Assembly (NCBI RefSeq): GCF_902498825.1
Contig: NZ_LR701459.1
Location: 1,494,001-1,558,000 of the forward strand
Direction: 5' to 3'
Source: Rhizobium sp. EC-SD404
Lineage (GTDB): Bacteria; Pseudomonadota; Alphaproteobacteria; Rhizobiales; Rhizobiaceae
DNA: 64,000 bases
Made by a program: the position numbers and the translations under genes. Shown here one piece after another: positions 1-64,000 of this stretch. The notes below the pieces were generated by a model. That model did not search any database. It had not been told where the DNA came from and saw only the letters and a program-made list of their open reading frames with translations. Within the stretch, counting starts at the first letter, position 1. Each line of letters opens with the position of its first letter.

Positions 1-221
1 CGCTGACGTCCGGGCCGCGCCTGCGTCAGCTTGTTCTGCTGGCCGTCGCACTCATCATTACTTTCGCCATGGCCTTCTTCTCGATCGGCTTCTTCCAACG
101 TGGCATTGTCATGGGCCTGGTCTGGCTAACCCCCGCCGTCGTGTTCCTATCGGTCGCCAAGCACTTCTGGGAGCAGTACAAGGCGGACCGGATGCTGGCG
201 GAGTATGTGGAGCGGGCGTGA
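1..221 (+). CDS. Membrane protein, 3' end only
   Basis: The window opens inside this gene. The frame ending in TGA at 219-221 reads 73 residues with no start in view. It holds two hydrophobic stretches, one around FAMAFFSIGFF and one around GLVWLTPAVVFLSVAKHFW, then a charged cytoplasmic-looking tail ending EYVERA. This fits the C-terminal half of a small inner-membrane protein. I do not recognise the family and the function is unknown. The 160 bp that follow, up to the convergent DUF2019 gene, show no gene or clear terminator. Confidence 0.6.
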   Translation, partial: LTSGPRLRQLVLLAVALIITFAMAFFSIGFFQRGIVMGLVWLTPAVVFLSVAKHFWEQYKADRMLAEYVERA

Positions 222-381
222 AGCGCGGGCATCAGCTCACCGGTATGCATTGCGACTTTTCATTCGGGAAGTCGGCGACGGCTTCAGGCAGCACTTCATG
301 CAATTGCAGCACTAGAGCATGAGGAGCATTACGTGAACATCCGGGCTCATGCAATCAAAGATTGCGGGCAGTTCTCCGATA

Positions 382-753
382 TCAATCTGGCTCCCAAACA
401 CCTGAATCCCAAGCATGAAGCGACATTCCCGCCGAGCCGGCCTGTGGCCAGGAAGATGCGCTGATGCGTTCCAAGACTCGTCGCGCTTCTACTGGGGCAA
501 CAGATCGGGTGGCCTGTGCGGCGAGGAAGCGGACTTCCATGCTGGGGTGGTCATAAAGAGCCAGCAGAGCGATGCGCTGATCGCCGGGCCGCGCCCGCAG
601 TTCCGTTTGGATCGCTACCTTCTGCCGATAGAGTTTCTTGTAGAGCGCCAAGCGACCATCGATGTCTGCCTGCTCCATCCTGAGCGCGACATCTGCGAAG
701 TTAGCCACAAGCGCATCAACCTTTGTACTTGATAGATCAGGTACAGTTGTCAT
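382..753 (-). CDS. DUF2019 domain protein, candidate immunity protein
   Basis: A 123-residue protein. The stretch from KVDALVANFADVALRMEQAD through LLALYDHPSMEVRFLAAQAT to SSWPQAGSAGMSLHAWDSG matches my recollection of DUF2019, a short all-helical HEAT-like fold. The ATG at 753 is chosen because a CGGAG motif lies about 11 bases upstream; an alternative start at 813 would overlap the preceding gene. The gene begins 31 bp after the stop of the HHIVE toxin-like gene, so the two are probably co-transcribed. Small HEAT-like proteins directly downstream of polymorphic toxin genes are often immunity proteins, so that role is inferred. It appears intact although the toxin-like gene is interrupted. 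Confidence 0.75.
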   Translation of the reverse strand: MTTVPDLSSTKVDALVANFADVALRMEQADIDGRLALYKKLYRQKVAIQTELRARPGDQRIALLALYDHPSMEVRFLAAQATRSVAPVEARRVLERISASSWPQAGSAGMSLHAWDSGVWEPD

Positions 754-784
754 GGCTTGAGCACTCCGAACTTCTGCAAGGCCC

Positions 785-1510
785 TTAGGCCCTCGCGTCT
801 CTGCTCCATCCAAGATCTTGCCATAAGGAAAGCGCGAGGGCTTTTGCCTCCGTAATCATCATTCGGTCTGCATACCATCGATTAATCAGCCAGTGCCGCA
901 TCCGCGGTATCAGCACGATGTTGTTAGGATCATTGATCATATCCTCGGAAAAACCGCTCAGTCTAGCAGTCGATCGTTCGACGATGTGGTGTCTGTCATA
1001 GCCCGCCAATGGCGTTTTCGCTCTGTTGAGCAGTTCCTCAAGCGTGCGTGGGGCATCGCGGTAGGATTCGATCAGCGGAAGTCTGTCATACAGTCAATGT
1101 CCGATCGTGATTGCTCGACCCCAGGGCGTCGCTCGCCAAGCGTTGCGCGCGATCCATTCTGCGACCCGTATAGCGATGCGCGTTCTTTCTCGCGAGCTAC
1201 GAGGGCGCGGGTCAGGAATTCCCGGCCAGTCATCCGGTGGTTCGGACGGATCAAAGTTCGCTGCTAGCGCAGGAAAATCTCTGTCGGCGGTCGATTGAGC
1301 GGGGGATCGATTGGCCGATTGCTCTCCGTCCACCCGAACCCATCTGCCACCCCTTCGGCTGCCCCGTGGCACGCGCGGTTGGTTCGGGTCGAAATTCGCC
1401 TTGGCCAGAAGATATCTGACATAGTTTGCGTGGATCAGCACCGCATGGGCGCTCAGATGCCAGCGTTGGCGCAGCAGATCGTCGATTTCTCTTCGGTTGG
1501 CATTTGCCAT
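785..1510 (-). pseudogene. Toxin-like protein with C-terminal HHIVE nuclease-type domain, interrupted by in-frame TGA
   Basis: The ATG at 1510 has a GGGGG ribosome site upstream. The frame runs 138 codons to a TGA at 1094-1096, then continues open in the same frame for a further 102 codons to TAA at 785-787. The first part carries NFDPNQPRVPRGSRRGG, a proline/glycine motif I recall from rhizobial secreted or toxin-like proteins. The second part carries GYDRHHIVERS and NNIVLIPRMRHWLI, the signature of an HNH/His-Me-finger type toxin domain. In related proteins as I remember them, a tryptophan precedes LYD, so TGG to TGA is the simplest reading. Either a nonsense mutation or a sequencing error could explain it. 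The DUF2019 gene follows directly. Confidence 0.65.
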
Positions 1511-1712
1511 GGAAGCCCCCAGCAACCGTTCCAGAATACGGTCGGCGCTGCGGGCGGGGATGAAGTCGATGACTATTCAGGCGTTCCGCCGGCGGCGCGT
1601 TCGAGATTCCAAAGCCCTTGCGTAGCACGTCCCCCGCTTGCCTCTCCTTCCATCCTCGGCTATCACTCCTTCCATGAGCAAGAGGCGCAACACGGCTGGA
1701 TCTTTCCGCGAC

Positions 1713-1799
1713 ATGGGCATTTCGTCCGTGTCAGTCCGTGCGCGTACGCTCAGCTCGCTTCTTCTTCTCGGCCTTACGCGCGGTTGCCGGGTCCTTTGA
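1713..1799 (+). promoter_or_regulatory. Leucine-rich leader peptide and attenuator-like region of leuA
   Basis: An ATG at 1713 opens a 28-codon frame ending in TGA at 1797-1799. It encodes four consecutive leucines and a fifth two codons later (SSLLLLGLTRG). Downstream arms can pair: GTTGCCGG (1783-1790) with CCGGCAAC (1828-1835), and alternatively AGGAGC (1799-1804) with GCTCCT (1837-1842). The first arm lies inside the peptide frame just after the leucine codons, which is where a stalled ribosome would mask it. This is the layout of translation-dependent attenuation, known for amino-acid operons in proteobacteria. I see no strong U-run after the second stem and the peptide's ribosome site is weak. 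Confidence 0.6.
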
Positions 1800-1951
1800 G
1801 GAGCGCCCGGCGGCCGTAGAGGCTTTGCCGGCAACAGCTCCTTATCCCTTTGACACTGCCAGTGAATTGACCGATTGAGGTCCCGCTTATGCGATGTTTC
1901 GTGCCCCGCTGAGGGCACGCGCGTCGAGCGGAGGAGACGGAGACGAAAGCC

Positions 1952-3694
1952 ATGACTGTCCACGCCAAGCAAGAAAAGTCCGCAGTCCGCAGCCGACAGG
2001 GCATGCCGAGCGCGCCCGAGAAGTACCAGCCCTATCCGCAGATCGATCTCTCCGACCGGACCTGGCCGTCGCGCCGGATCGAGAAGGCGCCGATCTGGTG
2101 TTCTGTGGATCTGCGCGACGGTAACCAGGCGTTGGTCGACCCGATGGGCCACGATCGCAAGGAGCGCATGTTCAAGCTGCTGCTCGACATGGGTTTCCCG
2201 GAAATCGAGATCGGCTTTCCATCTGCGTCGCAAACGGATTTCGATTTTGCGCGCTGGTGCGTGGAGCAGGGCAATGTGCCGAGCGACGTCTCGCTGCAGG
2301 TGCTGGTGCAGTGCCGGCCGGAACTGATCACGCGGACATTTGAAGCGCTCGAAGGCGCACACCGGCCGATCGTCCATTTCTACAACTCGACATCGGAGTT
2401 GCAGCGCCGCGTTGTGTTCCAGAAGGATGTGCGCGGCATCAAGGAAATCGCGACCGATGCCGCAAAGATGATCATGGACATGGCGTCCAAGGTCGGCGGC
2501 GGCGCGGACAGTTACCGGTTCCAGTATTCGCCGGAGAGTTTTACAGGCACCGAGCTCGAGGTTGCGCTCGAGATCTGTAACGCGGTCACCGAGATCGTGA
2601 AGCCAACCCCCGACAACAAGCTGATCATCAATTTGCCGTCGACCGTAGAGATGTCGACGCCCAACATCTATGCCGACCAGATCGAATGGATGTGCCGCAA
2701 CCTCGATAACCGCGAGAACCTGATCATCTCGCTGCACCCGCACAACGATCGCGGCACCGGCATTGCCGCAACCGAACTCGGCCTGATGGCCGGAGCGGAC
2801 CGTGTCGAAGGCACGCTCTTCGGCAATGGCGAGCGCACCGGCAACGTCGATGTGGTGACGCTGGCGCTCAACATGTTCACCCAAGGCGTCGATCCCGAGC
2901 TGGATTGCTCGGACATCGAGCGGATGAAGGCCGTCTACGAATATTCCAACCAGATGACGATCGCCGAGCGCCACCCTTATGTGGGTGAACTCGTCTACAC
3001 CGCATTCTCCGGCTCGCACCAAGATGCGATCAACAAGGGTATGAAGGCGATCAAGATCGCCAACAAGCCGCTCTGGGAAGTACCCTATCTGCCGATCGAC
3101 CCGAAGGACGTCGGCCGGAGCTACGAGGCCATCATTCGTATCAACTCGCAGTCGGGTAAGGGCGGCATCGCCTATATCCTGCAAGAGGATTACGGGCTGA
3201 ATCTGCCGAAGAAATTGCAGGTGGAATTCCGCGAAGACATCCAGCGTATCACCGACGAGGAGGGCAAGGAGTTGCCGTCCCGCCGCATCTATGAGCGCTT
3301 CATGGAACGCTATGTCGGCCAGCCCGGCTCGCGGCTTTCCTTTGTCGACCACCACACCTATGCGGAAGGATCGGTAAAGGGCAGGCGTATCGTCGCTGCC
3401 GAAATCACTGATGGCGGCGAGACGAAGCGGATCGAAGGCAAGGGCACAGGCCCGGTCGACGGGTTCGTCGATGCGCTCAACAAGTATCTCGGCATCGAGA
3501 TGACGGTCGCCGACTATTCGGAGCATTCGATGCAGCACGGATCGAATGCGGCAGCGATCTGCTACATGGAAATGGAGCATGACGGGCGCACCATCTTCGG
3601 CGTCGGTGTGAACCAGAACATCGTTGCCGCATCGCTCGAGGCGATCGTCTCCGCTGCCAATCGCATCATCGATCGTATCGGTGGTGCCGGATGA
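1952..3694 (+). CDS. leuA: 2-isopropylmalate synthase
   Basis: Condenses acetyl-CoA with 2-oxoisovalerate, the first committed step of leucine synthesis in the cytoplasm. The 580-residue length fits the long LeuA subfamily (about 560-600). An N-terminal extension precedes the TIM-barrel catalytic domain, which shows SVDLRDGNQ, SLHPHNDRG and GERTGNVD. The C-terminal part (from about residue 440, RLSFVDHHTY onward) is the regulatory domain where leucine feedback acts in this family. The start ATG has GGAGGAGACGGAG upstream. A leucine-rich leader peptide lies 150 bp upstream, suggesting attenuation. The stop overlaps the start of the next gene (ATGA). Confidence 0.97.
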   Translation: MTVHAKQEKSAVRSRQGMPSAPEKYQPYPQIDLSDRTWPSRRIEKAPIWCSVDLRDGNQALVDPMGHDRKERMFKLLLDMGFPEIEIGFPSASQTDFDFARWCVEQGNVPSDVSLQVLVQCRPELITRTFEALEGAHRPIVHFYNSTSELQRRVVFQKDVRGIKEIATDAAKMIMDMASKVGGGADSYRFQYSPESFTGTELEVALEICNAVTEIVKPTPDNKLIINLPSTVEMSTPNIYADQIEWMCRNLDNRENLIISLHPHNDRGTGIAATELGLMAGADRVEGTLFGNGERTGNVDVVTLALNMFTQGVDPELDCSDIERMKAVYEYSNQMTIAERHPYVGELVYTAFSGSHQDAINKGMKAIKIANKPLWEVPYLPIDPKDVGRSYEAIIRINSQSGKGGIAYILQEDYGLNLPKKLQVEFREDIQRITDEEGKELPSRRIYERFMERYVGQPGSRLSFVDHHTYAEGSVKGRRIVAAEITDGGETKRIEGKGTGPVDGFVDALNKYLGIEMTVADYSEHSMQHGSNAAAICYMEMEHDGRTIFGVGVNQNIVAASLEAIVSAANRIIDRIGGAG

Positions 3695-4506
3695 CGGCGG
3701 ACAAGGCCAAGGCGGATCGATCCGAGACACCGCTTTTCGCCATCACCGAGGGAGATGCGACGGCGCGCGCGCCGGTCGTCTTCCTGCACGGCTTCGGCGG
3801 CTCGGCGGATGTCTGGGCCGATGTCGCCGCCGCCATCGCCGTCGATCATCCGACGGTCGCCTATGATCTGCCCGGGCACGCGCGCTCGCTCGCATCTTCC
3901 GGCATCGGCGGGGCAGGGCGGATGGCGAAGGCGATCGCAGCCGATCTGGACAGCCGCGGCATCGCCGGCGTGCATCTCGTCGGCCATTCGATGGGTGGCG
4001 CGGTGGCGGCACTTCTGGCGCTTCGCGATCCAAACCGAGTCGTTTCTCTGACATTGCTCGCGCCCGGTGGCTTCGGGTCGGAGATCAATCATCGGCTGCT
4101 TCAGCGCTATGCGCAGGCGGCCGATGCCCATGCCATCCGGCTTGCGCTCGAGGAGATGTATGGCTGGAACCGGCCGTTCAGCGATGCGACCGTCGAGGCC
4201 TATGTGGCTTTGCGTGCGCAGCCGGGTGCGATCGAAACGCTGCTCGCGATTCATGAAACCATGACGACGGGCACTGGCCTCGATCGGCGACAGGGCATGA
4301 TCGCGCGTGCCGATCTCGAAACGCTGACGATGCCGGTCAAGGTCCTCTGGGGCAAGCAGGATCGCGTCCTGCCAACACGCCAGGCGCATCGGTTACCGCC
4401 GCTATTCGCGGCCCATGTCTTCGAGGACACCGGGCATATGCTAATCGACGAGCAGCGCGAAGCGGTCATTACGCTCGTCGAGCAATCCATCAAGACGGGT
4501 GGCTAG
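3691..4506 (+). CDS. Alpha/beta-fold hydrolase
   Basis: A 271-residue alpha/beta hydrolase. The oxyanion-hole motif HGFGG is at 33-37, the nucleophile elbow GHSMG at 98-102 (Ser100), the likely acid Asp223 in GKQDRVL, and the likely base His248 in DTGHML. The layout resembles acetoin-dehydrogenase-E2-like or epoxide-hydrolase-like members, but it has no lipoyl domain and the substrate cannot be told from sequence. Its ATG overlaps the leuA stop by four bases, so it is translationally coupled to leuA. A role in leucine metabolism is not established by that alone. Confidence 0.85.
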   Translation: MTADKAKADRSETPLFAITEGDATARAPVVFLHGFGGSADVWADVAAAIAVDHPTVAYDLPGHARSLASSGIGGAGRMAKAIAADLDSRGIAGVHLVGHSMGGAVAALLALRDPNRVVSLTLLAPGGFGSEINHRLLQRYAQAADAHAIRLALEEMYGWNRPFSDATVEAYVALRAQPGAIETLLAIHETMTTGTGLDRRQGMIARADLETLTMPVKVLWGKQDRVLPTRQAHRLPPLFAAHVFEDTGHMLIDEQREAVITLVEQSIKTGG

Positions 4507-4601
4507 CTCTTCCGCGTGACGGCCGTCTCCCTCGCCAAGGCCGCTCGCATTGTGTTAATAAACAGTTAAGCCGCTTTCTGGCTCAGCGAGGGTTCTGCGT
4601 G

Positions 4602-5294
4602 ATGAGCGATCAGTCCAGATCTGCGCGCCAGCGGCGCCTCTCGGAGATCATTCGAGAAGTGAAGGTGGCCGCAGCCGAGCGAGACGACGTGGTCGTCGAC
4701 ATGCGCGATGCGGATCGGGCGCGCCTGGAACTGCTCGCTCAGGAACTTGAACCCGTCATCGCCGACGTGCCGGCCGAGGACGATCAGTTCGATTTCGCCT
4801 TGTCCTCCGGACTACAGCCACGGTTCTGGATCGACGCCGTTGCACATGTCCATATGGCCCGCGACCGGCGGACCTATCGCTTCGTGCGCGACACCAGGCT
4901 TGGGCGCACCCTCATGAGCGAAACGGCAGACATGGCGGAGACGGCGGACTCCGTCTCGCGCTATATTGCCGAGCGGATCATTCAGCGCCAACGTCTGCTC
5001 GAAGGCGATTTCGAAGCAATGCGGACGTCTTACGAGACTGAAGTACGATCAAGCGCGCCAAGCGGACGGCGTGGCCGGTCACTGCCGGCTGACAACGCCA
5101 AGGCGGATGCTGCTCACCCCCCGTTGTCGAGCGCGCCGACATCACCGTCGGCTCTGGCTCTGCCGACCACAGAACGATCGCAGGGCTCCAATTCGAGAAG
5201 CCTACTTGTCGGCTTCATCTGGTTCCTGAGCGGTTGCATATTGGGCGGCCTGCTTCTGATGGCGTCGTTCGCCGATCGCTTCCTGCAGCAATGA
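4602..5294 (+). CDS. Hypothetical protein with C-terminal membrane anchor
   Basis: About 230 residues: an N-terminal charged, partly helical region (to about 130), a low-complexity Ser/Pro/Ala linker (about 150-198), and one C-terminal membrane segment (LLVGFIWFLSGCILGGLLLM). The protein would be tail-anchored with its bulk in the cytoplasm. I do not recognise a domain. GAGGG lies 9-14 bases before the ATG; a GTG three bases upstream is an equally possible start. Its last 93 bp overlap the end of the convergent metallophosphoesterase gene. Confidence 0.7.
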   Translation: MSDQSRSARQRRLSEIIREVKVAAAERDDVVVDMRDADRARLELLAQELEPVIADVPAEDDQFDFALSSGLQPRFWIDAVAHVHMARDRRTYRFVRDTRLGRTLMSETADMAETADSVSRYIAERIIQRQRLLEGDFEAMRTSYETEVRSSAPSGRRGRSLPADNAKADAAHPPLSSAPTSPSALALPTTERSQGSNSRSLLVGFIWFLSGCILGGLLLMASFADRFLQQ

Positions 5295-6254
5295 TGCCCG
5301 GTCCTGGCCAAGCGCCGGGTCGATGTGACCGGGCGGAACCGTTTCGGGCCGGGTCAGATCGTCGTCGCTGATCCGGATCGGCTTGTCGCCGCCATCCTCC
5401 GGCAGTTGAAACCGTTCAAGCCGGCACTGCCAATCGTCGGGTTTCCCATCGATCGAGAAGTAATTGTAGGTGGCCGTCGGTTTGACGCCGCCTGGGCCTT
5501 GGCTCGCCGAGGCGATGCCGACCACGGGGACGAGCCCGCCAGGCGAAGGCAGCCAGTGGATCGTGTTGAGATGGGTATGGCCGTGCAACACCAGTTCGGC
5601 GCCTGCGTCGCGCAAAACTCGCGAGAAGCGCCCGATGCCGATCATGCGCTTGTGCCAGATCGCGGCGCGGCGAACCGGCGGATGGTGGATCATGACGATC
5701 CGAAAAAGCCCGGCGTTCTTGGCCTGCTTCAGCAACTCGACTGTGCGTCGTGCTTGCGGAATGCCGAAATAGCCGCTCGCCACGAAGGGCGGAGTTGCGG
5801 TGGCGGTCGAAATGCCGATCAGCGCAACGTTCTGGCGAACGCGCATGAACGGAAACAGCCCATTGTCTGGCCGGATCAGGCGCTCATCGTCGCTGGTCAT
5901 GTAGCTGCGCCAAGCAACGGCCACCTTGTCGTAGGCGCCGGGCACATAGGCATCGTGGTTGCCGGGCACCACCGACGTCGAGAGCCCATCGCCGATGGCC
6001 TCAAGCCACGCGGTCGCGACATCGACTTCGTTGTCGGTTGCGAGATTGACCAGGTCGCCAGTGATCGCGAGGTGGTCGGGCTTCTTCTCGAAGATGTCGT
6101 CGAGCAGCGCTTCCAGCACATTGCCGAACAGCGCCTTGCGCCGATGGCGCCGCCAGTTCACATAGCCCGTGATGCGCTTGGATGCGAGTTCGCGCATGGA
6201 CGGGACGTGTTCGAGCCCCAGATGGATATCGGAAATATGAGCCAGCCGAAACAT
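5202..6254 (-). CDS. Calcineurin-like metallophosphoesterase
   Basis: A 350-residue protein with the full set of dinuclear-metal motifs: DIH at residues 9-11, GDL at 66-68, GNHD at 98-101, HH at 190-191 and HGHTH at 224-228. The family hydrolyses phosphomono- or diesters, including cyclic nucleotides; the substrate here is unknown. No signal peptide is visible, so it is probably cytoplasmic. The last 35 or so residues are charged, low-complexity and outside the domain. They lie exactly where the gene overlaps the convergent neighbour, so the tail may be a late extension. The start overlaps the divergent NUDIX gene start by 18 bp. Confidence 0.9.
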   Translation of the reverse strand: MFRLAHISDIHLGLEHVPSMRELASKRITGYVNWRRHRRKALFGNVLEALLDDIFEKKPDHLAITGDLVNLATDNEVDVATAWLEAIGDGLSTSVVPGNHDAYVPGAYDKVAVAWRSYMTSDDERLIRPDNGLFPFMRVRQNVALIGISTATATPPFVASGYFGIPQARRTVELLKQAKNAGLFRIVMIHHPPVRRAAIWHKRMIGIGRFSRVLRDAGAELVLHGHTHLNTIHWLPSPGGLVPVVGIASASQGPGGVKPTATYNYFSIDGKPDDWQCRLERFQLPEDGGDKPIRISDDDLTRPETVPPGHIDPALGQDRASLLQEAIGERRHQKQAAQYATAQEPDEADK

Positions 6255-6767
6255 TCAGGCACCGATCCGGAGCTGCGTCAGGCCGAACCGCCGAGCTTTG
6301 GTGTGCGTCAGTTGGCGCGGCGCTTGCGGCTGAGACTCTATCATTTCTTCTTCCTGGTCAGGCGACCGATGACGCTTGGCGTGCGCATGCTGGCATTCGA
6401 TCGGGATGGCCGCATCTTCCTGGTGCGGCACACCTATGTGAGCGGATGGCATTTGCCGGGTGGCGGGGTGGACCCCGGCGAGACGGTTCTGCAGGCCGTT
6501 GAAAAGGAACTTCGCGAGGAAGGCAACCTCACGCTGATCGAAGCGCCACGACTCGCCGGCGTCTATTTCAATCGCGGAGCAAGCAGGCGGGATCATGTGG
6601 TCCTTTATCACTGTTCGCTCGTGGCGCAGGAACGTGCCAAGCGTGCGGATCGCGAGATTGCCGAGGCTGGGTTCTTCAACGTGGATGCTTTGCCGGAGGG
6701 AACGACCCCGGCCACACGGAAAAGGCTCGCGGAGCTCAATGGTTCCGAAGCCTCTCCCTATTGGTAG
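6237..6767 (+). CDS. NUDIX hydrolase
   Basis: About 176 residues. After an N-terminal helical segment (VRQLARRLRLRLYHFFFLVRRPMTLGVR) comes the NUDIX fold with the box GGGVDPGE...KELREEGNL. It is close to the consensus but with Lys for Arg and Asn at the usual second Gly. The family cleaves nucleoside diphosphates linked to another moiety; the substrate is not predictable here. I chose the ATG at 6237, which makes the gene overlap the divergent phosphoesterase by 18 bp; a GTG at 6303 is an alternative. The stop is 8 bp from the end of the convergent gene. Confidence 0.85.
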   Translation: MSQPKHSGTDPELRQAEPPSFGVRQLARRLRLRLYHFFFLVRRPMTLGVRMLAFDRDGRIFLVRHTYVSGWHLPGGGVDPGETVLQAVEKELREEGNLTLIEAPRLAGVYFNRGASRRDHVVLYHCSLVAQERAKRADREIAEAGFFNVDALPEGTTPATRKRLAELNGSEASPYW

Positions 6768-6775
6768 GCCGGCTG

Positions 6776-7765
6776 TCAGGCAGCCTGTGCCAGATGGTCC
6801 CGACCGTGGGGCGCATCGTAATCCAGTGCGGGGCCGACGGGAACGATCCCCGTCGGGTTGATGGTGGCATGGCTGCCGTAATAGTGCCGCTTGATGTGAA
6901 GCAGGTTGACGGTCTCGGCGATGCCCGGCATCTGGTAGAGTTCGCGCATGTAGCCCGAAAGGTTCGGGTAATCAGCGATGCGGCGCAGATTGCATTTGAA
7001 GTGGCCGACATAGACCGGATCGAACCGGACCAGTGTCGTGAAGAGCCGCCAATCGGCTTCCGTCACGCGCTCGCCGACCAGGTAGCGATTTTTCGAGAGA
7101 CGTTCTTCGACCTCATCCAGCGCATCGAAAAGAGCCGTGAAATGCTCTTCATAGGCTTCCTGGGTCGTGGCGAAACCACATTTATAGACGCCGTTGTTGA
7201 TCGCGTCGTAGACAAGGTCGTTGATCTCGTCGATCTCGCCGCGCAGCTCCTTCGGGTAGAAATCTAACTTGTCGTCACCGATCTCGTCGAAGGCTGAATT
7301 CAACATCCGGATGATGTCGGCGGATTCGTTCGACACGATCGTCCCGCGCTCCTTGTCCCAGAGCACCGGCACGGTGACCCGGCCGGAATAGACCATGTCG
7401 GCCTTGGTGTAGACCTGCCAAAGCTTCGAGAAGCCGAAGAGGTGATCGACTGTGCCGCCGTCACGGTCTTTGAACTCCCAGCCATTCTCGCCCATGTGGT
7501 AATCGACGACCGAGACGGAAATCGCGTCCTCGAGCTTCTTGAGCTTGCGGAAGATCAACGTGCGGTGCGCCCACGGGCATGCATAGGAGACATAGAGGTG
7601 GTAGCGGCCAGCTTTGGCCTTGAAGCCCTTCTCTCCGGTCGGCCCGGCGGAGCCGTCGGCTGTCACCCAGTTGCGAAACTGCGATTCAGACCGCTTGAAA
7701 TGGCCTTTCGTTTCCTTGGTGTCGTACCAGACATCCTGCCATTGTCCCTCGACGAGCAAGCCCAT
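6776..7765 (-). CDS. yqjG: Glutathionyl-hydroquinone reductase (YqjG/ECM4-type GST)
   Basis: A 329-residue Xi-class glutathione transferase relative. The active-site segment SYACPWAHRT places the catalytic Cys at residue 63. The N-terminal region with WQDVWYDTKETKGHFKRSES and the later DYHMGENGW are typical of the family, followed by a helical GST C-terminal domain. These enzymes reduce glutathionyl-hydroquinones, releasing GSH, in the cytoplasm. The start ATG has GGAG about nine bases upstream. It stands alone between convergent and divergent neighbours, so it is probably a single transcript. Confidence 0.93.
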   Translation of the reverse strand: MGLLVEGQWQDVWYDTKETKGHFKRSESQFRNWVTADGSAGPTGEKGFKAKAGRYHLYVSYACPWAHRTLIFRKLKKLEDAISVSVVDYHMGENGWEFKDRDGGTVDHLFGFSKLWQVYTKADMVYSGRVTVPVLWDKERGTIVSNESADIIRMLNSAFDEIGDDKLDFYPKELRGEIDEINDLVYDAINNGVYKCGFATTQEAYEEHFTALFDALDEVEERLSKNRYLVGERVTEADWRLFTTLVRFDPVYVGHFKCNLRRIADYPNLSGYMRELYQMPGIAETVNLLHIKRHYYGSHATINPTGIVPVGPALDYDAPHGRDHLAQAA

Positions 7766-8024
7766 TCACCGATCTCCATTATTTTAGCGTCTTGTATCCA
7801 TTGTAGGCGGAACGCGGCTCTGCGGGAAACGATGCACCGAAGACAGTCTGTTTTTCCTGTTGGCGGTGGCGCAGCCCCATGCTATCGCCGCGATGCCCTG
7901 ACAGCGGGGCACTAGGAAAGCAGCTTTGCATCAGCCGACCAGACAGCGACGATCCTGATTGTTCCCGTGCCTCGAGAGAGGGCGCGGCGCACCCTCGTTG
8001 CGGTTCATTGCTGGTCCAGCCTTC

Positions 8025-8525
8025 ATGCTTAATCCCGATATCGTCTATCTGACCGAAGACCCGTCGCACGACGGCATCATTCAATTGATCAACCAGGAAG
8101 CCTTCGGGCCGGGCCGTTTCACCCGCGCCGCCGAACGTGTGCGCGAGCAGGGGCCGCACGATCGCCGCCTTTCGTTCGTTGCAAGCGAGAACGGCGCGAT
8201 CGTGGGTTCCGTGCGGCTCACGCCCGTGCTCGCCGGCGGAGTGAAGGCGCATCTGCTCGGCCCGCTGGCCGTACGGCCCACGCACAAGAACCGAGGGATC
8301 GGGCGGGCGCTCGTCGCCATATCGGTCGGTCGTGCACTCGATCAGGGCAGCGAAGGCGTGATCCTCGTCGGCGATCCGCCCTATTATCAGCCACTCGGTT
8401 TCGAGCTGGTCGCGATCGGGACGCTGGCGTTCCCCGGCCCCGTCGATCCATCCCGCATTCTCATCGCCGGCTGCTCGCCGACGGCCCGCGCGAAGCTTGC
8501 GGGCACGATCGGCTGGCGGACTTAG
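8025..8525 (+). CDS. GNAT family N-acetyltransferase
   Basis: About 166 residues. The acetyl-CoA binding region is VRPTHKNRGIGRALV (the R/Q-x-x-G-x-G/A loop is R-G-I-G). It is preceded by a beta strand HLLGPLAV and followed by GVILVGDPPYYQPLGFE, which is characteristic of the YhbS-like subgroup. The substrate is unknown. The ATG at 8025 begins where similarity to the family should begin; the open frame extends 22 codons further upstream but lacks GNAT features. It is followed by an intergenic repeat. Confidence 0.85.
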   Translation: MLNPDIVYLTEDPSHDGIIQLINQEAFGPGRFTRAAERVREQGPHDRRLSFVASENGAIVGSVRLTPVLAGGVKAHLLGPLAVRPTHKNRGIGRALVAISVGRALDQGSEGVILVGDPPYYQPLGFELVAIGTLAFPGPVDPSRILIAGCSPTARAKLAGTIGWRT

Positions 8526-8540
8526 GGCAATTTCGCTGTT

Positions 8541-8625
8541 TTTCGAACCGCTCAATTGCCCCCAGTTTTTGGTTAGTCGCGTTTCCGAACGGTGAACCGG
8601 TATCCACTTCACCTGGAAACGCTCT
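8541..8625 (+). repeat. Dispersed intergenic repeat, copy A
   Basis: An 85-bp stretch nearly identical to 27529-27613. The best-conserved core is GGTGAACCGGTATCCACTTC followed by ACCTGG; the arms GCGTTTCC and GGAAACGC pair, so the RNA or DNA can form a hairpin. It lies between two convergent genes. Similar hairpin-forming repeats are scattered between genes in many Hyphomicrobiales. Its role, if any, is unknown. Confidence 0.7.
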
Positions 8626-8642
8626 AGCCAATTGATCCGCGA

Positions 8643-10700
8643 TCAGCGGCCTTCGCGGTACCAGGTCGAGCCGAGCGCCAAAAGCAGCAGTGCCAAGCCA
8701 AGGAAGCCCGAGAAGAGCGGGATGCGGTTGACCCCGATCAGGACGGTCTCGTCGGTGACCCGAAGCGGCATGCGGCCGGCGCCGGTATCGCGCACGGCAC
8801 CACGCACCGGCAGGATGGTCGGAAGCTCGTTGCCGGAAACGCGGGTGACGAAACCGCCGGTTTCCGCGGCTATCGGCTGAAGCAGCCCTTCGGTGGATAC
8901 GGTGGCGCGAAATTCCGGCGCATCGATCGCGCCGATATGAGCGAGTGCCGTCAGATCGCCGTTCGCCACTTCGAACAGGCCGACCTCTTCGGTTTCGATT
9001 TCGGCGCGGAACAGACCCTCTTCGGCCCGCGAGAGGGCAAGATCGATCACTTCGCCCGCCGGCGTCGTCACGGATGCAGGGCCAGGTTCGTCGCCCATGG
9101 TCTGGCGTTCGACGATGAGCGTTCTGCCGCGTGCGCGGGCCGTCAGAGCCTCTTCTTCGAGAGACGGCTCCTTCATGAGCCAATGGGCCACCCGGCGATA
9201 GAGATCGACATGCGGGCCGCCGCCTTCGAAACCGCGCGCCCACAGCCAGCCGTGGTCGGAGAGTAACATCGCGACGCGACCTTCGCCTGTCCGGTCGAGG
9301 ACGAGAAGCGGCGTACCGTCGGGACCATTGAGCACGGTGTTGCCCTGCGGAGCATCCACTTCGACGGCGCGGAACCAGCGGCCCCAGGAGGGCGGTTCCT
9401 GCTCGCTGCCCGGCAGGTCGCGTGTCACGGGATGCTTGCGGCCATCTTCCGAAAGGCGCGGGAAAAAGCCGACATCGTTCACTTCGCCGGTCGGCATTGC
9501 GGGCAGGACCGGAGCGAGTGGGGTCGTCGCGATCGACTGCGAGCCCGCGTGTTCGGGGCCGGCGGCAATCAGAAGCGCGCCGCCTGCTTCTACATATTGG
9601 GCGATGTAATCGTAATAGAGCACAGGCAATACGCCGCGCCGCTGGTAGCGGTCGAACACGATCAGATCGAATTCGTTGATCTTCTCCACGAACAGTTCGC
9701 GCGTCGGGAAAGCGATCAACGACAACTCGTTGATCGGCGTGCCGTCCTGCTTTTCCGGCGGGCGCAGAATGGTGAAATGGACGAGGTCCACTGAAGCGTC
9801 CGACTTCAGGAGGTTGCGCCACGCACGTTCGCCCGAATGCGGTTCACCGGAGACCAGCAGAACGCGCAGGTTTTCCCGGATGCCTTCCAGTTCCATCACG
9901 GCACGGTTGTTGGCCGGCGTGATCTCGTCGTCGAGCACGCCCACCTCGAATTCGAGAATGTTCTTGCCACCGCGCGGGACTTCGAAGCTCAGACGCTCTT
10001 CATTGCCGACCGTAACGGGTCCGTTGGCGATTTCTTCGCCGTTCAGCCGTACCGCGACGGAGGCCGGCTCGCTCGATGGCTGGCCGTCGTCGATCACGCG
10101 GTAGCGCACCGTCTGTTCTTCGCCGACGATGCCGAAACGCGGCGTCTCGATCAGCTGGATCCGCCGATCGACTTCGTCCGGATGGCCGGTGACGAGCGCA
10201 TGGATCGGCGCATCGAAGCCAAGTGCCGCGGCATTCTCGGGAATATCGTGAACCTGGCCGTCGGTGATGAGAATCGCGCCGGCAAATCGCGATGTCGGGA
10301 CATCTTGGATGGATGAAGACAGTGCTTCGAACAGCCGCGTCGAGGGCGCTTCCTCGCTCTCGTCGGTGCGGCTTTCGACAACGCGCACGTCGAAGCGGCT
10401 CTGCCGCTCGAGCCGTTCGGTCAGCTGGCGCAAGGCGTCGTTGGTCTGCTCGGTCCGTTCGAGCGAGTTCTGGCTCTGGCTGCGATCGACCACCACGCTG
10501 ACCACGCTTTGCAGTGGTTCGCGTTCTTCCTGGTAGAGCACGGGGTTGACGAGTGCCATTAACACAGCGGCGAGCGCTGCAACGCGCAGGATGCGGCCGC
10601 GTGCGCCCTGCACGATCAGGCCAGCGGCAACCAGCACGGCGCCAAGCGCCAATGCGACGAGCGCGTAGAAGGGCAGCAACGGGGCGAAATCGAGTGTCAT
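8643..10700 (-). CDS. Membrane protein with vWA-like and glutamine-amidotransferase-like domains
   Basis: About 685 residues. Two N-terminal membrane segments (LLPFYALVALALGAVLVAAG and ILRVAALAAVLMALVNPVLY) are followed by a von Willebrand A-like domain with an intact metal-site motif DRSQS, an Ig-like segment, and a class I glutamine-amidotransferase-like fold (EFDLIVFDRY...YVEAGGALLIAAGPEH) without the usual catalytic triad. A C-terminal membrane helix ends the protein (IPLFSGFLGLALLLLALGSTWY). The bulk is probably periplasmic. The ATG at 10700 follows the stop of the preceding gene by 13 bp. It is the last gene of the moxR operon; the exact function is unknown. Confidence 0.82.
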   Translation of the reverse strand: MTLDFAPLLPFYALVALALGAVLVAAGLIVQGARGRILRVAALAAVLMALVNPVLYQEEREPLQSVVSVVVDRSQSQNSLERTEQTNDALRQLTERLERQSRFDVRVVESRTDESEEAPSTRLFEALSSSIQDVPTSRFAGAILITDGQVHDIPENAAALGFDAPIHALVTGHPDEVDRRIQLIETPRFGIVGEEQTVRYRVIDDGQPSSEPASVAVRLNGEEIANGPVTVGNEERLSFEVPRGGKNILEFEVGVLDDEITPANNRAVMELEGIRENLRVLLVSGEPHSGERAWRNLLKSDASVDLVHFTILRPPEKQDGTPINELSLIAFPTRELFVEKINEFDLIVFDRYQRRGVLPVLYYDYIAQYVEAGGALLIAAGPEHAGSQSIATTPLAPVLPAMPTGEVNDVGFFPRLSEDGRKHPVTRDLPGSEQEPPSWGRWFRAVEVDAPQGNTVLNGPDGTPLLVLDRTGEGRVAMLLSDHGWLWARGFEGGGPHVDLYRRVAHWLMKEPSLEEEALTARARGRTLIVERQTMGDEPGPASVTTPAGEVIDLALSRAEEGLFRAEIETEEVGLFEVANGDLTALAHIGAIDAPEFRATVSTEGLLQPIAAETGGFVTRVSGNELPTILPVRGAVRDTGAGRMPLRVTDETVLIGVNRIPLFSGFLGLALLLLALGSTWYREGR

Positions 10701-10713
10701 CCGACGGGGTGCC

Positions 10714-13527
10714 TCATTGGCCAAGCCGTTCGAGAAGCGCGGGAACGTGCACCTGGTCGGTCTTGTAGTTGCCGGTCAGCATGTACATCATGATGTTGAC
10801 GCCGGTCCGGTAGGCGAATTCGCGCTGGGCGGGATCGGCGGGGACGGTGGGATAGATCGGCACGCCATTGCCATCGATCGCCCATGCGCCGGCGAGATCG
10901 TTGCCGGTGATGATGACGGAGGTCACGCCATCCGCCGAGGTCATCGTGCGGGTTTCGCCGGCCTGGGGCAGTTGCTCTATCCACATTTCGCCGCCGCGAT
11001 ACCGGCCCGGAAAATCCGGAAGAAGATAGAAAGCCTTCGTCAGCACATGGTCTTCGGGCACGGGTTCCAGCGGCGGAATGTCGAGGTCGGCGAGGATTGC
11101 CCGCAGGCGATCGGTCTCCGGGCTGGCCGCATTGCCAAGACCGGAGAACTGGTCGCGCGTATCGAAGAGAACGGTGCCGCCGGCCTTCATGTAGGCGTCG
11201 ATCCGGCTGATGGCCTGGGCGCTCGGCATCGGCGCTGTCGCACTGACGGGCCAGTAGATCAGCGGAAAAAACGAAAGCTGGTCCGTTTCGATATCGAGAC
11301 CGGCCGGAGCGCCGGGCTCGAGCGACGTCCGGTAGGCCAGGAACTCGGCCAGTCCGGCTAGGCCGCGCTCAGAGACATTGTCGACGTCATCTTCGCCGGT
11401 AAGAACATAGCCGATCCGGGTGGTGTTGAGCTGTTCCAGGATGATGTCGTCGCCGGCGCGTGTATCGTCTGTCTGGGCGCTCGCTTCGGGTGTCATTGTG
11501 AGTGAAACCGCAAGGATCGCGGCGATGCCAGCCGCCGAGCGGCCAAGAGCGGGGGACCCCATCCGCAAGCGTCGGGCAAAGCCGGCCATGAAGAGAACGA
11601 TGGCGCTATCGAGAAGCAACAGGATCATCGCGGCTGTGAACAGATGCGGCCTCAGCGAAACGGCATTGTCGGTTCCGTAACCCATCCGGGTGGCGGAAAT
11701 GACGTCCGGCCAGGCGACAGGTTGCAGCGCGTCGCGTCCGTCCATCAGGTTGAGCGCGATGAAGCCATCCTCGGTGCCGTAGAGACCAGGCGGATTTTCG
11801 GGGCTGACTGTGGGCACTTCATTCGAGAGCACCAGCGGACGTGCTTCGCCGGATGGTGCAACCAACTGGCCGGCGGCGTCGAGCAGTCGATAGGGCGGCA
11901 AGGATGCGGGTTCGCCGGCGCTGCCGCCGTCAGGCTGGCCGCCAGCGCTGGACAGCATGACCGTTCGTCGCAGCATTTCGACGAAATCACCGGAGATCGG
12001 CAGGCTCGACCAGGTCGCTTCGGCGGTGACGTGGAAGAGTACCGTGCGACCCTCGCCGATCTGGCGGGTTGTAACGAGCGGCGTGCCGTCTTCCAGGCTT
12101 GCCCAGGTGTTGGCGGAAAGCTCGGGCGAGGGCTGCGCGAGTACCTGCCGATTGACGACGATGTTCTCGGGCGGCGGCATTCCGGCAAAAGGTCCCTGAT
12201 CCGGATAGGGCGCAAGGTTCTGCGGTTCCGTCCACGACAGGGCACCGCCGAGCGCACGCTCGCCCTGACGAAGCGTCACGGGAATGAGGGGATCGTTTTC
12301 GTCGGCGCCCGCGAGCCGCGGCCCGGCGAAGCGCAGGAGCAGGCCGCCGTCCTCGACCCATTCGGTCAACGGGCCATAGACGTCATCCGGCAAGGTGCCG
12401 ATGTCGGCCATGACGATGACGGACGGATTGGTCGCGATCAGTTCGGGAATAGCAACGGACAGTTCCGGATCGCGCGGGCGCACGATGTCGGCAAAGGGTT
12501 CGAGCGCGCGTTCGATGTAATAGAGCGGGGCGAGCAGCGGCTGTGCGAGGTCGGCCGAGGCGCCCGAGAGCAGGGCGACGCGCCTGCGGCGGAAGCTGTC
12601 GTCGAGCAGATAGGCGGCGCCGGCGCTGCGAATGCCCGGCATTGCAAAGCGCGCGAAATCGTTGCGCAACTCGAACGGCGCCGTGATTGAGCCGGTTCCA
12701 GCTGTCTCGCCATCCGCGAAATCGATGCTGCCCTCGGCAATCGCTCGGCCCTGAATGTCGTGGGCATTGAACGGATAGCTCACGGCTCCAGCAGCCACCG
12801 GCCGCTGCGCTTCGACGACGAAGGCGTCGGCGCCATTCTCGGCGTCGACGAGCGCGACGGCATCCGGTCCGTCTTCGAAGAGCAGAACCGACGCCGCGCC
12901 GATCGCTTCCAGCTGTGCAGAGAGACGGTCGGTCTCTTCCGTGTCCGACGTGACGCCATCGCTCAGGATCGCCAAAGTGCCGGGCGCAGTGCCACCTAGC
13001 GTGTCCGCCACAGCTGCAAGCGTGCGGGCACGGTCGCCATGCTGGGGCAGGGCGCTTGCAGCCTGCAAGCGCTCCAGTGCCTGGGCGGCCGAGCGCGGGT
13101 TCGCGTCATGGGTGGCGTCGGCGGTGAAGACGAGCGAAACGGGTATTTCGCTTTCCTCAGCGTCGGTGATCAGGCGGGATGCAGCCGAGACGCGATCGTC
13201 CCAGTCGGCGGCAGTCGCCCAGCCATTGTCCATCACGATGACGAGCGGCCCGCCGGTCGAGATGCTGTTTTCCCGTGGATTGAGGATCGGGTCCGCAAGC
13301 GCCAGGATGATGAAGCCGGCAATCGCAAGCCGCAGAAGCGTCAGCCACCAGGGGCTTTTCGACGGCGTCTCCTCACGCTTCATGACCCGCGCGAGAATCC
13401 TCAGCGGCGGGAAGATTTCGGCTTGGGGACGCGGCGGCGTCAGGCGCAGCAACCACCAGATGACCGGCAGGGCGAGCAGGCCGAACAGCACCAGTGGCGC
13501 GGAGAAGGCGAGTGGCAGCCCGAGCAT
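10714..13527 (-). CDS. BatA-N-terminal/DUF4159 membrane protein
   Basis: A 937-residue protein. The N-terminus (MLGLPLAFSAPLVLFGLLAL...FPPLRILARV) is the aerotolerance-regulator N-terminal type with two membrane helices. A vWA-like domain follows in which the metal-site motif is degenerate (VIVMDNGWA instead of DxSxS). Near residue 640 there is another pair of hydrophobic segments, then a C-terminal DUF4159 domain (about 700-930; LIYWPVSATAPMPSAQAIS, GGTVLFDTRD, PDFPGRYRGGEMWIEQ). It is likely anchored in the inner membrane with domains facing the periplasm. The ATG shares one base with the stop of the DUF58 gene. Confidence 0.85.
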   Translation of the reverse strand: MLGLPLAFSAPLVLFGLLALPVIWWLLRLTPPRPQAEIFPPLRILARVMKREETPSKSPWWLTLLRLAIAGFIILALADPILNPRENSISTGGPLVIVMDNGWATAADWDDRVSAASRLITDAEESEIPVSLVFTADATHDANPRSAAQALERLQAASALPQHGDRARTLAAVADTLGGTAPGTLAILSDGVTSDTEETDRLSAQLEAIGAASVLLFEDGPDAVALVDAENGADAFVVEAQRPVAAGAVSYPFNAHDIQGRAIAEGSIDFADGETAGTGSITAPFELRNDFARFAMPGIRSAGAAYLLDDSFRRRRVALLSGASADLAQPLLAPLYYIERALEPFADIVRPRDPELSVAIPELIATNPSVIVMADIGTLPDDVYGPLTEWVEDGGLLLRFAGPRLAGADENDPLIPVTLRQGERALGGALSWTEPQNLAPYPDQGPFAGMPPPENIVVNRQVLAQPSPELSANTWASLEDGTPLVTTRQIGEGRTVLFHVTAEATWSSLPISGDFVEMLRRTVMLSSAGGQPDGGSAGEPASLPPYRLLDAAGQLVAPSGEARPLVLSNEVPTVSPENPPGLYGTEDGFIALNLMDGRDALQPVAWPDVISATRMGYGTDNAVSLRPHLFTAAMILLLLDSAIVLFMAGFARRLRMGSPALGRSAAGIAAILAVSLTMTPEASAQTDDTRAGDDIILEQLNTTRIGYVLTGEDDVDNVSERGLAGLAEFLAYRTSLEPGAPAGLDIETDQLSFFPLIYWPVSATAPMPSAQAISRIDAYMKAGGTVLFDTRDQFSGLGNAASPETDRLRAILADLDIPPLEPVPEDHVLTKAFYLLPDFPGRYRGGEMWIEQLPQAGETRTMTSADGVTSVIITGNDLAGAWAIDGNGVPIYPTVPADPAQREFAYRTGVNIMMYMLTGNYKTDQVHVPALLERLGQ

Positions 13528-14444
13528 CAGCCAGCCCTCGCCAAAGTCGTCGCGGGCATGCCGGACAGGTGCATGTGCAGCGCGACGAGCGCCTCGGAAG
13601 CGGGCCGGTCTGTGCGATGCGTCGTGAAGCTCCACCCCAGTCGTCGCAGCGCGCCACCGAGAACTTCCCGTCGTGCGAGGTAGGCGTTGCGGTATTCGGC
13701 GCCGGCCGTTTCCGCTCGCCCAAGCGTCAGCTTGCCGCCGGTTTCCGGATCGACGAATTCGGTTCGTCCGGCATAGGGGAAGATTTCTTCCACCGGATCG
13801 CAGACTTCCAGCACATGGCCGCGGATACCGCGCTTCGCCAGCGGCGCAAGCGTCGCGAGAACCTCTTCGGGTGGATCGAGGAAATCGCTGACGACGATGA
13901 TGTCGTTTCGAGTGGCAACACGGGTGAGATCGGGAAGCGCCGTGCTCGGCGGTGCCAAAACCAACGCTCCAGCGAGCCGCTCTGCCGCATTGCGCGCCGC
14001 GACCGGTTCCATCGCGCCCGGGTAGGCAATGCGTTCACCAGACCGAGACAGGATTTCCGCCAGCGCCAGTACGACGACGAGCGCGCGGCTTTCCTTGGAG
14101 ACCTGCCCCAGATCGGACTTGAACATCATCGACGCGGATGCGTCCGCCCAGAGCCACAGCGTGTGTGCCGCCTCCCATTCGCGGTCGCGCAGATAGGTGT
14201 GGTCATCGCGGGCCGAACGGCGCCAGTCGATGCGCGACAGGCTTTCGCCGGGAACGTAAGGGCGGAACTGCCAGAAATTTTCGCCGATGCCCCGGCGGCG
14301 GCGACCATGCCAGCCGGCGATGACGCTGTTGGAAACCCGGCGCGCTTCAACGAGGCAATCCGGCACGAGCGCAGCGCGCTGACGCGCCCTCGCCAGCGCT
14401 TCGCTGCTCGATGTGGGTTGAACCGTCTTTCCGAGGGCCGCCAT
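13527..14444 (-). CDS. DUF58 domain protein
   Basis: About 305 residues. The DUF58 signature GENFWQFRPYVPGESLSRIDWRRSAR is followed by a vWA-like core with an intact metal-site motif in LWADASASMMF. No membrane helix is evident, so it is probably cytoplasmic or peripheral. DUF58 proteins almost always sit next to MoxR ATPases and are thought to act with them as chaperone or assembly systems; the client is unknown here. The ATG at 14444 begins 14 bp after the moxR stop, and its end overlaps the next gene by one base. Confidence 0.88.
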   Translation of the reverse strand: MAALGKTVQPTSSSEALARARQRAALVPDCLVEARRVSNSVIAGWHGRRRRGIGENFWQFRPYVPGESLSRIDWRRSARDDHTYLRDREWEAAHTLWLWADASASMMFKSDLGQVSKESRALVVVLALAEILSRSGERIAYPGAMEPVAARNAAERLAGALVLAPPSTALPDLTRVATRNDIIVVSDFLDPPEEVLATLAPLAKRGIRGHVLEVCDPVEEIFPYAGRTEFVDPETGGKLTLGRAETAGAEYRNAYLARREVLGGALRRLGWSFTTHRTDRPASEALVALHMHLSGMPATTLARAG

Positions 14445-14458
14445 CAGGATCGCTTCAC

Positions 14459-15475
14459 TTACCGCCTCGCTTTTGATTTCACGAGATCGGCGATCACGTC
14501 GCGCAGGCTCATGCCTTCGGCGCGCGCTGCAAAGGACAATGCCATGCGGTGCTGCAGCACCGGCTCGGCCAAGGCGTGGACATCGTCGATCGAGGGCGCA
14601 AGCCGGCCGTCGTAGAGGGCACGGGCACGGGCGCATAGCATCAGAGCCTGACCGGCACGCGGACCGGGACCCCATGCGACATGCCGGTCGGTGGCCTCGT
14701 TGCCGTTGCCGGGCCGCGCGGCGCGCACCAGCGAAAGGATGGCGTCGACCACGGTTTCGCTGACCGGCATCTGCCGAATGAGCGCCTGGATCTCCTGGAG
14801 ACGCGTCGCATCGAGTACCGCGCCGGCATTGCTTTCACGCACGCCGGTGGTCTCAAGCAGGATCTGGCGTTCCGCGTCGAGTTCGGGATAGCGCACGTCC
14901 ACCTGCATCAGAAAGCGGTCGAGCTGTGCCTCGGGCAGCGGGTAGGTGCCTTCCTGCTCCAGCGGGTTCTGGGTTGCCAGCACGTGGAACGGGGCCGGCA
15001 GATCGTTGCGCTCCCCGGCCACTGTCACGTGATATTCCTGCATTGCCTGCAAAAGAGCCGACTGGGTGCGGGGCGAAGCGCGGTTGATTTCGTCCGCCAT
15101 CAGCAGTTGCGTGAAGACAGGGCCGCGTACGAAGCGGAACGAGCGCTTGCCGCTTTCATCCTGGTCCATGACTTCCGAGCCGATGATGTCCGACGGCATC
15201 AGATCCGGCGTGAACTGGATACGGTTGGCGTTGAGCCCGAGCACCGTCCCGAGCGTCACGACCAGCTTGGTCTTGGCCAATCCTGGAACGCCGACGAGAA
15301 GCACGTGACCGCCCGAGAGAATGGCGAGCAGGGTCTGCTCGACCACGCTGTCCTGCCCGAAGATAACCTTCGCCACCTCTGCGCGAATGCGAGCGATATC
15401 TTCCAACGCCTGCTCGGCGGAGCGAACGATCGCCTTTTCATCCAGCGGCGTGGCGGTCGGTTGCATGGCGCCCAT
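14459..15475 (-). CDS. moxR: MoxR family AAA+ ATPase
   Basis: About 338 residues. The Walker A region is GHVLLVGVPGLAKT, Walker B is LLMADEINRA, sensor-1 is VLATQNPLEQEGTYPLPEAQLDR in part, and the MoxR lid follows. These AAA+ ATPases act as chaperones for metal-cofactor insertion or envelope complexes together with vWA proteins. It heads a four-gene set with DUF58, DUF4159 and vWA/GATase genes, spaced by overlaps or short gaps. Two start codons nine bases apart (15475, 15466) are equally plausible; the frame stays open further upstream but is not MoxR-like. Confidence 0.92.
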   Translation of the reverse strand: MGAMQPTATPLDEKAIVRSAEQALEDIARIRAEVAKVIFGQDSVVEQTLLAILSGGHVLLVGVPGLAKTKLVVTLGTVLGLNANRIQFTPDLMPSDIIGSEVMDQDESGKRSFRFVRGPVFTQLLMADEINRASPRTQSALLQAMQEYHVTVAGERNDLPAPFHVLATQNPLEQEGTYPLPEAQLDRFLMQVDVRYPELDAERQILLETTGVRESNAGAVLDATRLQEIQALIRQMPVSETVVDAILSLVRAARPGNGNEATDRHVAWGPGPRAGQALMLCARARALYDGRLAPSIDDVHALAEPVLQHRMALSFAARAEGMSLRDVIADLVKSKARR

Positions 15476-15667
15476 TGGGTCGAGGCCCTTTCGATCGATT
15501 GCTGACGGAGCTCTGGCGAACGGCCGGAACGCTTCTCTCGTTTGTCCCGCATCAAGGATCACGTGACCGCATAACGGAACCGAAGCCAAGCTTATTCCGA
15601 CGCCCTTCGCTGGCAAGCATGTTTCGAATAACTATGTGGTGAGGTAGCGGGCAAGCTGGACGGAACA

Positions 15668-16294
15668 ATGGCAGGAAGCAAACCAGATATGACGCAGCAT
15701 GACCCCGCCGGATCCGACAAGGGCGAAAGCGATCTCGCCGCTTTGATCACAAGGTCCGTCACGGGAAGGGGTCTGCCGCCCGTCGAGAAGTGGAATCCGG
15801 ATCATTGCGGCGACATCGATATGCGGATTGCCGCCGACGGCACCTGGTTTTACCAGGGTACGCCCATCGGCCGGGAGCGGCTCGTGCGCCTCTTTTCCAC
15901 CGTTCTGCGCAAAGATGAGGATGGGCAGACCTATCTCGTCACGCCTGTGGAAAAGGTCCTCGTCCATGTGGAAGATGCTCCTTTTCTCGCTGTCGAGATG
16001 AGCGCAACGATGCGCGATGGTCACGAGGTGCTGACGTTTCGCACCAATGTCGGAGATCTGGTCGAGGCCGGGCCCGAGCATCCGATCCGATTCGAGGCCG
16101 TCGAACCCGATGGTGCGCTCAAGCCCTACCTGCATGTGCGTGGGCGGCTCGAAGCGCTCGTCACCCGGGCGCTGACCTATGACCTCGTCGAGCGCGCCGT
16201 GACGGACGACCTGGATGGAAAGGCGACTGTCTGCCTGCGATCGGGTGGTGCCGTCTTCCCGATCATGCCTGCCGCCGACCTGGCCGCCGGGTGA
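15668..16294 (+). CDS. DUF1285 protein
   Basis: A 208-residue protein matching DUF1285: PPVEKWNPDHCGDIDMRIAAD, then FYQGTPIGRERLVRLFSTVLR and YLVTPVEKVLVHVEDAPF. The fold is a known structural family with no assigned biochemical function. GGACGGAAC lies just before the ATG. It is divergent from the moxR operon and overlaps the NUDIX gene downstream by four bases (GTGA), so the three genes DUF1285, NUDIX and cca form one unit. Confidence 0.9.
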   Translation: MAGSKPDMTQHDPAGSDKGESDLAALITRSVTGRGLPPVEKWNPDHCGDIDMRIAADGTWFYQGTPIGRERLVRLFSTVLRKDEDGQTYLVTPVEKVLVHVEDAPFLAVEMSATMRDGHEVLTFRTNVGDLVEAGPEHPIRFEAVEPDGALKPYLHVRGRLEALVTRALTYDLVERAVTDDLDGKATVCLRSGGAVFPIMPAADLAAG

Positions 16295-16962
16295 CATCGA
16301 CCATGTGTTTCGAAGATCAGGTGGGGCTGCAGCGCTTCAGCGCCGAGACATTCCGGCAGCGTGCCGTCCAACACGAGCGCAGCGCCAACGAAATCGCGGA
16401 AGCGTTCCGCCACCATGGCGATCATGCCTTGAACCCGGATATCGCAGATCAGCTCGAGGCGGTTGCGCGGCGGGATGCGGCCGTTTTGATACCGGTGATC
16501 GACGATGGCGCGGCCGATGCGCGCCTTATCCTCACGCAGCGCGCCGGAAGTCTGCGGCAGCATTCCGGACAGGTCGCTTTTCCTGGCGGTAAGATCGATC
16601 CCGAGGACGGCTCGCCAGAGGCGGCTGCAATCCGTGAGGCGCAGGAAGAGATCGCGCTCGATCCTGCCTTCGTCACGCCTGTCGGTCAGCTTCCGCCTTA
16701 TCTGACCATGTCGGGATTCCGGATCGTGCCGGTTCTTGCGATCGTGAAACCGGGATATTCGCTCGTTCCCAATCCGGATGAAGTGGCCGAGGTCTTCGAG
16801 GTGCCGCTTTCTTTCCTTATGACGCCTGAGAATCATATCCGCGAAAGTCGGGTGTGGCAGGGACGCGAACGTCATTATTACACAATGCCGTATGAGAATC
16901 GGTTCATCTGGGGGGTGACCGCGGGGATTTTGCGGATGCTCTATGAGAGGCTTTACGGATGA
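16291..16962 (+). CDS. CoA pyrophosphatase-type NUDIX hydrolase
   Basis: A protein of 223 residues (GTG start) or 219 (ATG at 16303). Ahead of the NUDIX box is the UPF0035/CoA-hydrolase motif LTQRAGSLRQHSGQVAFPGG; the box itself is GKIDPEDGSPEAAAIREAQEEI. This combination marks the NudL/Nudt7-type enzymes that cleave CoA and derivatives to 3',5'-ADP and 4'-phosphopantetheine. It overlaps both neighbours by four bases (GTGA with DUF1285, ATGA with cca), indicating tight translational coupling. Confidence 0.9.
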   Translation: MTSTMCFEDQVGLQRFSAETFRQRAVQHERSANEIAEAFRHHGDHALNPDIADQLEAVARRDAAVLIPVIDDGAADARLILTQRAGSLRQHSGQVAFPGGKIDPEDGSPEAAAIREAQEEIALDPAFVTPVGQLPPYLTMSGFRIVPVLAIVKPGYSLVPNPDEVAEVFEVPLSFLMTPENHIRESRVWQGRERHYYTMPYENRFIWGVTAGILRMLYERLYG

Positions 16963-18260
16963 ATACGGACGTAACGGGGGATGTCGCTTCGAGCGCTGAA
17001 ACGCTGCGCGAGGCGCCGTGGTTCACGGCTGCCGCGGTTCAGCGCGTTCTCGATCTGCTCAACGACGATGCCGCCGATACCCGGATCGTCGGTGGTGCAG
17101 TGCGTAACGCGCTTATGGGGCTGTCGGTGGTCGACATCGATCTCGCCACCAATCTGAAGCCGGAAGAGGTCGTCGCGAGGGCCGAGACGGCGAAGATCAA
17201 GTCTCTGCCCACAGGCATCGAGCACGGGACGGTCACGCTGGTCGTGGATGGCCAAACCTTCGAAGTGACGACGCTGCGCACCGACGTGGAGACGGACGGG
17301 CGACGGGCTGTCGTCGCGTTCGGCACCGATTGGGCCGAGGATGCCGCGCGGCGCGATTTCACGATCAACGCGCTCTATCTCGACCGCAACGGCGAACTCA
17401 CCGACCTGGTCGAAGGACTACCCGATATCGAGACGAAGACGGTCCGGTTCATCGGCGACGCCGATTTGCGGATATCCGAGGATTACCTGCGCATTCTCCG
17501 GTTTTTCCGCTTCTTCGCCCACTTTGGCGGCGGCCGGCCGGACGCCGATGGGATTCGTGCGGCTGCGCGCCACAAGGACGGCATCGCCAAGTTGTCGGCC
17601 GAGCGGGTCTGGGCCGAGCTGAAGAAGCTCCTTTCCGCGCGCGACCCATCCCGTGCGCTTCTGTGGATGCGCCAGTCGGGTGTTTTGACGGAGGTTCTGC
17701 CGGAAACGGAAAAATGGGGGATCGATTCCATCCATGGCCTCGTCCACGCCGAGGAGGCGTTCGGCTGGGAACCCGACCCGCTCTTGCGGCTGCTCGCAAT
17801 CGTGCCGCCGGACGAAGCGCGGCTGGAGGCGATGGCCAAGCGCCTGAAGATGTCACGCGTGGAGGCGCGCCGCCTGCAGGCCTATGCGCGCGCGGAAGAT
17901 CCGGCCCATGGCGCTACGGACGTCGTCTTCCACAAGCACGCTTACAGGGCGAGTGGACCGGCCTTGCTGGATCGGCTCAAGCTCAAGCTTGCATCTGCCC
18001 GGATGCGGGCGAGGTCGGAGACGGGCGCACTTGCGGAGGCAGCCGGCTACGCGCGGCTCATCGAACGGCTGGAAAAATGGCAGAGGCCGGTTTTTCCAGT
18101 CAGCGGAAAAGACCTGTCTGAGCTTGGGGTGAAGCAGGGCCCGAAGCTCGGTGCTATGCTGGCGGACCTCGAAGAGGCATGGATTTCGAGCAATTTTCTC
18201 ATGACGCGCGACGACCTGCTTGCAAGGGCCGCCGCGCAAATCGCTGATAAGGAAAGCTGA
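16959..18260 (+). CDS. cca: CCA tRNA nucleotidyltransferase
   Basis: A 433-residue class II nucleotidyltransferase/poly(A) polymerase head-domain protein. Motifs in order: IVGGAVRNALMG, VDIDLATNLKPEE (metal-binding DxD), ARRDFTINALYLD, then ISEDYLRILRFFRF. It adds or repairs the 3' CCA end of tRNAs. There is no HD domain motif. It is the third gene of the DUF1285-NUDIX-cca unit. Its TGA and the stop of the convergent DUF1059 gene together make the palindrome TGATCA, so the two genes abut without a spacer. Confidence 0.94.
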   Translation: MNTDVTGDVASSAETLREAPWFTAAAVQRVLDLLNDDAADTRIVGGAVRNALMGLSVVDIDLATNLKPEEVVARAETAKIKSLPTGIEHGTVTLVVDGQTFEVTTLRTDVETDGRRAVVAFGTDWAEDAARRDFTINALYLDRNGELTDLVEGLPDIETKTVRFIGDADLRISEDYLRILRFFRFFAHFGGGRPDADGIRAAARHKDGIAKLSAERVWAELKKLLSARDPSRALLWMRQSGVLTEVLPETEKWGIDSIHGLVHAEEAFGWEPDPLLRLLAIVPPDEARLEAMAKRLKMSRVEARRLQAYARAEDPAHGATDVVFHKHAYRASGPALLDRLKLKLASARMRARSETGALAEAAGYARLIERLEKWQRPVFPVSGKDLSELGVKQGPKLGAMLADLEEAWISSNFLMTRDDLLARAAAQIADKES

Positions 18261-18455
18261 TCAACAGGCCTGTCGGCTCGCTGGTCCGTCTTCTATGCGC
18301 TGCTTGATGTTGTCGACCATCGATTCACGAATAACGGTTTCGCCGTGGGTCGTGCGCATATGGTCGACGGCGCGGCGCACGACTTCCGCCTCTTCATCAG
18401 CGCTCGTCTGCCAGGAACAGCCAGGCACGAGCGATCCGCACTGGAACGTCTTCAT
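18261..18455 (-). CDS. DUF1059 small protein
   Basis: A 64-residue protein beginning MKTFQCGSLVPGCSW, with EVVRRAVDHMRTTHGE in the middle, matching the small DUF1059 family (conserved Cys pair CG...PGC and a DH/TH motif near the middle). A very strong ribosome site (AAAGGAGG) lies seven bases upstream of the ATG, suggesting high expression. The function is unknown. It may be co-oriented with hemF, but 85 bp separate them and no shared signal is obvious. Confidence 0.85.
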   Translation of the reverse strand: MKTFQCGSLVPGCSWQTSADEEAEVVRRAVDHMRTTHGETVIRESMVDNIKQRIEDGPASRQAC

Positions 18456-18540
18456 GATCGTTTCCTCCTTTGTCCGGAACTTGAAGACTACCAGAAAAAC
18501 GCGCTTCAGCCCAATTTGTTCGTGACAAAGGTGGTCGCGG

Positions 18541-19452
18541 TCAGGGCCAGCGCACGACCGGAGGCAGCGACGACAGGATGGAATCGACGTTTCCGCCGGT
18601 CTTCAAACCGAAAATCGTTCCGCGATCGTAAAGCAGGTTGAATTCGACGTAGCGACCGCGCCGCACGAGTTGCTCGTCGCGGTCTTCTTCCGTCCAGCCC
18701 TCGTTGAAATTTGCGCGCACGAGCTTCGGATAAACGATCGCGAAAGCGCGGCCGACATCCTGCACGAAAGCGAAGTCGGCGTCCCAGCCGCCCTGTTCCT
18801 CGTGCGTGCGGAGCCAGTCGAAGAAGATCCCGCCGATGCCTCTGGGCTCGTTGCGGTGCTTCAGGTGGAAGTATTCTTCGCACCAGGCCTTATAGCGCGG
18901 GTAATCGGCAACCTTGTGCCGGTTGCACGCGATCTCCATCGCCCGGTGGAAGAGCTGCGTGTCCGGATCTTCCTGCGTCCGACGGCGGTCGAGCACGGGG
19001 GTGAGGTCGGCGCCGCCGCCGAACCACTGGCTCGAGGTAACGACCATGCGCGTGTTCATGTGCACGGCAGGCACGTTCGGATTGACCGGGTGCACGATCA
19101 GCGAAATGCCCGACGCCCAGAACCGCGGGTCTTCGTCGGCGCCAGGGATCTGGCTGCGGAATTCGGGCGAAAACTCCCCGAAGACGGTCGAGGTGTGGAC
19201 ACCGGCCTTCTCGAAGACGCGTCCGTTCAAGAGCGACATGACACCGCCACCGCCCGCACCATCATCGCGGCTCCAGGGCGTCTGGACGAACCGACCCGGC
19301 TCTTGGTCGGAAAGGGGACCCTGAACTTCATCCTCCAGCGTTTCGAAAGCGGCGACGATCGTGTCGCGCAGCGTTTCGAACCAGGCGCGTGCGCGCACCT
19401 TCTTGCCTTCGATGTCATCTGGATGTGTGGCCGGAAGGTCCGGTCGTTCCAT
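18541..19452 (-). CDS. hemF: Oxygen-dependent coproporphyrinogen III oxidase
   Basis: A 303-residue HemF: converts coproporphyrinogen III to protoporphyrinogen IX with O2 in heme synthesis, as a cytoplasmic homodimer. Family motifs are [60 protein letters not shown] and [15 protein letters not shown]. The length is normal for bacterial members. It stands between DUF1059 (downstream) and a divergent small gene. Confidence 0.96.
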
Positions 19453-19616
19453 AGCTCAATGCCCCCGTGCGGGCGGCCCGTTCCGCCCAATCCGCAGTTT
19501 GCCCGGCAAGCCGCGATTTGCAACCTGCTTGGCGTAGCTTCGCCGCGACGATTCGACTCGCTTTCGCCAATACCGATGTCTATCTTTTGATGATCAGGAC
19601 TGGAAGTCGCGAGGAC

Positions 19617-19880
19617 ATGATGGTTCGTCGACAGCCGCAACCTCCAATGGAGGGCCTGCGCAGGCAGATCAGCAAGGGGCGGCGCGAAGGCGCCACGGGC
19701 TCCACGTCAACCTTCGTGCGCGAAACCTTCGTGCTGCCGCGCATGGCGGCTCGTGCCAAGGCACGCGAATGGCTCGATACCTGGCCCAAGGCTGCCTACT
19801 GGACGGAGATCGAGACCTGGCGGCAGCTTCCGGACGACCGGATCGAATTCACCATGCGGCGTCTGCCAACCGCCGACTGA
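19617..19880 (+). CDS. Small conserved hypothetical protein
   Basis: An 87-residue basic protein (MMVRRQPQPPMEGLRRQISK, then RETFVLPRMAARAKAREWLD and a Trp-rich WPKAAYWTEIETWRQLPDDR). AGGAC lies just ahead of the two overlapping ATGs (19617, 19620), supporting the start. It is soluble, with no membrane segment. I recognise no domain. The composition and codon use look like a real gene and no gene lies opposite it. Confidence 0.6.
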   Translation: MMVRRQPQPPMEGLRRQISKGRREGATGSTSTFVRETFVLPRMAARAKAREWLDTWPKAAYWTEIETWRQLPDDRIEFTMRRLPTAD

Positions 19881-19904
19881 TCTCTAACGCGTTGCCCTTC
19901 ACTA

Positions 19905-20375
19905 CTATTCGACGGCGAATGCACCCGTCTGTCGGAGGGCCTCACCGGCGACCATCGCTGCCGAAATCGCCAGATTGAGCGATCGCATACCGGGCTGCAT
20001 CGGTATGAGGATGCGGGCATCCGCCAGCGCATGGACATCATCCGGAACGCCGGCGCTTTCGCGCCCGAACAGAAGAACGTCGCTCGGATCGAACCGGAAA
20101 TCCGTGTAGCGGACGGCGCCTTTCGTCGTCGCGAGCACGAGGCGCCGCTTCTCTTGTGCCCGCCACGCTTCGAAGCCGTTGAAATTGATGTGGCGCACCA
20201 GCGCTGCCTGGGCCGCATAATCCATGCCGGCGCGCTTCAGCGCCTTGTCGGAGAGATCGAAGCCCGCAGGCTCGATGATGTGGACGGACAGGCCGAGACA
20301 CGCGGCCATTCGGAGGATCGTCCCGGCGTTTCCCGGAATGTCGGGCTGATAGAGGGCGAGTGAGAGGCTGTTCAT
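19905..20375 (-). CDS. trmL: tRNA (cytidine/uridine(34)-2'-O)-methyltransferase
   Basis: A 156-residue SPOUT methyltransferase. The three knot motifs are present: ALYQPDIPGNAGTILRMAACLG near the N-terminus, LLFGRESAGVP, and IPMQPGMRSLNLAISAAMV at the C-terminus. It matches TrmL, which 2'-O-methylates the wobble base of leucine tRNAs. The length is typical. Divergent from the ABC exporter genes. Confidence 0.93.
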   Translation of the reverse strand: MNSLSLALYQPDIPGNAGTILRMAACLGLSVHIIEPAGFDLSDKALKRAGMDYAAQAALVRHINFNGFEAWRAQEKRRLVLATTKGAVRYTDFRFDPSDVLLFGRESAGVPDDVHALADARILIPMQPGMRSLNLAISAAMVAGEALRQTGAFAVE

Positions 20376-20630
20376 GCGACGCGCCTATGCCAGTGTCACA
20401 ATGCGCTGGCAATGGGATGTCGGAAGCGGACCAGATCGGTCTGGCGAAATCGGTATCGACGCACTATCTGGCTGAAACAATCCTTCTGCCCTATCGGCGA
20501 TCTCCCACGCGCGGCCGGACCGATCTCTCGGTTCCATTCCGAGAACATTGTTCATGCGGTGCCGTCTTTCAGATCGCTTGTCGCGGGCACGGTCCAGCGC
20601 TTGCTGGAAGCAATTTTGAAAGACTTTCTG

Positions 20631-22484
20631 ATGTTTTCGTGGTTCGAACGCCGTCTCAATCCCTATCCCGAGGCTGATCCCGAGCGTCCGCCGCAGGGCT
20701 TCATGGCGTTCTGCTGGCATTATTCGAAGGATGCCGCACCTTATCTCATCGCTATGGCCTGCCTGACGGCGATGATTGCGGTCGGGGAAGTGTTGCTCTT
20801 CGGCTTCCTCGGCTCGATCGTCGACTGGCTGGCGACGGCCGACCCCGAAGGCTTCCTTGCGCGCGAAGGCTGGACGCTTTTCGCCATGGGCGCGCTCGTC
20901 CTGATCGGCCTGCCAACGGTGGTCTTCCTGCAATCGGTGCTGATCCACCAGACGCTGCTCGGCAACTACCCGATGATCGCGCGCTGGCAGATGCACCGCT
21001 ACCTCCTGCGCCAGAGCCTCACCTTCTTCGCCAATGAGTTCGCGGGTCGCGTCGCCACGAAGGTGATGCAGACCTCGCTTGCCGTGCGCGAGACGGTGAT
21101 GAAGATGCTGGACGTGTTCGTCTACGTCTCGGTCTACTTCATCTCGATGATCGTGATGATCGCGGCGGCGGATATCCGGCTGGCTATACCGCTGGTTTTC
21201 TGGCTCATCATCTATGTGTCGCTGGTCGTTTATTTCGTGCCGCGCATGCGGGCAGTCTCCAGCGTCCAGGCCGACGCCCGCTCGATGATGACGGGGCGTG
21301 TGGTCGACAGCTATACGAACATCTCCACGGTGAAGCTCTTCTCCCATGCGGGCCGTGAAGAGGCCTATGCACGCGAAAGCATGGATAGCTTCCTCGGAAC
21401 GGTGCATCGGCAGATGCGTCTGGTCACCATGTTCCAGGTCCTGATCTACGTGAACAACGCGATCTTGGTCTTTGCGGTGGCTGCGCTTTCGATCGGTTTG
21501 TGGCTTGGCAATGCGGTCTCCGTCGGGGCGATCGCCGTCGCCATTGGCCTCGCACTGCGCATGAACGGCATGTCGCAGTGGATCATGTGGGAAGTCTCGG
21601 CGCTCTTCGAGAATATCGGCGTGGTCATCGACGGCATGGACATGATGGCGAAGGAGCGCGAGGTCGTCGACAAGCCCGGTTCCAAGCCGCTGCAGACGCG
21701 GCTGGGACGCATCGATTTCGAAGGCATTCGATTCCATTACGGCAAGGACAACGGCGTCATCGAGAACCTGACATTGTCGATCGCCGCCGGCGAGAAGATC
21801 GGGCTGGTCGGGCGGTCGGGCGCCGGCAAGACGACGCTGATCAACCTTCTGCTGCGCTTCTACGACGTCGAGGCGGGCCGCGTTCTGATCGACGGGCACG
21901 ACGTATCGGAGGTCACGCAGGACAGCCTGCGTTCGCATATCGGCGTCGTGACGCAGGATACCTCGCTGCTGCACCGTTCCATCCGCGACAACATCGCCTA
22001 TGGCAAGCCGAGGGCGAGCGATGAGGATATCATCGAGGCGGCCAAGCGGGCCAATGCATGGGGCTTCATCTCGGAACTCAGCGACCAGCAGGGCCGGACC
22101 GGGCTCGACGCGCATGTGGGCGAGCGCGGGGTGAAGTTGTCCGGTGGCCAGCGCCAGCGCATCGCGATCGCGCGCGTGTTCCTGAAGGATGCGCCGATTC
22201 TCGTGCTCGACGAGGCGACTTCGGCGCTCGATTCTGAGGTGGAAGCGGCGATCCAGGAAAACCTGTTCGATCTCATGGAAGGCAAGACGGTCATCGCGAT
22301 CGCGCACCGCCTGTCGACGATCGCGGAAATGGACCGGCTGGTCGTGCTGGACGAGGGCCGGATCGTCGAGACCGGCACGCACGGCGAACTGGCGGGACGC
22401 GGCGGTCTCTATTCCGACCTGTGGTCGCGCCAGTCCGGCGGCTTCATCTCCACGGATCCGCGGCGCGACGAGGCGGCCGAGTAG
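20631..22484 (+). CDS. ABC exporter half-transporter (TMD-NBD), first of a tandem pair
   Basis: A 617-residue protein with six membrane segments (about 40-330) fused to an ATP-binding domain (about 355-600). Walker A is GRSGAGKTT, the signature LSGGQRQR, Walker B ILVLDEATSALDSE and the H-loop AIAHRLST. It belongs to the MsbA/ABCB-like exporter group; the cargo is unknown. The ATG at 20631 begins MFSWFERRLNPYP, similar to the start of the second transporter; the open frame extends 73 codons upstream without transporter features. A second paralogue follows 66 bp downstream, so they may form a heterodimer or two homodimers. Confidence 0.9.
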   Translation: MFSWFERRLNPYPEADPERPPQGFMAFCWHYSKDAAPYLIAMACLTAMIAVGEVLLFGFLGSIVDWLATADPEGFLAREGWTLFAMGALVLIGLPTVVFLQSVLIHQTLLGNYPMIARWQMHRYLLRQSLTFFANEFAGRVATKVMQTSLAVRETVMKMLDVFVYVSVYFISMIVMIAAADIRLAIPLVFWLIIYVSLVVYFVPRMRAVSSVQADARSMMTGRVVDSYTNISTVKLFSHAGREEAYARESMDSFLGTVHRQMRLVTMFQVLIYVNNAILVFAVAALSIGLWLGNAVSVGAIAVAIGLALRMNGMSQWIMWEVSALFENIGVVIDGMDMMAKEREVVDKPGSKPLQTRLGRIDFEGIRFHYGKDNGVIENLTLSIAAGEKIGLVGRSGAGKTTLINLLLRFYDVEAGRVLIDGHDVSEVTQDSLRSHIGVVTQDTSLLHRSIRDNIAYGKPRASDEDIIEAAKRANAWGFISELSDQQGRTGLDAHVGERGVKLSGGQRQRIAIARVFLKDAPILVLDEATSALDSEVEAAIQENLFDLMEGKTVIAIAHRLSTIAEMDRLVVLDEGRIVETGTHGELAGRGGLYSDLWSRQSGGFISTDPRRDEAAE

Positions 22485-22500
22485 GCTTTCCTCAGCCAAA

Positions 22501-22530
22501 CGCGCGCTTCCACGATTGCGGGAGCGCGCG
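22501..22530 (+). other. GC-rich hairpin between the two ABC genes
   Basis: CGCGCGCTTCC and GGAGCGCGCG can pair around a short loop in the 66-bp gap between the two exporter genes. No T-run follows (TGCGCATTATAT), so it is not a typical intrinsic terminator. It might stabilise or partly attenuate the transcript. Confidence 0.5.
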
Positions 22531-22550
22531 TGCGCATTATATGCGGAACG

Positions 22551-24416
22551 ATGGTCAAACGCATTTTCCGGCTCTTCGAAGGCTGGGTGGATCCTTTTCG
22601 CGAAACGCAGAACCTCCAGCCGCCCTCCAGCGTGCTGGCCTTTATCTGGTTCTATATCCGCCAGGCCCGCTGGCCATTCTTCGCCATGCTCGTACTTGGC
22701 GGCCTCGTTGCTCTCTTGGAAGCGGCGCTGTTTTATTTCGTCGGTCGGATCGTCGATCTGCTCGACACGGTCGAGCGTGCCAGCGGCTGGGACGGTCTGA
22801 TCGCCATACATGGTCCCGAACTGCTCTTCATGCTGTTCGTCATCGTCGTGGCCCGCTTCGTGATCACCGCGCTTGCGGCACTCGTCGAAGAGCAGACCAT
22901 CGTGCCCGGGTTCTACAATCTGGTCCGCTGGCAGGCCTATTCCCACGTCGCGCGCCAGAGCCTCAGCTTCTTCCAGAACGATTTTGCGGGCAGGGTGGTC
23001 ACCAAGGTCTGGCAGGCAGGCCAGGCGACAGGCGATTTCATGGTCAGCCTGCTGCAGGTCGTGTGGTTCGTGATCATCTACACCGCAACGACCATGGCGC
23101 TGATCGCACAGCTCGACTGGCGCCTGTCGGCAATGGTCGGGCTCTGGATCGCGGCGTTCTGTGCGCTCGCCTACGTATTCGTGCCGCGCATCCGCCGCTG
23201 GGCCCGTGCGTCCGCCGAAGCCTCGTCGATGCTGAACGGGCGGCTCGTCGACAGCTACCAGAACATGCAGACGTTGAAGCTCTTCGCCCGCGAGGATGAA
23301 AACGACCGCTACATTCGCGACGGGTTTGATCGCTTCATCGCGGCCATCATCCCGTTTACCCGAAACCTGACCGCGGTCCGCGCGACACTCGCGCTTCTGT
23401 CGGGTCTGATGATCGCGATGATCGGCGCGTTTTCGGTTCATCTCTGGTTGACGGGCGCTGTCACCAGCGGCGCCGTCGCATTCACCATGGCGCTCGTTTT
23501 GCGGCTGAACATGCTGCTCGGCCGCATGATGACGCAGCTCAACGGCCTGATGCGCAATTTCGGCACGATCCAGAATTCGGCCGAACTGGTGGCCCAGCCG
23601 ATCGGCCTCGTCGACGAAATGGGGGCCGAGACTCTCACCGTGAAACGTCCGAGCATCGCATTCGAGAACGTCACCTTCCACTATGGCAAGGGTTCCGGCG
23701 TCATCGAGAACCTGTCGCTGATCATCAAGCCAGGCGAAAAGGTCGGCGTGATCGGCCGGTCGGGCGCCGGCAAATCGACGCTGGTCAACCTGCTCCTCCG
23801 ATTCTTCGACCTGGAGGGCGGTCGCATCCTGATCGATGGCCAGAATATCGCGCAGGTGACCCAGGAGAGCCTGCGCGCGCAGATCGGCATGGTTACGCAG
23901 GATACCTCGCTGCTGCATCGCTCGATCCGCGACAATATCCGCTTCGGACGTCCGGATGCCGACGATGCCCTGTTGCTGAAAGCTGCGGAGCGCGCCGAGG
24001 CGGCGGGCTTCATCGCCAAGCTCGAGGATGTCCGGGGACGCACGGGTTTCGATGCACATGTCGGCGAACGCGGGGTGAAGCTTTCGGGCGGGCAGCGACA
24101 GAGGATCGCGATTGCGCGCGTAATGCTCAAGGATGCGCCGATTCTCATCCTCGACGAGGCGACGTCGGCGCTCGATTCCGAGGTGGAAGCCGCGATCCAG
24201 GACAATCTGGCGCGTTTGATGGAAGGCAAGACGGTGATTGCCATCGCCCATCGCCTCTCAACGATCGCGGCGATGGACCGGCTGATCGTCATGGATGAGG
24301 GGCGGATCATCGAAGACGGCACACACAGCCAGCTTGTCGCCAGCGGCGGCCTCTACTCGGAGCTCTGGTCGCGCCAGTCGGGCGGCTTCATCGCGGGCGA
24401 AATGGCGGCCGAATAG
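22551..24416 (+). CDS. ABC exporter half-transporter (TMD-NBD), second of a tandem pair
   Basis: A 621-residue paralogue of the preceding protein, with six membrane segments then an ATP-binding domain with GRSGAGKST, LSGGQRQR, ILILDEATSALDSE and AIAHRLST. Both nucleotide-binding domains look catalytically complete, unlike heterodimeric exporters with a degenerate site. The NBD halves are far more similar than the membrane halves, which suggests an old duplication with diverged substrate pockets. The ATG at 22551 has CGGAA just upstream; a GTG seven codons earlier is possible. The cargo cannot be inferred. Confidence 0.9.
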   Translation: MVKRIFRLFEGWVDPFRETQNLQPPSSVLAFIWFYIRQARWPFFAMLVLGGLVALLEAALFYFVGRIVDLLDTVERASGWDGLIAIHGPELLFMLFVIVVARFVITALAALVEEQTIVPGFYNLVRWQAYSHVARQSLSFFQNDFAGRVVTKVWQAGQATGDFMVSLLQVVWFVIIYTATTMALIAQLDWRLSAMVGLWIAAFCALAYVFVPRIRRWARASAEASSMLNGRLVDSYQNMQTLKLFAREDENDRYIRDGFDRFIAAIIPFTRNLTAVRATLALLSGLMIAMIGAFSVHLWLTGAVTSGAVAFTMALVLRLNMLLGRMMTQLNGLMRNFGTIQNSAELVAQPIGLVDEMGAETLTVKRPSIAFENVTFHYGKGSGVIENLSLIIKPGEKVGVIGRSGAGKSTLVNLLLRFFDLEGGRILIDGQNIAQVTQESLRAQIGMVTQDTSLLHRSIRDNIRFGRPDADDALLLKAAERAEAAGFIAKLEDVRGRTGFDAHVGERGVKLSGGQRQRIAIARVMLKDAPILILDEATSALDSEVEAAIQDNLARLMEGKTVIAIAHRLSTIAAMDRLIVMDEGRIIEDGTHSQLVASGGLYSELWSRQSGGFIAGEMAAE

Positions 24417-24660
24417 GGCTGCGTTCACCGCTCCGATGTGTCCAGGCCACCAAGAGCTTGTGGAACCTGCGTCTGTGGGCGCGACAATCTGCCCACATGA
24501 CTGTGACGAGACTGGACATAATTTCACTGTGAGCATAGAACCCGCCCAATTGACGGGCGATCGGCGAGGGCTGTCGCACGGGGGGCTTGTCTCCTGTTCA
24601 CAGACCGCAGCCGCGTTGCTGCGACGTCCGCCATGATCATGCGCAAAGGATGTTTGAGCC
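24417..24660 (+). promoter_or_regulatory. petABC upstream region
   Basis: 244 bp without a gene between the ABC exporter and petA. It should hold the petABC promoter. I see a weak inverted repeat CGCCC/GGGCG at 24543-24559 and an AAGGA ribosome site ahead of the petA GTG, but no convincing -35/-10 pair. Confidence 0.35.
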
Positions 24661-25236
24661 GTGAGCGAACACGAAACGACAGCAGACCACAGCGGTGAGC
24701 CAACCCGCCGGGACTTTCTCTATCTGACGACGGGCATGGTCGGCGTGGTCGGAGCGGCGGCAGTGGCCTGGCCGTTCATCGACCAGATGCGTCCCGACGC
24801 CTCCACCCTCGCGCTCGCCTCGATCGACGTTGACGTATCAGGCGTTCAGCCTGGCATGTCGCTCACGGTGCAATGGCGTGGACGCCCGGTCTTCATCCGC
24901 AACCGCACCGAGGAAGAAGTCGCCGAGGCCCAGGCCGTCGAGCTTTCCGAGCTGAAGGATCCGACTTCGCAGAATGAAAATGCGCCGTCCGAGCCTGCAA
25001 CGGACCTCTACCGTTCCGCTGGCGAAGGTCGTGAAAACTGGATCGTGATGATCGGTTCGTGCACCCATCTGGGTTGCGTTCCGCTCGGCCAATCGGGTGA
25101 TTTCGGTGGCTGGTTCTGTCCGTGCCATGGATCGCACTACGACACCGCGGGCCGCATCCGCACCGGTCCGGCACCGCTCAATCTGCCGATTCCCCCCTAT
25201 ACATTCGCATCCGACACGATGATCACGATCGGCTGA
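24661..25236 (+). CDS. petA: Ubiquinol-cytochrome c reductase iron-sulfur (Rieske) subunit
   Basis: A 191-residue Rieske protein of the cytochrome bc1 complex. It carries the [2Fe-2S] cluster that takes electrons from ubiquinol to cytochrome c1. Cluster-binding boxes are CTHLGC (134-139) and CPCHGS (153-158). A twin-arginine motif ([11 protein letters not shown], 15-25) precedes the single N-terminal membrane anchor, consistent with Tat export of the folded domain. The start is GTG at 24661. First gene of the petABC operon; 20 bp to petB. Confidence 0.96.
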
Positions 25237-25256
25237 GGCGAGGAGAGATTTCCAAC

Positions 25257-26558
25257 ATGAGCGGTGACCACTCTACCTATGTACCTGCGTCCGGCGTCGG
25301 CCGGTGGATCGATAGCCGGCTGCCACTGCCGCGTATGCTGCACGATTCGTTCGTGTCCTATCCGGTCCCGCGCAACCTGAATTATGCCTACACCTTCGGC
25401 GGCATTCTCATGGTCATGCTGGTCATCCAGATCCTGACCGGTGTCGTCCTGGCCATGCACTACGCTGCGGCAACGGGCGTCGCTTTCGACTCCGTCGAAA
25501 AGATCATGCGTGACGTCAATTCCGGCTGGCTGCTGCGCTACATGCACGCCAACGGCGCATCGTTCTTCTTCATCGCCGTCTACATCCACATCGCTCGTGG
25601 TCTCTATTACGGCTCCTACAAGGCGCCTCGCGAAATCCTCTGGATCCTCGGCGTCGTGATCCTTCTTCTCATGATGGCGACCGCCTTCATGGGCTACGTG
25701 CTGCCCTGGGGCCAGATGTCCTTCTGGGGCGCGACCGTGATCACCGGCTTCTTCACCGCGTTTCCAGTCATCGGCGAGCCTATCCAGCAGCTGCTGCTCG
25801 GCGGCTTCGCGGTCGACAACCCGACGCTCAACCGCTTCTTCTCGCTTCACTACCTGCTGCCGTTCATGCTCGTCGGCGTCGTCATCCTGCACGTCTGGGC
25901 GCTGCATGTGACGGGCCAGACGAACCCGACGGGCGTAGACGTGAAGACCAAGACCGATACGGTCGCCTTCACGCCCTACGCGACGACGAAGGATGCGTTG
26001 GCACTGGTCGTGTTCCTCGCGGTTTATGCCTACTTCGTCTTCTACATCCCGAACTATCTTGGTCACGCGGACAACTACATCCCCGCAAACCCGCTGGTGA
26101 CGCCGTCGCACATCGTTCCGGAATGGTACTTCCTTCCGTTCTACGCGATCCTGCGCGCCATCACCTTCAACATCGGACCGATCGACTCCAAGCTCGGCGG
26201 CGTTCTGGCCATGTTCGGCTCGATCATCGTCCTGTTCTTCCTGCCTTGGCTCGATACATCGAAGGTTCGGTCGGCTGTCTATCGTCCTTGGTACAAGCTG
26301 TTCTTCTGGCTTTTTGCCGTGAACGCTGTGTTCCTCGGCTGGCTTGGCTCGCGTCCGGCGGAAGGCTGGTACGTCACGGCTTCGCAGCTTTCAACGCTCT
26401 ACTACTTCGCCTTCTTCCTGATCGTCATGCCGCTCCTCGGCATGTTCGAGACGCCGCGTCGCGTTCCGAACTCGATCTCGGAAGCAGTGCTCGCCAAGAA
26501 GGCTGGCGCATCCGGCAGACCTGCCGCAGCGCCCGCCTCCCCGGAACACCGCGGTTGA
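25257..26558 (+). CDS. petB: Cytochrome b of the bc1 complex
   Basis: A 433-residue cytochrome b with eight or so membrane helices. Heme-ligand histidines lie in the helices around [36 protein letters not shown] and [21 protein letters not shown]. The Qo-site motif [13 protein letters not shown] is intact. It is full-length and not split into b6/subunit IV, as expected for proteobacteria. GAGGAGAG precedes the ATG. Middle gene of petABC. Confidence 0.97.
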
Positions 26559-26587
26559 CGTCCAGACGAGTCTGAAAGGAAATTCTC

Positions 26588-27442
26588 ATGAAAATTCGTC
26601 TGGCCAGCCTTCTGTCTGCCGCCCTTGCCGTCGGTATCGCCTTCTCGGCGACGCTTGGCGTGAAGGCTGCGGAAGGTGAGACCCCGCATTATCCGATCAA
26701 CAAGCCGCGCCATGTCGACTGGTCGTTCGGGGGCCCGTTCGGTACCTATGACAAAGGTCAGCTTCAGCGGGGCTTGAAGGTCTACACGGATGTTTGCGCC
26801 GTCTGTCATTCCATGAACCGCGTTGCTTTCCGCAATCTCGCGGACCTCGGATATTCCGAAGACCAGGTCCGCACGTTTGCGGCCCGGTACGAGGTTGAGG
26901 ACGGTCCGGACGCCAATGGCGACATGTTCACGCGTCCAGCGACGGGTTCGGATACGTTCCCGGCACCGTTCGCTAATCCCCAGGCCGCCGCTGCGGCCAT
27001 GGGCGGCGCCATTCCGCCGGATTTCTCGCTGATCGCCAAGGCACGCGCCGTCGAGCGCGGGTTCCCGACCTTCGTCTTCGACATCTTCACGATGTATGCG
27101 GAAAACGGTCCCGACTATCTTTATTCGCTGCTGACGGGATACACGGATGCGCCTGAAGGTGTGGAAATCCCCGAGGGCACTTATTACAACCCGTACTACA
27201 TCGCCGGTCCCTCGCTCGCGATGGCACCGCCGCTCTCTGACGGTGTCGTCACCTATGACGATGGTTCGCCCGAGACGCTCGACCAGTACGCAGCCGACGT
27301 CAGCGCTTTCCTGATGTGGTCGGCAGAGCCGCACCTCGAAGATCGCAAGCAGACCGGTTTCCGGGTCATCATCTTCCTGCTGATCTTCGCCGTGCTGCTG
27401 TTCTTCACGAAGAAGACCGTGTGGTCGCGCACGGATCATTGA
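26588..27442 (+). CDS. petC: Cytochrome c1
   Basis: A 284-residue c-type cytochrome of the bc1 complex. A signal peptide ends near VKA (about 27); the heme-attachment motif is CAVCH at 70-74. The axial methionine is probably in GPSLAMAPPL. A single C-terminal membrane anchor (FRVIIFLLIFAVLLFFT) holds it to the periplasmic face. It is a stand-alone c1, not a b-c1 fusion. A strong terminator follows, ending the petABC operon. Confidence 0.96.
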   Translation: MKIRLASLLSAALAVGIAFSATLGVKAAEGETPHYPINKPRHVDWSFGGPFGTYDKGQLQRGLKVYTDVCAVCHSMNRVAFRNLADLGYSEDQVRTFAARYEVEDGPDANGDMFTRPATGSDTFPAPFANPQAAAAAMGGAIPPDFSLIAKARAVERGFPTFVFDIFTMYAENGPDYLYSLLTGYTDAPEGVEIPEGTYYNPYYIAGPSLAMAPPLSDGVVTYDDGSPETLDQYAADVSAFLMWSAEPHLEDRKQTGFRVIIFLLIFAVLLFFTKKTVWSRTDH

Positions 27443-27470
27443 TCCGCCTTTGAAAACCAGTCATTGAGGA

Positions 27471-27498
27471 AAAGGCGTCACACGCGTGGCGCCTTTTT
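27471..27498 (+). terminator. Terminator of petABC
   Basis: The stem AAAGGCGTCAC/GTGGCGCCTTT has one mismatch and a four-base loop, followed by further T residues. It ends 28 bp past the petC stop, a typical Rho-independent terminator. Confidence 0.85.
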
Positions 27499-27528
27499 CA
27501 TGTCGGCCACTCGGGTGATCTCGCTTCT

Positions 27529-27613
27529 TTTCGAAGCGTTCAATTGCTCTCAGTTTTCGATTTGTCGCGTTTCCGGCCGGTGAACCGGTATCCACTTCAC
27601 CTGGAAGCGCTCC
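27529..27613 (+). repeat. Dispersed intergenic repeat, copy B
   Basis: Second copy of the 85-bp element at 8541-8625, of equal length and in the same orientation relative to the window. The core GGTGAACCGGTATCCACTTC is identical; differences lie mainly in the left third. It ends 20 bp before the apt start codon, so it would form part of the apt promoter or 5' leader. Confidence 0.7.
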
Positions 27614-27633
27614 AGGGCCCGCAGGAGAGCTTG

Positions 27634-28176
27634 ATGGAAAACCGCTACCGCGATCTTGCCTCATCCATCCGCGCCATCCCGGATTATCCGAAGCCTGGCA
27701 TCGTCTTCCGTGACATCACAACGCTGCTTGGTGATCCTCGGGCCTTTCGCCGTGCGGTGGACGACCTCGTCCATCCCTACGCCGGGACGAAGATCGACAA
27801 AATCGCGGGGATCGAAGCACGCGGCTTCATTCTCGGCGGCGCGGTCGCACACCAGCTTTCGGCCGGCTTCGTGCCGATACGCAAAAAGGGCAAGCTGCCG
27901 CATGACACAGTGCGGATCGCCTACAGCCTGGAATATGGCGTGGACGAGATGGAGATGCACCGTGACGCCATAACGCCCGGCGAGAAGGTCATCGTCGTCG
28001 ACGATCTGATTGCCACTGGAGGGACGGCGGAGGCCGCCTGCAAGCTTCTGACGCAGATGGGGGCGGATATCGTTGCGGCTTGCTTCGTGATCGACCTGCC
28101 GGACCTCGGCGGCCGCAAGAAGCTCGAAGACATGGGCATCGACGTGCGAACACTCGTTTCCTTCGAGGGGCACTGA
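27634..28176 (+). CDS. apt: Adenine phosphoribosyltransferase
   Basis: A 180-residue type I phosphoribosyltransferase that salvages adenine to AMP using PRPP. The PRPP-binding loop is [13 protein letters not shown]; other family motifs are [14 protein letters not shown] and [19 protein letters not shown] lies before the ATG at 27634. The open frame extends upstream through the intergenic repeat, which is not part of the protein. Confidence 0.96.
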
Positions 28177-28191
28177 GCCCGCCGGTCGGCG

Positions 28192-28659
28192 TCAGATCTG
28201 GATCAGGACGGCGCTGTCGAATTCCATGACTCGCTCGCCATTCGCGTTTTCTGCGAAGTTGCGCGTCTCGACGATACCCCAGCCTGGCTTGGATTTCAGC
28301 GCGCGGGCATTGACGACGTCGCAGCCGAAATGGATCGTCTCGCCGGCAAAAACAGGCTGCAGCCAGCGCATATTGCGGATGCCGGGGGAGGGGCCGAGGA
28401 CCGGCGGCTTGCCGCCTTCGGCTGTGATGCGCGCGGTCTCTCTCTCGCGGAAATCGCAGATTTTGCGCATCCAGACGGCGCCCGTATGCCAGCCGGAAGC
28501 GCAGAGGCCGCCAAAGAGGCTCTGCTTCGCCGCATCCGCATCCACATGGAACGGCTGAGGGTCGAACTTCTTGCCGAAGGCGATGATTTCGTCGGCGGTG
28601 AAGGTGTGCGTGCCGAAATCCTGACGCGCGCCGATCCGGTAGTAATCAAGGGGGCTCAT
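28192..28659 (-). CDS. MaoC family dehydratase (second of pair)
   Basis: A 155-residue single hot-dog-fold protein. The hydratase-2 type motif is EIIAFGKKFDPQPFHVD (Asp and His catalytic pair), followed by LCASGWHTGAVWMR. The family hydrates or dehydrates acyl-CoA thioesters; the substrate is unknown. Its ATG overlaps the stop of the upstream paralogue by four bases, so the two are translationally coupled and may form a heterodimer, as some MaoC pairs do. Confidence 0.88.
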   Translation of the reverse strand: MSPLDYYRIGARQDFGTHTFTADEIIAFGKKFDPQPFHVDADAAKQSLFGGLCASGWHTGAVWMRKICDFRERETARITAEGGKPPVLGPSPGIRNMRWLQPVFAGETIHFGCDVVNARALKSKPGWGIVETRNFAENANGERVMEFDSAVLIQI

Positions 28660-29135
28660 GCCGTGACCCCTGTCGTCGTGTGGTCGCGCCGCCGGATCAT
28701 AGTCGGCTGCTTGGTTTCGCAGACCAGTTCGCCGCGCTGGTTGTAAAGCTTGTTCTCGATGGTCACGATGCCGATCTGCGGCCGCGACGCTGACGGGCGT
28801 GCCTCCAGCACCGTGCAGGTGCCGGTGAGCGTGTCACCGGCGAGCACGGGTGTCTTCCACTCCGCGTAGTCGATGCCGGGGCCGCCTTCGGACGCGGTCC
28901 GGCTGACCATGGCATCGCAGAGCATGCGGTGCAGAATGGCGCAGGTGTGCCAGCCGGATGCCGCGAGGCCGCCCAGGATGCTGGCCTTGCCGGCTTCTTC
29001 GCTGAGATGCATCGGCTGCGGGTCGAATTCCCTTGCGAAGGCGATGATCTCTTCCGCGGAAACAGTGACCGGACCAAGCTCGAACGAGCGACCGGGTTCC
29101 ATGTCCTCGAAATGGATGAAGCTCTGGTCGTACAT
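28656..29135 (-). CDS. MaoC family dehydratase (first of pair)
   Basis: A 159-residue hot-dog-fold paralogue of the next gene, with EIIAFAREFDPQPMHLS and LAASGWHTCAILHRM at matching positions. Both copies keep the Asp/His motif, so neither is an obvious structural-only partner. It starts 18 bp after the ychF stop on the same strand and is probably part of an operon with rplY, pth and ychF. Confidence 0.88.
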   Translation of the reverse strand: MYDQSFIHFEDMEPGRSFELGPVTVSAEEIIAFAREFDPQPMHLSEEAGKASILGGLAASGWHTCAILHRMLCDAMVSRTASEGGPGIDYAEWKTPVLAGDTLTGTCTVLEARPSASRPQIGIVTIENKLYNQRGELVCETKQPTMIRRRDHTTTGVTA

Positions 29136-29153
29136 GGCAGGGCTGGCCGTTGC

Positions 29154-30257
29154 TCAGGTGTTGAAGCGGAACAGGAGCACGTCGCCGTCCTGGACGACAT
29201 ATTCCTTGCCTTCGTCACGCGCCTTACCGGCTTCCTTGGCAGGTACTTCGCCGCCGAGACCGACATAATCGTCATAGGCGATGGTCTGCGCGCGGATGAA
29301 GCCGCGTTCGAAGTCCGAATGAATGACACCGGCAGCCTGGGGCGCCTTGGAGCCACGCTTCACCGTCCAGGCACGCGTTTCCTTGGGGCCGGCGGTGAAA
29401 TAGGTGATGAGCTCCAGCAGGCGGTAGCCGGCACGGATCAGGCGATCGAGCCCGGGCTCTTCGAGGCCCATGGCATCGAGGAATTCCCGTGCCTCGGCTT
29501 CCGGCAGCTGGGCGACTTCCGACTCGATTGCGGCGGAAATGACCACCGCTTCGGCGCCCTGTGACGCGGCCATCTCGGCGACGGCTTTCGTGTGCGCATT
29601 GCCGTCCGCCGCATCACCTTCGGCAACGTTGCAGACATAGAGCACGGGCTTCGAGGTCAAAAGGTTGAGCGAGCGCAGAATTTTCAGGTCTTCGGCAGCC
29701 ATACCTTCGAGCAGGAGGCGCACCGGCTTGCCTTCCTGCAGAAGCTTCAGCGATGCCTCCATCAGGGGCAGCATCAGAGCTGCTTCCTTGTCCTTGCCGG
29801 TCGCACGCTTGCGCGTCTGTTCGGTGCGGCGCTCGAGGCTTTCCAAATCGGCGAGCATCAGCTCGGTCTCGATCGTCTCGGCATCGGCGACCGGGTCGAT
29901 CCGGCCTTCCACATGGGTGATGTCGTCATCCTCGAAGCAACGCAGCACGTGGACGTTGGCGTCCACTTCGCGGATGTTGGCGAGGAACTGGTTGCCGAGG
30001 CCTTCGCCCTTCGAGGCACCGCGCACGAGGCCTGCGATGTCGACGAAGGAGATGCGCGTTGGGATGATCTCCTTGGACTTGGCGATCGCCGCGATCTTGC
30101 GCAGCCGCTCATCGGGCACGGCAACTTCGCCGGTGTTCGGCTCGATGGTGCAGAACGGATAATTCGCTGCCTGGGCTGCCGCCGTCTTGGTCAGCGCGTT
30201 GAAGAGCGTCGACTTGCCGACATTGGGCAGTCCGACGATGCCGCATTTGAAACCCAT
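29154..30257 (-). CDS. ychF: Redox-regulated ATPase YchF (OLA1 family)
   Basis: A 367-residue Obg-related P-loop protein. Walker A is GLPNVGKSTLFNALT, then DIAGLVRGASKGEGLGNQFL. The G4 motif is replaced by NVAE, which explains the family's ATP rather than GTP preference. A helical insert and a C-terminal TGS domain follow (QAAGVIHSDFERGFIRAQTI). Members bind ribosomes and take part in oxidative-stress responses. The pth-ychF neighbourhood is widely conserved. Confidence 0.96.
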   Translation of the reverse strand: MGFKCGIVGLPNVGKSTLFNALTKTAAAQAANYPFCTIEPNTGEVAVPDERLRKIAAIAKSKEIIPTRISFVDIAGLVRGASKGEGLGNQFLANIREVDANVHVLRCFEDDDITHVEGRIDPVADAETIETELMLADLESLERRTEQTRKRATGKDKEAALMLPLMEASLKLLQEGKPVRLLLEGMAAEDLKILRSLNLLTSKPVLYVCNVAEGDAADGNAHTKAVAEMAASQGAEAVVISAAIESEVAQLPEAEAREFLDAMGLEEPGLDRLIRAGYRLLELITYFTAGPKETRAWTVKRGSKAPQAAGVIHSDFERGFIRAQTIAYDDYVGLGGEVPAKEAGKARDEGKEYVVQDGDVLLFRFNT

Positions 30258-30339
30258 GGATGGTGCGTCCGTTATTTCTCGAGAAGTGGTTGGGTGGCGT
30301 ATGCGGGAAGGCGTCGACGATCGTCAACCGCTTTCACCG

Positions 30340-31071
30340 TCACTCGCCGTTCTTGTTGCCGAAGAGCCGCTTCAGCATGTCTGCCATAGGGCCGGAGACC
30401 GGCTGACCTGCGCCTGTCGGGCGATTGGCCTGTCGGATATGGCTTTTCGCCTTGCCAGCGCTCGGGGCCTTCGCGGCAGGCGCATCGCCGGTTTGAGCCG
30501 ACGAGCCGCCGATCGCGGTGGCGATCTTGTTCATGAAGCCGGCATCGTCGCCGGCGACCAGGAGGCCCGCATGCGCGCCGATCGTGTCGAGCATCGGATC
30601 GCGCCAGACTGCATCAGCCTTCGCAAAATCGCCCAGCACATGGTTGTGCACGAGTTCCTTGGCGCCCGGATGGCCGATGCCGAGCCGGACGCGACGATAG
30701 TCCTTGCCCACATGGGCATCAATCGACTTGATGCCGTTATGGCCGCCATGGCCGCCGCCGGTCTTGATTCTGACCTTGCCGGGCGCGAGGTCGAGTTCGT
30801 CGTAGATGACGGTCAGTGCATCCGGGCCGAGCTTGTAGAAGCGCAGGGCCTCGCCGACGGATTCGCCCGACAGGTTCATGAATGTCTGCGGCTTGATCAG
30901 AAGAACACGCGTGCCGCCGATCTCGCCCTCGGCGATCTCGGCCTTGAACTTCTTGGACCAGCCGGACATGCCCTGGGCGCGTGCGATCGCGTCGACGGCC
31001 ATGAACCCGATATTGTGGCGGTTTGCCTGATAGCGCGAACCGGGATTTCCGAGCCCTGCAATCACCAGCAT
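30340..31071 (-). CDS. pth: Peptidyl-tRNA hydrolase
   Basis: A 243-residue enzyme that releases peptides from prematurely dropped peptidyl-tRNAs. The catalytic His is in [12 protein letters not shown] (His19). Conserved segments are [38 protein letters not shown] and GIGHPG. The length exceeds the usual 190 residues because of a 50-residue Ala/Lys-rich C-terminal tail, common in rhizobial homologues. It follows rplY on the same strand. Confidence 0.96.
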
Positions 31072-31115
31072 GCGCGTGATCCTTACCTTGCGGCTGTTTC
31101 AAGGTCGTATAAAGC

Positions 31116-31149
31116 GATCGGCCCGGAGCGCCAAGCGTCCGGGCCGATC
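31116..31149 (-). terminator. Hairpin between rplY and pth
   Basis: A perfect 12-bp inverted repeat, GATCGGCCCGGA and TCCGGGCCGATC, with a 10-base loop. On the minus strand it is followed by GCTTTATA, only a weak T-run. It probably gives partial termination, so that rplY is made in excess over pth. Confidence 0.65.
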
Positions 31150-31173
31150 CGAAAGACAGAACGGAGGGGAGAA

Positions 31174-31848
31174 TTACTTCTCTTCGCCGCCTTCTTCTTC
31201 TGCTTCGTCGTTCTGCTCGATGGCTTCGACTTCATCGGCTTCCGGCGCTTCCTGGCCTTCAGCTTCTTCCTCAGCCGTCAGAACAGCCGGAGCAGCGATC
31301 GTTGCGATGGTGAAATCGCGATCGGTGATCGTCGGCTCGACGCCCTTCGGCAGATCGATATTGGAGATGTGAATGCCGTCGCCGATTTCGAGACCGGTGA
31401 GGTCTGCAACGAAGGCGTCCGGGATCTTGTCTGCCGGGCAGTGAACTTCGACCGTGTGGCGCACGATGTTGAGAACGCCGCCGCGCTTGATGCCGGGCGA
31501 TGCTTCTTCATTTTCGAAGTGAACGGGGACTTCGACCGTAACGACCGTGTTCTTGCCGACGCGGAGAAAGTCGACATGCATGGTGAAGTCACGGACAGGA
31601 TCCAGCTGGTAATCCTTGGGGAGGACCTGGATCTTCTTGCCATCGACGTTGATCGTCGCAACCGTGGTCATGAAACCACCGCCGCGGATCTTCAGCGTCA
31701 GCTCCTTGATGGGAAGCGTGATGGCCATCGGGGGCTGCTTGTCACCGTAGATGACTGCAGGGACTTTGCCGTTGCGGCGGAGTTCACGGGCGGACCCCTT
31801 ACCAACCCGTTCGCGCGCCTCGGCCTTGAGCTCGTATGTGTCGCTCAT
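31174..31848 (-). CDS. rplY: 50S ribosomal protein L25/general stress protein Ctc
   Basis: A 224-residue long form of L25 (TL5/CTC type), which binds 5S rRNA. The N-terminal L25 domain ([20 protein letters not shown], then [13 protein letters not shown]) is followed by the CTC beta-domain (KVEVPVHF-like segment, [15 protein letters not shown]) and a highly acidic C-terminal tail. AAAGGAAA precedes the ATG at 31848. It heads the rplY-pth-ychF-maoC-maoC run. Confidence 0.96.
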
Positions 31849-32151
31849 GGCATTTCCTTTCGAGGTATGATCTGGAGCGCCCCGCGTTTCCGTTTCGGGA
31901 AAGTCGCGGAACGTGGAACCGCTCATGTCGAGTGATCCATCCGCGTTGCCTCCAAGGGTGTCTACGCGGACGGCGCGTCTATAACCGACAGGCGGAAAAA
32001 GCGCAAGCACGGCCGGCATTCCGGGACGTTCACGCTCGAAAAGATGTTGATCGGCATTGTGATCAACGCCTGCGCCGCTAGAACGACATGGAACTGTTAC
32101 GTGACAAGGCCATGGCTTCGATCTCAAGCCGGGCTCGCAGGATCATAGGCA

Positions 32152-33492
32152 ATGACGGTGCAGCATCCGACGACGACAAGCGACGACCTCGCCGCAGATC
32201 AGCCGTCTGCCGGCATGGGCGAACTCGTTCAAACCTTCGGCAAGATCGGGCTTCTCTCCTTCGGTGGGCCTGCCGGTCAGATCGCGCTTATGCATCGCAT
32301 CCTGGTGGACGAGAAGCGGTGGCTTTCCGAACCGCAATTCCTCCATGCGCTGAACTTCTGCATGCTGCTGCCCGGCCCCGAAGCCATGCAGCTTGCCACC
32401 TATTCGGGCTGGCTTCTGAAGGGCGTCCGCGGCGGGCTTCTGGCCGGGCTTCTCTTCGTTCTGCCAGGCTTCTTCGTGCTTTTGGGGCTTTCGATTCTCT
32501 ACATCACGGTGGGCGATGTCCCGATCGTCGACGGGCTGCTGTTCGGCTTGAAGGCGGCGGTTCTTGCCATCGTGCTTGAAGCGATGATCAAGGTCGCCAA
32601 GCGGGCGCTTAACGGACGGTTCGCCTATGCGATCGCGATCGCCGCTTTTGTCGCGATCGCGTTCCTGCAGGTGCCGTTCCCGCTGATCATCGCTGCGGCG
32701 GGCCTTCTCGGGGTACTCCGCCATCGGGTGTTCGGCGCCGGTCCCGGCAATGCCGACGATGTCGTCCTTGCAGAACCCAAGGTTCCTTTTTCGTCGACGC
32801 TGAAGACGCTCGCCGTCTGGGGTGCGCTTTGGCTCGTGCCGCTCGCTCTACTGCTCGCTCTGTTCGGTCGAGGGCAGGTCTTCGCCGATCAGGCGCTGTA
32901 CTTCTCGCAAACCGCGATCGTCACGTTCGGCGGGGCTTATGCGGTGCTGGCCTATGTGGCGCAGCAGGCCGTCGAATTTTACGGCTGGCTGCGACCGGAC
33001 GAAATGCTGACGGGGCTTGGACTGGCCGAAACGACGCCGGGGCCGCTCATTCTGGTGCTCGTCTTCGTCGGCTTTCTCGGTGCGTCGCGTATGTCCGGTC
33101 TCGATCCGATCACGGGCGGCATTCTAGGGGGCACGACCGCGCTTTTCTTCACCTTCGTTCCTTGCTTCCTCTGGATCTTCGTAGGCGCGCCTTACATAGA
33201 GCGCCTGCGCGGTGTGAAATGGCTTGCCGCGGCGCTCTCCGCCATCACGGCCGCCGTCGTGGGCGTCATCGCCAATCTCGCCGTCTGGTTCGGACTACAG
33301 GTTCTTTTCGGTGAAACATCGACGGTCGATTGGGGGCCGTTTTCTCTGCCCTCATTTGATCCGGCTGCACTGGATCTTGCGGCGCTTGCGATCGCAGTGG
33401 CTGCCGGCGTCGCGCTCATTCGTTTTCACCTCAACATCTTTCTCGTGCTGGGCGCAGCGGCCGCAGCAGGCGCCATCGTTACGATCGGCTGA
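32152..33492 (+). CDS. chrA: Chromate transporter, two-domain ChrA
   Basis: A 446-residue membrane protein of the CHR family in the long form with two homologous halves. The first starts with FGKIGLLSFGGPAGQIALMH and the second with YFSQTAIVTFGGAYAVLAYV; each has the conserved FGG motif. LPGPEAMQLATYSGWLL and ETTPGPLILVLVFVGFL are the matching second motifs. Family members export chromate; without a chrB neighbour, resistance is not certain. AGGATCATAGG precedes the ATG. Confidence 0.93.
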   Translation: MTVQHPTTTSDDLAADQPSAGMGELVQTFGKIGLLSFGGPAGQIALMHRILVDEKRWLSEPQFLHALNFCMLLPGPEAMQLATYSGWLLKGVRGGLLAGLLFVLPGFFVLLGLSILYITVGDVPIVDGLLFGLKAAVLAIVLEAMIKVAKRALNGRFAYAIAIAAFVAIAFLQVPFPLIIAAAGLLGVLRHRVFGAGPGNADDVVLAEPKVPFSSTLKTLAVWGALWLVPLALLLALFGRGQVFADQALYFSQTAIVTFGGAYAVLAYVAQQAVEFYGWLRPDEMLTGLGLAETTPGPLILVLVFVGFLGASRMSGLDPITGGILGGTTALFFTFVPCFLWIFVGAPYIERLRGVKWLAAALSAITAAVVGVIANLAVWFGLQVLFGETSTVDWGPFSLPSFDPAALDLAALAIAVAAGVALIRFHLNIFLVLGAAAAAGAIVTIG

Positions 33493-33606
33493 AGGCGGGT
33501 ACCAAAATCCGGACTGTCATCGGTGGACAAAGCGGCATGCTTGACCGAAGGTGCGGCCCGAATTAGGCAACGGCATTTCCTGACACCGACACGGATTGAA
33601 ATAATC

Positions 33607-35442
33607 ATGCCCGCATATCGCTCCCGCACCACGACCCATGGCCGCAACATGGCCGGCGCGCGCGGCCTTTGGCGCGCCACCGGCATGAAGGACGGCGACT
33701 TCGGAAAGCCGATCATCGCCGTGGTGAACTCCTTCACCCAGTTCGTGCCGGGCCACGTGCACCTCAAAGATCTCGGCCAGCTCGTCGCACGCGAAATCGA
33801 AGCAGCCGGCGGCGTCGCCAAAGAGTTCAACACGATCGCGGTCGATGACGGCATCGCCATGGGCCATGACGGCATGCTCTATTCACTGCCGTCGCGCGAG
33901 ATCATCGCCGACAGCGTGGAATACATGGTCAACGCGCACTGCGCCGACGCCATGGTCTGCATCTCCAACTGCGACAAGATCACGCCCGGCATGCTGAACG
34001 CGGCCATGCGCCTCAACATCCCTGCCGTCTTCGTTTCCGGCGGTCCGATGGAGGCCGGCAAGGTGGTGCTCAACGGCAAGATCAAGGCACTCGACCTCGT
34101 CGACGCGATGGTTGCTGCCGCCGACGATAGCGTGTCGGACGAGGACGTCCAGGCGATCGAGCGTTCGGCCTGCCCGACCTGCGGCTCCTGCTCGGGCATG
34201 TTCACCGCCAATTCTATGAACTGCCTGACCGAAGCGCTCGGCCTTTCTCTGCCCGGCAATGGCTCCACGCTCGCCACGCATGCGGACCGCAAGCGGCTGT
34301 TCGTCGAGGCCGGTCATCTGATCGTCGATATCGCCAAGCGCTACTACGAGCAGGAGGACGAGAGCGTCCTGCCGCGCAATGTCGCGAACAAAAGGGCGTT
34401 CGAAAACGCCATGTCGCTCGATATCGCGATGGGTGGTTCGACCAACACCGTCCTGCACATTCTTGCCGCCGCCCATGAGGGCGAGATCGATTTCACGCTG
34501 GACGACATCGACCAGCTTTCGCGCAAGGTGCCGTGCCTCTCGAAGGTCGCGCCGGCGAAGTCCGACGTTCACATGGAAGACGTTCACCGTGCCGGCGGCA
34601 TCATGTCCATCCTGGGCGAACTGGAAAAGGGCGGGCTCATCCATCGCGACAGCCCGACGGTGCATGCCGCCACGCTCGGCGACGCGATCGACCATTGGGA
34701 CATCGGGCGCACGTCGAGCGAGACGGTGCGGAAGTTCTTCAGCGCAGCCCCCGGCGGCATTCCAACCCAGGTGGCCTTCAGCCAGGAAGCGCGTTGGGAA
34801 GAGCTCGACATAGACCGCGAAAACGGCGTCATCCGCTCCGTCGCCAATCCCTTCTCGAAGGATGGCGGCCTGGCCGTGCTCAAGGGCAATATCGCGCTCG
34901 ACGGCTGCATCGTGAAGACGGCGGGCGTCGACGAGTCGATCCTGAAATTCACCGGGCCGGCAGTCGTCTTCGAAAGTCAGGATGCAGCGGTGAAGGGCAT
35001 TCTCGGCAATGAGGTGAAGGCCGGTGACGTCGTCGTCATCCGCTACGAAGGCCCGAAAGGTGGGCCCGGCATGCAGGAAATGCTCTACCCGACGAGCTAT
35101 TTGAAGTCGAAAGGCCTCGGCAAGGCCTGCGCGCTTGTTACCGATGGCCGCTTCTCGGGCGGCACGTCCGGTCTCTCCATCGGCCATGCATCGCCGGAAG
35201 CGGCGCAGGGCGGGATGATCGGGCTGGTGCGGGACGGCGACATGATCGAGATCGATATCCCGAACCGGACGATCAATCTCGCCGTCTCCGAAGACGAGCT
35301 CGCGGCGCGTCGCACCGAACAGGACAAGCTCGGCTGGAAGCCGGCGGCACCGCGCAAGCGCAATGTCACCACCGCGCTCAAGGCCTATGCAGCTTTCGCA
35401 TCGAGCGCCGACAGGGGCGCTGTGCGCATTCTGCCGGAATAG
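33607..35442 (+). CDS. ilvD: Dihydroxy-acid dehydratase
   Basis: A 611-residue Fe-S dehydratase making 2-oxoisovalerate and 2-oxo-3-methylvalerate for valine, isoleucine and leucine. Cluster cysteines lie in [13 protein letters not shown] and [32 protein letters not shown] is the C-terminal signature. The ATG at 33607 starts the conserved [14 protein letters not shown]. Its product feeds LeuA, whose gene is 30 kb away in the same window. Ends at a bidirectional terminator. Confidence 0.97.
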
Positions 35443-35465
35443 AGGGCTTCCTACTTCTGAATACG

Positions 35466-35496
35466 AAAAAGGCCGGACATCGTGTCCGGCCTTTTT
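35466..35496. terminator. Bidirectional terminator between ilvD and prs
   Basis: AAAAAGGCCGGACA and TGTCCGGCCTTTTT form a perfect stem flanked by A- and T-runs. It lies 24 bp after ilvD and 25 bp after the prs stop on the other strand, so it can terminate both convergent transcripts. Confidence 0.92.
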
Positions 35497-35520
35497 CATG
35501 AGAGCAGTTCGGATCGGCGA

Positions 35521-36453
35521 TCAGTCGAAGAGGCTGGAGACCGATTCTTCAGCAGCCGTCCGGTTGATGGCTTCGCCGATCAGGTTCGCCGTCGTGATGA
35601 CGCGGATGTTGTGGGCAGCCTGGACTGCCGGCGACGGCTGGATGCTGTCGGTGATGACCAGCTCTTTCAGCTTGGACGAGGTGACACGGGCCACGGCGCC
35701 GCCGGATAGCACGCCGTGCGTGATATAGGCGGTGACGCTCGTCGCACCCTGGTTCAACAGCGCTTCGGCCGCGTTGCAGAGCGTTCCGCCGGAATCGACG
35801 ATGTCGTCGATAAGCAGGCAGTCGCGGCCGACAATGTCGCCGATAACGTTCATCACTTCGGACTCACCCGGGCGATCGCGGCGCTTGTCGACGATGGCGA
35901 GCTGCGCATCGAGGCGCTTGGCCAGCGAGCGGGCACGCACCACGCCGCCGACGTCGGGCGAAACGACCGTGATGTTCGACAGATCGTAGTGCTCCTTCAC
36001 GTCGCGCGACAGGATCGGCACGGCGTAAAGGTTGTCGGTCGGGATATCGAAGAAGCCTTGAATCTGGCCGGCGTGGAGATCAAGCGTCAAAACGCGATCG
36101 GCACCGGCATGCGTGATCAGATTGGCGACGAGCTTTGCCGAGATGGGCGTGCGTGGACCGGGTTTGCGGTCCTGGCGGGCATAACCGAAATAGGGCAGCA
36201 CCGCCGTGATGCGCCGAGCCGACGACCGGCGGAACGCGTCGATCATGATCAACAGTTCCATCAGGTGGTCGTTGGCGGGATAGGAGGTCGACTGGACGAC
36301 GAAGACGTCCTCGCCGCGCACGTTTTCCTGAATCTCGACGAAGATTTCCTGGTCCGCGAAGCGACGGACGCTGGCCTTGCCGAGCTGCAGGTTGAGATAG
36401 GTGCAGATGGCATCAGCAAGCAGCCGGTTGGAGTTGCCCGCGAAAATTTTCAT
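35521..36453 (-). CDS. prs: Ribose-phosphate pyrophosphokinase
   Basis: A 310-residue class I PRPP synthetase, making PRPP from ribose 5-phosphate and ATP for nucleotide, His and Trp synthesis. Motifs: [13 protein letters not shown] start, [39 protein letters not shown] and the PRPP-binding loop [17 protein letters not shown]. The length is normal. Convergent with ilvD; 89 bp downstream of the lipoprotein gene. Confidence 0.97.
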
Positions 36454-36542
36454 GATTGTCCGCCCGTGATGCGCGCCGTTGCCGGCCTTTTAGCCAGTCT
36501 CGTCTCGATTGCAAGCCGCAGTGGTGGATTGATGTCCGACGA

Positions 36543-37145
36543 TCAGCCCTGCCGCTGGCTTTCCCACAGTGTGAAAGCTTGAAGACTCTGCTCCGCCACG
36601 CTCTCCATGGCCGCGCTCGGGATGTCATCCCAGGACGTCGCACCTGCCTGGCTCGGCTTTTCGGCCTCGATCGTTCCGCGAATGCGGTGAAGCCTCGTGC
36701 CACTGCCGTCGAGCACGTCCCAAACGTAAAAGACCGTGTTTGTGGTCTCGCCGCGCTCCGCCGACAGGTAGCCCTTCAGAACATAAGCGCTGGTCTCGTC
36801 CTGAAAGGGCAGGACGGTCAGGCCCAGCCGTCCGGCCTCGGTGCGCAGCCGGCGCGACATGGGCGTCACGGCTTCAAGCGGGGCGCCGATGATCGGCATG
36901 AAGCGGATGGTCGGCGTTGCGGACTGGTCCGATGTCGGTGGCACGAGCGCCAGCTCGGCGCCGTCTCCATCTCCAGCCGGCGTCGCGTAGGTGGCAGCGT
37001 CGATCTCGATCGGGCTGGTCGGATTGCTGCTCTCGCCGGCCGTCTCGATGGCGGCGACGGGGCCGTCGGTAGATGTGCAGGCGAACAGTCCGGCCAACAG
37101 GCCGAGAGCCAAGATTGTCCGGATCGATCCGGGGGCAAGCTTCAT
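36543..37145 (-). CDS. Putative lipoprotein
   Basis: A 200-residue protein with an N-terminal signal helix (TILALGLLAGLFAC) and a lipobox ending in Cys23 (LFAC), so probably lipidated by Lgt, whose gene is 3 kb upstream on the same strand. The mature part begins with a Ser/Thr/Pro-rich linker, followed by a domain around TIRFMPIIGAPLEAVTPMSR and TVFYVWDVLDGSGTRLHRI. I do not recognise the domain and no function can be assigned. Confidence 0.75.
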   Translation of the reverse strand: MKLAPGSIRTILALGLLAGLFACTSTDGPVAAIETAGESSNPTSPIEIDAATYATPAGDGDGAELALVPPTSDQSATPTIRFMPIIGAPLEAVTPMSRRLRTEAGRLGLTVLPFQDETSAYVLKGYLSAERGETTNTVFYVWDVLDGSGTRLHRIRGTIEAEKPSQAGATSWDDIPSAAMESVAEQSLQAFTLWESQRQG

Positions 37146-37233
37146 GCTTTCGTCCCTATCGCGTCGTCATCCAGCTGGTAGGCGGGCATCTTCTTCCGTC
37201 GAATGAACTTATGGTGCGGTGCGATCAGCAGTG

Positions 37234-38385
37234 TCAACGCTGAATAAGTTCAAGCTTATGTTTGGACAGCGCTTCCGGTGCGCCGGGCGTCGTCAGGTAG
37301 GTTTGTCCGAGCGTCATTGCGACTCCCGTGTCGGAATCCATGATGATCATGTGGACGAAGAGCGACATGTCCGGCTCGATCGGCTGCGGGCTTCCCTGAT
37401 AGAACATCTGGTGTTCCATCCATGACGGCGCGAAACGCGCGCCAAGCGAATAGCCGCAGGCATTCAATCGGTGGCGAGCAAGGCCGCGCTCGTCCATCAC
37501 GCGGGCATGGACGTCGAAGACATCGCCGAAGGTGTGGCCCGTCGTCAGCACCGGCTCGATCTGCTGGATCGCGTCGAGACAGGCGTCGAAGAGCTCGATG
37601 TGGCGCTGCTTGGGCTTGCCGACCATGATCGTGCGCATCATGGCCGCATGGTAGCGCGCGCTGGTGCCTGCCCATTCGAGCGTCAGCTGGTCGGTCTTGT
37701 TGAGCTTCCGGCGACCCGACTTGGAGCGGCAGAGCAGGGCATCGTCGCCCGAGCCGATGATGAACTCGTTGCCGGGATATTCGCCGTCGCCGGCCAGCAC
37801 TGCGCCTTGCATCGCCGCCAACAGGTCGGCTTCGCGCGCCCCGGGCTCGATCAAGGGCAGGGCGGCATCGAGCGACGCATCGGCAAGCTTCGCGGCCTTT
37901 CGCACATGGGCGATTTCGGCCGGGCTTTTGGTCAGGCGCAGATTGCTGACGACGTACGACGCATCGATGATCTTGGCGAAGGACTGGAGCTGGTTGTCCA
38001 GCCGGCGGGTGTTCGTGCCGGTCAGGCCGTGGGTGTCATACTCGACGCCGATGCGGGCGCCGAGCAGGTCCATCTCATCGAGCAGGTTCTTCAATTCCAC
38101 CGTCGGATCGGCGTTGGCGCGGTCGGTCCAGACGGTGATGTTCTCGATCGTAGAGGTATGGCGCGCCTGACGAAGATCCGCCGAGCGCGTCAAAAGGCTC
38201 ATCTGGCCGTCAGCCTTCACGATCAGGGTCTGGAAGAAGCAGAAGCCGAAGGTGTCGTAACCCGTCAGCCAATACATGCTTTCCTGGGCAAACAGCAGCA
38301 GCGCGTCGAGCCGCTCCTCCTTCATTGCCATGAGCAGCCGTTCGAGACGGCCGGAATATTCTTCCGGGGCAAAGCGCGGGGCCAT
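37234..38385 (-). CDS. M24 (creatinase/aminopeptidase P fold) protein lacking metal ligands
   Basis: A 383-residue protein with an N-terminal creatinase-N domain (to about 150) and a C-terminal pita-bread domain. At positions where M24 metallopeptidases carry D, D, H, E, E, this protein has LEWAG, AAMMRTIM, ACGYSLGARF and MIIMDSDTGVAM. By eye most or all ligands are replaced, so it is probably not a metallopeptidase. Metal-free members such as creatinase act on small C-N substrates, which is the better guess. It lies next to pgeF in the lgt cluster. Confidence 0.8.
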   Translation of the reverse strand: MAPRFAPEEYSGRLERLLMAMKEERLDALLLFAQESMYWLTGYDTFGFCFFQTLIVKADGQMSLLTRSADLRQARHTSTIENITVWTDRANADPTVELKNLLDEMDLLGARIGVEYDTHGLTGTNTRRLDNQLQSFAKIIDASYVVSNLRLTKSPAEIAHVRKAAKLADASLDAALPLIEPGAREADLLAAMQGAVLAGDGEYPGNEFIIGSGDDALLCRSKSGRRKLNKTDQLTLEWAGTSARYHAAMMRTIMVGKPKQRHIELFDACLDAIQQIEPVLTTGHTFGDVFDVHARVMDERGLARHRLNACGYSLGARFAPSWMEHQMFYQGSPQPIEPDMSLFVHMIIMDSDTGVAMTLGQTYLTTPGAPEALSKHKLELIQR

Positions 38386-38390
38386 AGGGA

Positions 38391-39185
38391 TTACTCCGTG
38401 ATTGCAATCGCTGCGATCTGCCGACCGTAGTCCGGCTCGCCGCGATGCGTGGTCCGCCTGAAGGAGAAGAAGGCAGACTCGTCTTCATAGGTGCAGTGGC
38501 CGGTCCATTCGGCTGCAACGCCGGCCTGTTTCAGCCGCGACAGCGTGTAGGAGGGCAGATCGAACATGGCATGCCCGACACGATCGGCATCGGCAAAAAA
38601 GCGCTGGTTGTCCGGATCGGACTCGGTGAAGCGCTCCACGAACTCCGGGCCGACCTCGTAATTGCGTACACTGATGGACGGGCCAAGACTGGCCCGGATC
38701 GCGGTGCGGCTGGCGCCGAGCTCCTCCATGGCGGCGATGGTGTTTTCCAGCACGCCGCCCAAGGCGCCGCGCCAGCCCGCATGGGCGGCACCGACGACCC
38801 CTGCTTCCGGATCGCAGAACAGGATGGGCCCGCAATCGGCCGTCAGAACGCCGATGACGACGCCGGGGATATTGGTGACGACGGCGTCCGCCTTGGGGCG
38901 TTCGTCGCCGAACGAACCGGTTGCGACAACGACATCCGGCGAATGGATCTGATGCGGCGTGGCAAGATCCTCGATCGACCGGCTGAAATGGCTGCAGACG
39001 CGCACGCGATTCTCGATGACCGCCGCCCGTTCGTCATTGGAGCCGAGTCCCACATTCAGGCCCTGGTAGATCCCTTGAGAAACGCCTCCGTGACGGGTGA
39101 AAAACCCATGGCGGATAGGGGTTCCGCTCGTCGCTTGCGCGATCAGGTCGCTCTCGATCGGCTGGGGTGGTGAACTGGCAAGCAT
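38391..39185 (-). CDS. pgeF: Peptidoglycan editing factor/purine nucleoside phosphorylase (YfiH family)
   Basis: A 264-residue DUF152 protein. Conserved Cys/His positions are in VLTADCGPILFCD and GAAHAGWRGALGGVLENTI, with SLGPSISVRNYEVGPEF and HCTYEDESAFFSFRR. Members have been described both as laccase-like purine nucleoside phosphorylases and as factors keeping peptidoglycan precursors free of L-Ser. The ATG at 39185 is preferred to an upstream TTG. Part of the lgt-midA-pgeF run on the minus strand. Confidence 0.9.
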   Translation of the reverse strand: MLASSPPQPIESDLIAQATSGTPIRHGFFTRHGGVSQGIYQGLNVGLGSNDERAAVIENRVRVCSHFSRSIEDLATPHQIHSPDVVVATGSFGDERPKADAVVTNIPGVVIGVLTADCGPILFCDPEAGVVGAAHAGWRGALGGVLENTIAAMEELGASRTAIRASLGPSISVRNYEVGPEFVERFTESDPDNQRFFADADRVGHAMFDLPSYTLSRLKQAGVAAEWTGHCTYEDESAFFSFRRTTHRGEPDYGRQIAAIAITE

Positions 39186-39255
39186 CAATCGTCCCGTCCC
39201 TTGGTCGAAGCGCGGCGATGGTGGCGACGGCTCGACAGTCTGTCAATCATCAAGC

Positions 39256-40395
39256 TCAACGGCGCTTGCTCGCCGGTTCACCGATGCGCGCAAAGGGGGC
39301 GAAGTCCATCGGCTGGCCGGAGATGGCAAGCACCTTGAACAATTCGCCCATCCGCCCAGGGCCCGTTCCCGCGATGCGTTCGACCGCGACTTCGATCGCC
39401 TTTTGCGTTTCGCGGTCCTTGTCCGCGCCAAGGCGTCCGGCGCGATCGATCAGGCCGAGGCCGAGGAGAAAGTCGCTCTGGCAGGTCAGGCCAAGCACGT
39501 GGGCGCCCGAGCCGTGCGCGGCCGCGCCGAGGCTCGCGAAATCCACATGGCTGGTCAGGTCGGCTTCTCCGGGATGCGCAAGCGGGTCGTCGAAGCCGTG
39601 GTTGCGCATGGCCTGGAGCGTGTCGCCGAAGCCCGGCACGCGGTGGCCATAGTCGATCACGGCCGCCAGCCCGCCTTCAGCGCGGAGCTTCGTCGCAAGC
39701 GCTTCCATGAACGCTTCACGGATGGGGGAGGCTTCGAACACGGTTCCCTCGGGCTGGTTTTCCCAGTCATGGGGAAGGGCGCTTGCCTCGATGACGGCCG
39801 GTCCGATGCCGAACGTCAAATCGCCCGCGGCGTCGAGGCCTATTACCTTCTCGCGGAACGCCGATCCGGATTTCACGAATTGCCGGATGGGGAGCGCGTC
39901 AAAGAGCTCATTGGCGGCAAGCAGCAGGTGTCCTCGCGGCAGATCCTCCAAGCGCTCGTGCCATGAGCAGAGATCGGAATAGTCCTGTAGCGTCTCGGCC
40001 TGGATGGTGCGCAGGCGAGGACTCGTCTCCACCAGGTGAGCGCTCCAGCCGGCCATGTCGGCGCCCAGCACCTTGCGGATCGTGCGGAGCATGTCCTTCA
40101 TCAGCGTGCCGCGGCCCGGTCCCAGTTCCACCAGGCGCACGGGTCTCGGCATCCCGGCAGCCTGCCAGCCGCCGAGCAGGAAGATCGCGATCATCTCCCC
40201 GAACAGTTGGGTGACTTCCGGCGCGGTGATGAAATCGCCGGATGCGCCGAACGGCTCGCGCGTCATGTAGTAGCCGTGTTGAGGATCGGACAGGCAGATG
40301 TGGAAATAGTCGGAGACGCTCAGCGGTCCGCCCGTTTCGATCAGGCGGACGATCTTGTCTGCAAGAGGCGTCTTGCGCGGTGGGCGCCCGCTCAT
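39256..40395 (-). CDS. MidA/NDUFAF7-type class I SAM-dependent methyltransferase
   Basis: A 379-residue protein. The SAM-binding motif is VRLVELGPGRGTLMKDMLR; family blocks are YFHICLSDPQHGYYMTREPFGASGDFITAPE and LLLAANELFDALPIRQFV (only parts cited). The mitochondrial relative NDUFAF7 methylates an arginine of complex I subunit NDUFS2, so a role in complex I maturation is plausible but inferred. The ATG at 40395 follows the lgt stop by a single base. Confidence 0.9.
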   Translation of the reverse strand: MSGRPPRKTPLADKIVRLIETGGPLSVSDYFHICLSDPQHGYYMTREPFGASGDFITAPEVTQLFGEMIAIFLLGGWQAAGMPRPVRLVELGPGRGTLMKDMLRTIRKVLGADMAGWSAHLVETSPRLRTIQAETLQDYSDLCSWHERLEDLPRGHLLLAANELFDALPIRQFVKSGSAFREKVIGLDAAGDLTFGIGPAVIEASALPHDWENQPEGTVFEASPIREAFMEALATKLRAEGGLAAVIDYGHRVPGFGDTLQAMRNHGFDDPLAHPGEADLTSHVDFASLGAAAHGSGAHVLGLTCQSDFLLGLGLIDRAGRLGADKDRETQKAIEVAVERIAGTGPGRMGELFKVLAISGQPMDFAPFARIGEPASKRR

Positions 40396-40396
40396 C

Positions 40397-41257
40397 TCAG
40401 GATGGAGAGCCGCTTGTCGACACCACTTTGCGGCCACCGGCGGTGGCCATGGCCCACAGGCCAGCGGCGAGCATCGGCAGCGACAGGAGCATGCCCATGG
40501 TGAGCCAGCCGCCCGAGAGGTAGCCGATATGGGCATCCGGCTCGCGGAAGAACTCCACGAAGATGCGCGAGGCTGCGTAGCCCGCCACAAAGGTGCCGGC
40601 AATGAAGCCCGGCTGCTTCAATTTCCGGCCGAAATGGATCAGCAGCCAGATCACGAGAAAGAGCACGATGCCTTCGAGCGCCGCTTCGTAGAGCTGGCTC
40701 GGATGTCGCGGCTCCGGACCACCGGTCGGGAAGACGAATGCCCACGGCACGTCCGTCGGACGTCCCCAGAGCTCAGAATTGATGAAGTTCGCGAGACGTC
40801 CGAAGAGAAGGCCGATCGGAACGACCGCTGCCACAGTGTCGAGGAGCGTCCAGACGGGGATCTGGCGCGATCGCGCAAAGAGGATGATCGCTATCGTTGT
40901 CCCGAGGAAGCCGCCATGGAACGACATGCCCCCGGTCCAAACGGCGAAGATCGACAGAGGGTTCGCCAGGAAACTGGCGAAATCGTAGAACAGCACGTAG
41001 CCGATGCGGCCACCGGCGACGATGCCGACCGCTGCCCAAAGCAGGAAATCGTCGAGGTCCGTCAGTGTCATGGGCGCGCGGCCCGTCGGCCACAGACGAT
41101 CGTTTGCGACGAGCCTGCGGGCATAGAACCAGCCGAGGATGATGCCGGCCACATAGGCCAGTCCGTACCAGCGAACGGCAATGGGGCCGAGTTGCACGAT
41201 GACGGGATCGATCGTCGGGAAGGGAAGGACCGCAAGCGGTGTCAGGAGATAGTCCAA
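40397..41257 (-). CDS. lgt: Prolipoprotein diacylglyceryl transferase
   Basis: A 286-residue inner-membrane enzyme with about seven helices that transfers diacylglycerol to the lipobox cysteine of prolipoproteins. Signature segments are [14 protein letters not shown] and [17 protein letters not shown] (catalytic His and the essential Arg/Asn region). It heads the minus-strand run lgt-midA-pgeF, and a lipoprotein gene lies downstream. Confidence 0.96.
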
Positions 41258-41432
41258 GCTCTCGGAACCCTGGTTGATGGCGGGCGGAAGATGACGATGG
41301 AACGTGGTGCGGTCAAGGCAGGAGACACAAACGCCCCGACCGTCCTCTATTCGCTTGAATTTGGGGCCTCGCGCTCCTAGTTCGAAGGCTTAAAGGTCGT
41401 GGTCGGCCTGACACAGACAGAAAGGGTATTCC

Positions 41433-41705
41433 ATGGCCTCCGGATCAAACCGAATCCTCGACGAATTCGCCAAGCTGATGACCGACGCCGCTGGCACGGC
41501 GCAGAGCGTTCGGCAGGAATTCGAAACTGCCTTTCGCAGCCAGGCCGAGCGCGTCATGAACACCATGGACGTCGTCAAGCGCGAGGAATTCGAGGCCGTC
41601 CGCGATATGGCGATCAAGGCGCGCGACGAGAACGAACGTCTTCTGAAACGCATCGAAGCCCTCGAAGGCAGGGCCCCAACGAGCACCGCCGACAAGATCG
41701 GCTGA
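41433..41705 (+). CDS. ubiK: UbiK-like accessory factor (BMFP domain)
   Basis: A 90-residue helical protein: RILDEFAKLMTDAAGTAQSV, an amphipathic middle, and a coiled-coil C-terminus (KARDENERLLKRIEALEGR). This is the BMFP/YqiC family; UbiK assists the ubiquinone-biosynthesis complex in other proteobacteria and can associate with membranes. Divergent from lgt, which is a common arrangement. Confidence 0.85.
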   Translation: MASGSNRILDEFAKLMTDAAGTAQSVRQEFETAFRSQAERVMNTMDVVKREEFEAVRDMAIKARDENERLLKRIEALEGRAPTSTADKIG

Positions 41706-42091
41706 TCAGTCGTGCCTTCCCGGGACGTGTCCCGAGGGGCCAGAGCACTTATCCATAGTTTTTTAACCACAGCCTTCCGGCATCGGCTGGAAGCAAAAAG
41801 ACGAGGCGGCAGAGTCAGTTATGACTCACCGCTGAATCTGTCTTGCAGGAACTGTCCACACCCCATTTCCATCCTCTGTCGTGACAGGGCTGGCGCAAGC
41901 AATCTCCCGTTATAGACTGATTTTTAATGATGATTCGAAACGGGCTCTTTGAGTTCGGCTTGGCGCATGATGCGCTTGGTGAATACGGATCGTCGTCCAA
42001 GGGGTAGGTCCGGCAAGACTGTCGTAGAAGCGCCGCGGTTCCTGATTGAAGGGATGCGGGTGCGACGGTTCCGGCTGACAAAGGGTGTGGC
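41706..42091. other. Gene-free intergenic stretch
   Basis: 386 bp between ubiK and the YbjN-type gene. It contains AT-rich patches (TAGTTTTTTAACC near 41757 and GATTTTTAATGATG near 41919) and a short palindrome GAGTCA/TGACTC at 41812-41827. Short open frames on both strands have no domain features. A promoter for the YbjN gene is likely here, and possibly an RNA, but I cannot support a specific element. Confidence 0.4.
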
Positions 42092-42592
42092 ATGAGCCTT
42101 CATGAAGTGAGCTTCGAACGCGCAACGAATCCGGTCGATATGATCGAGTTCGTGGCTGCGACGAACCAATGGTCGTTCGAGCGCTCAGGCGAAGACGAAA
42201 TCGCCATGACGGTCGAAGGTAAGTGGTCCGACTACCACATCTCCTTCTCCTGGATGGAGGAGTTTGAGGCGCTGCATCTGGCTTGCGCATTCGATATGAA
42301 GGTGGCGCCGAGCCGCGTCACCGAGGTCGTGCGGCTTCTGTCGCTGGTCAACAGTCAGGTGCTGATGGGCCATTTCGATCTCTGGGAGCAGGAAGACGTC
42401 GTGATCTTCCGCCAGTCGCTGCTTCTGGCCGGCGGGGCGGAGCCCACCAATCAGCAGGTGGAAGTGTTGCTTTCGAGCGCGCTCGAGACTTGCGAGATCT
42501 ATTTCCAGGCTTTCCAGTTCGTGGTCTGGTCCGGCATGGAAGCCAAAAGCGCTCTGGAAACGGTCCTGTTCGAGACCGTCGGCGAGGCTTAA
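42092..42592 (+). CDS. YbjN domain protein
   Basis: A 166-residue soluble protein matching the YbjN family, with a type III secretion chaperone-like fold (NPVDMIEFVAATNQWSFERS, HISFSWMEEFEALHLACAFD, QVLMGHFDLWEQEDVVIFRQ). The biochemical role is not established; the E. coli member affects motility and stress phenotypes. AAAGGG lies before the ATG. Proc follows after 4 bp, so they are probably co-transcribed. Confidence 0.88.
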   Translation: MSLHEVSFERATNPVDMIEFVAATNQWSFERSGEDEIAMTVEGKWSDYHISFSWMEEFEALHLACAFDMKVAPSRVTEVVRLLSLVNSQVLMGHFDLWEQEDVVIFRQSLLLAGGAEPTNQQVEVLLSSALETCEIYFQAFQFVVWSGMEAKSALETVLFETVGEA

Positions 42593-42596
42593 GGCC

Positions 42597-43430
42597 TTGG
42601 CGATCGACGATATCGCAGCACACGGGCCTGTCGTCCTCGTCGGCGCAGGCAACATGGGCGGCGCCATGCTGCGCGGCTGGGTTGCCGCCGGTCTGACGGG
42701 TGCGGATATCCGCATCGTCGATCCGAAACCATCTCCATCGATGGCGGCCTATTGCGAAGCGGCGGGTATCCAGGTCGATGCCGCGGCTTCCGGTGACGTA
42801 AAGGCCGGCATCCTCTTCGTCGCGGTCAAGCCGCAGGCCATGGCGGCGGTGCTGCCGACCCTGCGGCCGATGGTGGACGCGCAGACGGTTGCCGTATCGG
42901 TCGCCGCCGGCACGACGATCGATACATTACGCGACGGCCTGGGCGCCGAAGCCATCGTGCGTGCCATGCCGAATACGCCGGCGATGGTGGGGCGGGGTAT
43001 CACGGCAGCCGTTCCTACGGATGCGGTCGATGCGCAGCAGAAATCGGCAGTCGATGCACTGCTTGCCGTTTCCGGCCCGGTGGAATGGCTCGAGGACGAA
43101 GCGCTGATTGATGCGGTCACGGCGGTTTCGGGCAGCGGCCCTGCCTACGCTTTCCACCTCGTCGAATGCATGGCCGAAGCCGGGCGCAAGGCAGGACTGC
43201 CTGCCGATCTCGCGATGCGCCTGGCGCGCGCGACGGTTTCGGGCGCCGGAGAGCTCATGCACCGCTCCACGGATGATGCCGAAACGCTGCGCAAGAACGT
43301 GACCTCGCCGAATGGCACCACGGCGGCGGCGCTTTCCGTGCTCATGGAAGATGGGGCGATGCAGCACCTCTTCGACAGGGCAGTTGCGGCCGCCAAGAAC
43401 AGATCCGAAGAATTGTCCAAGAGCGAATAA
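42597..43430 (+). CDS. proC: Pyrroline-5-carboxylate reductase
   Basis: A 277-residue NAD(P)H enzyme for the last step of proline synthesis. The Rossmann motif is [17 protein letters not shown], followed by [19 protein letters not shown] and [16 protein letters not shown]. The start is a TTG with AAGG five bases upstream; no in-frame ATG lies before the Rossmann motif. The TAA stop shares a base with the next ATG (TAATG). Confidence 0.95.
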
Positions 43431-43780
43431 TGAGCGAAGAGACAAGTCCCGAGATCGCCTGGAGCGACTTCGAGAAAGTCGATATCCGCGTCGGCACCAT
43501 CGTGGAAGCGGAGCCGTTTCCCGAGGCGCGGAAGCCGGCAATCAAGCTCAGGATCGATTTCGGGCCGCTCGGCATCAAGAAGTCATCGGCCCAGATCACC
43601 AAGCATTATGCGCCCGGTGAACTGATCGGCCGTCAGGTGATCGCGGTCGTGAACTTTCCGCCAAGGCAGATCGGGCCGATGCGGTCCGAAGTGCTGACGC
43701 TCGGATTGCCCGACGAAGAGGGCGAGGTGGTGCTGGCGGCCATCGATAAGATCGTGCCGAACGGTGGCCGTCTGTTTTGA
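43430..43780 (+). CDS. csaA: tRNA-binding domain protein, CsaA-like
   Basis: A 116-residue OB-fold EMAP/tRNA-binding protein ([20 protein letters not shown], then [33 protein letters not shown]). CsaA homologues bind tRNA and act as secretion-related chaperones in Bacillus; the exact role in alphaproteobacteria is unclear. It overlaps proC by one base and is the last gene of the ybjN-proC-csaA run. Confidence 0.9.
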
Positions 43781-43919
43781 GACGGGCGTGTCTTCAGTTT
43801 AACCATTTGAGCACCACGGATGGCAAAACCATCCAACAATTGCGTCGTTCTCCGGCAGATTGACTCGCTCTTAGGGTATCAGGCCCGAAGGTGATGCCGT
43901 TATCGGGCAGGGCGTGGGT

Positions 43920-45071
43920 ATGGGCTTCGATCAAGTGTCCCTTCTCGCGGCGATCGGTTTTTCCGGTGCCGCATTGTGCGTCACCCTGCTGGGGGCTTGG
44001 ATGGGTGCGCGCGCCGATCGCTTCCTGCTCAACTGGTCTGGCGGCTTGGCAGCCATCGTCACCGGCGTGATCCTGTTTTCGATCCTGGGCGAAAGCTACA
44101 ACGAACCCCTCCAACTCGCATCGTTCCTGGCCTTCCTCGCCGGTTTCGGCCTGATCTATGGCGGATCCATGCAGTTTCGTACCGGACGCGCCAACTGGCG
44201 CCTCGTCGGATTTGCCGTCTTTGCGGGTGTCGCGCCCACCACCGTTGCCTTCCTGCTCGGTTACTCCGGCATCGGGACAATCGTCGGAAACACGATGATC
44301 GGTACTCTCCTGCTTCTGATCGCCCGAGAATATTGGGCCGGCCGGCAGGAAGTGCCGCTCGCCATGACGACCGGCGCGATGCTCTACGTCGCCACTGCGA
44401 TCTCATTCTACCTCTGCGGTTTCGTCCTGGCTGCCGAGGGGCGGTGGGTCTTGACCGAGCGGCCATCGAACTGGGCGGAAGACCTGAATTCGATCGTCGC
44501 CATCGTTGGCCTTACGGGCATCGGCGCGCTCTCGCTCGGCGTCAACCAGTCGCGCATCGCCCGTTATCATCATCTTCAGGCGCAGACCGATCCATTGACC
44601 GGGCTTTTGAATCGGCGCGGCCTTTCAGAGCGCTATGGCACCGTCACGCACAATGCTCGTTCAGCCGTGATCGTCTTCGACCTCGATCGCTTCAAGGCGA
44701 TCAATGATCTCTATGGCCATGGCGTCGGCGACCTCGTGCTCTCGCGTTTTGCAGGCGTCGTAATGGCGAATATCCGTTCGAGCGACATTGCTGCGCGGTT
44801 CGGAGGCGAGGAGTTTTGCGTGATCCTCCAGGACGCCGACCAGCGGACGGCCGTCGCGATCGCCGAACGCATCCGCCACGAGCTGGCGTCGCAACTCTTT
44901 GCATCCGAAGGCCGCGGCATTGCAGCCACCGTCAGTGCCGGTGTTGCCGTCGGCTCGAAGCGTGGGCAGCCTATCGAGGGGCTGATCGCAGTCGCCGACG
45001 ATGCCCTCTATCGGGCAAAGACCGAAGGACGTAACCGCGTTCGAAGCGGCCCCTATCCCAGAGCTGCCTGA
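43920..45071 (+). CDS. Membrane-bound diguanylate cyclase (GGDEF)
   Basis: About 383 residues. Six to seven N-terminal membrane helices (to about 205) are followed by a GGDEF domain with TDPLTGLLNRRGL, DLDRFKAINDLYGH and the active-site motif GGEEF. The product-inhibition I-site RxxD (RSSD) lies five residues before it, so the enzyme should make c-di-GMP and be feedback-inhibited. The membrane part has no recognised sensor domain. A GTG two codons upstream is an alternative start. Confidence 0.92.
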   Translation: MGFDQVSLLAAIGFSGAALCVTLLGAWMGARADRFLLNWSGGLAAIVTGVILFSILGESYNEPLQLASFLAFLAGFGLIYGGSMQFRTGRANWRLVGFAVFAGVAPTTVAFLLGYSGIGTIVGNTMIGTLLLLIAREYWAGRQEVPLAMTTGAMLYVATAISFYLCGFVLAAEGRWVLTERPSNWAEDLNSIVAIVGLTGIGALSLGVNQSRIARYHHLQAQTDPLTGLLNRRGLSERYGTVTHNARSAVIVFDLDRFKAINDLYGHGVGDLVLSRFAGVVMANIRSSDIAARFGGEEFCVILQDADQRTAVAIAERIRHELASQLFASEGRGIAATVSAGVAVGSKRGQPIEGLIAVADDALYRAKTEGRNRVRSGPYPRAA

Positions 45072-45088
45072 CCGTTCTAGCTACTTGT

Positions 45089-46528
45089 TCAGGCCGGCAC
45101 GCGGATGATTGAGCGAAGGCCGCCGATGGGGCTCTCATCCAGTATCACGTCGCCGCCGTGGCTGCGTGCGATGTCGCGGGCGATGGCGAGGCCGAGCCCG
45201 GTGCCGCTCTCGTTGAGGTTTCTCGCCTCATCCAGCCGAAAGAACGGCTTGAAGACATCTTCGCGCGCCTCCGGCGGGATGCCGGGGCCGTCGTCGTCGA
45301 CCGTGATGGTCAGCCAGCGCGGTCCGTGATTGGCGGAAAGCCGCACATTGTCGGCATATCGAAACGCGTTTGACGTGAGGTTGTGCACGAGCCGCGAGAA
45401 GGCATTTGGGCGGACATTGACCAGCGGATCGCCCTCGATTGAGATCATGATCCCGGATTCGAGGAGCGCCGCTTCGTCGCGGATGCGGCCGAACAGGGTC
45501 TCGATGTTCAGCGTGCCAATGTCTTCCTCTGCTTCGCCCTTGGCGAAGGAGAGGTAGCCCTCCAGCATCAACTGCATGTCCTCGACATCCTGGTTCAGGC
45601 TCTTGACCTCGGGACCGTCGCCGAGGAAGGCCAGTTGTAGCTTGAAGCGCGTCAGGATGGTGCGCAGATCGTGGCTCACGCCGGAAAGCATCGCCGTGCG
45701 CTGTTCGATCTGGCGCTCGATGCGCTCGCGCATCTGGATGAAGGCCTGACCCGCCCGTCGCACTTCGTCGGCGCCACGCGGCTGGAACCCGGTCAGCTTC
45801 TGGCCCTTGCCGAAATGCTCCGCCGCTTCGGCAAGCTTCAGGATCGGCCGGATCTGGCCGCGCAGGAACAGAATGGCGATGGCGAGCAGAACAAGCGAGG
45901 TGATCACCATCCAGAGCAGGAAGATATGGGTGTTGGACGCATAGGCCTGGCTGCGCCGCGCGAAGATCCGGAGAATTGAATTGTCCATCTGGATGCGGAC
46001 TTCGACGAGATCGGAGTTTCCGACCGTGTCGATCCAGAAGGGACGGCGCACCTGGCGGGACAGTTCCTGCGACAGGATGCGATCGAGGATCGAAAAGAAC
46101 GGCTTGGGCTGGGGCGGGGGCAGGTCGCCCGGCGGTTCGATGGCGATGTTCAGCGCCAGGCGCTCGCGCGCAATCCGGATGATCTCGGCGTGGTCCGGCG
46201 TTTGCGGATAGGTTTCGATGACGTCGATGATCGCCGCGATGTCCCGCGTGACGGCCGTCGACAGACGCTGCGTCACGGTCTGCCAGTGACGTTCCATGAA
46301 GTTGAAGGCGATCACCGACTGCAGGATCACCATCGGCAGAATGATGATCAGAAGCGCGCGTGCGTAAAGACCGCGTGGCACGCGCCGTTTGAGCCAGCGC
46401 GTTACGCGCCGTAGGCCGCTGACCGGGCGGCGATCTTCCTGCGTAGTCGCAGACAAGGACGGCTGGCCGGGAACCGCCTGTGGCGGTGCCTTGGCCGCAT
46501 CGGTCGGCTGTCTCTCATGCCGGCCCAT
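45089..46528 (-). CDS. Sensor histidine kinase, EnvZ-type
   Basis: A 479-residue kinase: a first membrane helix (LLIIILPMVILQSVIAFNF), a periplasmic loop of about 150 residues, a second helix (IFLLWMVITSLVLLAIAILFL), then HAMP, a dimerisation domain with the phospho-acceptor in GVSHDLRTILTR, and an ATPase domain with NAFRYA, DDDGPGIP and GTGLGLAIA. It starts 15 bp after the response-regulator stop, so the two form a two-component pair. The signal is unknown. Confidence 0.92.
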   Translation of the reverse strand: MGRHERQPTDAAKAPPQAVPGQPSLSATTQEDRRPVSGLRRVTRWLKRRVPRGLYARALLIIILPMVILQSVIAFNFMERHWQTVTQRLSTAVTRDIAAIIDVIETYPQTPDHAEIIRIARERLALNIAIEPPGDLPPPQPKPFFSILDRILSQELSRQVRRPFWIDTVGNSDLVEVRIQMDNSILRIFARRSQAYASNTHIFLLWMVITSLVLLAIAILFLRGQIRPILKLAEAAEHFGKGQKLTGFQPRGADEVRRAGQAFIQMRERIERQIEQRTAMLSGVSHDLRTILTRFKLQLAFLGDGPEVKSLNQDVEDMQLMLEGYLSFAKGEAEEDIGTLNIETLFGRIRDEAALLESGIMISIEGDPLVNVRPNAFSRLVHNLTSNAFRYADNVRLSANHGPRWLTITVDDDGPGIPPEAREDVFKPFFRLDEARNLNESGTGLGLAIARDIARSHGGDVILDESPIGGLRSIIRVPA

Positions 46529-46543
46529 CGGCCAAGCCTCCGT

Positions 46544-47254
46544 CTATTCCACGCTGAGGCGATAGCCGATGCCCCTGACGGTCTGCAGCCAGATGGGGTT
46601 GGCGGGATCGGTCTCGATCTTGCGGCGCAGGCGGTTGATCTGCACGTCGATCGTGCGCTCGCCCACTTCCGCATCGGATCCGACGAGTTCGTGCCGGGGG
46701 ATCGTTTCACCGGCGCGTTCGGCGAACTGCGTCATGATTTCCTGCTCACGGTCTGTGAGGCGGATCGGCTCCCCGGCGCGTTTCAGTTCGCGCTTTGTGA
46801 TCACGAAGGTGTAGGGCCCGAAGACGACCTGTTCGATCTTCGGCGTTGTCGGCTGGGCGCCGCGCTTCAAGATGTTGCTGACCCTGAGCGCCAGCTCCCG
46901 CGGCTCGAACGGCTTCGGCAGGTAATCGTCGGCGCCGGCTTCCAACCCTTCGATGCGGTGGTCGGCTTCGGTCAATGCCGTCAGCATGAGGATCGGCACG
47001 TCTTTCACGGCCCGCAGGCTGCGCGTGAGGTCAACGCCGGACTCACCGGGCATCATCACGTCGAGGATAAGCAGATCGAAATCGATCCCCTCGAGCTTGC
47101 GGCGCGCTTCGGCTGCGTCCGCTGCGGTAGTGACGCGGAACCCACGCTCGGAGAGATACCGCTTCAGGAGATCGCGGATACGGGTGTCGTCGTCGACAAC
47201 GAGAAGATGGGCGGCATCGTCGGAAATCGGCTCAGGCGATGGATTTTGCGTCAC
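46544..47254 (-). CDS. OmpR-family response regulator, PetR-like
   Basis: About 236 residues: a receiver domain with phospho-acceptor Asp in LLILDVMMPGESG, conserved VVDDD and the Lys in LPKPFEPRELALR, then a winged-helix DNA-binding domain (RTIDVQINRLRRKIE). The GTG at 47254 is chosen because GGAGAGG lies nine bases upstream. Its place between a MarR gene and a kinase gene, next to ilvE, resembles petP-petR of Rhodobacter, where PetR is required for cytochrome bc1 expression. Assignment as PetR is inference from context. Confidence 0.9.
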   Translation of the reverse strand: MTQNPSPEPISDDAAHLLVVDDDTRIRDLLKRYLSERGFRVTTAADAAEARRKLEGIDFDLLILDVMMPGESGVDLTRSLRAVKDVPILMLTALTEADHRIEGLEAGADDYLPKPFEPRELALRVSNILKRGAQPTTPKIEQVVFGPYTFVITKRELKRAGEPIRLTDREQEIMTQFAERAGETIPRHELVGSDAEVGERTIDVQINRLRRKIETDPANPIWLQTVRGIGYRLSVE

Positions 47255-47309
47255 GCAGTACCTCTCCAATCCTTTGCGCGCCGGGCGGCCTTGATCCGCT
47301 TGCCCACCG

Positions 47310-47792
47310 CTACTTGCCCCCATCCAGCATGCCGCGCAGAAAACCCACGATGGTATCGCGGCTCCCGGCAGGCAAATCGCGCAATGCCTTCGCGATACGG
47401 CGAGACTGTGGCTTCGCCAGATCGAGGGCGAGTTTGCGCCCTTTTTCGGTCGTATACAACTTCCGCTGCCGCCTGTCTTCAGCACCCATGACCTGATGGA
47501 TATGGCCTGAATCAACCAACTGTTTCAGCACGCGGGCGAGGCTCTGTTTGGTGATGCGCAAGGTGTCGAGCAGATCGGCAACAGTCAGGCCGGGTTGGCG
47601 ATCGACGAAGTGGAGCACGCGGTGGTGCGCCCGTCCAAACTCGATGCGCTGGAGGATCTGGTCAGGGTCCGAGGTGAAGTCGCGATAGGCGAAAAACAGA
47701 AGCTCGATGAGTTCCGTGTCGATGGATGCGAGTTCCGAAGCCTGGCTTCTGCCTGCCTCGGCTTCCTGCGGTTTTGTTGCGCCTGGTGCCAT
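47310..47792 (-). CDS. MarR-family regulator, PetP-like
   Basis: About 160 residues with a MarR winged helix (FGRAHHRVLHFVDRQPGLTV, LRITKQSLARVLKQLVDSGHI, AEDRRQRKLYTTEKG). AAGGA lies 12 bases before the ATG at 47792; a longer frame starts at 47834 inside a palindrome and is less likely. It precedes the PetR-like gene with a 55-bp gap. A perfect inverted repeat 22-44 bp upstream is a good candidate for autoregulation. Confidence 0.88.
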   Translation of the reverse strand: MAPGATKPQEAEAGRSQASELASIDTELIELLFFAYRDFTSDPDQILQRIEFGRAHHRVLHFVDRQPGLTVADLLDTLRITKQSLARVLKQLVDSGHIHQVMGAEDRRQRKLYTTEKGRKLALDLAKPQSRRIAKALRDLPAGSRDTIVGFLRGMLDGGK

Positions 47793-47813
47793 CGTCGCGT
47801 TCGATCCTTTCAG

Positions 47814-47836
47814 ATATGTCAGGCATATTGACATAT
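47814..47836. promoter_or_regulatory. Palindromic operator candidate upstream of the MarR gene
   Basis: ATATGTCA (47814-47821) and TGACATAT (47829-47836) are perfect inverted copies separated by seven bases. The spacing, AT-rich arms and position just upstream of the MarR start and in the divergent region with ilvE fit a MarR dimer site. Confidence 0.6.
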
Positions 47837-47976
47837 TTTGACCGGATTGCTAGCTTTTCGTTCTGCCTCACACTGTACCAGCTGGGTTCGACGCGCAGCC
47901 GGGTTCATGCAGATGGGCGTCCACAACTAGAGCCGCAACCGATCCACAAGAGCTCCGGCGCGGCGGAGGAAACACG

Positions 47977-48867
47977 ATGGCTTCCGTTCCTTTCGATCAA
48001 CTCGATGGCCACATCTGGTTCAATGGCGAATTCGTGCCCTGGAAGGATGCGAAGATTCACGTGTTGACGCATGGTCTTCACTACGCGTCGTCGGTGTTCG
48101 AAGGCGAGCGGGCCTATGGCGGTCGCATCTTCAAGCTGACCGAACACACCGAGCGCCTCATCAAGTCGGGCGAAATCCTCGGGTTCGAAATCCCGTACAG
48201 CGTTGCCGAAATCGATGACGCGTGCATCAAGCTTCTGGAAATGCAGGGCTTCCAGGATGCCTATGTTCGCCCGATCGCCTGGCGCGGGTCGGAAATGATG
48301 GGCGTCTCGGCTCAGGCCAACCGCATCAATGTCGCGATCGCCATCTGGCAGTGGCCGAGCTACTTCAAGCCGGAAGAGAAACTGAAAGGCATCCGTCTGG
48401 ACATGGCGGAATATCGCCGTCCGGATCCGCGCACCGCTCCCTCCAAGTCGAAGGCTGCCGGCCTCTACATGATCTGCACCCTCTCGAAACACGCAGCCGA
48501 GAAAAAGGGCTATGCCGATGCGCTGATGCTCGACTGGCGCGGCCAGGTTGCCGAGGCGACGGGCGCCAACGTGTTCTTCGTCAAGGATGGCGTCATCCAC
48601 ACGCCGACGCCCGATTGCTTCCTCGACGGGATCACGCGCCGCACGGTCATCGATCTCGCCAAGCGTCGCGGCTATGAAGTCGTGGAACGGGCGATTATGC
48701 CGGAAGAACTGGAAGGCTTCGAGCAGTGCTTCCTGACCGGCACGGCGGCGGAAGTGACGCCCGTATCGGAAATCGGTCCCTACAGCTTCACCGTCGGCGA
48801 AATCGCGACCAATCTCGTCAACGACTACGCCGCCGAAGTGCAGCCGAAGCGTCTCGCCGCCGAATAG
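47977..48867 (+). CDS. ilvE: Branched-chain amino acid aminotransferase
   Basis: A 296-residue fold-type IV PLP enzyme interconverting Leu/Ile/Val with their 2-oxoacids. Segments: IWFNGEFVPWKDAKIHVLTH, HYASSVFEGERAYGG, the PLP lysine region SKAAGLYMICTLSK (likely Lys in SKSKAAG), EATGANVFFV and GTAAEVTPV. A strong ribosome site GGAGGAAA precedes the ATG. Divergent from the MarR gene; ends at a long terminator hairpin. Confidence 0.95.
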   Translation: MASVPFDQLDGHIWFNGEFVPWKDAKIHVLTHGLHYASSVFEGERAYGGRIFKLTEHTERLIKSGEILGFEIPYSVAEIDDACIKLLEMQGFQDAYVRPIAWRGSEMMGVSAQANRINVAIAIWQWPSYFKPEEKLKGIRLDMAEYRRPDPRTAPSKSKAAGLYMICTLSKHAAEKKGYADALMLDWRGQVAEATGANVFFVKDGVIHTPTPDCFLDGITRRTVIDLAKRRGYEVVERAIMPEELEGFEQCFLTGTAAEVTPVSEIGPYSFTVGEIATNLVNDYAAEVQPKRLAAE

Positions 48868-48871
48868 ACCT

Positions 48872-48916
48872 ATCGTTCCGGCGGATCACGAAATGTGATC
48901 CGTCGGAACGATTTCT
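48872..48916 (+). terminator. Terminator of ilvE
   Basis: ATCGTTCCG-G-CGGATCAC pairs with GTGATCCG-T-CGGAACGAT through an 18-bp stem including one G-U pair, with a five-base loop. It starts five bases after the ilvE stop. The following TTTCT is a modest T-run. Confidence 0.85.
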
Positions 48917-48985
48917 GAGTGAACCTCGTTTCAGAGACGTCACGCCGCGCAATTCGCGCGGCTTTCTCTATCTTGGAAAACTCAG

Positions 48986-49999
48986 ATGATTGATCGACAC
49001 GGCGTTGTAACCCCCGTCGCTTCGTGGGGCAGCATTTTTGGCGGCGCAGTGACTGTCATTGCTGTCTCCATTCTCCTTTCACTCCTTGGTGCCGGCCTCG
49101 GTTTCGGTGCCGTCGATCCACAGTCGAACGACCCGATGGGCGGTATCGGTGTCGGCTTCGGCATCTGGTCCGTGCTGTCGCTCTTCATTAGCCTTGCCGC
49201 AGGCGGTTTCGTCGCCGGCTATCTCTCGCTGCAGGCGGGTTGGGTTCACGGGCTTCTCTCATGGGCGACGGCCCTGATTGCTGCTGTCGTTCTGTCGGCA
49301 TTCGCCATCAGCGGTGCGGCGCAGCTCGCAGGATCGGCGATCGGTTCGGTCGCATCGCTGACGGGCTCGGCCGTTTCAGCCACGGCAGGCGTCGGCGGCG
49401 ACGCAATTTCCGCCGTCGTCTCCAATTTCGACGAAGACCAGTTCACCGATGTGGACGTGGAAGGTGCCGCAGACGACATTCGCGCGCTGCTTCAGGATAC
49501 CGACATCGAGGCGCTCCAGCCGGAAGCGATCGGCGAAGAGCTCGAAGGCGCCCGGAGTGATGTTGCCGACGCTTTCGAAGCGCTCCGCAGCAACCCGACC
49601 GAGTATGCGGCGGTGCTCGAAAACCTCGGCAATGACCTGCAAACGCGTGTGGAAGGGTTCGGCGAAGAGATCGATCGCGATGCTGTCGTCGCTTCGCTTA
49701 CCGAAAATACCGATATGACCCAGCAGGAAGCGGAGCAGGCGACAGACCAGGCGATTGCCCGTTACGAAGAGTTCACGACTTCTGTGCGCGAACAGGTCGA
49801 TGCAGCAGTCCAGTCGGTCCAGGATCTCGGCACAGAAATAGAGCAGTTGGAAGCGCGGGCGCGGGAGCAGGCGGCTCAGGCAGCCGATGCGATTTCCAGC
49901 GCGTCGCTCTGGGCGTTCCTCGCTTGCCTGATCGGTGCCGCGATTTCAGCGGTCGCAGGATATGCCGGCAGCCGGACGCGTGAGCTCGCCGAACTTTAA
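48986..49999 (+). CDS. Membrane protein with large helical soluble region
   Basis: A 337-residue protein. Three Gly/Ala-rich membrane segments at the N-terminus (IFGGAVTVIAVSILLSLLG, GIWSVLSLFISLAAGGFVA, LLSWATALIAAVVLSAFAI) precede an acidic, helical region of about 190 residues (AADDIRALLQDTDIEALQPE, VASLTENTDMTQQEAEQATD) and a C-terminal membrane segment (LWAFLACLIGAAISAVAGY). Similar rhizobial proteins are annotated as hypothetical or PhnA-like; no function is known to me. Confidence 0.75.
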   Translation: MIDRHGVVTPVASWGSIFGGAVTVIAVSILLSLLGAGLGFGAVDPQSNDPMGGIGVGFGIWSVLSLFISLAAGGFVAGYLSLQAGWVHGLLSWATALIAAVVLSAFAISGAAQLAGSAIGSVASLTGSAVSATAGVGGDAISAVVSNFDEDQFTDVDVEGAADDIRALLQDTDIEALQPEAIGEELEGARSDVADAFEALRSNPTEYAAVLENLGNDLQTRVEGFGEEIDRDAVVASLTENTDMTQQEAEQATDQAIARYEEFTTSVREQVDAAVQSVQDLGTEIEQLEARAREQAAQAADAISSASLWAFLACLIGAAISAVAGYAGSRTRELAEL

Positions 50000-50102
50000 G
50001 CATTGCGCTTTCGATGGGGATTTCCAGGGCCGTCTCTTCGAGGCGGCCCTTTTCACGTTGGGCGCAAGGTGATAGCCCGCGTCAGCAACAGGGTATGAGC
50101 AG

Positions 50103-50750
50103 ATGGGACAACTTCAGGCGGGCATCATCCCGGTCACTGCATTTCAGCAGAACTGCACGATCCTCTTCGACAGCGAGACCAAGCGTGGCGTTGTCGTCGA
50201 TCCGGGTGGTGAGGTGGACAAGATCCAGGAGGTGATTGCGCAGAACGGCCTTGTGATCGAGGCGATCTGGCTGACGCATGGACATATCGACCATGCGGGC
50301 GGTGCCATGGAGCTGAAGGAAGCGCTTGGTGTCGATATCGTCGGCCCGCACAAGGATGATGATTTTCTTCTTCAGGGGCTGGAAGAGCAGGGTCGCCGTT
50401 TCGGCGTCGACGATCCGGTACGCAATTGCACGCCCGATCGCTGGCTCGAGGATGGTGACAGCCTGACGGCTGGCGGTCACGTCTTCACCGTGCGGCATTG
50501 CCCGGGACATGCGCCTGGCCACGTCATATTCGTCAATGACGACGCGAAGTTCGCGCATGTCGGCGACGTTCTCTTTCGCGGTTCGATCGGCCGGACGGAT
50601 CTGCCGGGCGGTGACCACGATACGCTCCTGCAATCGATCAAGGACAAGGTCCTGCCGCTCGGCGACGATTTCGGCTTTCTCTGCGGCCATGGGCCTGGCG
50701 GCCGCATCGGCGAAGAGCGCCTCACCAATCCCTATCTGAAGGGTCTTTGA
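50103..50750 (+). CDS. MBL-fold metallohydrolase, glyoxalase II-like
   Basis: A 215-residue enzyme with the metal motif THGHIDHAGG, a second His in HCPGHAPGHV, Asp in HVGDVLFRGSIGRTDLPGGD and a final His in FLCGHGPGG, which completes the dinuclear site. It matches the short YcbL-type glyoxalase II-like group lacking the glutathione-binding C-terminal domain. The substrate may be a thioester such as a glutathione conjugate. Ends at a bidirectional terminator. Confidence 0.9.
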   Translation: MGQLQAGIIPVTAFQQNCTILFDSETKRGVVVDPGGEVDKIQEVIAQNGLVIEAIWLTHGHIDHAGGAMELKEALGVDIVGPHKDDDFLLQGLEEQGRRFGVDDPVRNCTPDRWLEDGDSLTAGGHVFTVRHCPGHAPGHVIFVNDDAKFAHVGDVLFRGSIGRTDLPGGDHDTLLQSIKDKVLPLGDDFGFLCGHGPGGRIGEERLTNPYLKGL

Positions 50751-50765
50751 CCCAGAAAACGAAAA

Positions 50766-50793
50766 AAAGGCCGGTTCCCGCGAACCGGCCTTT
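50766..50793. terminator. Bidirectional terminator
   Basis: AAAGGCCGGTTC and GAACCGGCCTTT form a perfect 12-bp stem with a four-base loop and flanking A-/T-runs. It lies between the convergent MBL and BA14K genes. Confidence 0.9.
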
Positions 50794-50817
50794 GTCGTTG
50801 GGGCATTCAATCGATCG

Positions 50818-51294
50818 TCAGTTGGCGACGCAGAAGCGTTCCTGACCGTCATAACCGACGAAGGTGCCCGAAGACGGGTCGAAGGACCGGTAGCGGCTCG
50901 AGCAGTAATCGTACCAGGCCGGGCTCCAGGGCTGATAACCCTGGCTGACGACCGGCCGGTAGACCGGTGCCGGGCGATAGGCTGGTGCCGGATGGTAGAC
51001 GGGCGCAGGCCGGAAGGCAGGCTGATAGCTGGGTGCCGGCGGGTAATAGGTTGGCTGCGGCGGATAGTAGGTCGGCGCCGGGTCGATGTAGACGCGGCGA
51101 TTGTTGTTGCTGTCAACGATCGCGCCGCCGATGATGGCGCCTGCGGCGAGACCCAGCACGCCAAGGGCGACTGCGTCGCCGCGATCACGGTTATTGTGCC
51201 AATGGCGATGGCCGGCTTCGGCAGGAGCCAGCGTGGTGAAGAGGGTCGCCGCTGCGGCGACACCGAGAACAAGCATCTGCGACAATTTCTTCAT
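50818..51294 (-). CDS. BA14K family exported protein
   Basis: About 158 residues. A signal peptide (MKKLSQMLVLGVAAAATLF...APAEA) is followed by a short His/Asn/Arg segment, a Gly/Ala hydrophobic stretch (LGVLGLAAGAIIGGAIV), then a Pro/Tyr-rich repeat region (YYPPQPTYYPPAPSYQP, repeated PAP.YRPAPVY). The C-terminal BA14K motif is CSSRYRSFDPSSGTFVGYDG. The family includes a Brucella lectin-like immunoreactive protein; the function here is unknown. GGGGATTGAG lies before the ATG. Confidence 0.88.
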   Translation of the reverse strand: MKKLSQMLVLGVAAAATLFTTLAPAEAGHRHWHNNRDRGDAVALGVLGLAAGAIIGGAIVDSNNNRRVYIDPAPTYYPPQPTYYPPAPSYQPAFRPAPVYHPAPAYRPAPVYRPVVSQGYQPWSPAWYDYCSSRYRSFDPSSGTFVGYDGQERFCVAN

Positions 51295-51509
51295 GGTCTC
51301 AATCCCCAAGGAGCCTCGCTCCTGAACACAACCCCCGCAGCCAATGGAAGCGCCGGGCGATGATGAGAATTTATCCACCGCTGCCTGAACGCTGGCTGAA
51401 CAAATTCCATGGGTCCATCGCCGGGTGACTTTTCATATGCGAGAGGATCGCCCGGCCACGCATGACCGGGAGCCCTTACTCTCTCATCCAATTACCAGGA
51501 ACGGGCCGA

Positions 51510-51725
51510 TCAGCCGTCCACGGCGAGATTGACTGCTTTCGGCCCCTTTCCGTGCCGATCGGGCTCGGTATCGAACTTGACCTTCTGGTTCTCGGCCAGT
51601 CCCGACAAGCCAGATGCCTGCACTGCGGATATATGGACGAAGATATCGGCGCCCCCCCTGTCGGGTTTGATGAAGCCGAAGCCTTTTTCGGAATTGAAGA
51701 ATTTGACTGTACCGGTCTCGGGCAT
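51510..51725 (-). CDS. Cold-shock domain protein
   Basis: A 71-residue CspA-family protein: TGTVKFFNSEKGFGFIKPD holds RNP1 (KGFGFI) and DIFVHISAV holds RNP2, the two RNA-binding motifs of the five-stranded OB barrel. It binds single-stranded nucleic acid as an RNA chaperone. AAGGGA lies about 10 bases before the ATG. About 280 bp upstream contain no gene; a long structured 5' leader would be usual for this family but I cannot delineate it. Whether it is cold-induced cannot be told. Confidence 0.93.
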   Translation of the reverse strand: MPETGTVKFFNSEKGFGFIKPDRGGADIFVHISAVQASGLSGLAENQKVKFDTEPDRHGKGPKAVNLAVDG

Positions 51726-52007
51726 TCTACGCAGTCCCTTGTTCCGCCGCCCGCTGGGTGGCGTGCGGCCATGCCTGAACGACCCCACTGCATGCATGGG
51801 GCATGCGTCGGTCTCGATCGGTAATGAAGGGAAAAGTTTTCGTGTTGTCGCGGTTGCCAATGCTTTTGAGAAGCAAGGTCAAGTCTTTCCGCCCGGAGGA
51901 TTCTTGCGTCTCCGGAACGCATCTTTCCTTCGTTCGCGACGGGTCCGAACAATAGGAAGACTGATTGAACTCTTTCAAATTCGCAAGTGAAAGTTTCTTG
52001 CGTTTTC

Positions 52008-52901
52008 TCAATCGGAGACGGCCGATTTTCTGGCTTGCCGCGCAGGCAGGACCTCGATGAGCAGGATGGCCAAGAAGATGAGCAGGCCGCCGAGATAGCC
52101 GAGGCCACCGATGGTTTCGCCGAGCAGCACGGCACCGAAAAGGGCGGCAAAGAGCACTTCGGTTGAGAGCAGAATAGCGGCGGTGGCGGGTGCTGCATAG
52201 CGCTGGCCGATGGCCTGCAGGGTAAAGGCGAGGCCGCTCGCGATGGCGCCCGCGTAAAGAATTTCCGGCAATGCCGCCTGGATGGCGGTCCATTCGATCG
52301 GTTCGAAGGTGAGGGCGGCTGCAAGGCCAAGCAGGGTGCAGACGCTGAACTGCACGAAAGCCAATGCGATCGGGCGGCCGGTCATCGATGCCTGACGTCC
52401 GACCAGGATCACCTGCATGGCCCAGAACACTGCGGCGAGAATTGTGAGGAGGTCGCCCGGTCGGAGCGAGGCGAGCGCGCCATCGGAGAGGAGCACGAGG
52501 CCGGCAAAGGCAAGAATCGCACCCGGCCAAACGACTGGATGCGGCGGCCGCCGCAGGATGACCGTCATAAGGATGGGAACGAAGACGACGTAGAGACCGG
52601 TCAGAAATCCGGAATTTGTCACGGTCGTGGTCACCAGGCCGATCTGCTGAAAGACGATGCCACCGAAAAGCGCGAGGCCAGCGAGAATGAAGCCGGGGCT
52701 GAAGACGATGACGGCGCCACTTGCCGCCCTTCGACCTTCGGCGATCGCAAAGGGAAGCGTGACAAGCATGGCGATGGCGGAGCGCAAGGCAACGAACAGC
52801 AGCGGGCCAATCGCGTCCATCGCGGTCGATTGTGCCACGAACCCCATACCCCATATGGCGCCGGCGGTCAGCAGCATCGAGTTGGCGAACAGACGGGACA
52901 T
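52008..52901 (-). CDS. EamA/DMT-family transporter
   Basis: A 297-residue protein with about ten hydrophobic segments in two EamA repeats (first LTAGAIWGMGFVAQSTAMDA, second DLLTILAAVFWAMQVILVGR). The family exports or imports amino acids and metabolites. The ATG at 52901 is where the first helix begins; the ribosome site is weak. Divergent from the DUF1176 gene. Confidence 0.88.
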   Translation of the reverse strand: MSRLFANSMLLTAGAIWGMGFVAQSTAMDAIGPLLFVALRSAIAMLVTLPFAIAEGRRAASGAVIVFSPGFILAGLALFGGIVFQQIGLVTTTVTNSGFLTGLYVVFVPILMTVILRRPPHPVVWPGAILAFAGLVLLSDGALASLRPGDLLTILAAVFWAMQVILVGRQASMTGRPIALAFVQFSVCTLLGLAAALTFEPIEWTAIQAALPEILYAGAIASGLAFTLQAIGQRYAAPATAAILLSTEVLFAALFGAVLLGETIGGLGYLGGLLIFLAILLIEVLPARQARKSAVSD

Positions 52902-53039
52902 CGAAAACCGGCGGAAAGGAGGGGGGCAGGACGACTGGAGGGCTGGCGGATTGCTATCGCCTCCGCTTCGGCTAACAGTTGGACATAGCCGCTGCAAGAC
53001 GCGCGGCTTCGTCGTCGTCGATCCGAGGACCCCCGCTTG

Positions 53040-54101
53040 ATGAGAATGGCCACCACACAGCATCTTTCGCTCGCCGCAATCGGCTTTTTCATGTTCGTGG
53101 ATGCCGCGGTCGCAGCCGGGTATCGCGAGTTTCGGGATTGGCAGGTGAACTGCTCCTCCGCGCTGACCTGCCGGCTGACGGCGACCGTGCCGGAAGACGC
53201 ACCTTTCTATGGGTTCTCGTTCAGCCGCAGCAACGCGCCTGATGCCCCGTTGGAACTGACCGTCGGCTTTCGGAACGCGCTTCCGGACGCAAGCGCGCGC
53301 ATGGATATCGAGGTTGCGGACGGTCCCGCCTTGTCGCTCGAGCTTTCAGGGGCGGAGCGGCGCGAGGACTATTCCGAATTGCGCTTCGATGACGCTGCGG
53401 TTCTGCGCAGCCTGATCGAGGCCATGAAGAGCGGCACGTCGATGACTGTCTCGGTCTCGTCCGACGATCCTTCGGCGATCACCGAATTGTCGCTCTCGGG
53501 CGTGACCGCGTCGCTGCTCTTCATCGACGAAAGCCAGGACCGTCTGGAGCGCACCGATGCCTTGCAGGCCGTCGGCGATCGCGAGCCGCCGGCTTCATCG
53601 TTGATCAGCGCGATCACCTCATTCGACGAACTGCCGGCCCATATCGCCGAAGATTTCACCGACGAGATGGGTTATTGCGGCGGCCTCGACGCGGAACGCT
53701 TCGCCGCGATGGAAGGCGTGCTCGTGGATCGCGGCGACGATGGCGTCATGCTGCTTCTGCCCTGCGGGCTCGGTGGGGCCTACAATTTCCCCTATGCCGT
53801 CTACATCGGTGCGGGTCTGGACACGGTGCGCGCACGCGATTTCCCGGTGATGAGCGATAATGGGCCACAGTCGGAGCCATTCGCCTACAACATCGATTTC
53901 GACCAGAAGACAGGGCGGATCACCTCCTTCTTCAAAGGGCGCGGCATCGGCGATTGCGGCACGCTGTCGCTGTGGTCCGTGGAGAGCGACGGGTACGGGC
54001 CCTCGCTTACGCTTGCCGAGCAAAGAGTGAAGGGGGAGTGCGACGGCGATTACGGCGACGGCCCGGACTCTTGGCCGCTCGTCTGGCCAAACGGTCAGTA
54101 G
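53040..54101 (+). CDS. DUF1176 exported protein
   Basis: A 353-residue protein with an N-terminal signal peptide (HLSLAAIGFFMFVDAAVAAG) and the DUF1176 pattern: FRDWQVNCSSALTCRLTA, then PLVWPNGQ-type end and a Cys pair in RGIGDCGTLSLWSVESDG. The N-terminal third resembles an invasion-associated-locus-B-like fold (FRDW...C motif). Periplasmic location is likely; the function is unknown. Starts at TTG 53037 or ATG 53046 are also possible. Confidence 0.8.
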   Translation: MRMATTQHLSLAAIGFFMFVDAAVAAGYREFRDWQVNCSSALTCRLTATVPEDAPFYGFSFSRSNAPDAPLELTVGFRNALPDASARMDIEVADGPALSLELSGAERREDYSELRFDDAAVLRSLIEAMKSGTSMTVSVSSDDPSAITELSLSGVTASLLFIDESQDRLERTDALQAVGDREPPASSLISAITSFDELPAHIAEDFTDEMGYCGGLDAERFAAMEGVLVDRGDDGVMLLLPCGLGGAYNFPYAVYIGAGLDTVRARDFPVMSDNGPQSEPFAYNIDFDQKTGRITSFFKGRGIGDCGTLSLWSVESDGYGPSLTLAEQRVKGECDGDYGDGPDSWPLVWPNGQ

Positions 54102-54108
54102 TGATCGC

Positions 54109-54594
54109 TCACCTGACGTCGAAAAGTTGTGCCAGCCGCTTCTTGTTCGTGCCGAAGTCCGAGCGCCCAAGTTTCGAGCGGGAGTAGGCGCGGATGTCGG
54201 ATGAACCACCCGCGCGTTCTCTCACTTCGACATCGATCGTGTCCGGAAAGCGCAGCAATGGCGTGTAAACGACGAAACGCGCATAGCCTGGATCCGAGCG
54301 GTCGTCGACGCGCCGAACATGTGCTTCGATGGTGGCAAGCCGCTCGGAAAGTCGTTTGACGACGGTTGCAGGTGGTCCTGCCGTGTCCGGTATCGTGAGG
54401 TCGGGCGCAGTACAGGTTCCGGCTGTGCAAGCCAGCGCATCATTCGGCGTCGCGTTTCGCTTGGCTTCGGCAAAGTCGTAGCGACCAATATCCGCCGGGC
54501 CGCCGAGACGCTCCCATAGCCGTTCGCGCCCATAGAGAACGACAGCCAGAACGCCGAGACCGATGAGGATCGTGATTGCGAGGATGATCTTCAT
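54109..54594 (-). CDS. DUF1499 protein
   Basis: A 161-residue protein with one N-terminal membrane anchor (IILAITILIGLGVLAVVLYG) and a DUF1499 domain ending in VRERAGGSSDIRAYSRSKLGRSDFGTN (partly quoted family signature RSRSRVGRSDFGVN-like). The stop is 7 bp from the end of the convergent DUF1176 gene. The function is unknown; some plastid and bacterial members are linked to lipid or envelope stress. Confidence 0.82.
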   Translation of the reverse strand: MKIILAITILIGLGVLAVVLYGRERLWERLGGPADIGRYDFAEAKRNATPNDALACTAGTCTAPDLTIPDTAGPPATVVKRLSERLATIEAHVRRVDDRSDPGYARFVVYTPLLRFPDTIDVEVRERAGGSSDIRAYSRSKLGRSDFGTNKKRLAQLFDVR

Positions 54595-54649
54595 CTCTGT
54601 GGCGTTTCCGTTGAACCGACGCTGCTTTCGTGGATGAAGCAGATGTCCG

Positions 54650-57011
<2,362 letters not shown>

Positions 57012-57037
57012 AGCAAACCATCCGATGCGAATTGGAG

Positions 57038-57068
57038 CGCCGTTCCCGGCTTCGGGGGCGGCGTTTTT
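57038..57068 (+). terminator. Terminator of the aspartate aminotransferase gene
   Basis: CGCCGTTCCCG pairs with CGGGGGCGGCG (two G-U pairs) across the loop GCTT, followed by TTTTT. It lies 27 bp past the stop codon. Confidence 0.9.
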
Positions 57069-57091
57069 AATTGATGGCCCGAATTTCGGGC

Positions 57092-57208
57092 AAAAAAAGA
57101 GGGCCACGGGAAAACCCGGGCCCTTTTAAGTTTGAAGGTCAAAACCTCCAGAGGGGAACAGCAAGATGCGATGACGTGGGAGGAAAGTAGTCACCGTGTG
57201 CATCTGCT
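57092..57208 (-). ncRNA. Candidate AbcR-type (alpha-r15) small RNA
   Basis: Read on the minus strand, a possible promoter (TTGCCG, 17 bases, CATATC) would start transcription near 57208. The transcript would carry two pyrimidine-rich anti-Shine-Dalgarno motifs, CCTCCC at 57183-57178 and TTCCCC at 57158-57153, the second at the base of CCTC-TG-GAGG. It ends in a strong intrinsic terminator: AGGGCCCGGG pairs with CCCG-T-GGCCCT, followed by CTTTTTTT to 57092. The size (about 117 nt), the two anti-SD motifs and the position beside the lsrB/vtlR-type gene match AbcR RNAs, which repress ABC-transporter mRNAs with Hfq. The identity is from memory of the family. Confidence 0.7.
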
Positions 57209-57332
57209 ATAGGCGATATGATGCTTCGGTAGGCAAACGGCAAGTTCTTGCCGCGCATTTCTGCCATGCGCTCTGCACATATCGCATGGAAATTGAGCAA
57301 AGCCGACTTGGCCTCAACCCTCGACGGTGCGT

Positions 57333-58235
57333 CTAATAGTTCCAATTCCGGGCTTTTGAGATCAGAAAATCGCGAAATGCCTTCAGCTTTGCGGCGTTCT
57401 TTATTTCTTCCGGATAGCAGAAATAGGTGTCGAAAGACGGGGCGTCCGCCGTCGTTTCCAGCTGCACGAGACCGGAATCGCGGCCGACCATGTAGTCGGG
57501 CAACATGGCGATGCCGATGCCCATCTGAACCGCGCGCTTCACAGACGTGAGATTGTTGATCTGCAGATGCGGGACACGTGGATTGTCGGCGGTCCGACCG
57601 GCGACTTCAAGCGAGTTCAGGCCGAGAAGATAGCCGGGTGCCGGTTCGCCGAAGGTGATGATGCGGTGGCCGTCGAGATCGTGCGGCGACTTCGGTTCGC
57701 CGAAGCGGTTCAGGTAGCCGGGCGACGCATAGACGTGCAGATGCACCGTGAAGAGCTTGCGCTGGATGAGGTCCGGCTGTTGCGGCTGACGCAGGCGGAT
57801 CGCGCAATCGGCGTGGCGCATGTTCACATCCAGCTCCTCATTGTCGAGGATCAGCTGGAGCTGCATTTCCGGATAGAGCTCCAGGAACTCCTGGACCTTC
57901 TCGGTTAGCCATCCCTGGCCGAGGCCCACCGTCGTCGTCACGCGCAGCTTGCCGCTGGGCTTGTTGCTGGTCTCCGTCAGCCGGGCGCGCACCGTTTCCA
58001 GCTTGAGCAGCACGTCATGCGCCGTGTGATAGAGCATTTCGCCCTGTTCGGTAAGGATCAGGCCGCGGGCGTGACGGTGGAACAGCTTGGTGCCGACTTC
58101 ATGCTCAAGCGCGCTGACCTGGCGGCTGATCGCGGACTGCGACAGATGCAGGGCCTCCGCCGCGTGGGTAAACGAACCCGCCTCGGCGGCTGCGTGAAAA
58201 ATCCGCAGCTTGTCCCAGTCCAATGGAGCTACCAT
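57333..58235 (-). CDS. lsrB: LysR-type regulator, LsrB/VtlR-like
   Basis: A 300-residue LysR protein. The winged helix is in residues 6-65 (LRIFHAAAEAGSFTHAAEAL, LSQSAISRQVSALEHEVGTK); the effector domain follows (LRVTTTVGLGQGWL, DCAIRLRQPQQPDLIQRKLF). The start MVAPLDWDKLRIFHAAAEAG and the neighbouring trxB and lrp agree with LsrB of Sinorhizobium and VtlR of Brucella/Agrobacterium, which control envelope, oxidative-stress and AbcR-linked functions. Only two cysteines are present (144 and 273), so the multi-cysteine redox sensing reported for S. meliloti LsrB may not fully apply. The candidate AbcR RNA lies just downstream. Confidence 0.9.
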   Translation of the reverse strand: MVAPLDWDKLRIFHAAAEAGSFTHAAEALHLSQSAISRQVSALEHEVGTKLFHRHARGLILTEQGEMLYHTAHDVLLKLETVRARLTETSNKPSGKLRVTTTVGLGQGWLTEKVQEFLELYPEMQLQLILDNEELDVNMRHADCAIRLRQPQQPDLIQRKLFTVHLHVYASPGYLNRFGEPKSPHDLDGHRIITFGEPAPGYLLGLNSLEVAGRTADNPRVPHLQINNLTSVKRAVQMGIGIAMLPDYMVGRDSGLVQLETTADAPSFDTYFCYPEEIKNAAKLKAFRDFLISKARNWNY

Positions 58236-58266
58236 GTGATCAGACCATCCCCTCAGGTCGTCTTAT

Positions 58267-59241
58267 TTATTCGGCCGCTTCCGCGATGTGGACGTAGCCT
58301 GCAAGGTATCGTTCCACCTCGAGCGCTGCCATGCAGCCCATGCCCGCTGCCGTAACGGCCTGTCGATAGATGTCGTCTGTGACGTCGCCCGCGGCGAAGA
58401 TACCCGGCACGTCGGTCGCCGTCGAATCCGGTGCGCTCCAGAGATAGCCGTTCGGCTTCATCCGGAGCTTGTCCTTGAACAGATCCACGGCCGGCGCGTG
58501 CCCGATCGCGACGAAGACGCCATCGACAGCCAGATCCTTGATCTCGCCCGTCTGCGTGTCCTTCAGCCGAACGCCCGTGACGGACGGGGGCATCGGATGC
58601 TTGGCCGGCGTCCCGGTGATCTCGTCGATGACGGCGTTCCACACGACCTTGACGTTTTCCTTGGCGAAGAGACGGTCCTGAAGAATGCGCTCCGCACGAA
58701 AACCCTCGCGCCGGTGAATGAGCGTGACGGATTTCGCGAGATTGGAAAGATAGAGCGCTTCCTCGACGGCGGTGTTGCCGCCCCCGACGACCGCGACGTC
58801 CTTGCCGCGATAGAAGAAGCCATCACAGGTGGCGCAGGCAGAGACGCCGAAGCCCATGAAGGTCTGCTCCGTCTCGATGCCAAGCCATTTCGCCTTGGCC
58901 CCGGTGGCGATGATCAGGGCATCGGCCGTGAAGACCTGCCCACCATCGGTGCGCACGCGGAAGGGGCGGCGGTCCGTCTCGACTTCGACGACGAGGTCGT
59001 TGACGATTTCGGCGCCCACATTGATGGCCTGATTGAGCATCTGCTCCATCATCCAGGGGCCTTGGACCGGATCGGCATAGCCAGGATAATTCTCCACATC
59101 CGTGGTGATCATCAACTGGCCGCCCTGTTCCATGCCGGCGATCACGATTGGCTGCAGCATGGCGCGGGCTGCGTAGATGGCGGCCGTGTAACCCGCGGGG
59201 CCGGAGCCGATGATCAGGACCGGCGTATGACGCTCGCTCAT
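58267..59241 (-). CDS. trxB: Thioredoxin-disulfide reductase
   Basis: A 324-residue low-molecular-weight flavoenzyme transferring electrons from NADPH to thioredoxin. FAD-binding GSGPAGYTAAIYAARA at the N-terminus, redox-active disulfide CATCDG, NADPH-binding VVGGGNTAVEEALYLS and the C-terminal FAD motif GIFAAGDVTDDIYRQAVTA are all present. It lies 31 bp upstream of lsrB on the same strand, so both may be co-transcribed. Divergent from the Lrp gene. Confidence 0.96.
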   Translation of the reverse strand: MSERHTPVLIIGSGPAGYTAAIYAARAMLQPIVIAGMEQGGQLMITTDVENYPGYADPVQGPWMMEQMLNQAINVGAEIVNDLVVEVETDRRPFRVRTDGGQVFTADALIIATGAKAKWLGIETEQTFMGFGVSACATCDGFFYRGKDVAVVGGGNTAVEEALYLSNLAKSVTLIHRREGFRAERILQDRLFAKENVKVVWNAVIDEITGTPAKHPMPPSVTGVRLKDTQTGEIKDLAVDGVFVAIGHAPAVDLFKDKLRMKPNGYLWSAPDSTATDVPGIFAAGDVTDDIYRQAVTAAGMGCMAALEVERYLAGYVHIAEAAE

Positions 59242-59460
59242 GTCGGTAATGTCCTATTGGTCTTTGGTGACAGTGCATACCACCACTGTCGCTAATCTAC
59301 GAATGGGGGCGCTGCCGTTTCAAGGCGTACCCACGAGTTTCTCACAAGAGGTATCTCGCATTTGCGGCGATTGTGCTACTTGGAGACACAAGAATCGCCT
59401 CGCAATAAAGTTGCGCGAAACGGCGAAATGAACGCAATCTTATTGCCAGAGGCATCAGGA

Positions 59461-59931
59461 ATGGTATTTCGCGCTGATCTCGACGCGATCGATATGAAAA
59501 TCCTCCGCGAATTGCAGCGCGAAGGCCGGATCACCAATGTCGAATTGTCCGAACGCGTCGGGATCTCTGCTCCGCCTTGTCTGCGCCGGGTGCGCAAGCT
59601 GGAAGAGGCGGGGATCATTCGCGGCTACCGGGCGCTTATCAATGCACAGGCGCTGGGATACGACCTCGTCGCCTTCACCATGGTCGGCCTGATCCACCAG
59701 TCAGACGGGAATCTGAAGGAGTTCGCCGCCATGACCACGACTTGGCCGATCGTGCGCGCGGCGTGGATGGTGTCGGGCGAAAGCGACTTCCTGCTGCATT
59801 GTGTGGCAAAGGACCTGTCGAGCTTCCAGGATTTCGTCGTGGACACGCTGACGGCAGCACCGAATGTCGACACCGTCCGCACGATGCTGACCATCCGCCA
59901 GATCAAGGACGAAGGCGAAGTCGCCATCTAA
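59461..59931 (+). CDS. lrp: Lrp/AsnC-family regulator
   Basis: About 156 residues: an N-terminal winged helix (AIDMKILRELQREGRITNVE, RVGISAPPCLRRVRKLEEAG) and a C-terminal RAM/effector domain (FTMVGLIHQSDGNLKEFAAM, SGESDFLLHCVAKDL, VRTMLTIRQIKDEG). These proteins form octamers and respond to amino acids, often leucine. The ATG at 59461 is preferred, with GAGG about 11 bases upstream; an ATG at 59428 is possible. The lrp-trxB-lsrB order is conserved in rhizobia. Confidence 0.9.
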   Translation: MVFRADLDAIDMKILRELQREGRITNVELSERVGISAPPCLRRVRKLEEAGIIRGYRALINAQALGYDLVAFTMVGLIHQSDGNLKEFAAMTTTWPIVRAAWMVSGESDFLLHCVAKDLSSFQDFVVDTLTAAPNVDTVRTMLTIRQIKDEGEVAI

Positions 59932-60030
59932 GGCCGCACTACGAACGATCGAACTTCGAAAACGATCGAGGCGCAGCGGTTTCCCGCCACGCCTTGGTCG
60001 ATCATCCTGCGATGGGGTAGGGCTTTTGCC

Positions 60031-60507
60031 TCAGCCCCAGTTGATCGCGAGGATTTCGTAGGCCTTGGAGCCACCCGGCGCGTTCACCTCGATCGAATCT
60101 CCGACGCTCTTGCCGATGAGGGCGCGCGAGATCGGTGAGGAAATCGAGATCCGGCCATCCTTCACGTCGGCTTCCTGGTCGCCGACGATCTGGTAGGTCT
60201 TTTCTTCCTCGGTATCTTCGTCGACGAGCTTGACCGTCGCGCCGAATTTCACCGTGTCGCCCGACATCTTGGTCAAATCGATCACTTCAGCGCGCGCCAG
60301 CAGGTCTTCGACCTCGGCGATCCGGCCCTCATTGTGGCTCTGCGCTTCCTTGGCGGCATGATATTCCGCGTTTTCCGACAGATCGCCATGGGCGCGAGCC
60401 TCGGAGATCGCCTCGATGATGCGCGGGCGCTCTTCCTGCTGGCGCACGCGCAGCTCTTCCTGCAGCTTCTTGAAGCCGGAAGGCGTCATGGGCACTTTGT
60501 CGACCAT
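60031..60507 (-). CDS. greA: Transcription elongation factor GreA
   Basis: A 158-residue factor that rescues backtracked RNA polymerase by stimulating transcript cleavage. The coiled-coil N-terminal domain has the acidic tip ([15 protein letters not shown]) and the C-terminal FKBP-like domain has [18 protein letters not shown]. It lies downstream of carB on the same strand with a carB terminator between, so it is probably a separate transcript. Confidence 0.96.
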
Positions 60508-60593
60508 CGTCGTATCCCTTTCCGTATCGTCCCCGAACCCACAGCACGATCCCGCGGCCCGGTGCTCGGACCGCTGCTAAGTGCTGTGTCGGG

Positions 60594-60635
60594 CAAAAAA
60601 GAAAACGGTTCTCGAGCAGTGATCTCGGAACCGTT
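60594..60635 (-). terminator. Terminator of carB
   Basis: On the minus strand AACGGTTC-CGAG pairs with CTCG-A-GAACCGTT, a 12-bp stem with one bulge, followed by TTCTTTTTT. It ends about 120 bp past the carB stop and just upstream of the greA leader. Confidence 0.8.
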
Positions 60636-60716
60636 CTCGCTGTCCATCGCCAGTGATTATCAAATAATGCCGTCGACTTCACCTGAAAAGATGCGATCGC
60701 ACGGATCGCACTCTTC

Positions 60717-63700
60717 TTAAGCGTTGAAATAACTCTGCAGAGGCCGCACTTCAAGATTTCCGGCCTTTAGTGCCGCAATCGCCTTGGCCGCAGCGACCGA
60801 TCCGGCCATGGTGGTGAAGTACGGCACCTTCTGCATCAGCGCTGCGCGGCGCAGCGATTTCGAATCAGACACGGCCTTGGCGCCATCGGTCGTGTTGATC
60901 ACAAGCTGGATTTGACGGTTGCGGATCGCGTCTTCGACATGCGGCCGACCTTCGAGAACCTTGTTCACCCGCTCCACCGCGATGCCGTGCTCCTTGAGGA
61001 AGCTGGCCGTGCCACTCGTCGCGATGACGCGGAAGCCGACAGAGACCAGCGTTTCGATGGCGGGGAGTACACGCTCCTTGTCGTCGTCCTTGACCGAGAC
61101 GAAGACCGCACCGTCTCGGGGCAGCTCCACGCCGGCGCCGAGCTGCGCCTTGGCGAAAGCCAGCGTGAAGTCACGGTCGAGGCCCATGACCTCACCGGTC
61201 GAGCGCATTTCCGGGCCGAGCAGCGTGTCCACGCCGGGGAAGCGGGCGAAGGGGAAGACGGCTTCCTTGACCGCGATATGGTCGAGCTTCTTGGGCTCAG
61301 CGGAGGCGCCGTAGGCAGCTAACGCTTCCGACAGCGTTTCGCCGGCCATGATGCGCGCGGCGATCTTGGCGATCGGCGCGCCGATGGTCTTGGCGACGAA
61401 GGGCACGGTGCGCGACGCGCGTGGATTGACCTCCAGCACGTAGATCGTGCCGTCCTTGACCGCGTACTGGACGTTCATCAGGCCGCCGACATGCAGCGCC
61501 TTGGCCAGCGCTTCCGTCTGCGTCTTCAGTTCGGCGACGATGTCGTCGGGCAGGGAGTAGACCGGGAGCGAGCAGGCGCTGTCGCCGGAATGGATGCCGG
61601 CTTCCTCGATGTGCTCCATGATGCCGCAGACATAGACGTTCTTGCCATCGCACAGGCAGTCGACGTCCACTTCGATGGCGTTGGTGAGATAGCTGTCGAA
61701 AAGCAGCGGGTTCTTGCCGAGTAACGTGTTGATCTGGCCCGTCTTGTCGTTCGGATAACGCGCCTTGATGTCTTCCGGTACCAGTTCGGGCACCGTGCCG
61801 AGCAGGTAGTTGGAAAGCGTCGTCTCGTCGCGGATGATCTGCATGGCGCGGCCGCCGAGCACGTAGGACGGGCGAACGACGAGCGGAAAGCCAATCTCAG
61901 CCGCCACGATGCGCGACTGCTCGACGGAGTAGGCGATGCCGTTCTTAGGCTGGGCCAGATCGAGCTTGACGAGAAGCTTCTGGAAGCGATCGCGGTCTTC
62001 GGCAAGGTCGATCATGTCGGGCGCCGTGCCGAGGATCGGGATGCCGGCCTTCTCAAGCGCGTCGGCGAGCTTCAGCGGCGTCTGGCCGCCGAACTGGACG
62101 ATGACGCCGTGAAGCGTGCCCTTGCTCTGTTCGACCCGCAGAATTTCCAGGACATCCTCGGCCGTCAGAGGTTCGAAATAAAGCCGATCGGAGGTGTCGT
62201 AATCGGTGGAGACGGTCTCGGGGTTGCAGTTGACCATGATCGCCTCGTAGCCGGCATCGGCGAGCGCGAATGCCGCGTGGCAGCAGCAGTAATCGAACTC
62301 GATGCCCTGGCCGATCCGGTTTGGGCCGCCACCGAGGATGACGACCTTCTTGCGGTCCGACACGAAGGCTTCCGAGCGCAGTTCTCCTGCAAAAGGCGTC
62401 TCGTAGGTCGAGTACATGTAGGCGGTAGGAGAAGCGAATTCGGCTGCGCAGGTGTCGATGCGCTTGAAGACGGGATGCACGTCGAGCCGGTCGCGCAGCT
62501 TGGTGACGTCCTTCTCGTTCTGGCCGGTGATGTTTGCCAGGCGGGCATCGGAGAAGCCCATGCTCTTCAGCATGCGCAGGTTTTCCGCATCCTGCGGCAG
62601 GCCATGGGCGCGTACGCGCGCTTCCATGTCGACGATCGCCTTGAGCTGGGCAAGGAACCACGGATCGATCTTGCAGCTCGCATAGATTTCGGCTTCGCTC
62701 ATGCCGAGACGCAACGCCTGGGCGACCATGCGAAGGCGGTTCGGCGTGGGCGTGCCGAGCGCGGCCTTGATCGCATTGCGGTCGTCGGATCTGTCGCCAT
62801 CGGTGCCGAGGCCCGGGATCTCGATCTCGTCGAGGCCGGTCAGGCCGGTTTCCAGGCCGCGCAGGGCCTTTTGCAGGCTTTCGGCGAAGGTACGGCCGAT
62901 CGCCATGACTTCGCCGACCGACTTCATCGCCGTGGTCAGCGTCGGTTCGGCGCCCGGGAACTTCTCGAACGCAAAGCGCGGGATCTTGGTGACGACGTAG
63001 TCGATCGACGGCTCGAAGGAGGCAGGCGTCGCACCGCCGGTGATGTCGTTGTCCAATTCGTCGAGCGTGTAGCCGACCGCAAGCTTCGCCGCGATCTTGG
63101 CGATCGGGAAGCCGGTGGCCTTCGACGCGAGCGCGGAGGAGCGCGAGACGCGCGGGTTCATCTCGATCACGACCAGGCGGCCATTGTCCGGATTGACGGC
63201 GAACTGCACGTTCGAACCGCCGGTCTCGACCCCGATCTCGCGCAGCACCGCGATCGAGGCGTTGCGCATGATCTGGTATTCCTTGTCCGTCAGCGTGAGC
63301 GCCGGCGCGACAGTGATAGAGTCGCCGGTATGCACGCCCATCGGATCGATGTTCTCGATGGAGCAGACGATGATGCAATTGTCCGCGTGATCGCGCACGA
63401 CCTCCATCTCGTACTCTTTCCAGCCGAGCACGCTTTCCTCGATCAGCACTTCGGTGGTCGGGGAGGCATCGAGGCCGGACGAGATGATGTCGAAGAATTC
63501 GGTGCGGTTATAGGCAATGCCGCCGCCGGTGCCGCCCATGGTGAAGGAGGGGCGGATGATGGCGGGCAGGCCGATCGTGTCGAGCGCCTGGGCAGCGATC
63601 GCCATCGCGTGGCTCATGTAGCGCTGCTTGCGGTCGCTTTCGCCGAGGTTCCACTGGGTTTCGAGGTCGTCGAGCGCCTTGTCGAGCGCGTCGCCCGAAT

Positions 63701-64000
63701 GCTCGGCGCGGATGTTTGCCTTCAGCGCATCATGCGCCTTGCGGTCTTCTTCCTTGATGGCGGTGGCATTGGCGAGCAGAGAGCGCGGCGTCTCGAGGCC
63801 GATCTTCTGCATCGCTTCGCGGAAGAGGGCGCGGTCCTCCGCCTTGTCGATCGCCTCGGGCTTGGCGCCGATCATCTCGACATTATAGCGTTCCAGCGTG
63901 CCCATGCGCTTCAAGGAAAGCGCCGTGTTCAACGCCGTCTGGCCACCCATGGTCGGGAGCAGCGCATCTGGGCGCTCCTTGGCGATGATCTTGGCGACGA
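60717..64000 (-). CDS. carB: Carbamoyl-phosphate synthase large subunit, 5' end missing
   Basis: The gene runs off the right edge. The visible part, 1094 residues, begins inside the first ATP-grasp lobe ([20 protein letters not shown]) and lacks about the first 90 residues. Two homologous ATP-grasp halves are seen ([20 protein letters not shown] in the first, [20 protein letters not shown] in the second), then the C-terminal MGS-like regulatory domain ([20 protein letters not shown]). It makes carbamoyl phosphate from bicarbonate, ammonia from CarA-bound glutamine and two ATP, for arginine and pyrimidines. The internal ATG at 63950 is not the start. Confidence 0.97.

Follow-up and report, generated by a model that had tools for sequence, protein, structure and literature searches.

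A single-copy AbcR1-type small RNA gene of the ar15 family beside lsrB in Rhizobium sp. EC-SD404

Three described systems, cited here and below from the available sections of the respective papers, come closest to the RNA gene analyzed in this study. AbcR1 of Sinorhizobium meliloti (SmelC412, ar15, RF02345) is encoded in an intergenic region next to lsrB and combines an LsrB box at -61 with three hairpins, a first anti-Shine-Dalgarno motif (aSD1) in the first loop, and a second one (aSD2, UUCCCCUC) behind it (PMC3712013, PMC8844928, PMC7143759). LsrB binds the promoter PabcR1 in this species, and both aSD1 and aSD2 serve regulation there (PMC8844928). In Agrobacterium tumefaciens, the gene order is trxB-vtlR-abcR, and VtlR binds the abcR1 promoter (PMC7486931). 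For Brucella abortus, AbcR1 and AbcR2 are described with the motifs M1 (CUCCCA) and M2 (GUUCCC); they are located on separate chromosomes, and one of them is controlled by VtlR (PMC5461406). A link between AbcR RNAs and vtlR in Agrobacterium and Brucella had been named in the first-pass annotation of the locus, which was made from the sequence alone. VtlR binds or controls a copy in both (PMC7486931, PMC5461406), with the refinement that the VtlR-controlled copy of B. abortus is the one named abcR2 (PMC5461406).

Within the 64-kb stretch of DNA that was analyzed (hereafter, the window), the same layout is found: as for S. meliloti AbcR1, the RNA gene is intergenic next to lsrB, the box is at -61, the RNA has three hairpins, and its first loop carries aSD1, with aSD2 behind it. 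The trxB-vtlR-abcR order is common to the window and A. tumefaciens, and both B. abortus motifs are present. As to differences, the S. meliloti locus comprises AbcR2 as a further copy in tandem and adjoins an ArsR gene, whereas the window has one copy, with aatA beside it; aSD1 reads CUCCUCCC in S. meliloti and UUCCUCCC in the window. A. tumefaciens likewise carries a tandem abcR2, which the window lacks. We consider it very likely that the locus represents a single AbcR1-type abcR gene that is activated by LsrB and silences uptake and metabolic mRNAs via its anti-Shine-Dalgarno motifs, with transcription, binding of LsrB and Hfq, and silencing being carried over by analogy from the studied relatives.

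The identity of the RNA gene was established by an Rfam covariance-model search of the 64-kb window. An AbcR-like unit of approximately 117 nt on the minus strand of the aatA-lsrB gap had been proposed, and Infernal indeed returned a match to RF02345 (ar15, AbcR family) at 57095-57208 (-) with 97.6 bits (gathering cut-off 40, E 3.6e-19), which covers the full length of the model (positions 1-112 of 112). At the gathering level, this was the only Rfam match listed in the window; an overlapping match of lower score, from a family that belongs to the same clan, was omitted. Matches of ylbH, CC2171, ncS54, and CPEB3 on the same stretch were below threshold (E 0.17-0.69) and were taken as chance. 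Our own model R1, built from 19 rows with the window sequence among them, scored the RNA with 111.8 bits. Furthermore, the impression that only one copy is present was corroborated for the whole genome (4.2 Mb), in which the covariance model found one ar15 match, and a search for the core 20-mer that tolerated up to 3 mismatches gave a single site. The stretch clearly belongs to ar15 as a single-copy member of the AbcR1 type, looks intact, and is of a known kind. It leaves the known nature of the family unchanged but places LsrB/VtlR and AbcR, a well-studied pair, in a single-copy lineage, in which the effect of one AbcR RNA might be readable without a sibling.

Table 1. Coordinates of the features of the lsrB-abcR locus within the window.
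Feature	Position	Strand	Basis
aatA (aspartate aminotransferase, putative name from the first-pass annotation), convergent downstream neighbor	55809..57011	+	ORF
ar15/AbcR1-type small RNA gene, ~117 nt	57092..57208	-	Rfam match, fold, model R1; 5' end placed near 57208 on the basis of the model match
Intrinsic terminator, stem-loop and seven U	57092..57124	-	sequence, fold; helix 4: 9/10 pairs with both-side changes
A/U-rich single-stranded stretch 5' of the terminator, candidate Hfq site	57125..57132	-	fold; role from PMC3712013 (available sections)
Second hairpin SL2	57133..57150	-	fold; 98.8% of cells paired, hardly variable
Anti-Shine-Dalgarno motif 2 (M2/aSD2) UUCCCC, between SL1 and SL2	57153..57158	-	sequence; unpaired in fold
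5' hairpin SL1, loop with aSD1	57160..57208	-	fold; helices 1 and 2: 11/13 pairs with both-side changes
Anti-Shine-Dalgarno motif 1 (M1/aSD1) CCUCCC, SL1 loop	57178..57183	-	sequence; unpaired in fold
-10 element CATATC	57215..57220	-	CAT at -12 to -10 in 105/105 box-bearing copies
-35 core TTG	57241..57243	-	TTG at -35 to -33 in 105/105 box-bearing copies
Putative LsrB/VtlR (LTTR) box GCATGGCAGAAATGC, -61 to -47	57255..57269	-	conservation at the same place in relatives
lsrB/vtlR, LysR-type regulator, presumed activator	57333..58235	-	ORF
trxB (thioredoxin reductase), upstream of lsrB	58267..59241	-	putative name: gene order in PMC7486931 (available sections) and first-pass annotation

The 117 nt are predicted to fold into three hairpins, the last of which is the intrinsic terminator. 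The folding energy of -43.3 kcal/mol compares to a mean of -26.94 (sd 3.43) for dinucleotide shuffles (z -4.77), and 0 of 200 shuffles folded as well. In the predicted fold, nt 20-33 and nt 50-58 are unpaired, and these stretches hold aSD1 and aSD2, respectively. The two anti-Shine-Dalgarno motifs, already noticed in the first-pass annotation, are conserved as well: TTCCCC (aSD2) was kept in all 135 copies of relatives, taken from the best 80 of 577 LsrB relatives, the aSD2 region GTTCCCCTCTG was invariant in 30 aligned copies, window included, and CTCCC (aSD1) was kept in 103/105 copies that bear an LsrB box, the window's among them. Likewise, the seven Ts of the terminator are present as annotated (plus-strand A at 57092-57098), behind the stem. 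A terminator scan of 56900-57500 returned one terminator-like site compared to 0.9 on average in shuffles and, therefore, provides no evidence when taken alone. By eye, a terminator-like hairpin with five T is also visible after aatA (57034-57068, +), facing the end of the RNA gene; this hairpin is absent from the listing of the terminator scan.

Covariation in relatives, named at the outset as a check on the RNA, was found for most of the helices. Across 136 aligned copies, 117 of them distinct, pairing was found in 98.3% of cells and 20 of 30 pairs change on both sides, with 0 of 500 shuffles as high and slid versions of the structure reaching 29.7-59.9% paired, although these pair counts rest on an alignment that was fitted to the model and is biased towards the structure. 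For SL2, 0 pairs with both-side changes were found in the same model-fitted alignment. Columns 4/62 of the 5' hairpin illustrate a compensated change, forming A-U in three rows and U-A or U-G elsewhere; the A of the A-U pair is present in the window, L031, and L032.

Upstream of the RNA gene, a simple sigma-70 consensus scan detected no promoter. This null result was set aside, since comparison with relatives revealed conserved -35 and -10 elements. The plausible promoter of the first-pass annotation was thus missed by the consensus scan and recovered through its -35 and -10 cores, which match those of 105 box-bearing copies. A putative LsrB box, called with up to 2 mismatches to GCATNNCWGNNNTGC and a start between -63 and -59, occurs in 105/136 copies, i.e., those from the best 80 of 577 loci together with the window's own, which bears it. 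Box, TTG, and CAT of the window stand in the same register as in the other box-bearing copies; at some columns, e.g., -46 and -44 to -42, the window promoter has a letter other than the most frequent one. For LsrB, a consensus of GCAT-N3-TG-N3-T, spanning -61 to -49, has been published (PMC8844928, available sections). The center of the window box has AG where this consensus and the S. meliloti box have TG, corresponding to one mismatch (A for T), and A is found at this place in 17/105 box-bearing copies. The exact pattern GCATGGCWGNNATGC, which was composed after seeing this site, occurs a single time in the genome, at the -61 box. With one mismatch, 20 further strand hits were obtained in the whole genome vs. 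10 for the backward control. Six such sites (L113-L118) were considered as further LsrB-controlled RNAs and rejected, as all of them lie inside stop-to-stop frames of at least 90 aa and show no gathering-level Rfam match.

For the comparison of genomic neighborhoods, the best 80 of 577 relatives from an LsrB protein scan were kept. The window LsrB shares 99% identity with the protein of Rhizobium albus and 80-93% with those of the other 79 kept loci, the nearest of which is Pararhizobium haloflavum (93%). A distance of 124 nt separates the RNA gene from lsrB/vtlR, which lies upstream on the same strand, and at least one abcR copy was found downstream of lsrB on its strand in 80/80 of these loci. 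The proposed position beside a presumed LysR regulator is shared by all of the best 80 loci, and the 80/80 synteny holds for near relatives only, because the loci were chosen by LsrB closeness. By tblastn, trxB was detected upstream of lsrB in 79/80 of the loci, and the record of the remaining one (L041) ends before that position. On the other side, aatA follows the RNA directly, within 90 nt, in the window, R. albus, and P. haloflavum. It is directly beside abcR in L031 and L032 and in none of the other 78 loci as fetched. In 76/80 loci, a protein related to an ORF found behind abcR of L093 is encoded within the next 2 kb; we take it for a putative old-yellow-enzyme relative. L091, one of the 76, has in addition aatA at a distance of about 2.2 kb. 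L060 and L085 lack this protein, with aatA at a distance of about 1 kb.

Several observations on individual loci are worth recording. In R. albus (L031:5901-6284), there are about 320 nt more between lsrB and the LsrB box, with a 15-nt box identical to that of the window; by eye, the extra sequence may contain a small reverse-strand membrane-protein ORF. In Rhizobium sp. FKY42 (L058:5900-9350), about 3.4 kb more separate lsrB from the abcR pair than in the near relative L088, and the first abcR copy retains the box. In LsrB itself, Cys144 and Cys273 are present in 81/81 sequences (the best 80 of 577 and the window); S. meliloti LsrB responds to oxidation of two cysteines (PMC8844928, available sections). 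Column 236 holds a cysteine in 64/81 and a valine in three rows, including the window (57333-58235). Furthermore, L040 and L075, titled Arenimonas and Marinicella, contain trxB-lsrB-abcR loci and are placed in the tree with Ciceribacter and Martelella, and their taxon labels are probably wrong.

A covariance model from 19 copies, the window's included, was used to find abcR copies in the 80 loci. It revealed 135 copies in addition to the window's own, all of them downstream of lsrB on the same strand, with one copy in 28 loci, two in 50, three in 1, four in 1, and none in 0. Tandem copies, ascribed to several rhizobia in the first-pass annotation, were accordingly found (at least two in 52/80), with the refinement that a single copy is not rare, because 28 of the best 80 loci have one. 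Seven Agrobacterium-titled loci (L076, L083, L087, L090, L093, L095, and L096) contain two copies and L045 (A. albertimagni) one. In a wider search of 120 genomes, including that of the window, 59 had an ar15 match at E <= 0.001 and 46 at the curated score; 61 of the 120 gave none at this setting, in which stricter search filters are prone to missing weak matches. The relatives G016, G055, and G065 showed six, four, and three ar15 matches, which are spread over several contigs in G016 and G055. A quick tree of LsrB and TrxB grouped the window, R. albus, and P. haloflavum, each with one copy, in a clade (SH-aLRT 100). The tree requires at least 4 changes between single and multiple copies and, because it is unrooted, gain and loss of copies are not separable.

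Among the 136 copies, the presence of the LsrB box goes along with that of aSD1. CTCCC ahead of aSD2 was found in 103/105 box-bearing vs. 5/31 boxless copies (best 80 of 577 loci and window); these counts are not independent, because the underlying events are few and the boxless copies are confined to certain groups, namely Agrobacterium and its like, Neorhizobium, Pseudorhizobium, related Rhizobium-titled loci, Martelella, Allorhizobium, and L062. With 30/31, nearly all boxless copies are the distal of two, the exception being the second of four copies in L062. Across the 81 loci compared, promoter type and motif content go together. Speaking against a general rule, S. meliloti AbcR2 retains both motifs (PMC8844928), and ar15 duplicates are described as sharing an aSD motif located in a region that varies in most of them (PMC3712013), according to the available sections of both papers. 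The coupling was not met in the part of the literature covered, and priority is not claimed. We put forward, as a tentative proposal that we regard as somewhat doubtful, that the abcR genes of these relatives are of two coupled kinds, one with LsrB box and aSD1 and a boxless distal one from which aSD1 has mostly been lost, that the lineage of the window keeps only the former, and that, via aSD1, the regulon may extend past ABC systems to TRAP (DctP) and tripartite tricarboxylate (TctC) receptors with GGGAGGA starts. If the lineage indeed keeps only the box-bearing kind, one LsrB-controlled RNA would therefore carry the whole AbcR task in it.

Other arrangements of copies were seen as well. L062:6012-6738 contains four tandem copies and L100:2009-2596 three, all of which are boxed except L062 copy 2. 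Moreover, in 17 loci of one Rhizobium tropici-like group (L063, L064, L066, L068, L072, L073, L080-L082, L084, L089, L097-L099, L101, L105, and L108), both tandem copies have the LsrB box and aSD1, unlike S. meliloti, whose second copy is assigned to RpoH1 (PMC8844928, available sections).

The distribution of these features bears on what kind of gene the window retains. With only one copy present, and with abcR2 likewise belonging to ar15, it could be argued that the window holds an AbcR2-type copy (RpoH-driven and stress-induced), the AbcR1-type copy having been lost. This is very unlikely, since an LsrB box at -61, CATATC at -12, and aSD1 are all present in the window, whereas boxless copies in the best 80 of 577 loci are the distal of two in 30/31 and lack CTCCC in 26/31. 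That the gene is a relic, which keeps the family fold but is no longer expressed, might be suggested by its single copy and by a 5' hairpin unlike that of other clades. Yet the change in this hairpin is compensated (A-U at columns 4/62), the terminator, the promoter cores, and the motifs are all preserved intact, and R. albus has the same box despite about 320 nt more to lsrB, which makes a relic exceedingly improbable.

The location of the RNA on the lsrB strand, 124 nt downstream, is also what would be expected if it were mainly processed from a long lsrB 3' UTR. We give this origin hardly any credence, since the promoter cores and the box stand at a fixed distance from the RNA, whereas the distance from lsrB to the first copy ranges from about 100 nt to 3.5 kb.

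Based on homology to the described systems (PMC8844928, PMC3712013, PMC7486931, PMC5461406, and PMC7143759, available sections), the sigma-70 promoter is most likely activated by LsrB, the product of the adjoining gene, upon binding to the box at -61 to -47. The predicted transcript of about 110-120 nt (~117 nt in the window) is presumably held by Hfq, as in the relatives, and aSD1 UUCCUCCC in the 5' loop and aSD2 UUCCCCUC behind it would pair with the ribosome binding sites of transcripts that encode solute-binding proteins and metabolic enzymes and block their translation. The RNA would thereby probably damp the production of nutrient-uptake proteins. Homology gives good support to regulation by LsrB and to the repression of transporter mRNAs, the latter also named in the first-pass annotation.

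Two tests addressed potential targets. In the first, the start regions of 42 genes for ABC solute-binding proteins were compared with those of 30 short-chain dehydrogenase genes, and the duplex energies of neither aSD1 nor aSD2 differed between the two gene sets (one-sided p 0.59 and 0.36); the reversed motifs showed no difference either. The former set comprised 42 matches to four ABC solute-binding families, with L146 below the cut-off of its family, and 30 of the 46 matches to short-chain dehydrogenases served as controls. In both sets, the start codons were a guess made by script. The second test, chosen after this null result, considered ORFs behind GGGAGGA-N3-10-ATG, GGGAGGA being the complement of UCCUCCC in aSD1. 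From 86 sites (9 backward), 19 were dropped as shorter than 80 aa, leaving 67 ORFs. As a control, another strong Shine-Dalgarno sequence, AAGGAGG, gave 62 rows (14 backward), one of which was dropped for a shared Shine-Dalgarno sequence; 36 of the remaining 61 were shorter than 80 aa, leaving 25 ORFs. For GAGGGGA, the complement of aSD2, 10 of 29 rows (4 backward) were shorter than 80 aa, leaving 19 ORFs. The first ATG was used as the ORF start in some searches and the ATG with the longest ORF in others.

Solute-binding proteins, as assigned by Pfam, were encoded by 20/67 ORFs behind GGGAGGA vs. 1/25 behind AAGGAGG (Fisher p 0.0055 one-sided, 0.010 two-sided), with the limits that the AAGGAGG control has more doubtful ORFs and that paralogues may share start sites by descent. 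Restricting the comparison to Pfam-matched ORFs gave 20/63 vs. 1/20 (two-sided p 0.018). The 20 proteins comprise six DctP, four TctC, two NMT1-like, and eight of ABC-type families; L196 (weak hits only) and L255 (LacI-type regulator) were not counted. Within the 42 ABC solute-binding-protein genes of the duplex test, GGGAGGA was found in 4 and AAGGAGG in 0, the chance of at least 4 being approximately 0.005 if 4,000 genes are assumed. Behind GAGGGGA, 0/19 ORFs encode solute-binding proteins and 4/19 other transporters. The duplex and heptamer tests disagree; together, they hint at an aSD1 regulon of periplasmic receptors, and the excess of GGGAGGA could also serve an ar14/NfeR1-type RNA, as NfeR1 of S. 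meliloti likewise uses anti-Shine-Dalgarno motifs to act on mRNAs of solute-binding proteins (PMC8844928, available sections). The heptamer comparison yields a list of candidate targets that can be tested, e.g., the solute-binding-protein genes with GGGAGGA starts in L215, L258, L267, L275, and L294, and one gene (L217, identical to L346) is common to its GGGAGGA and GAGGGGA sets.
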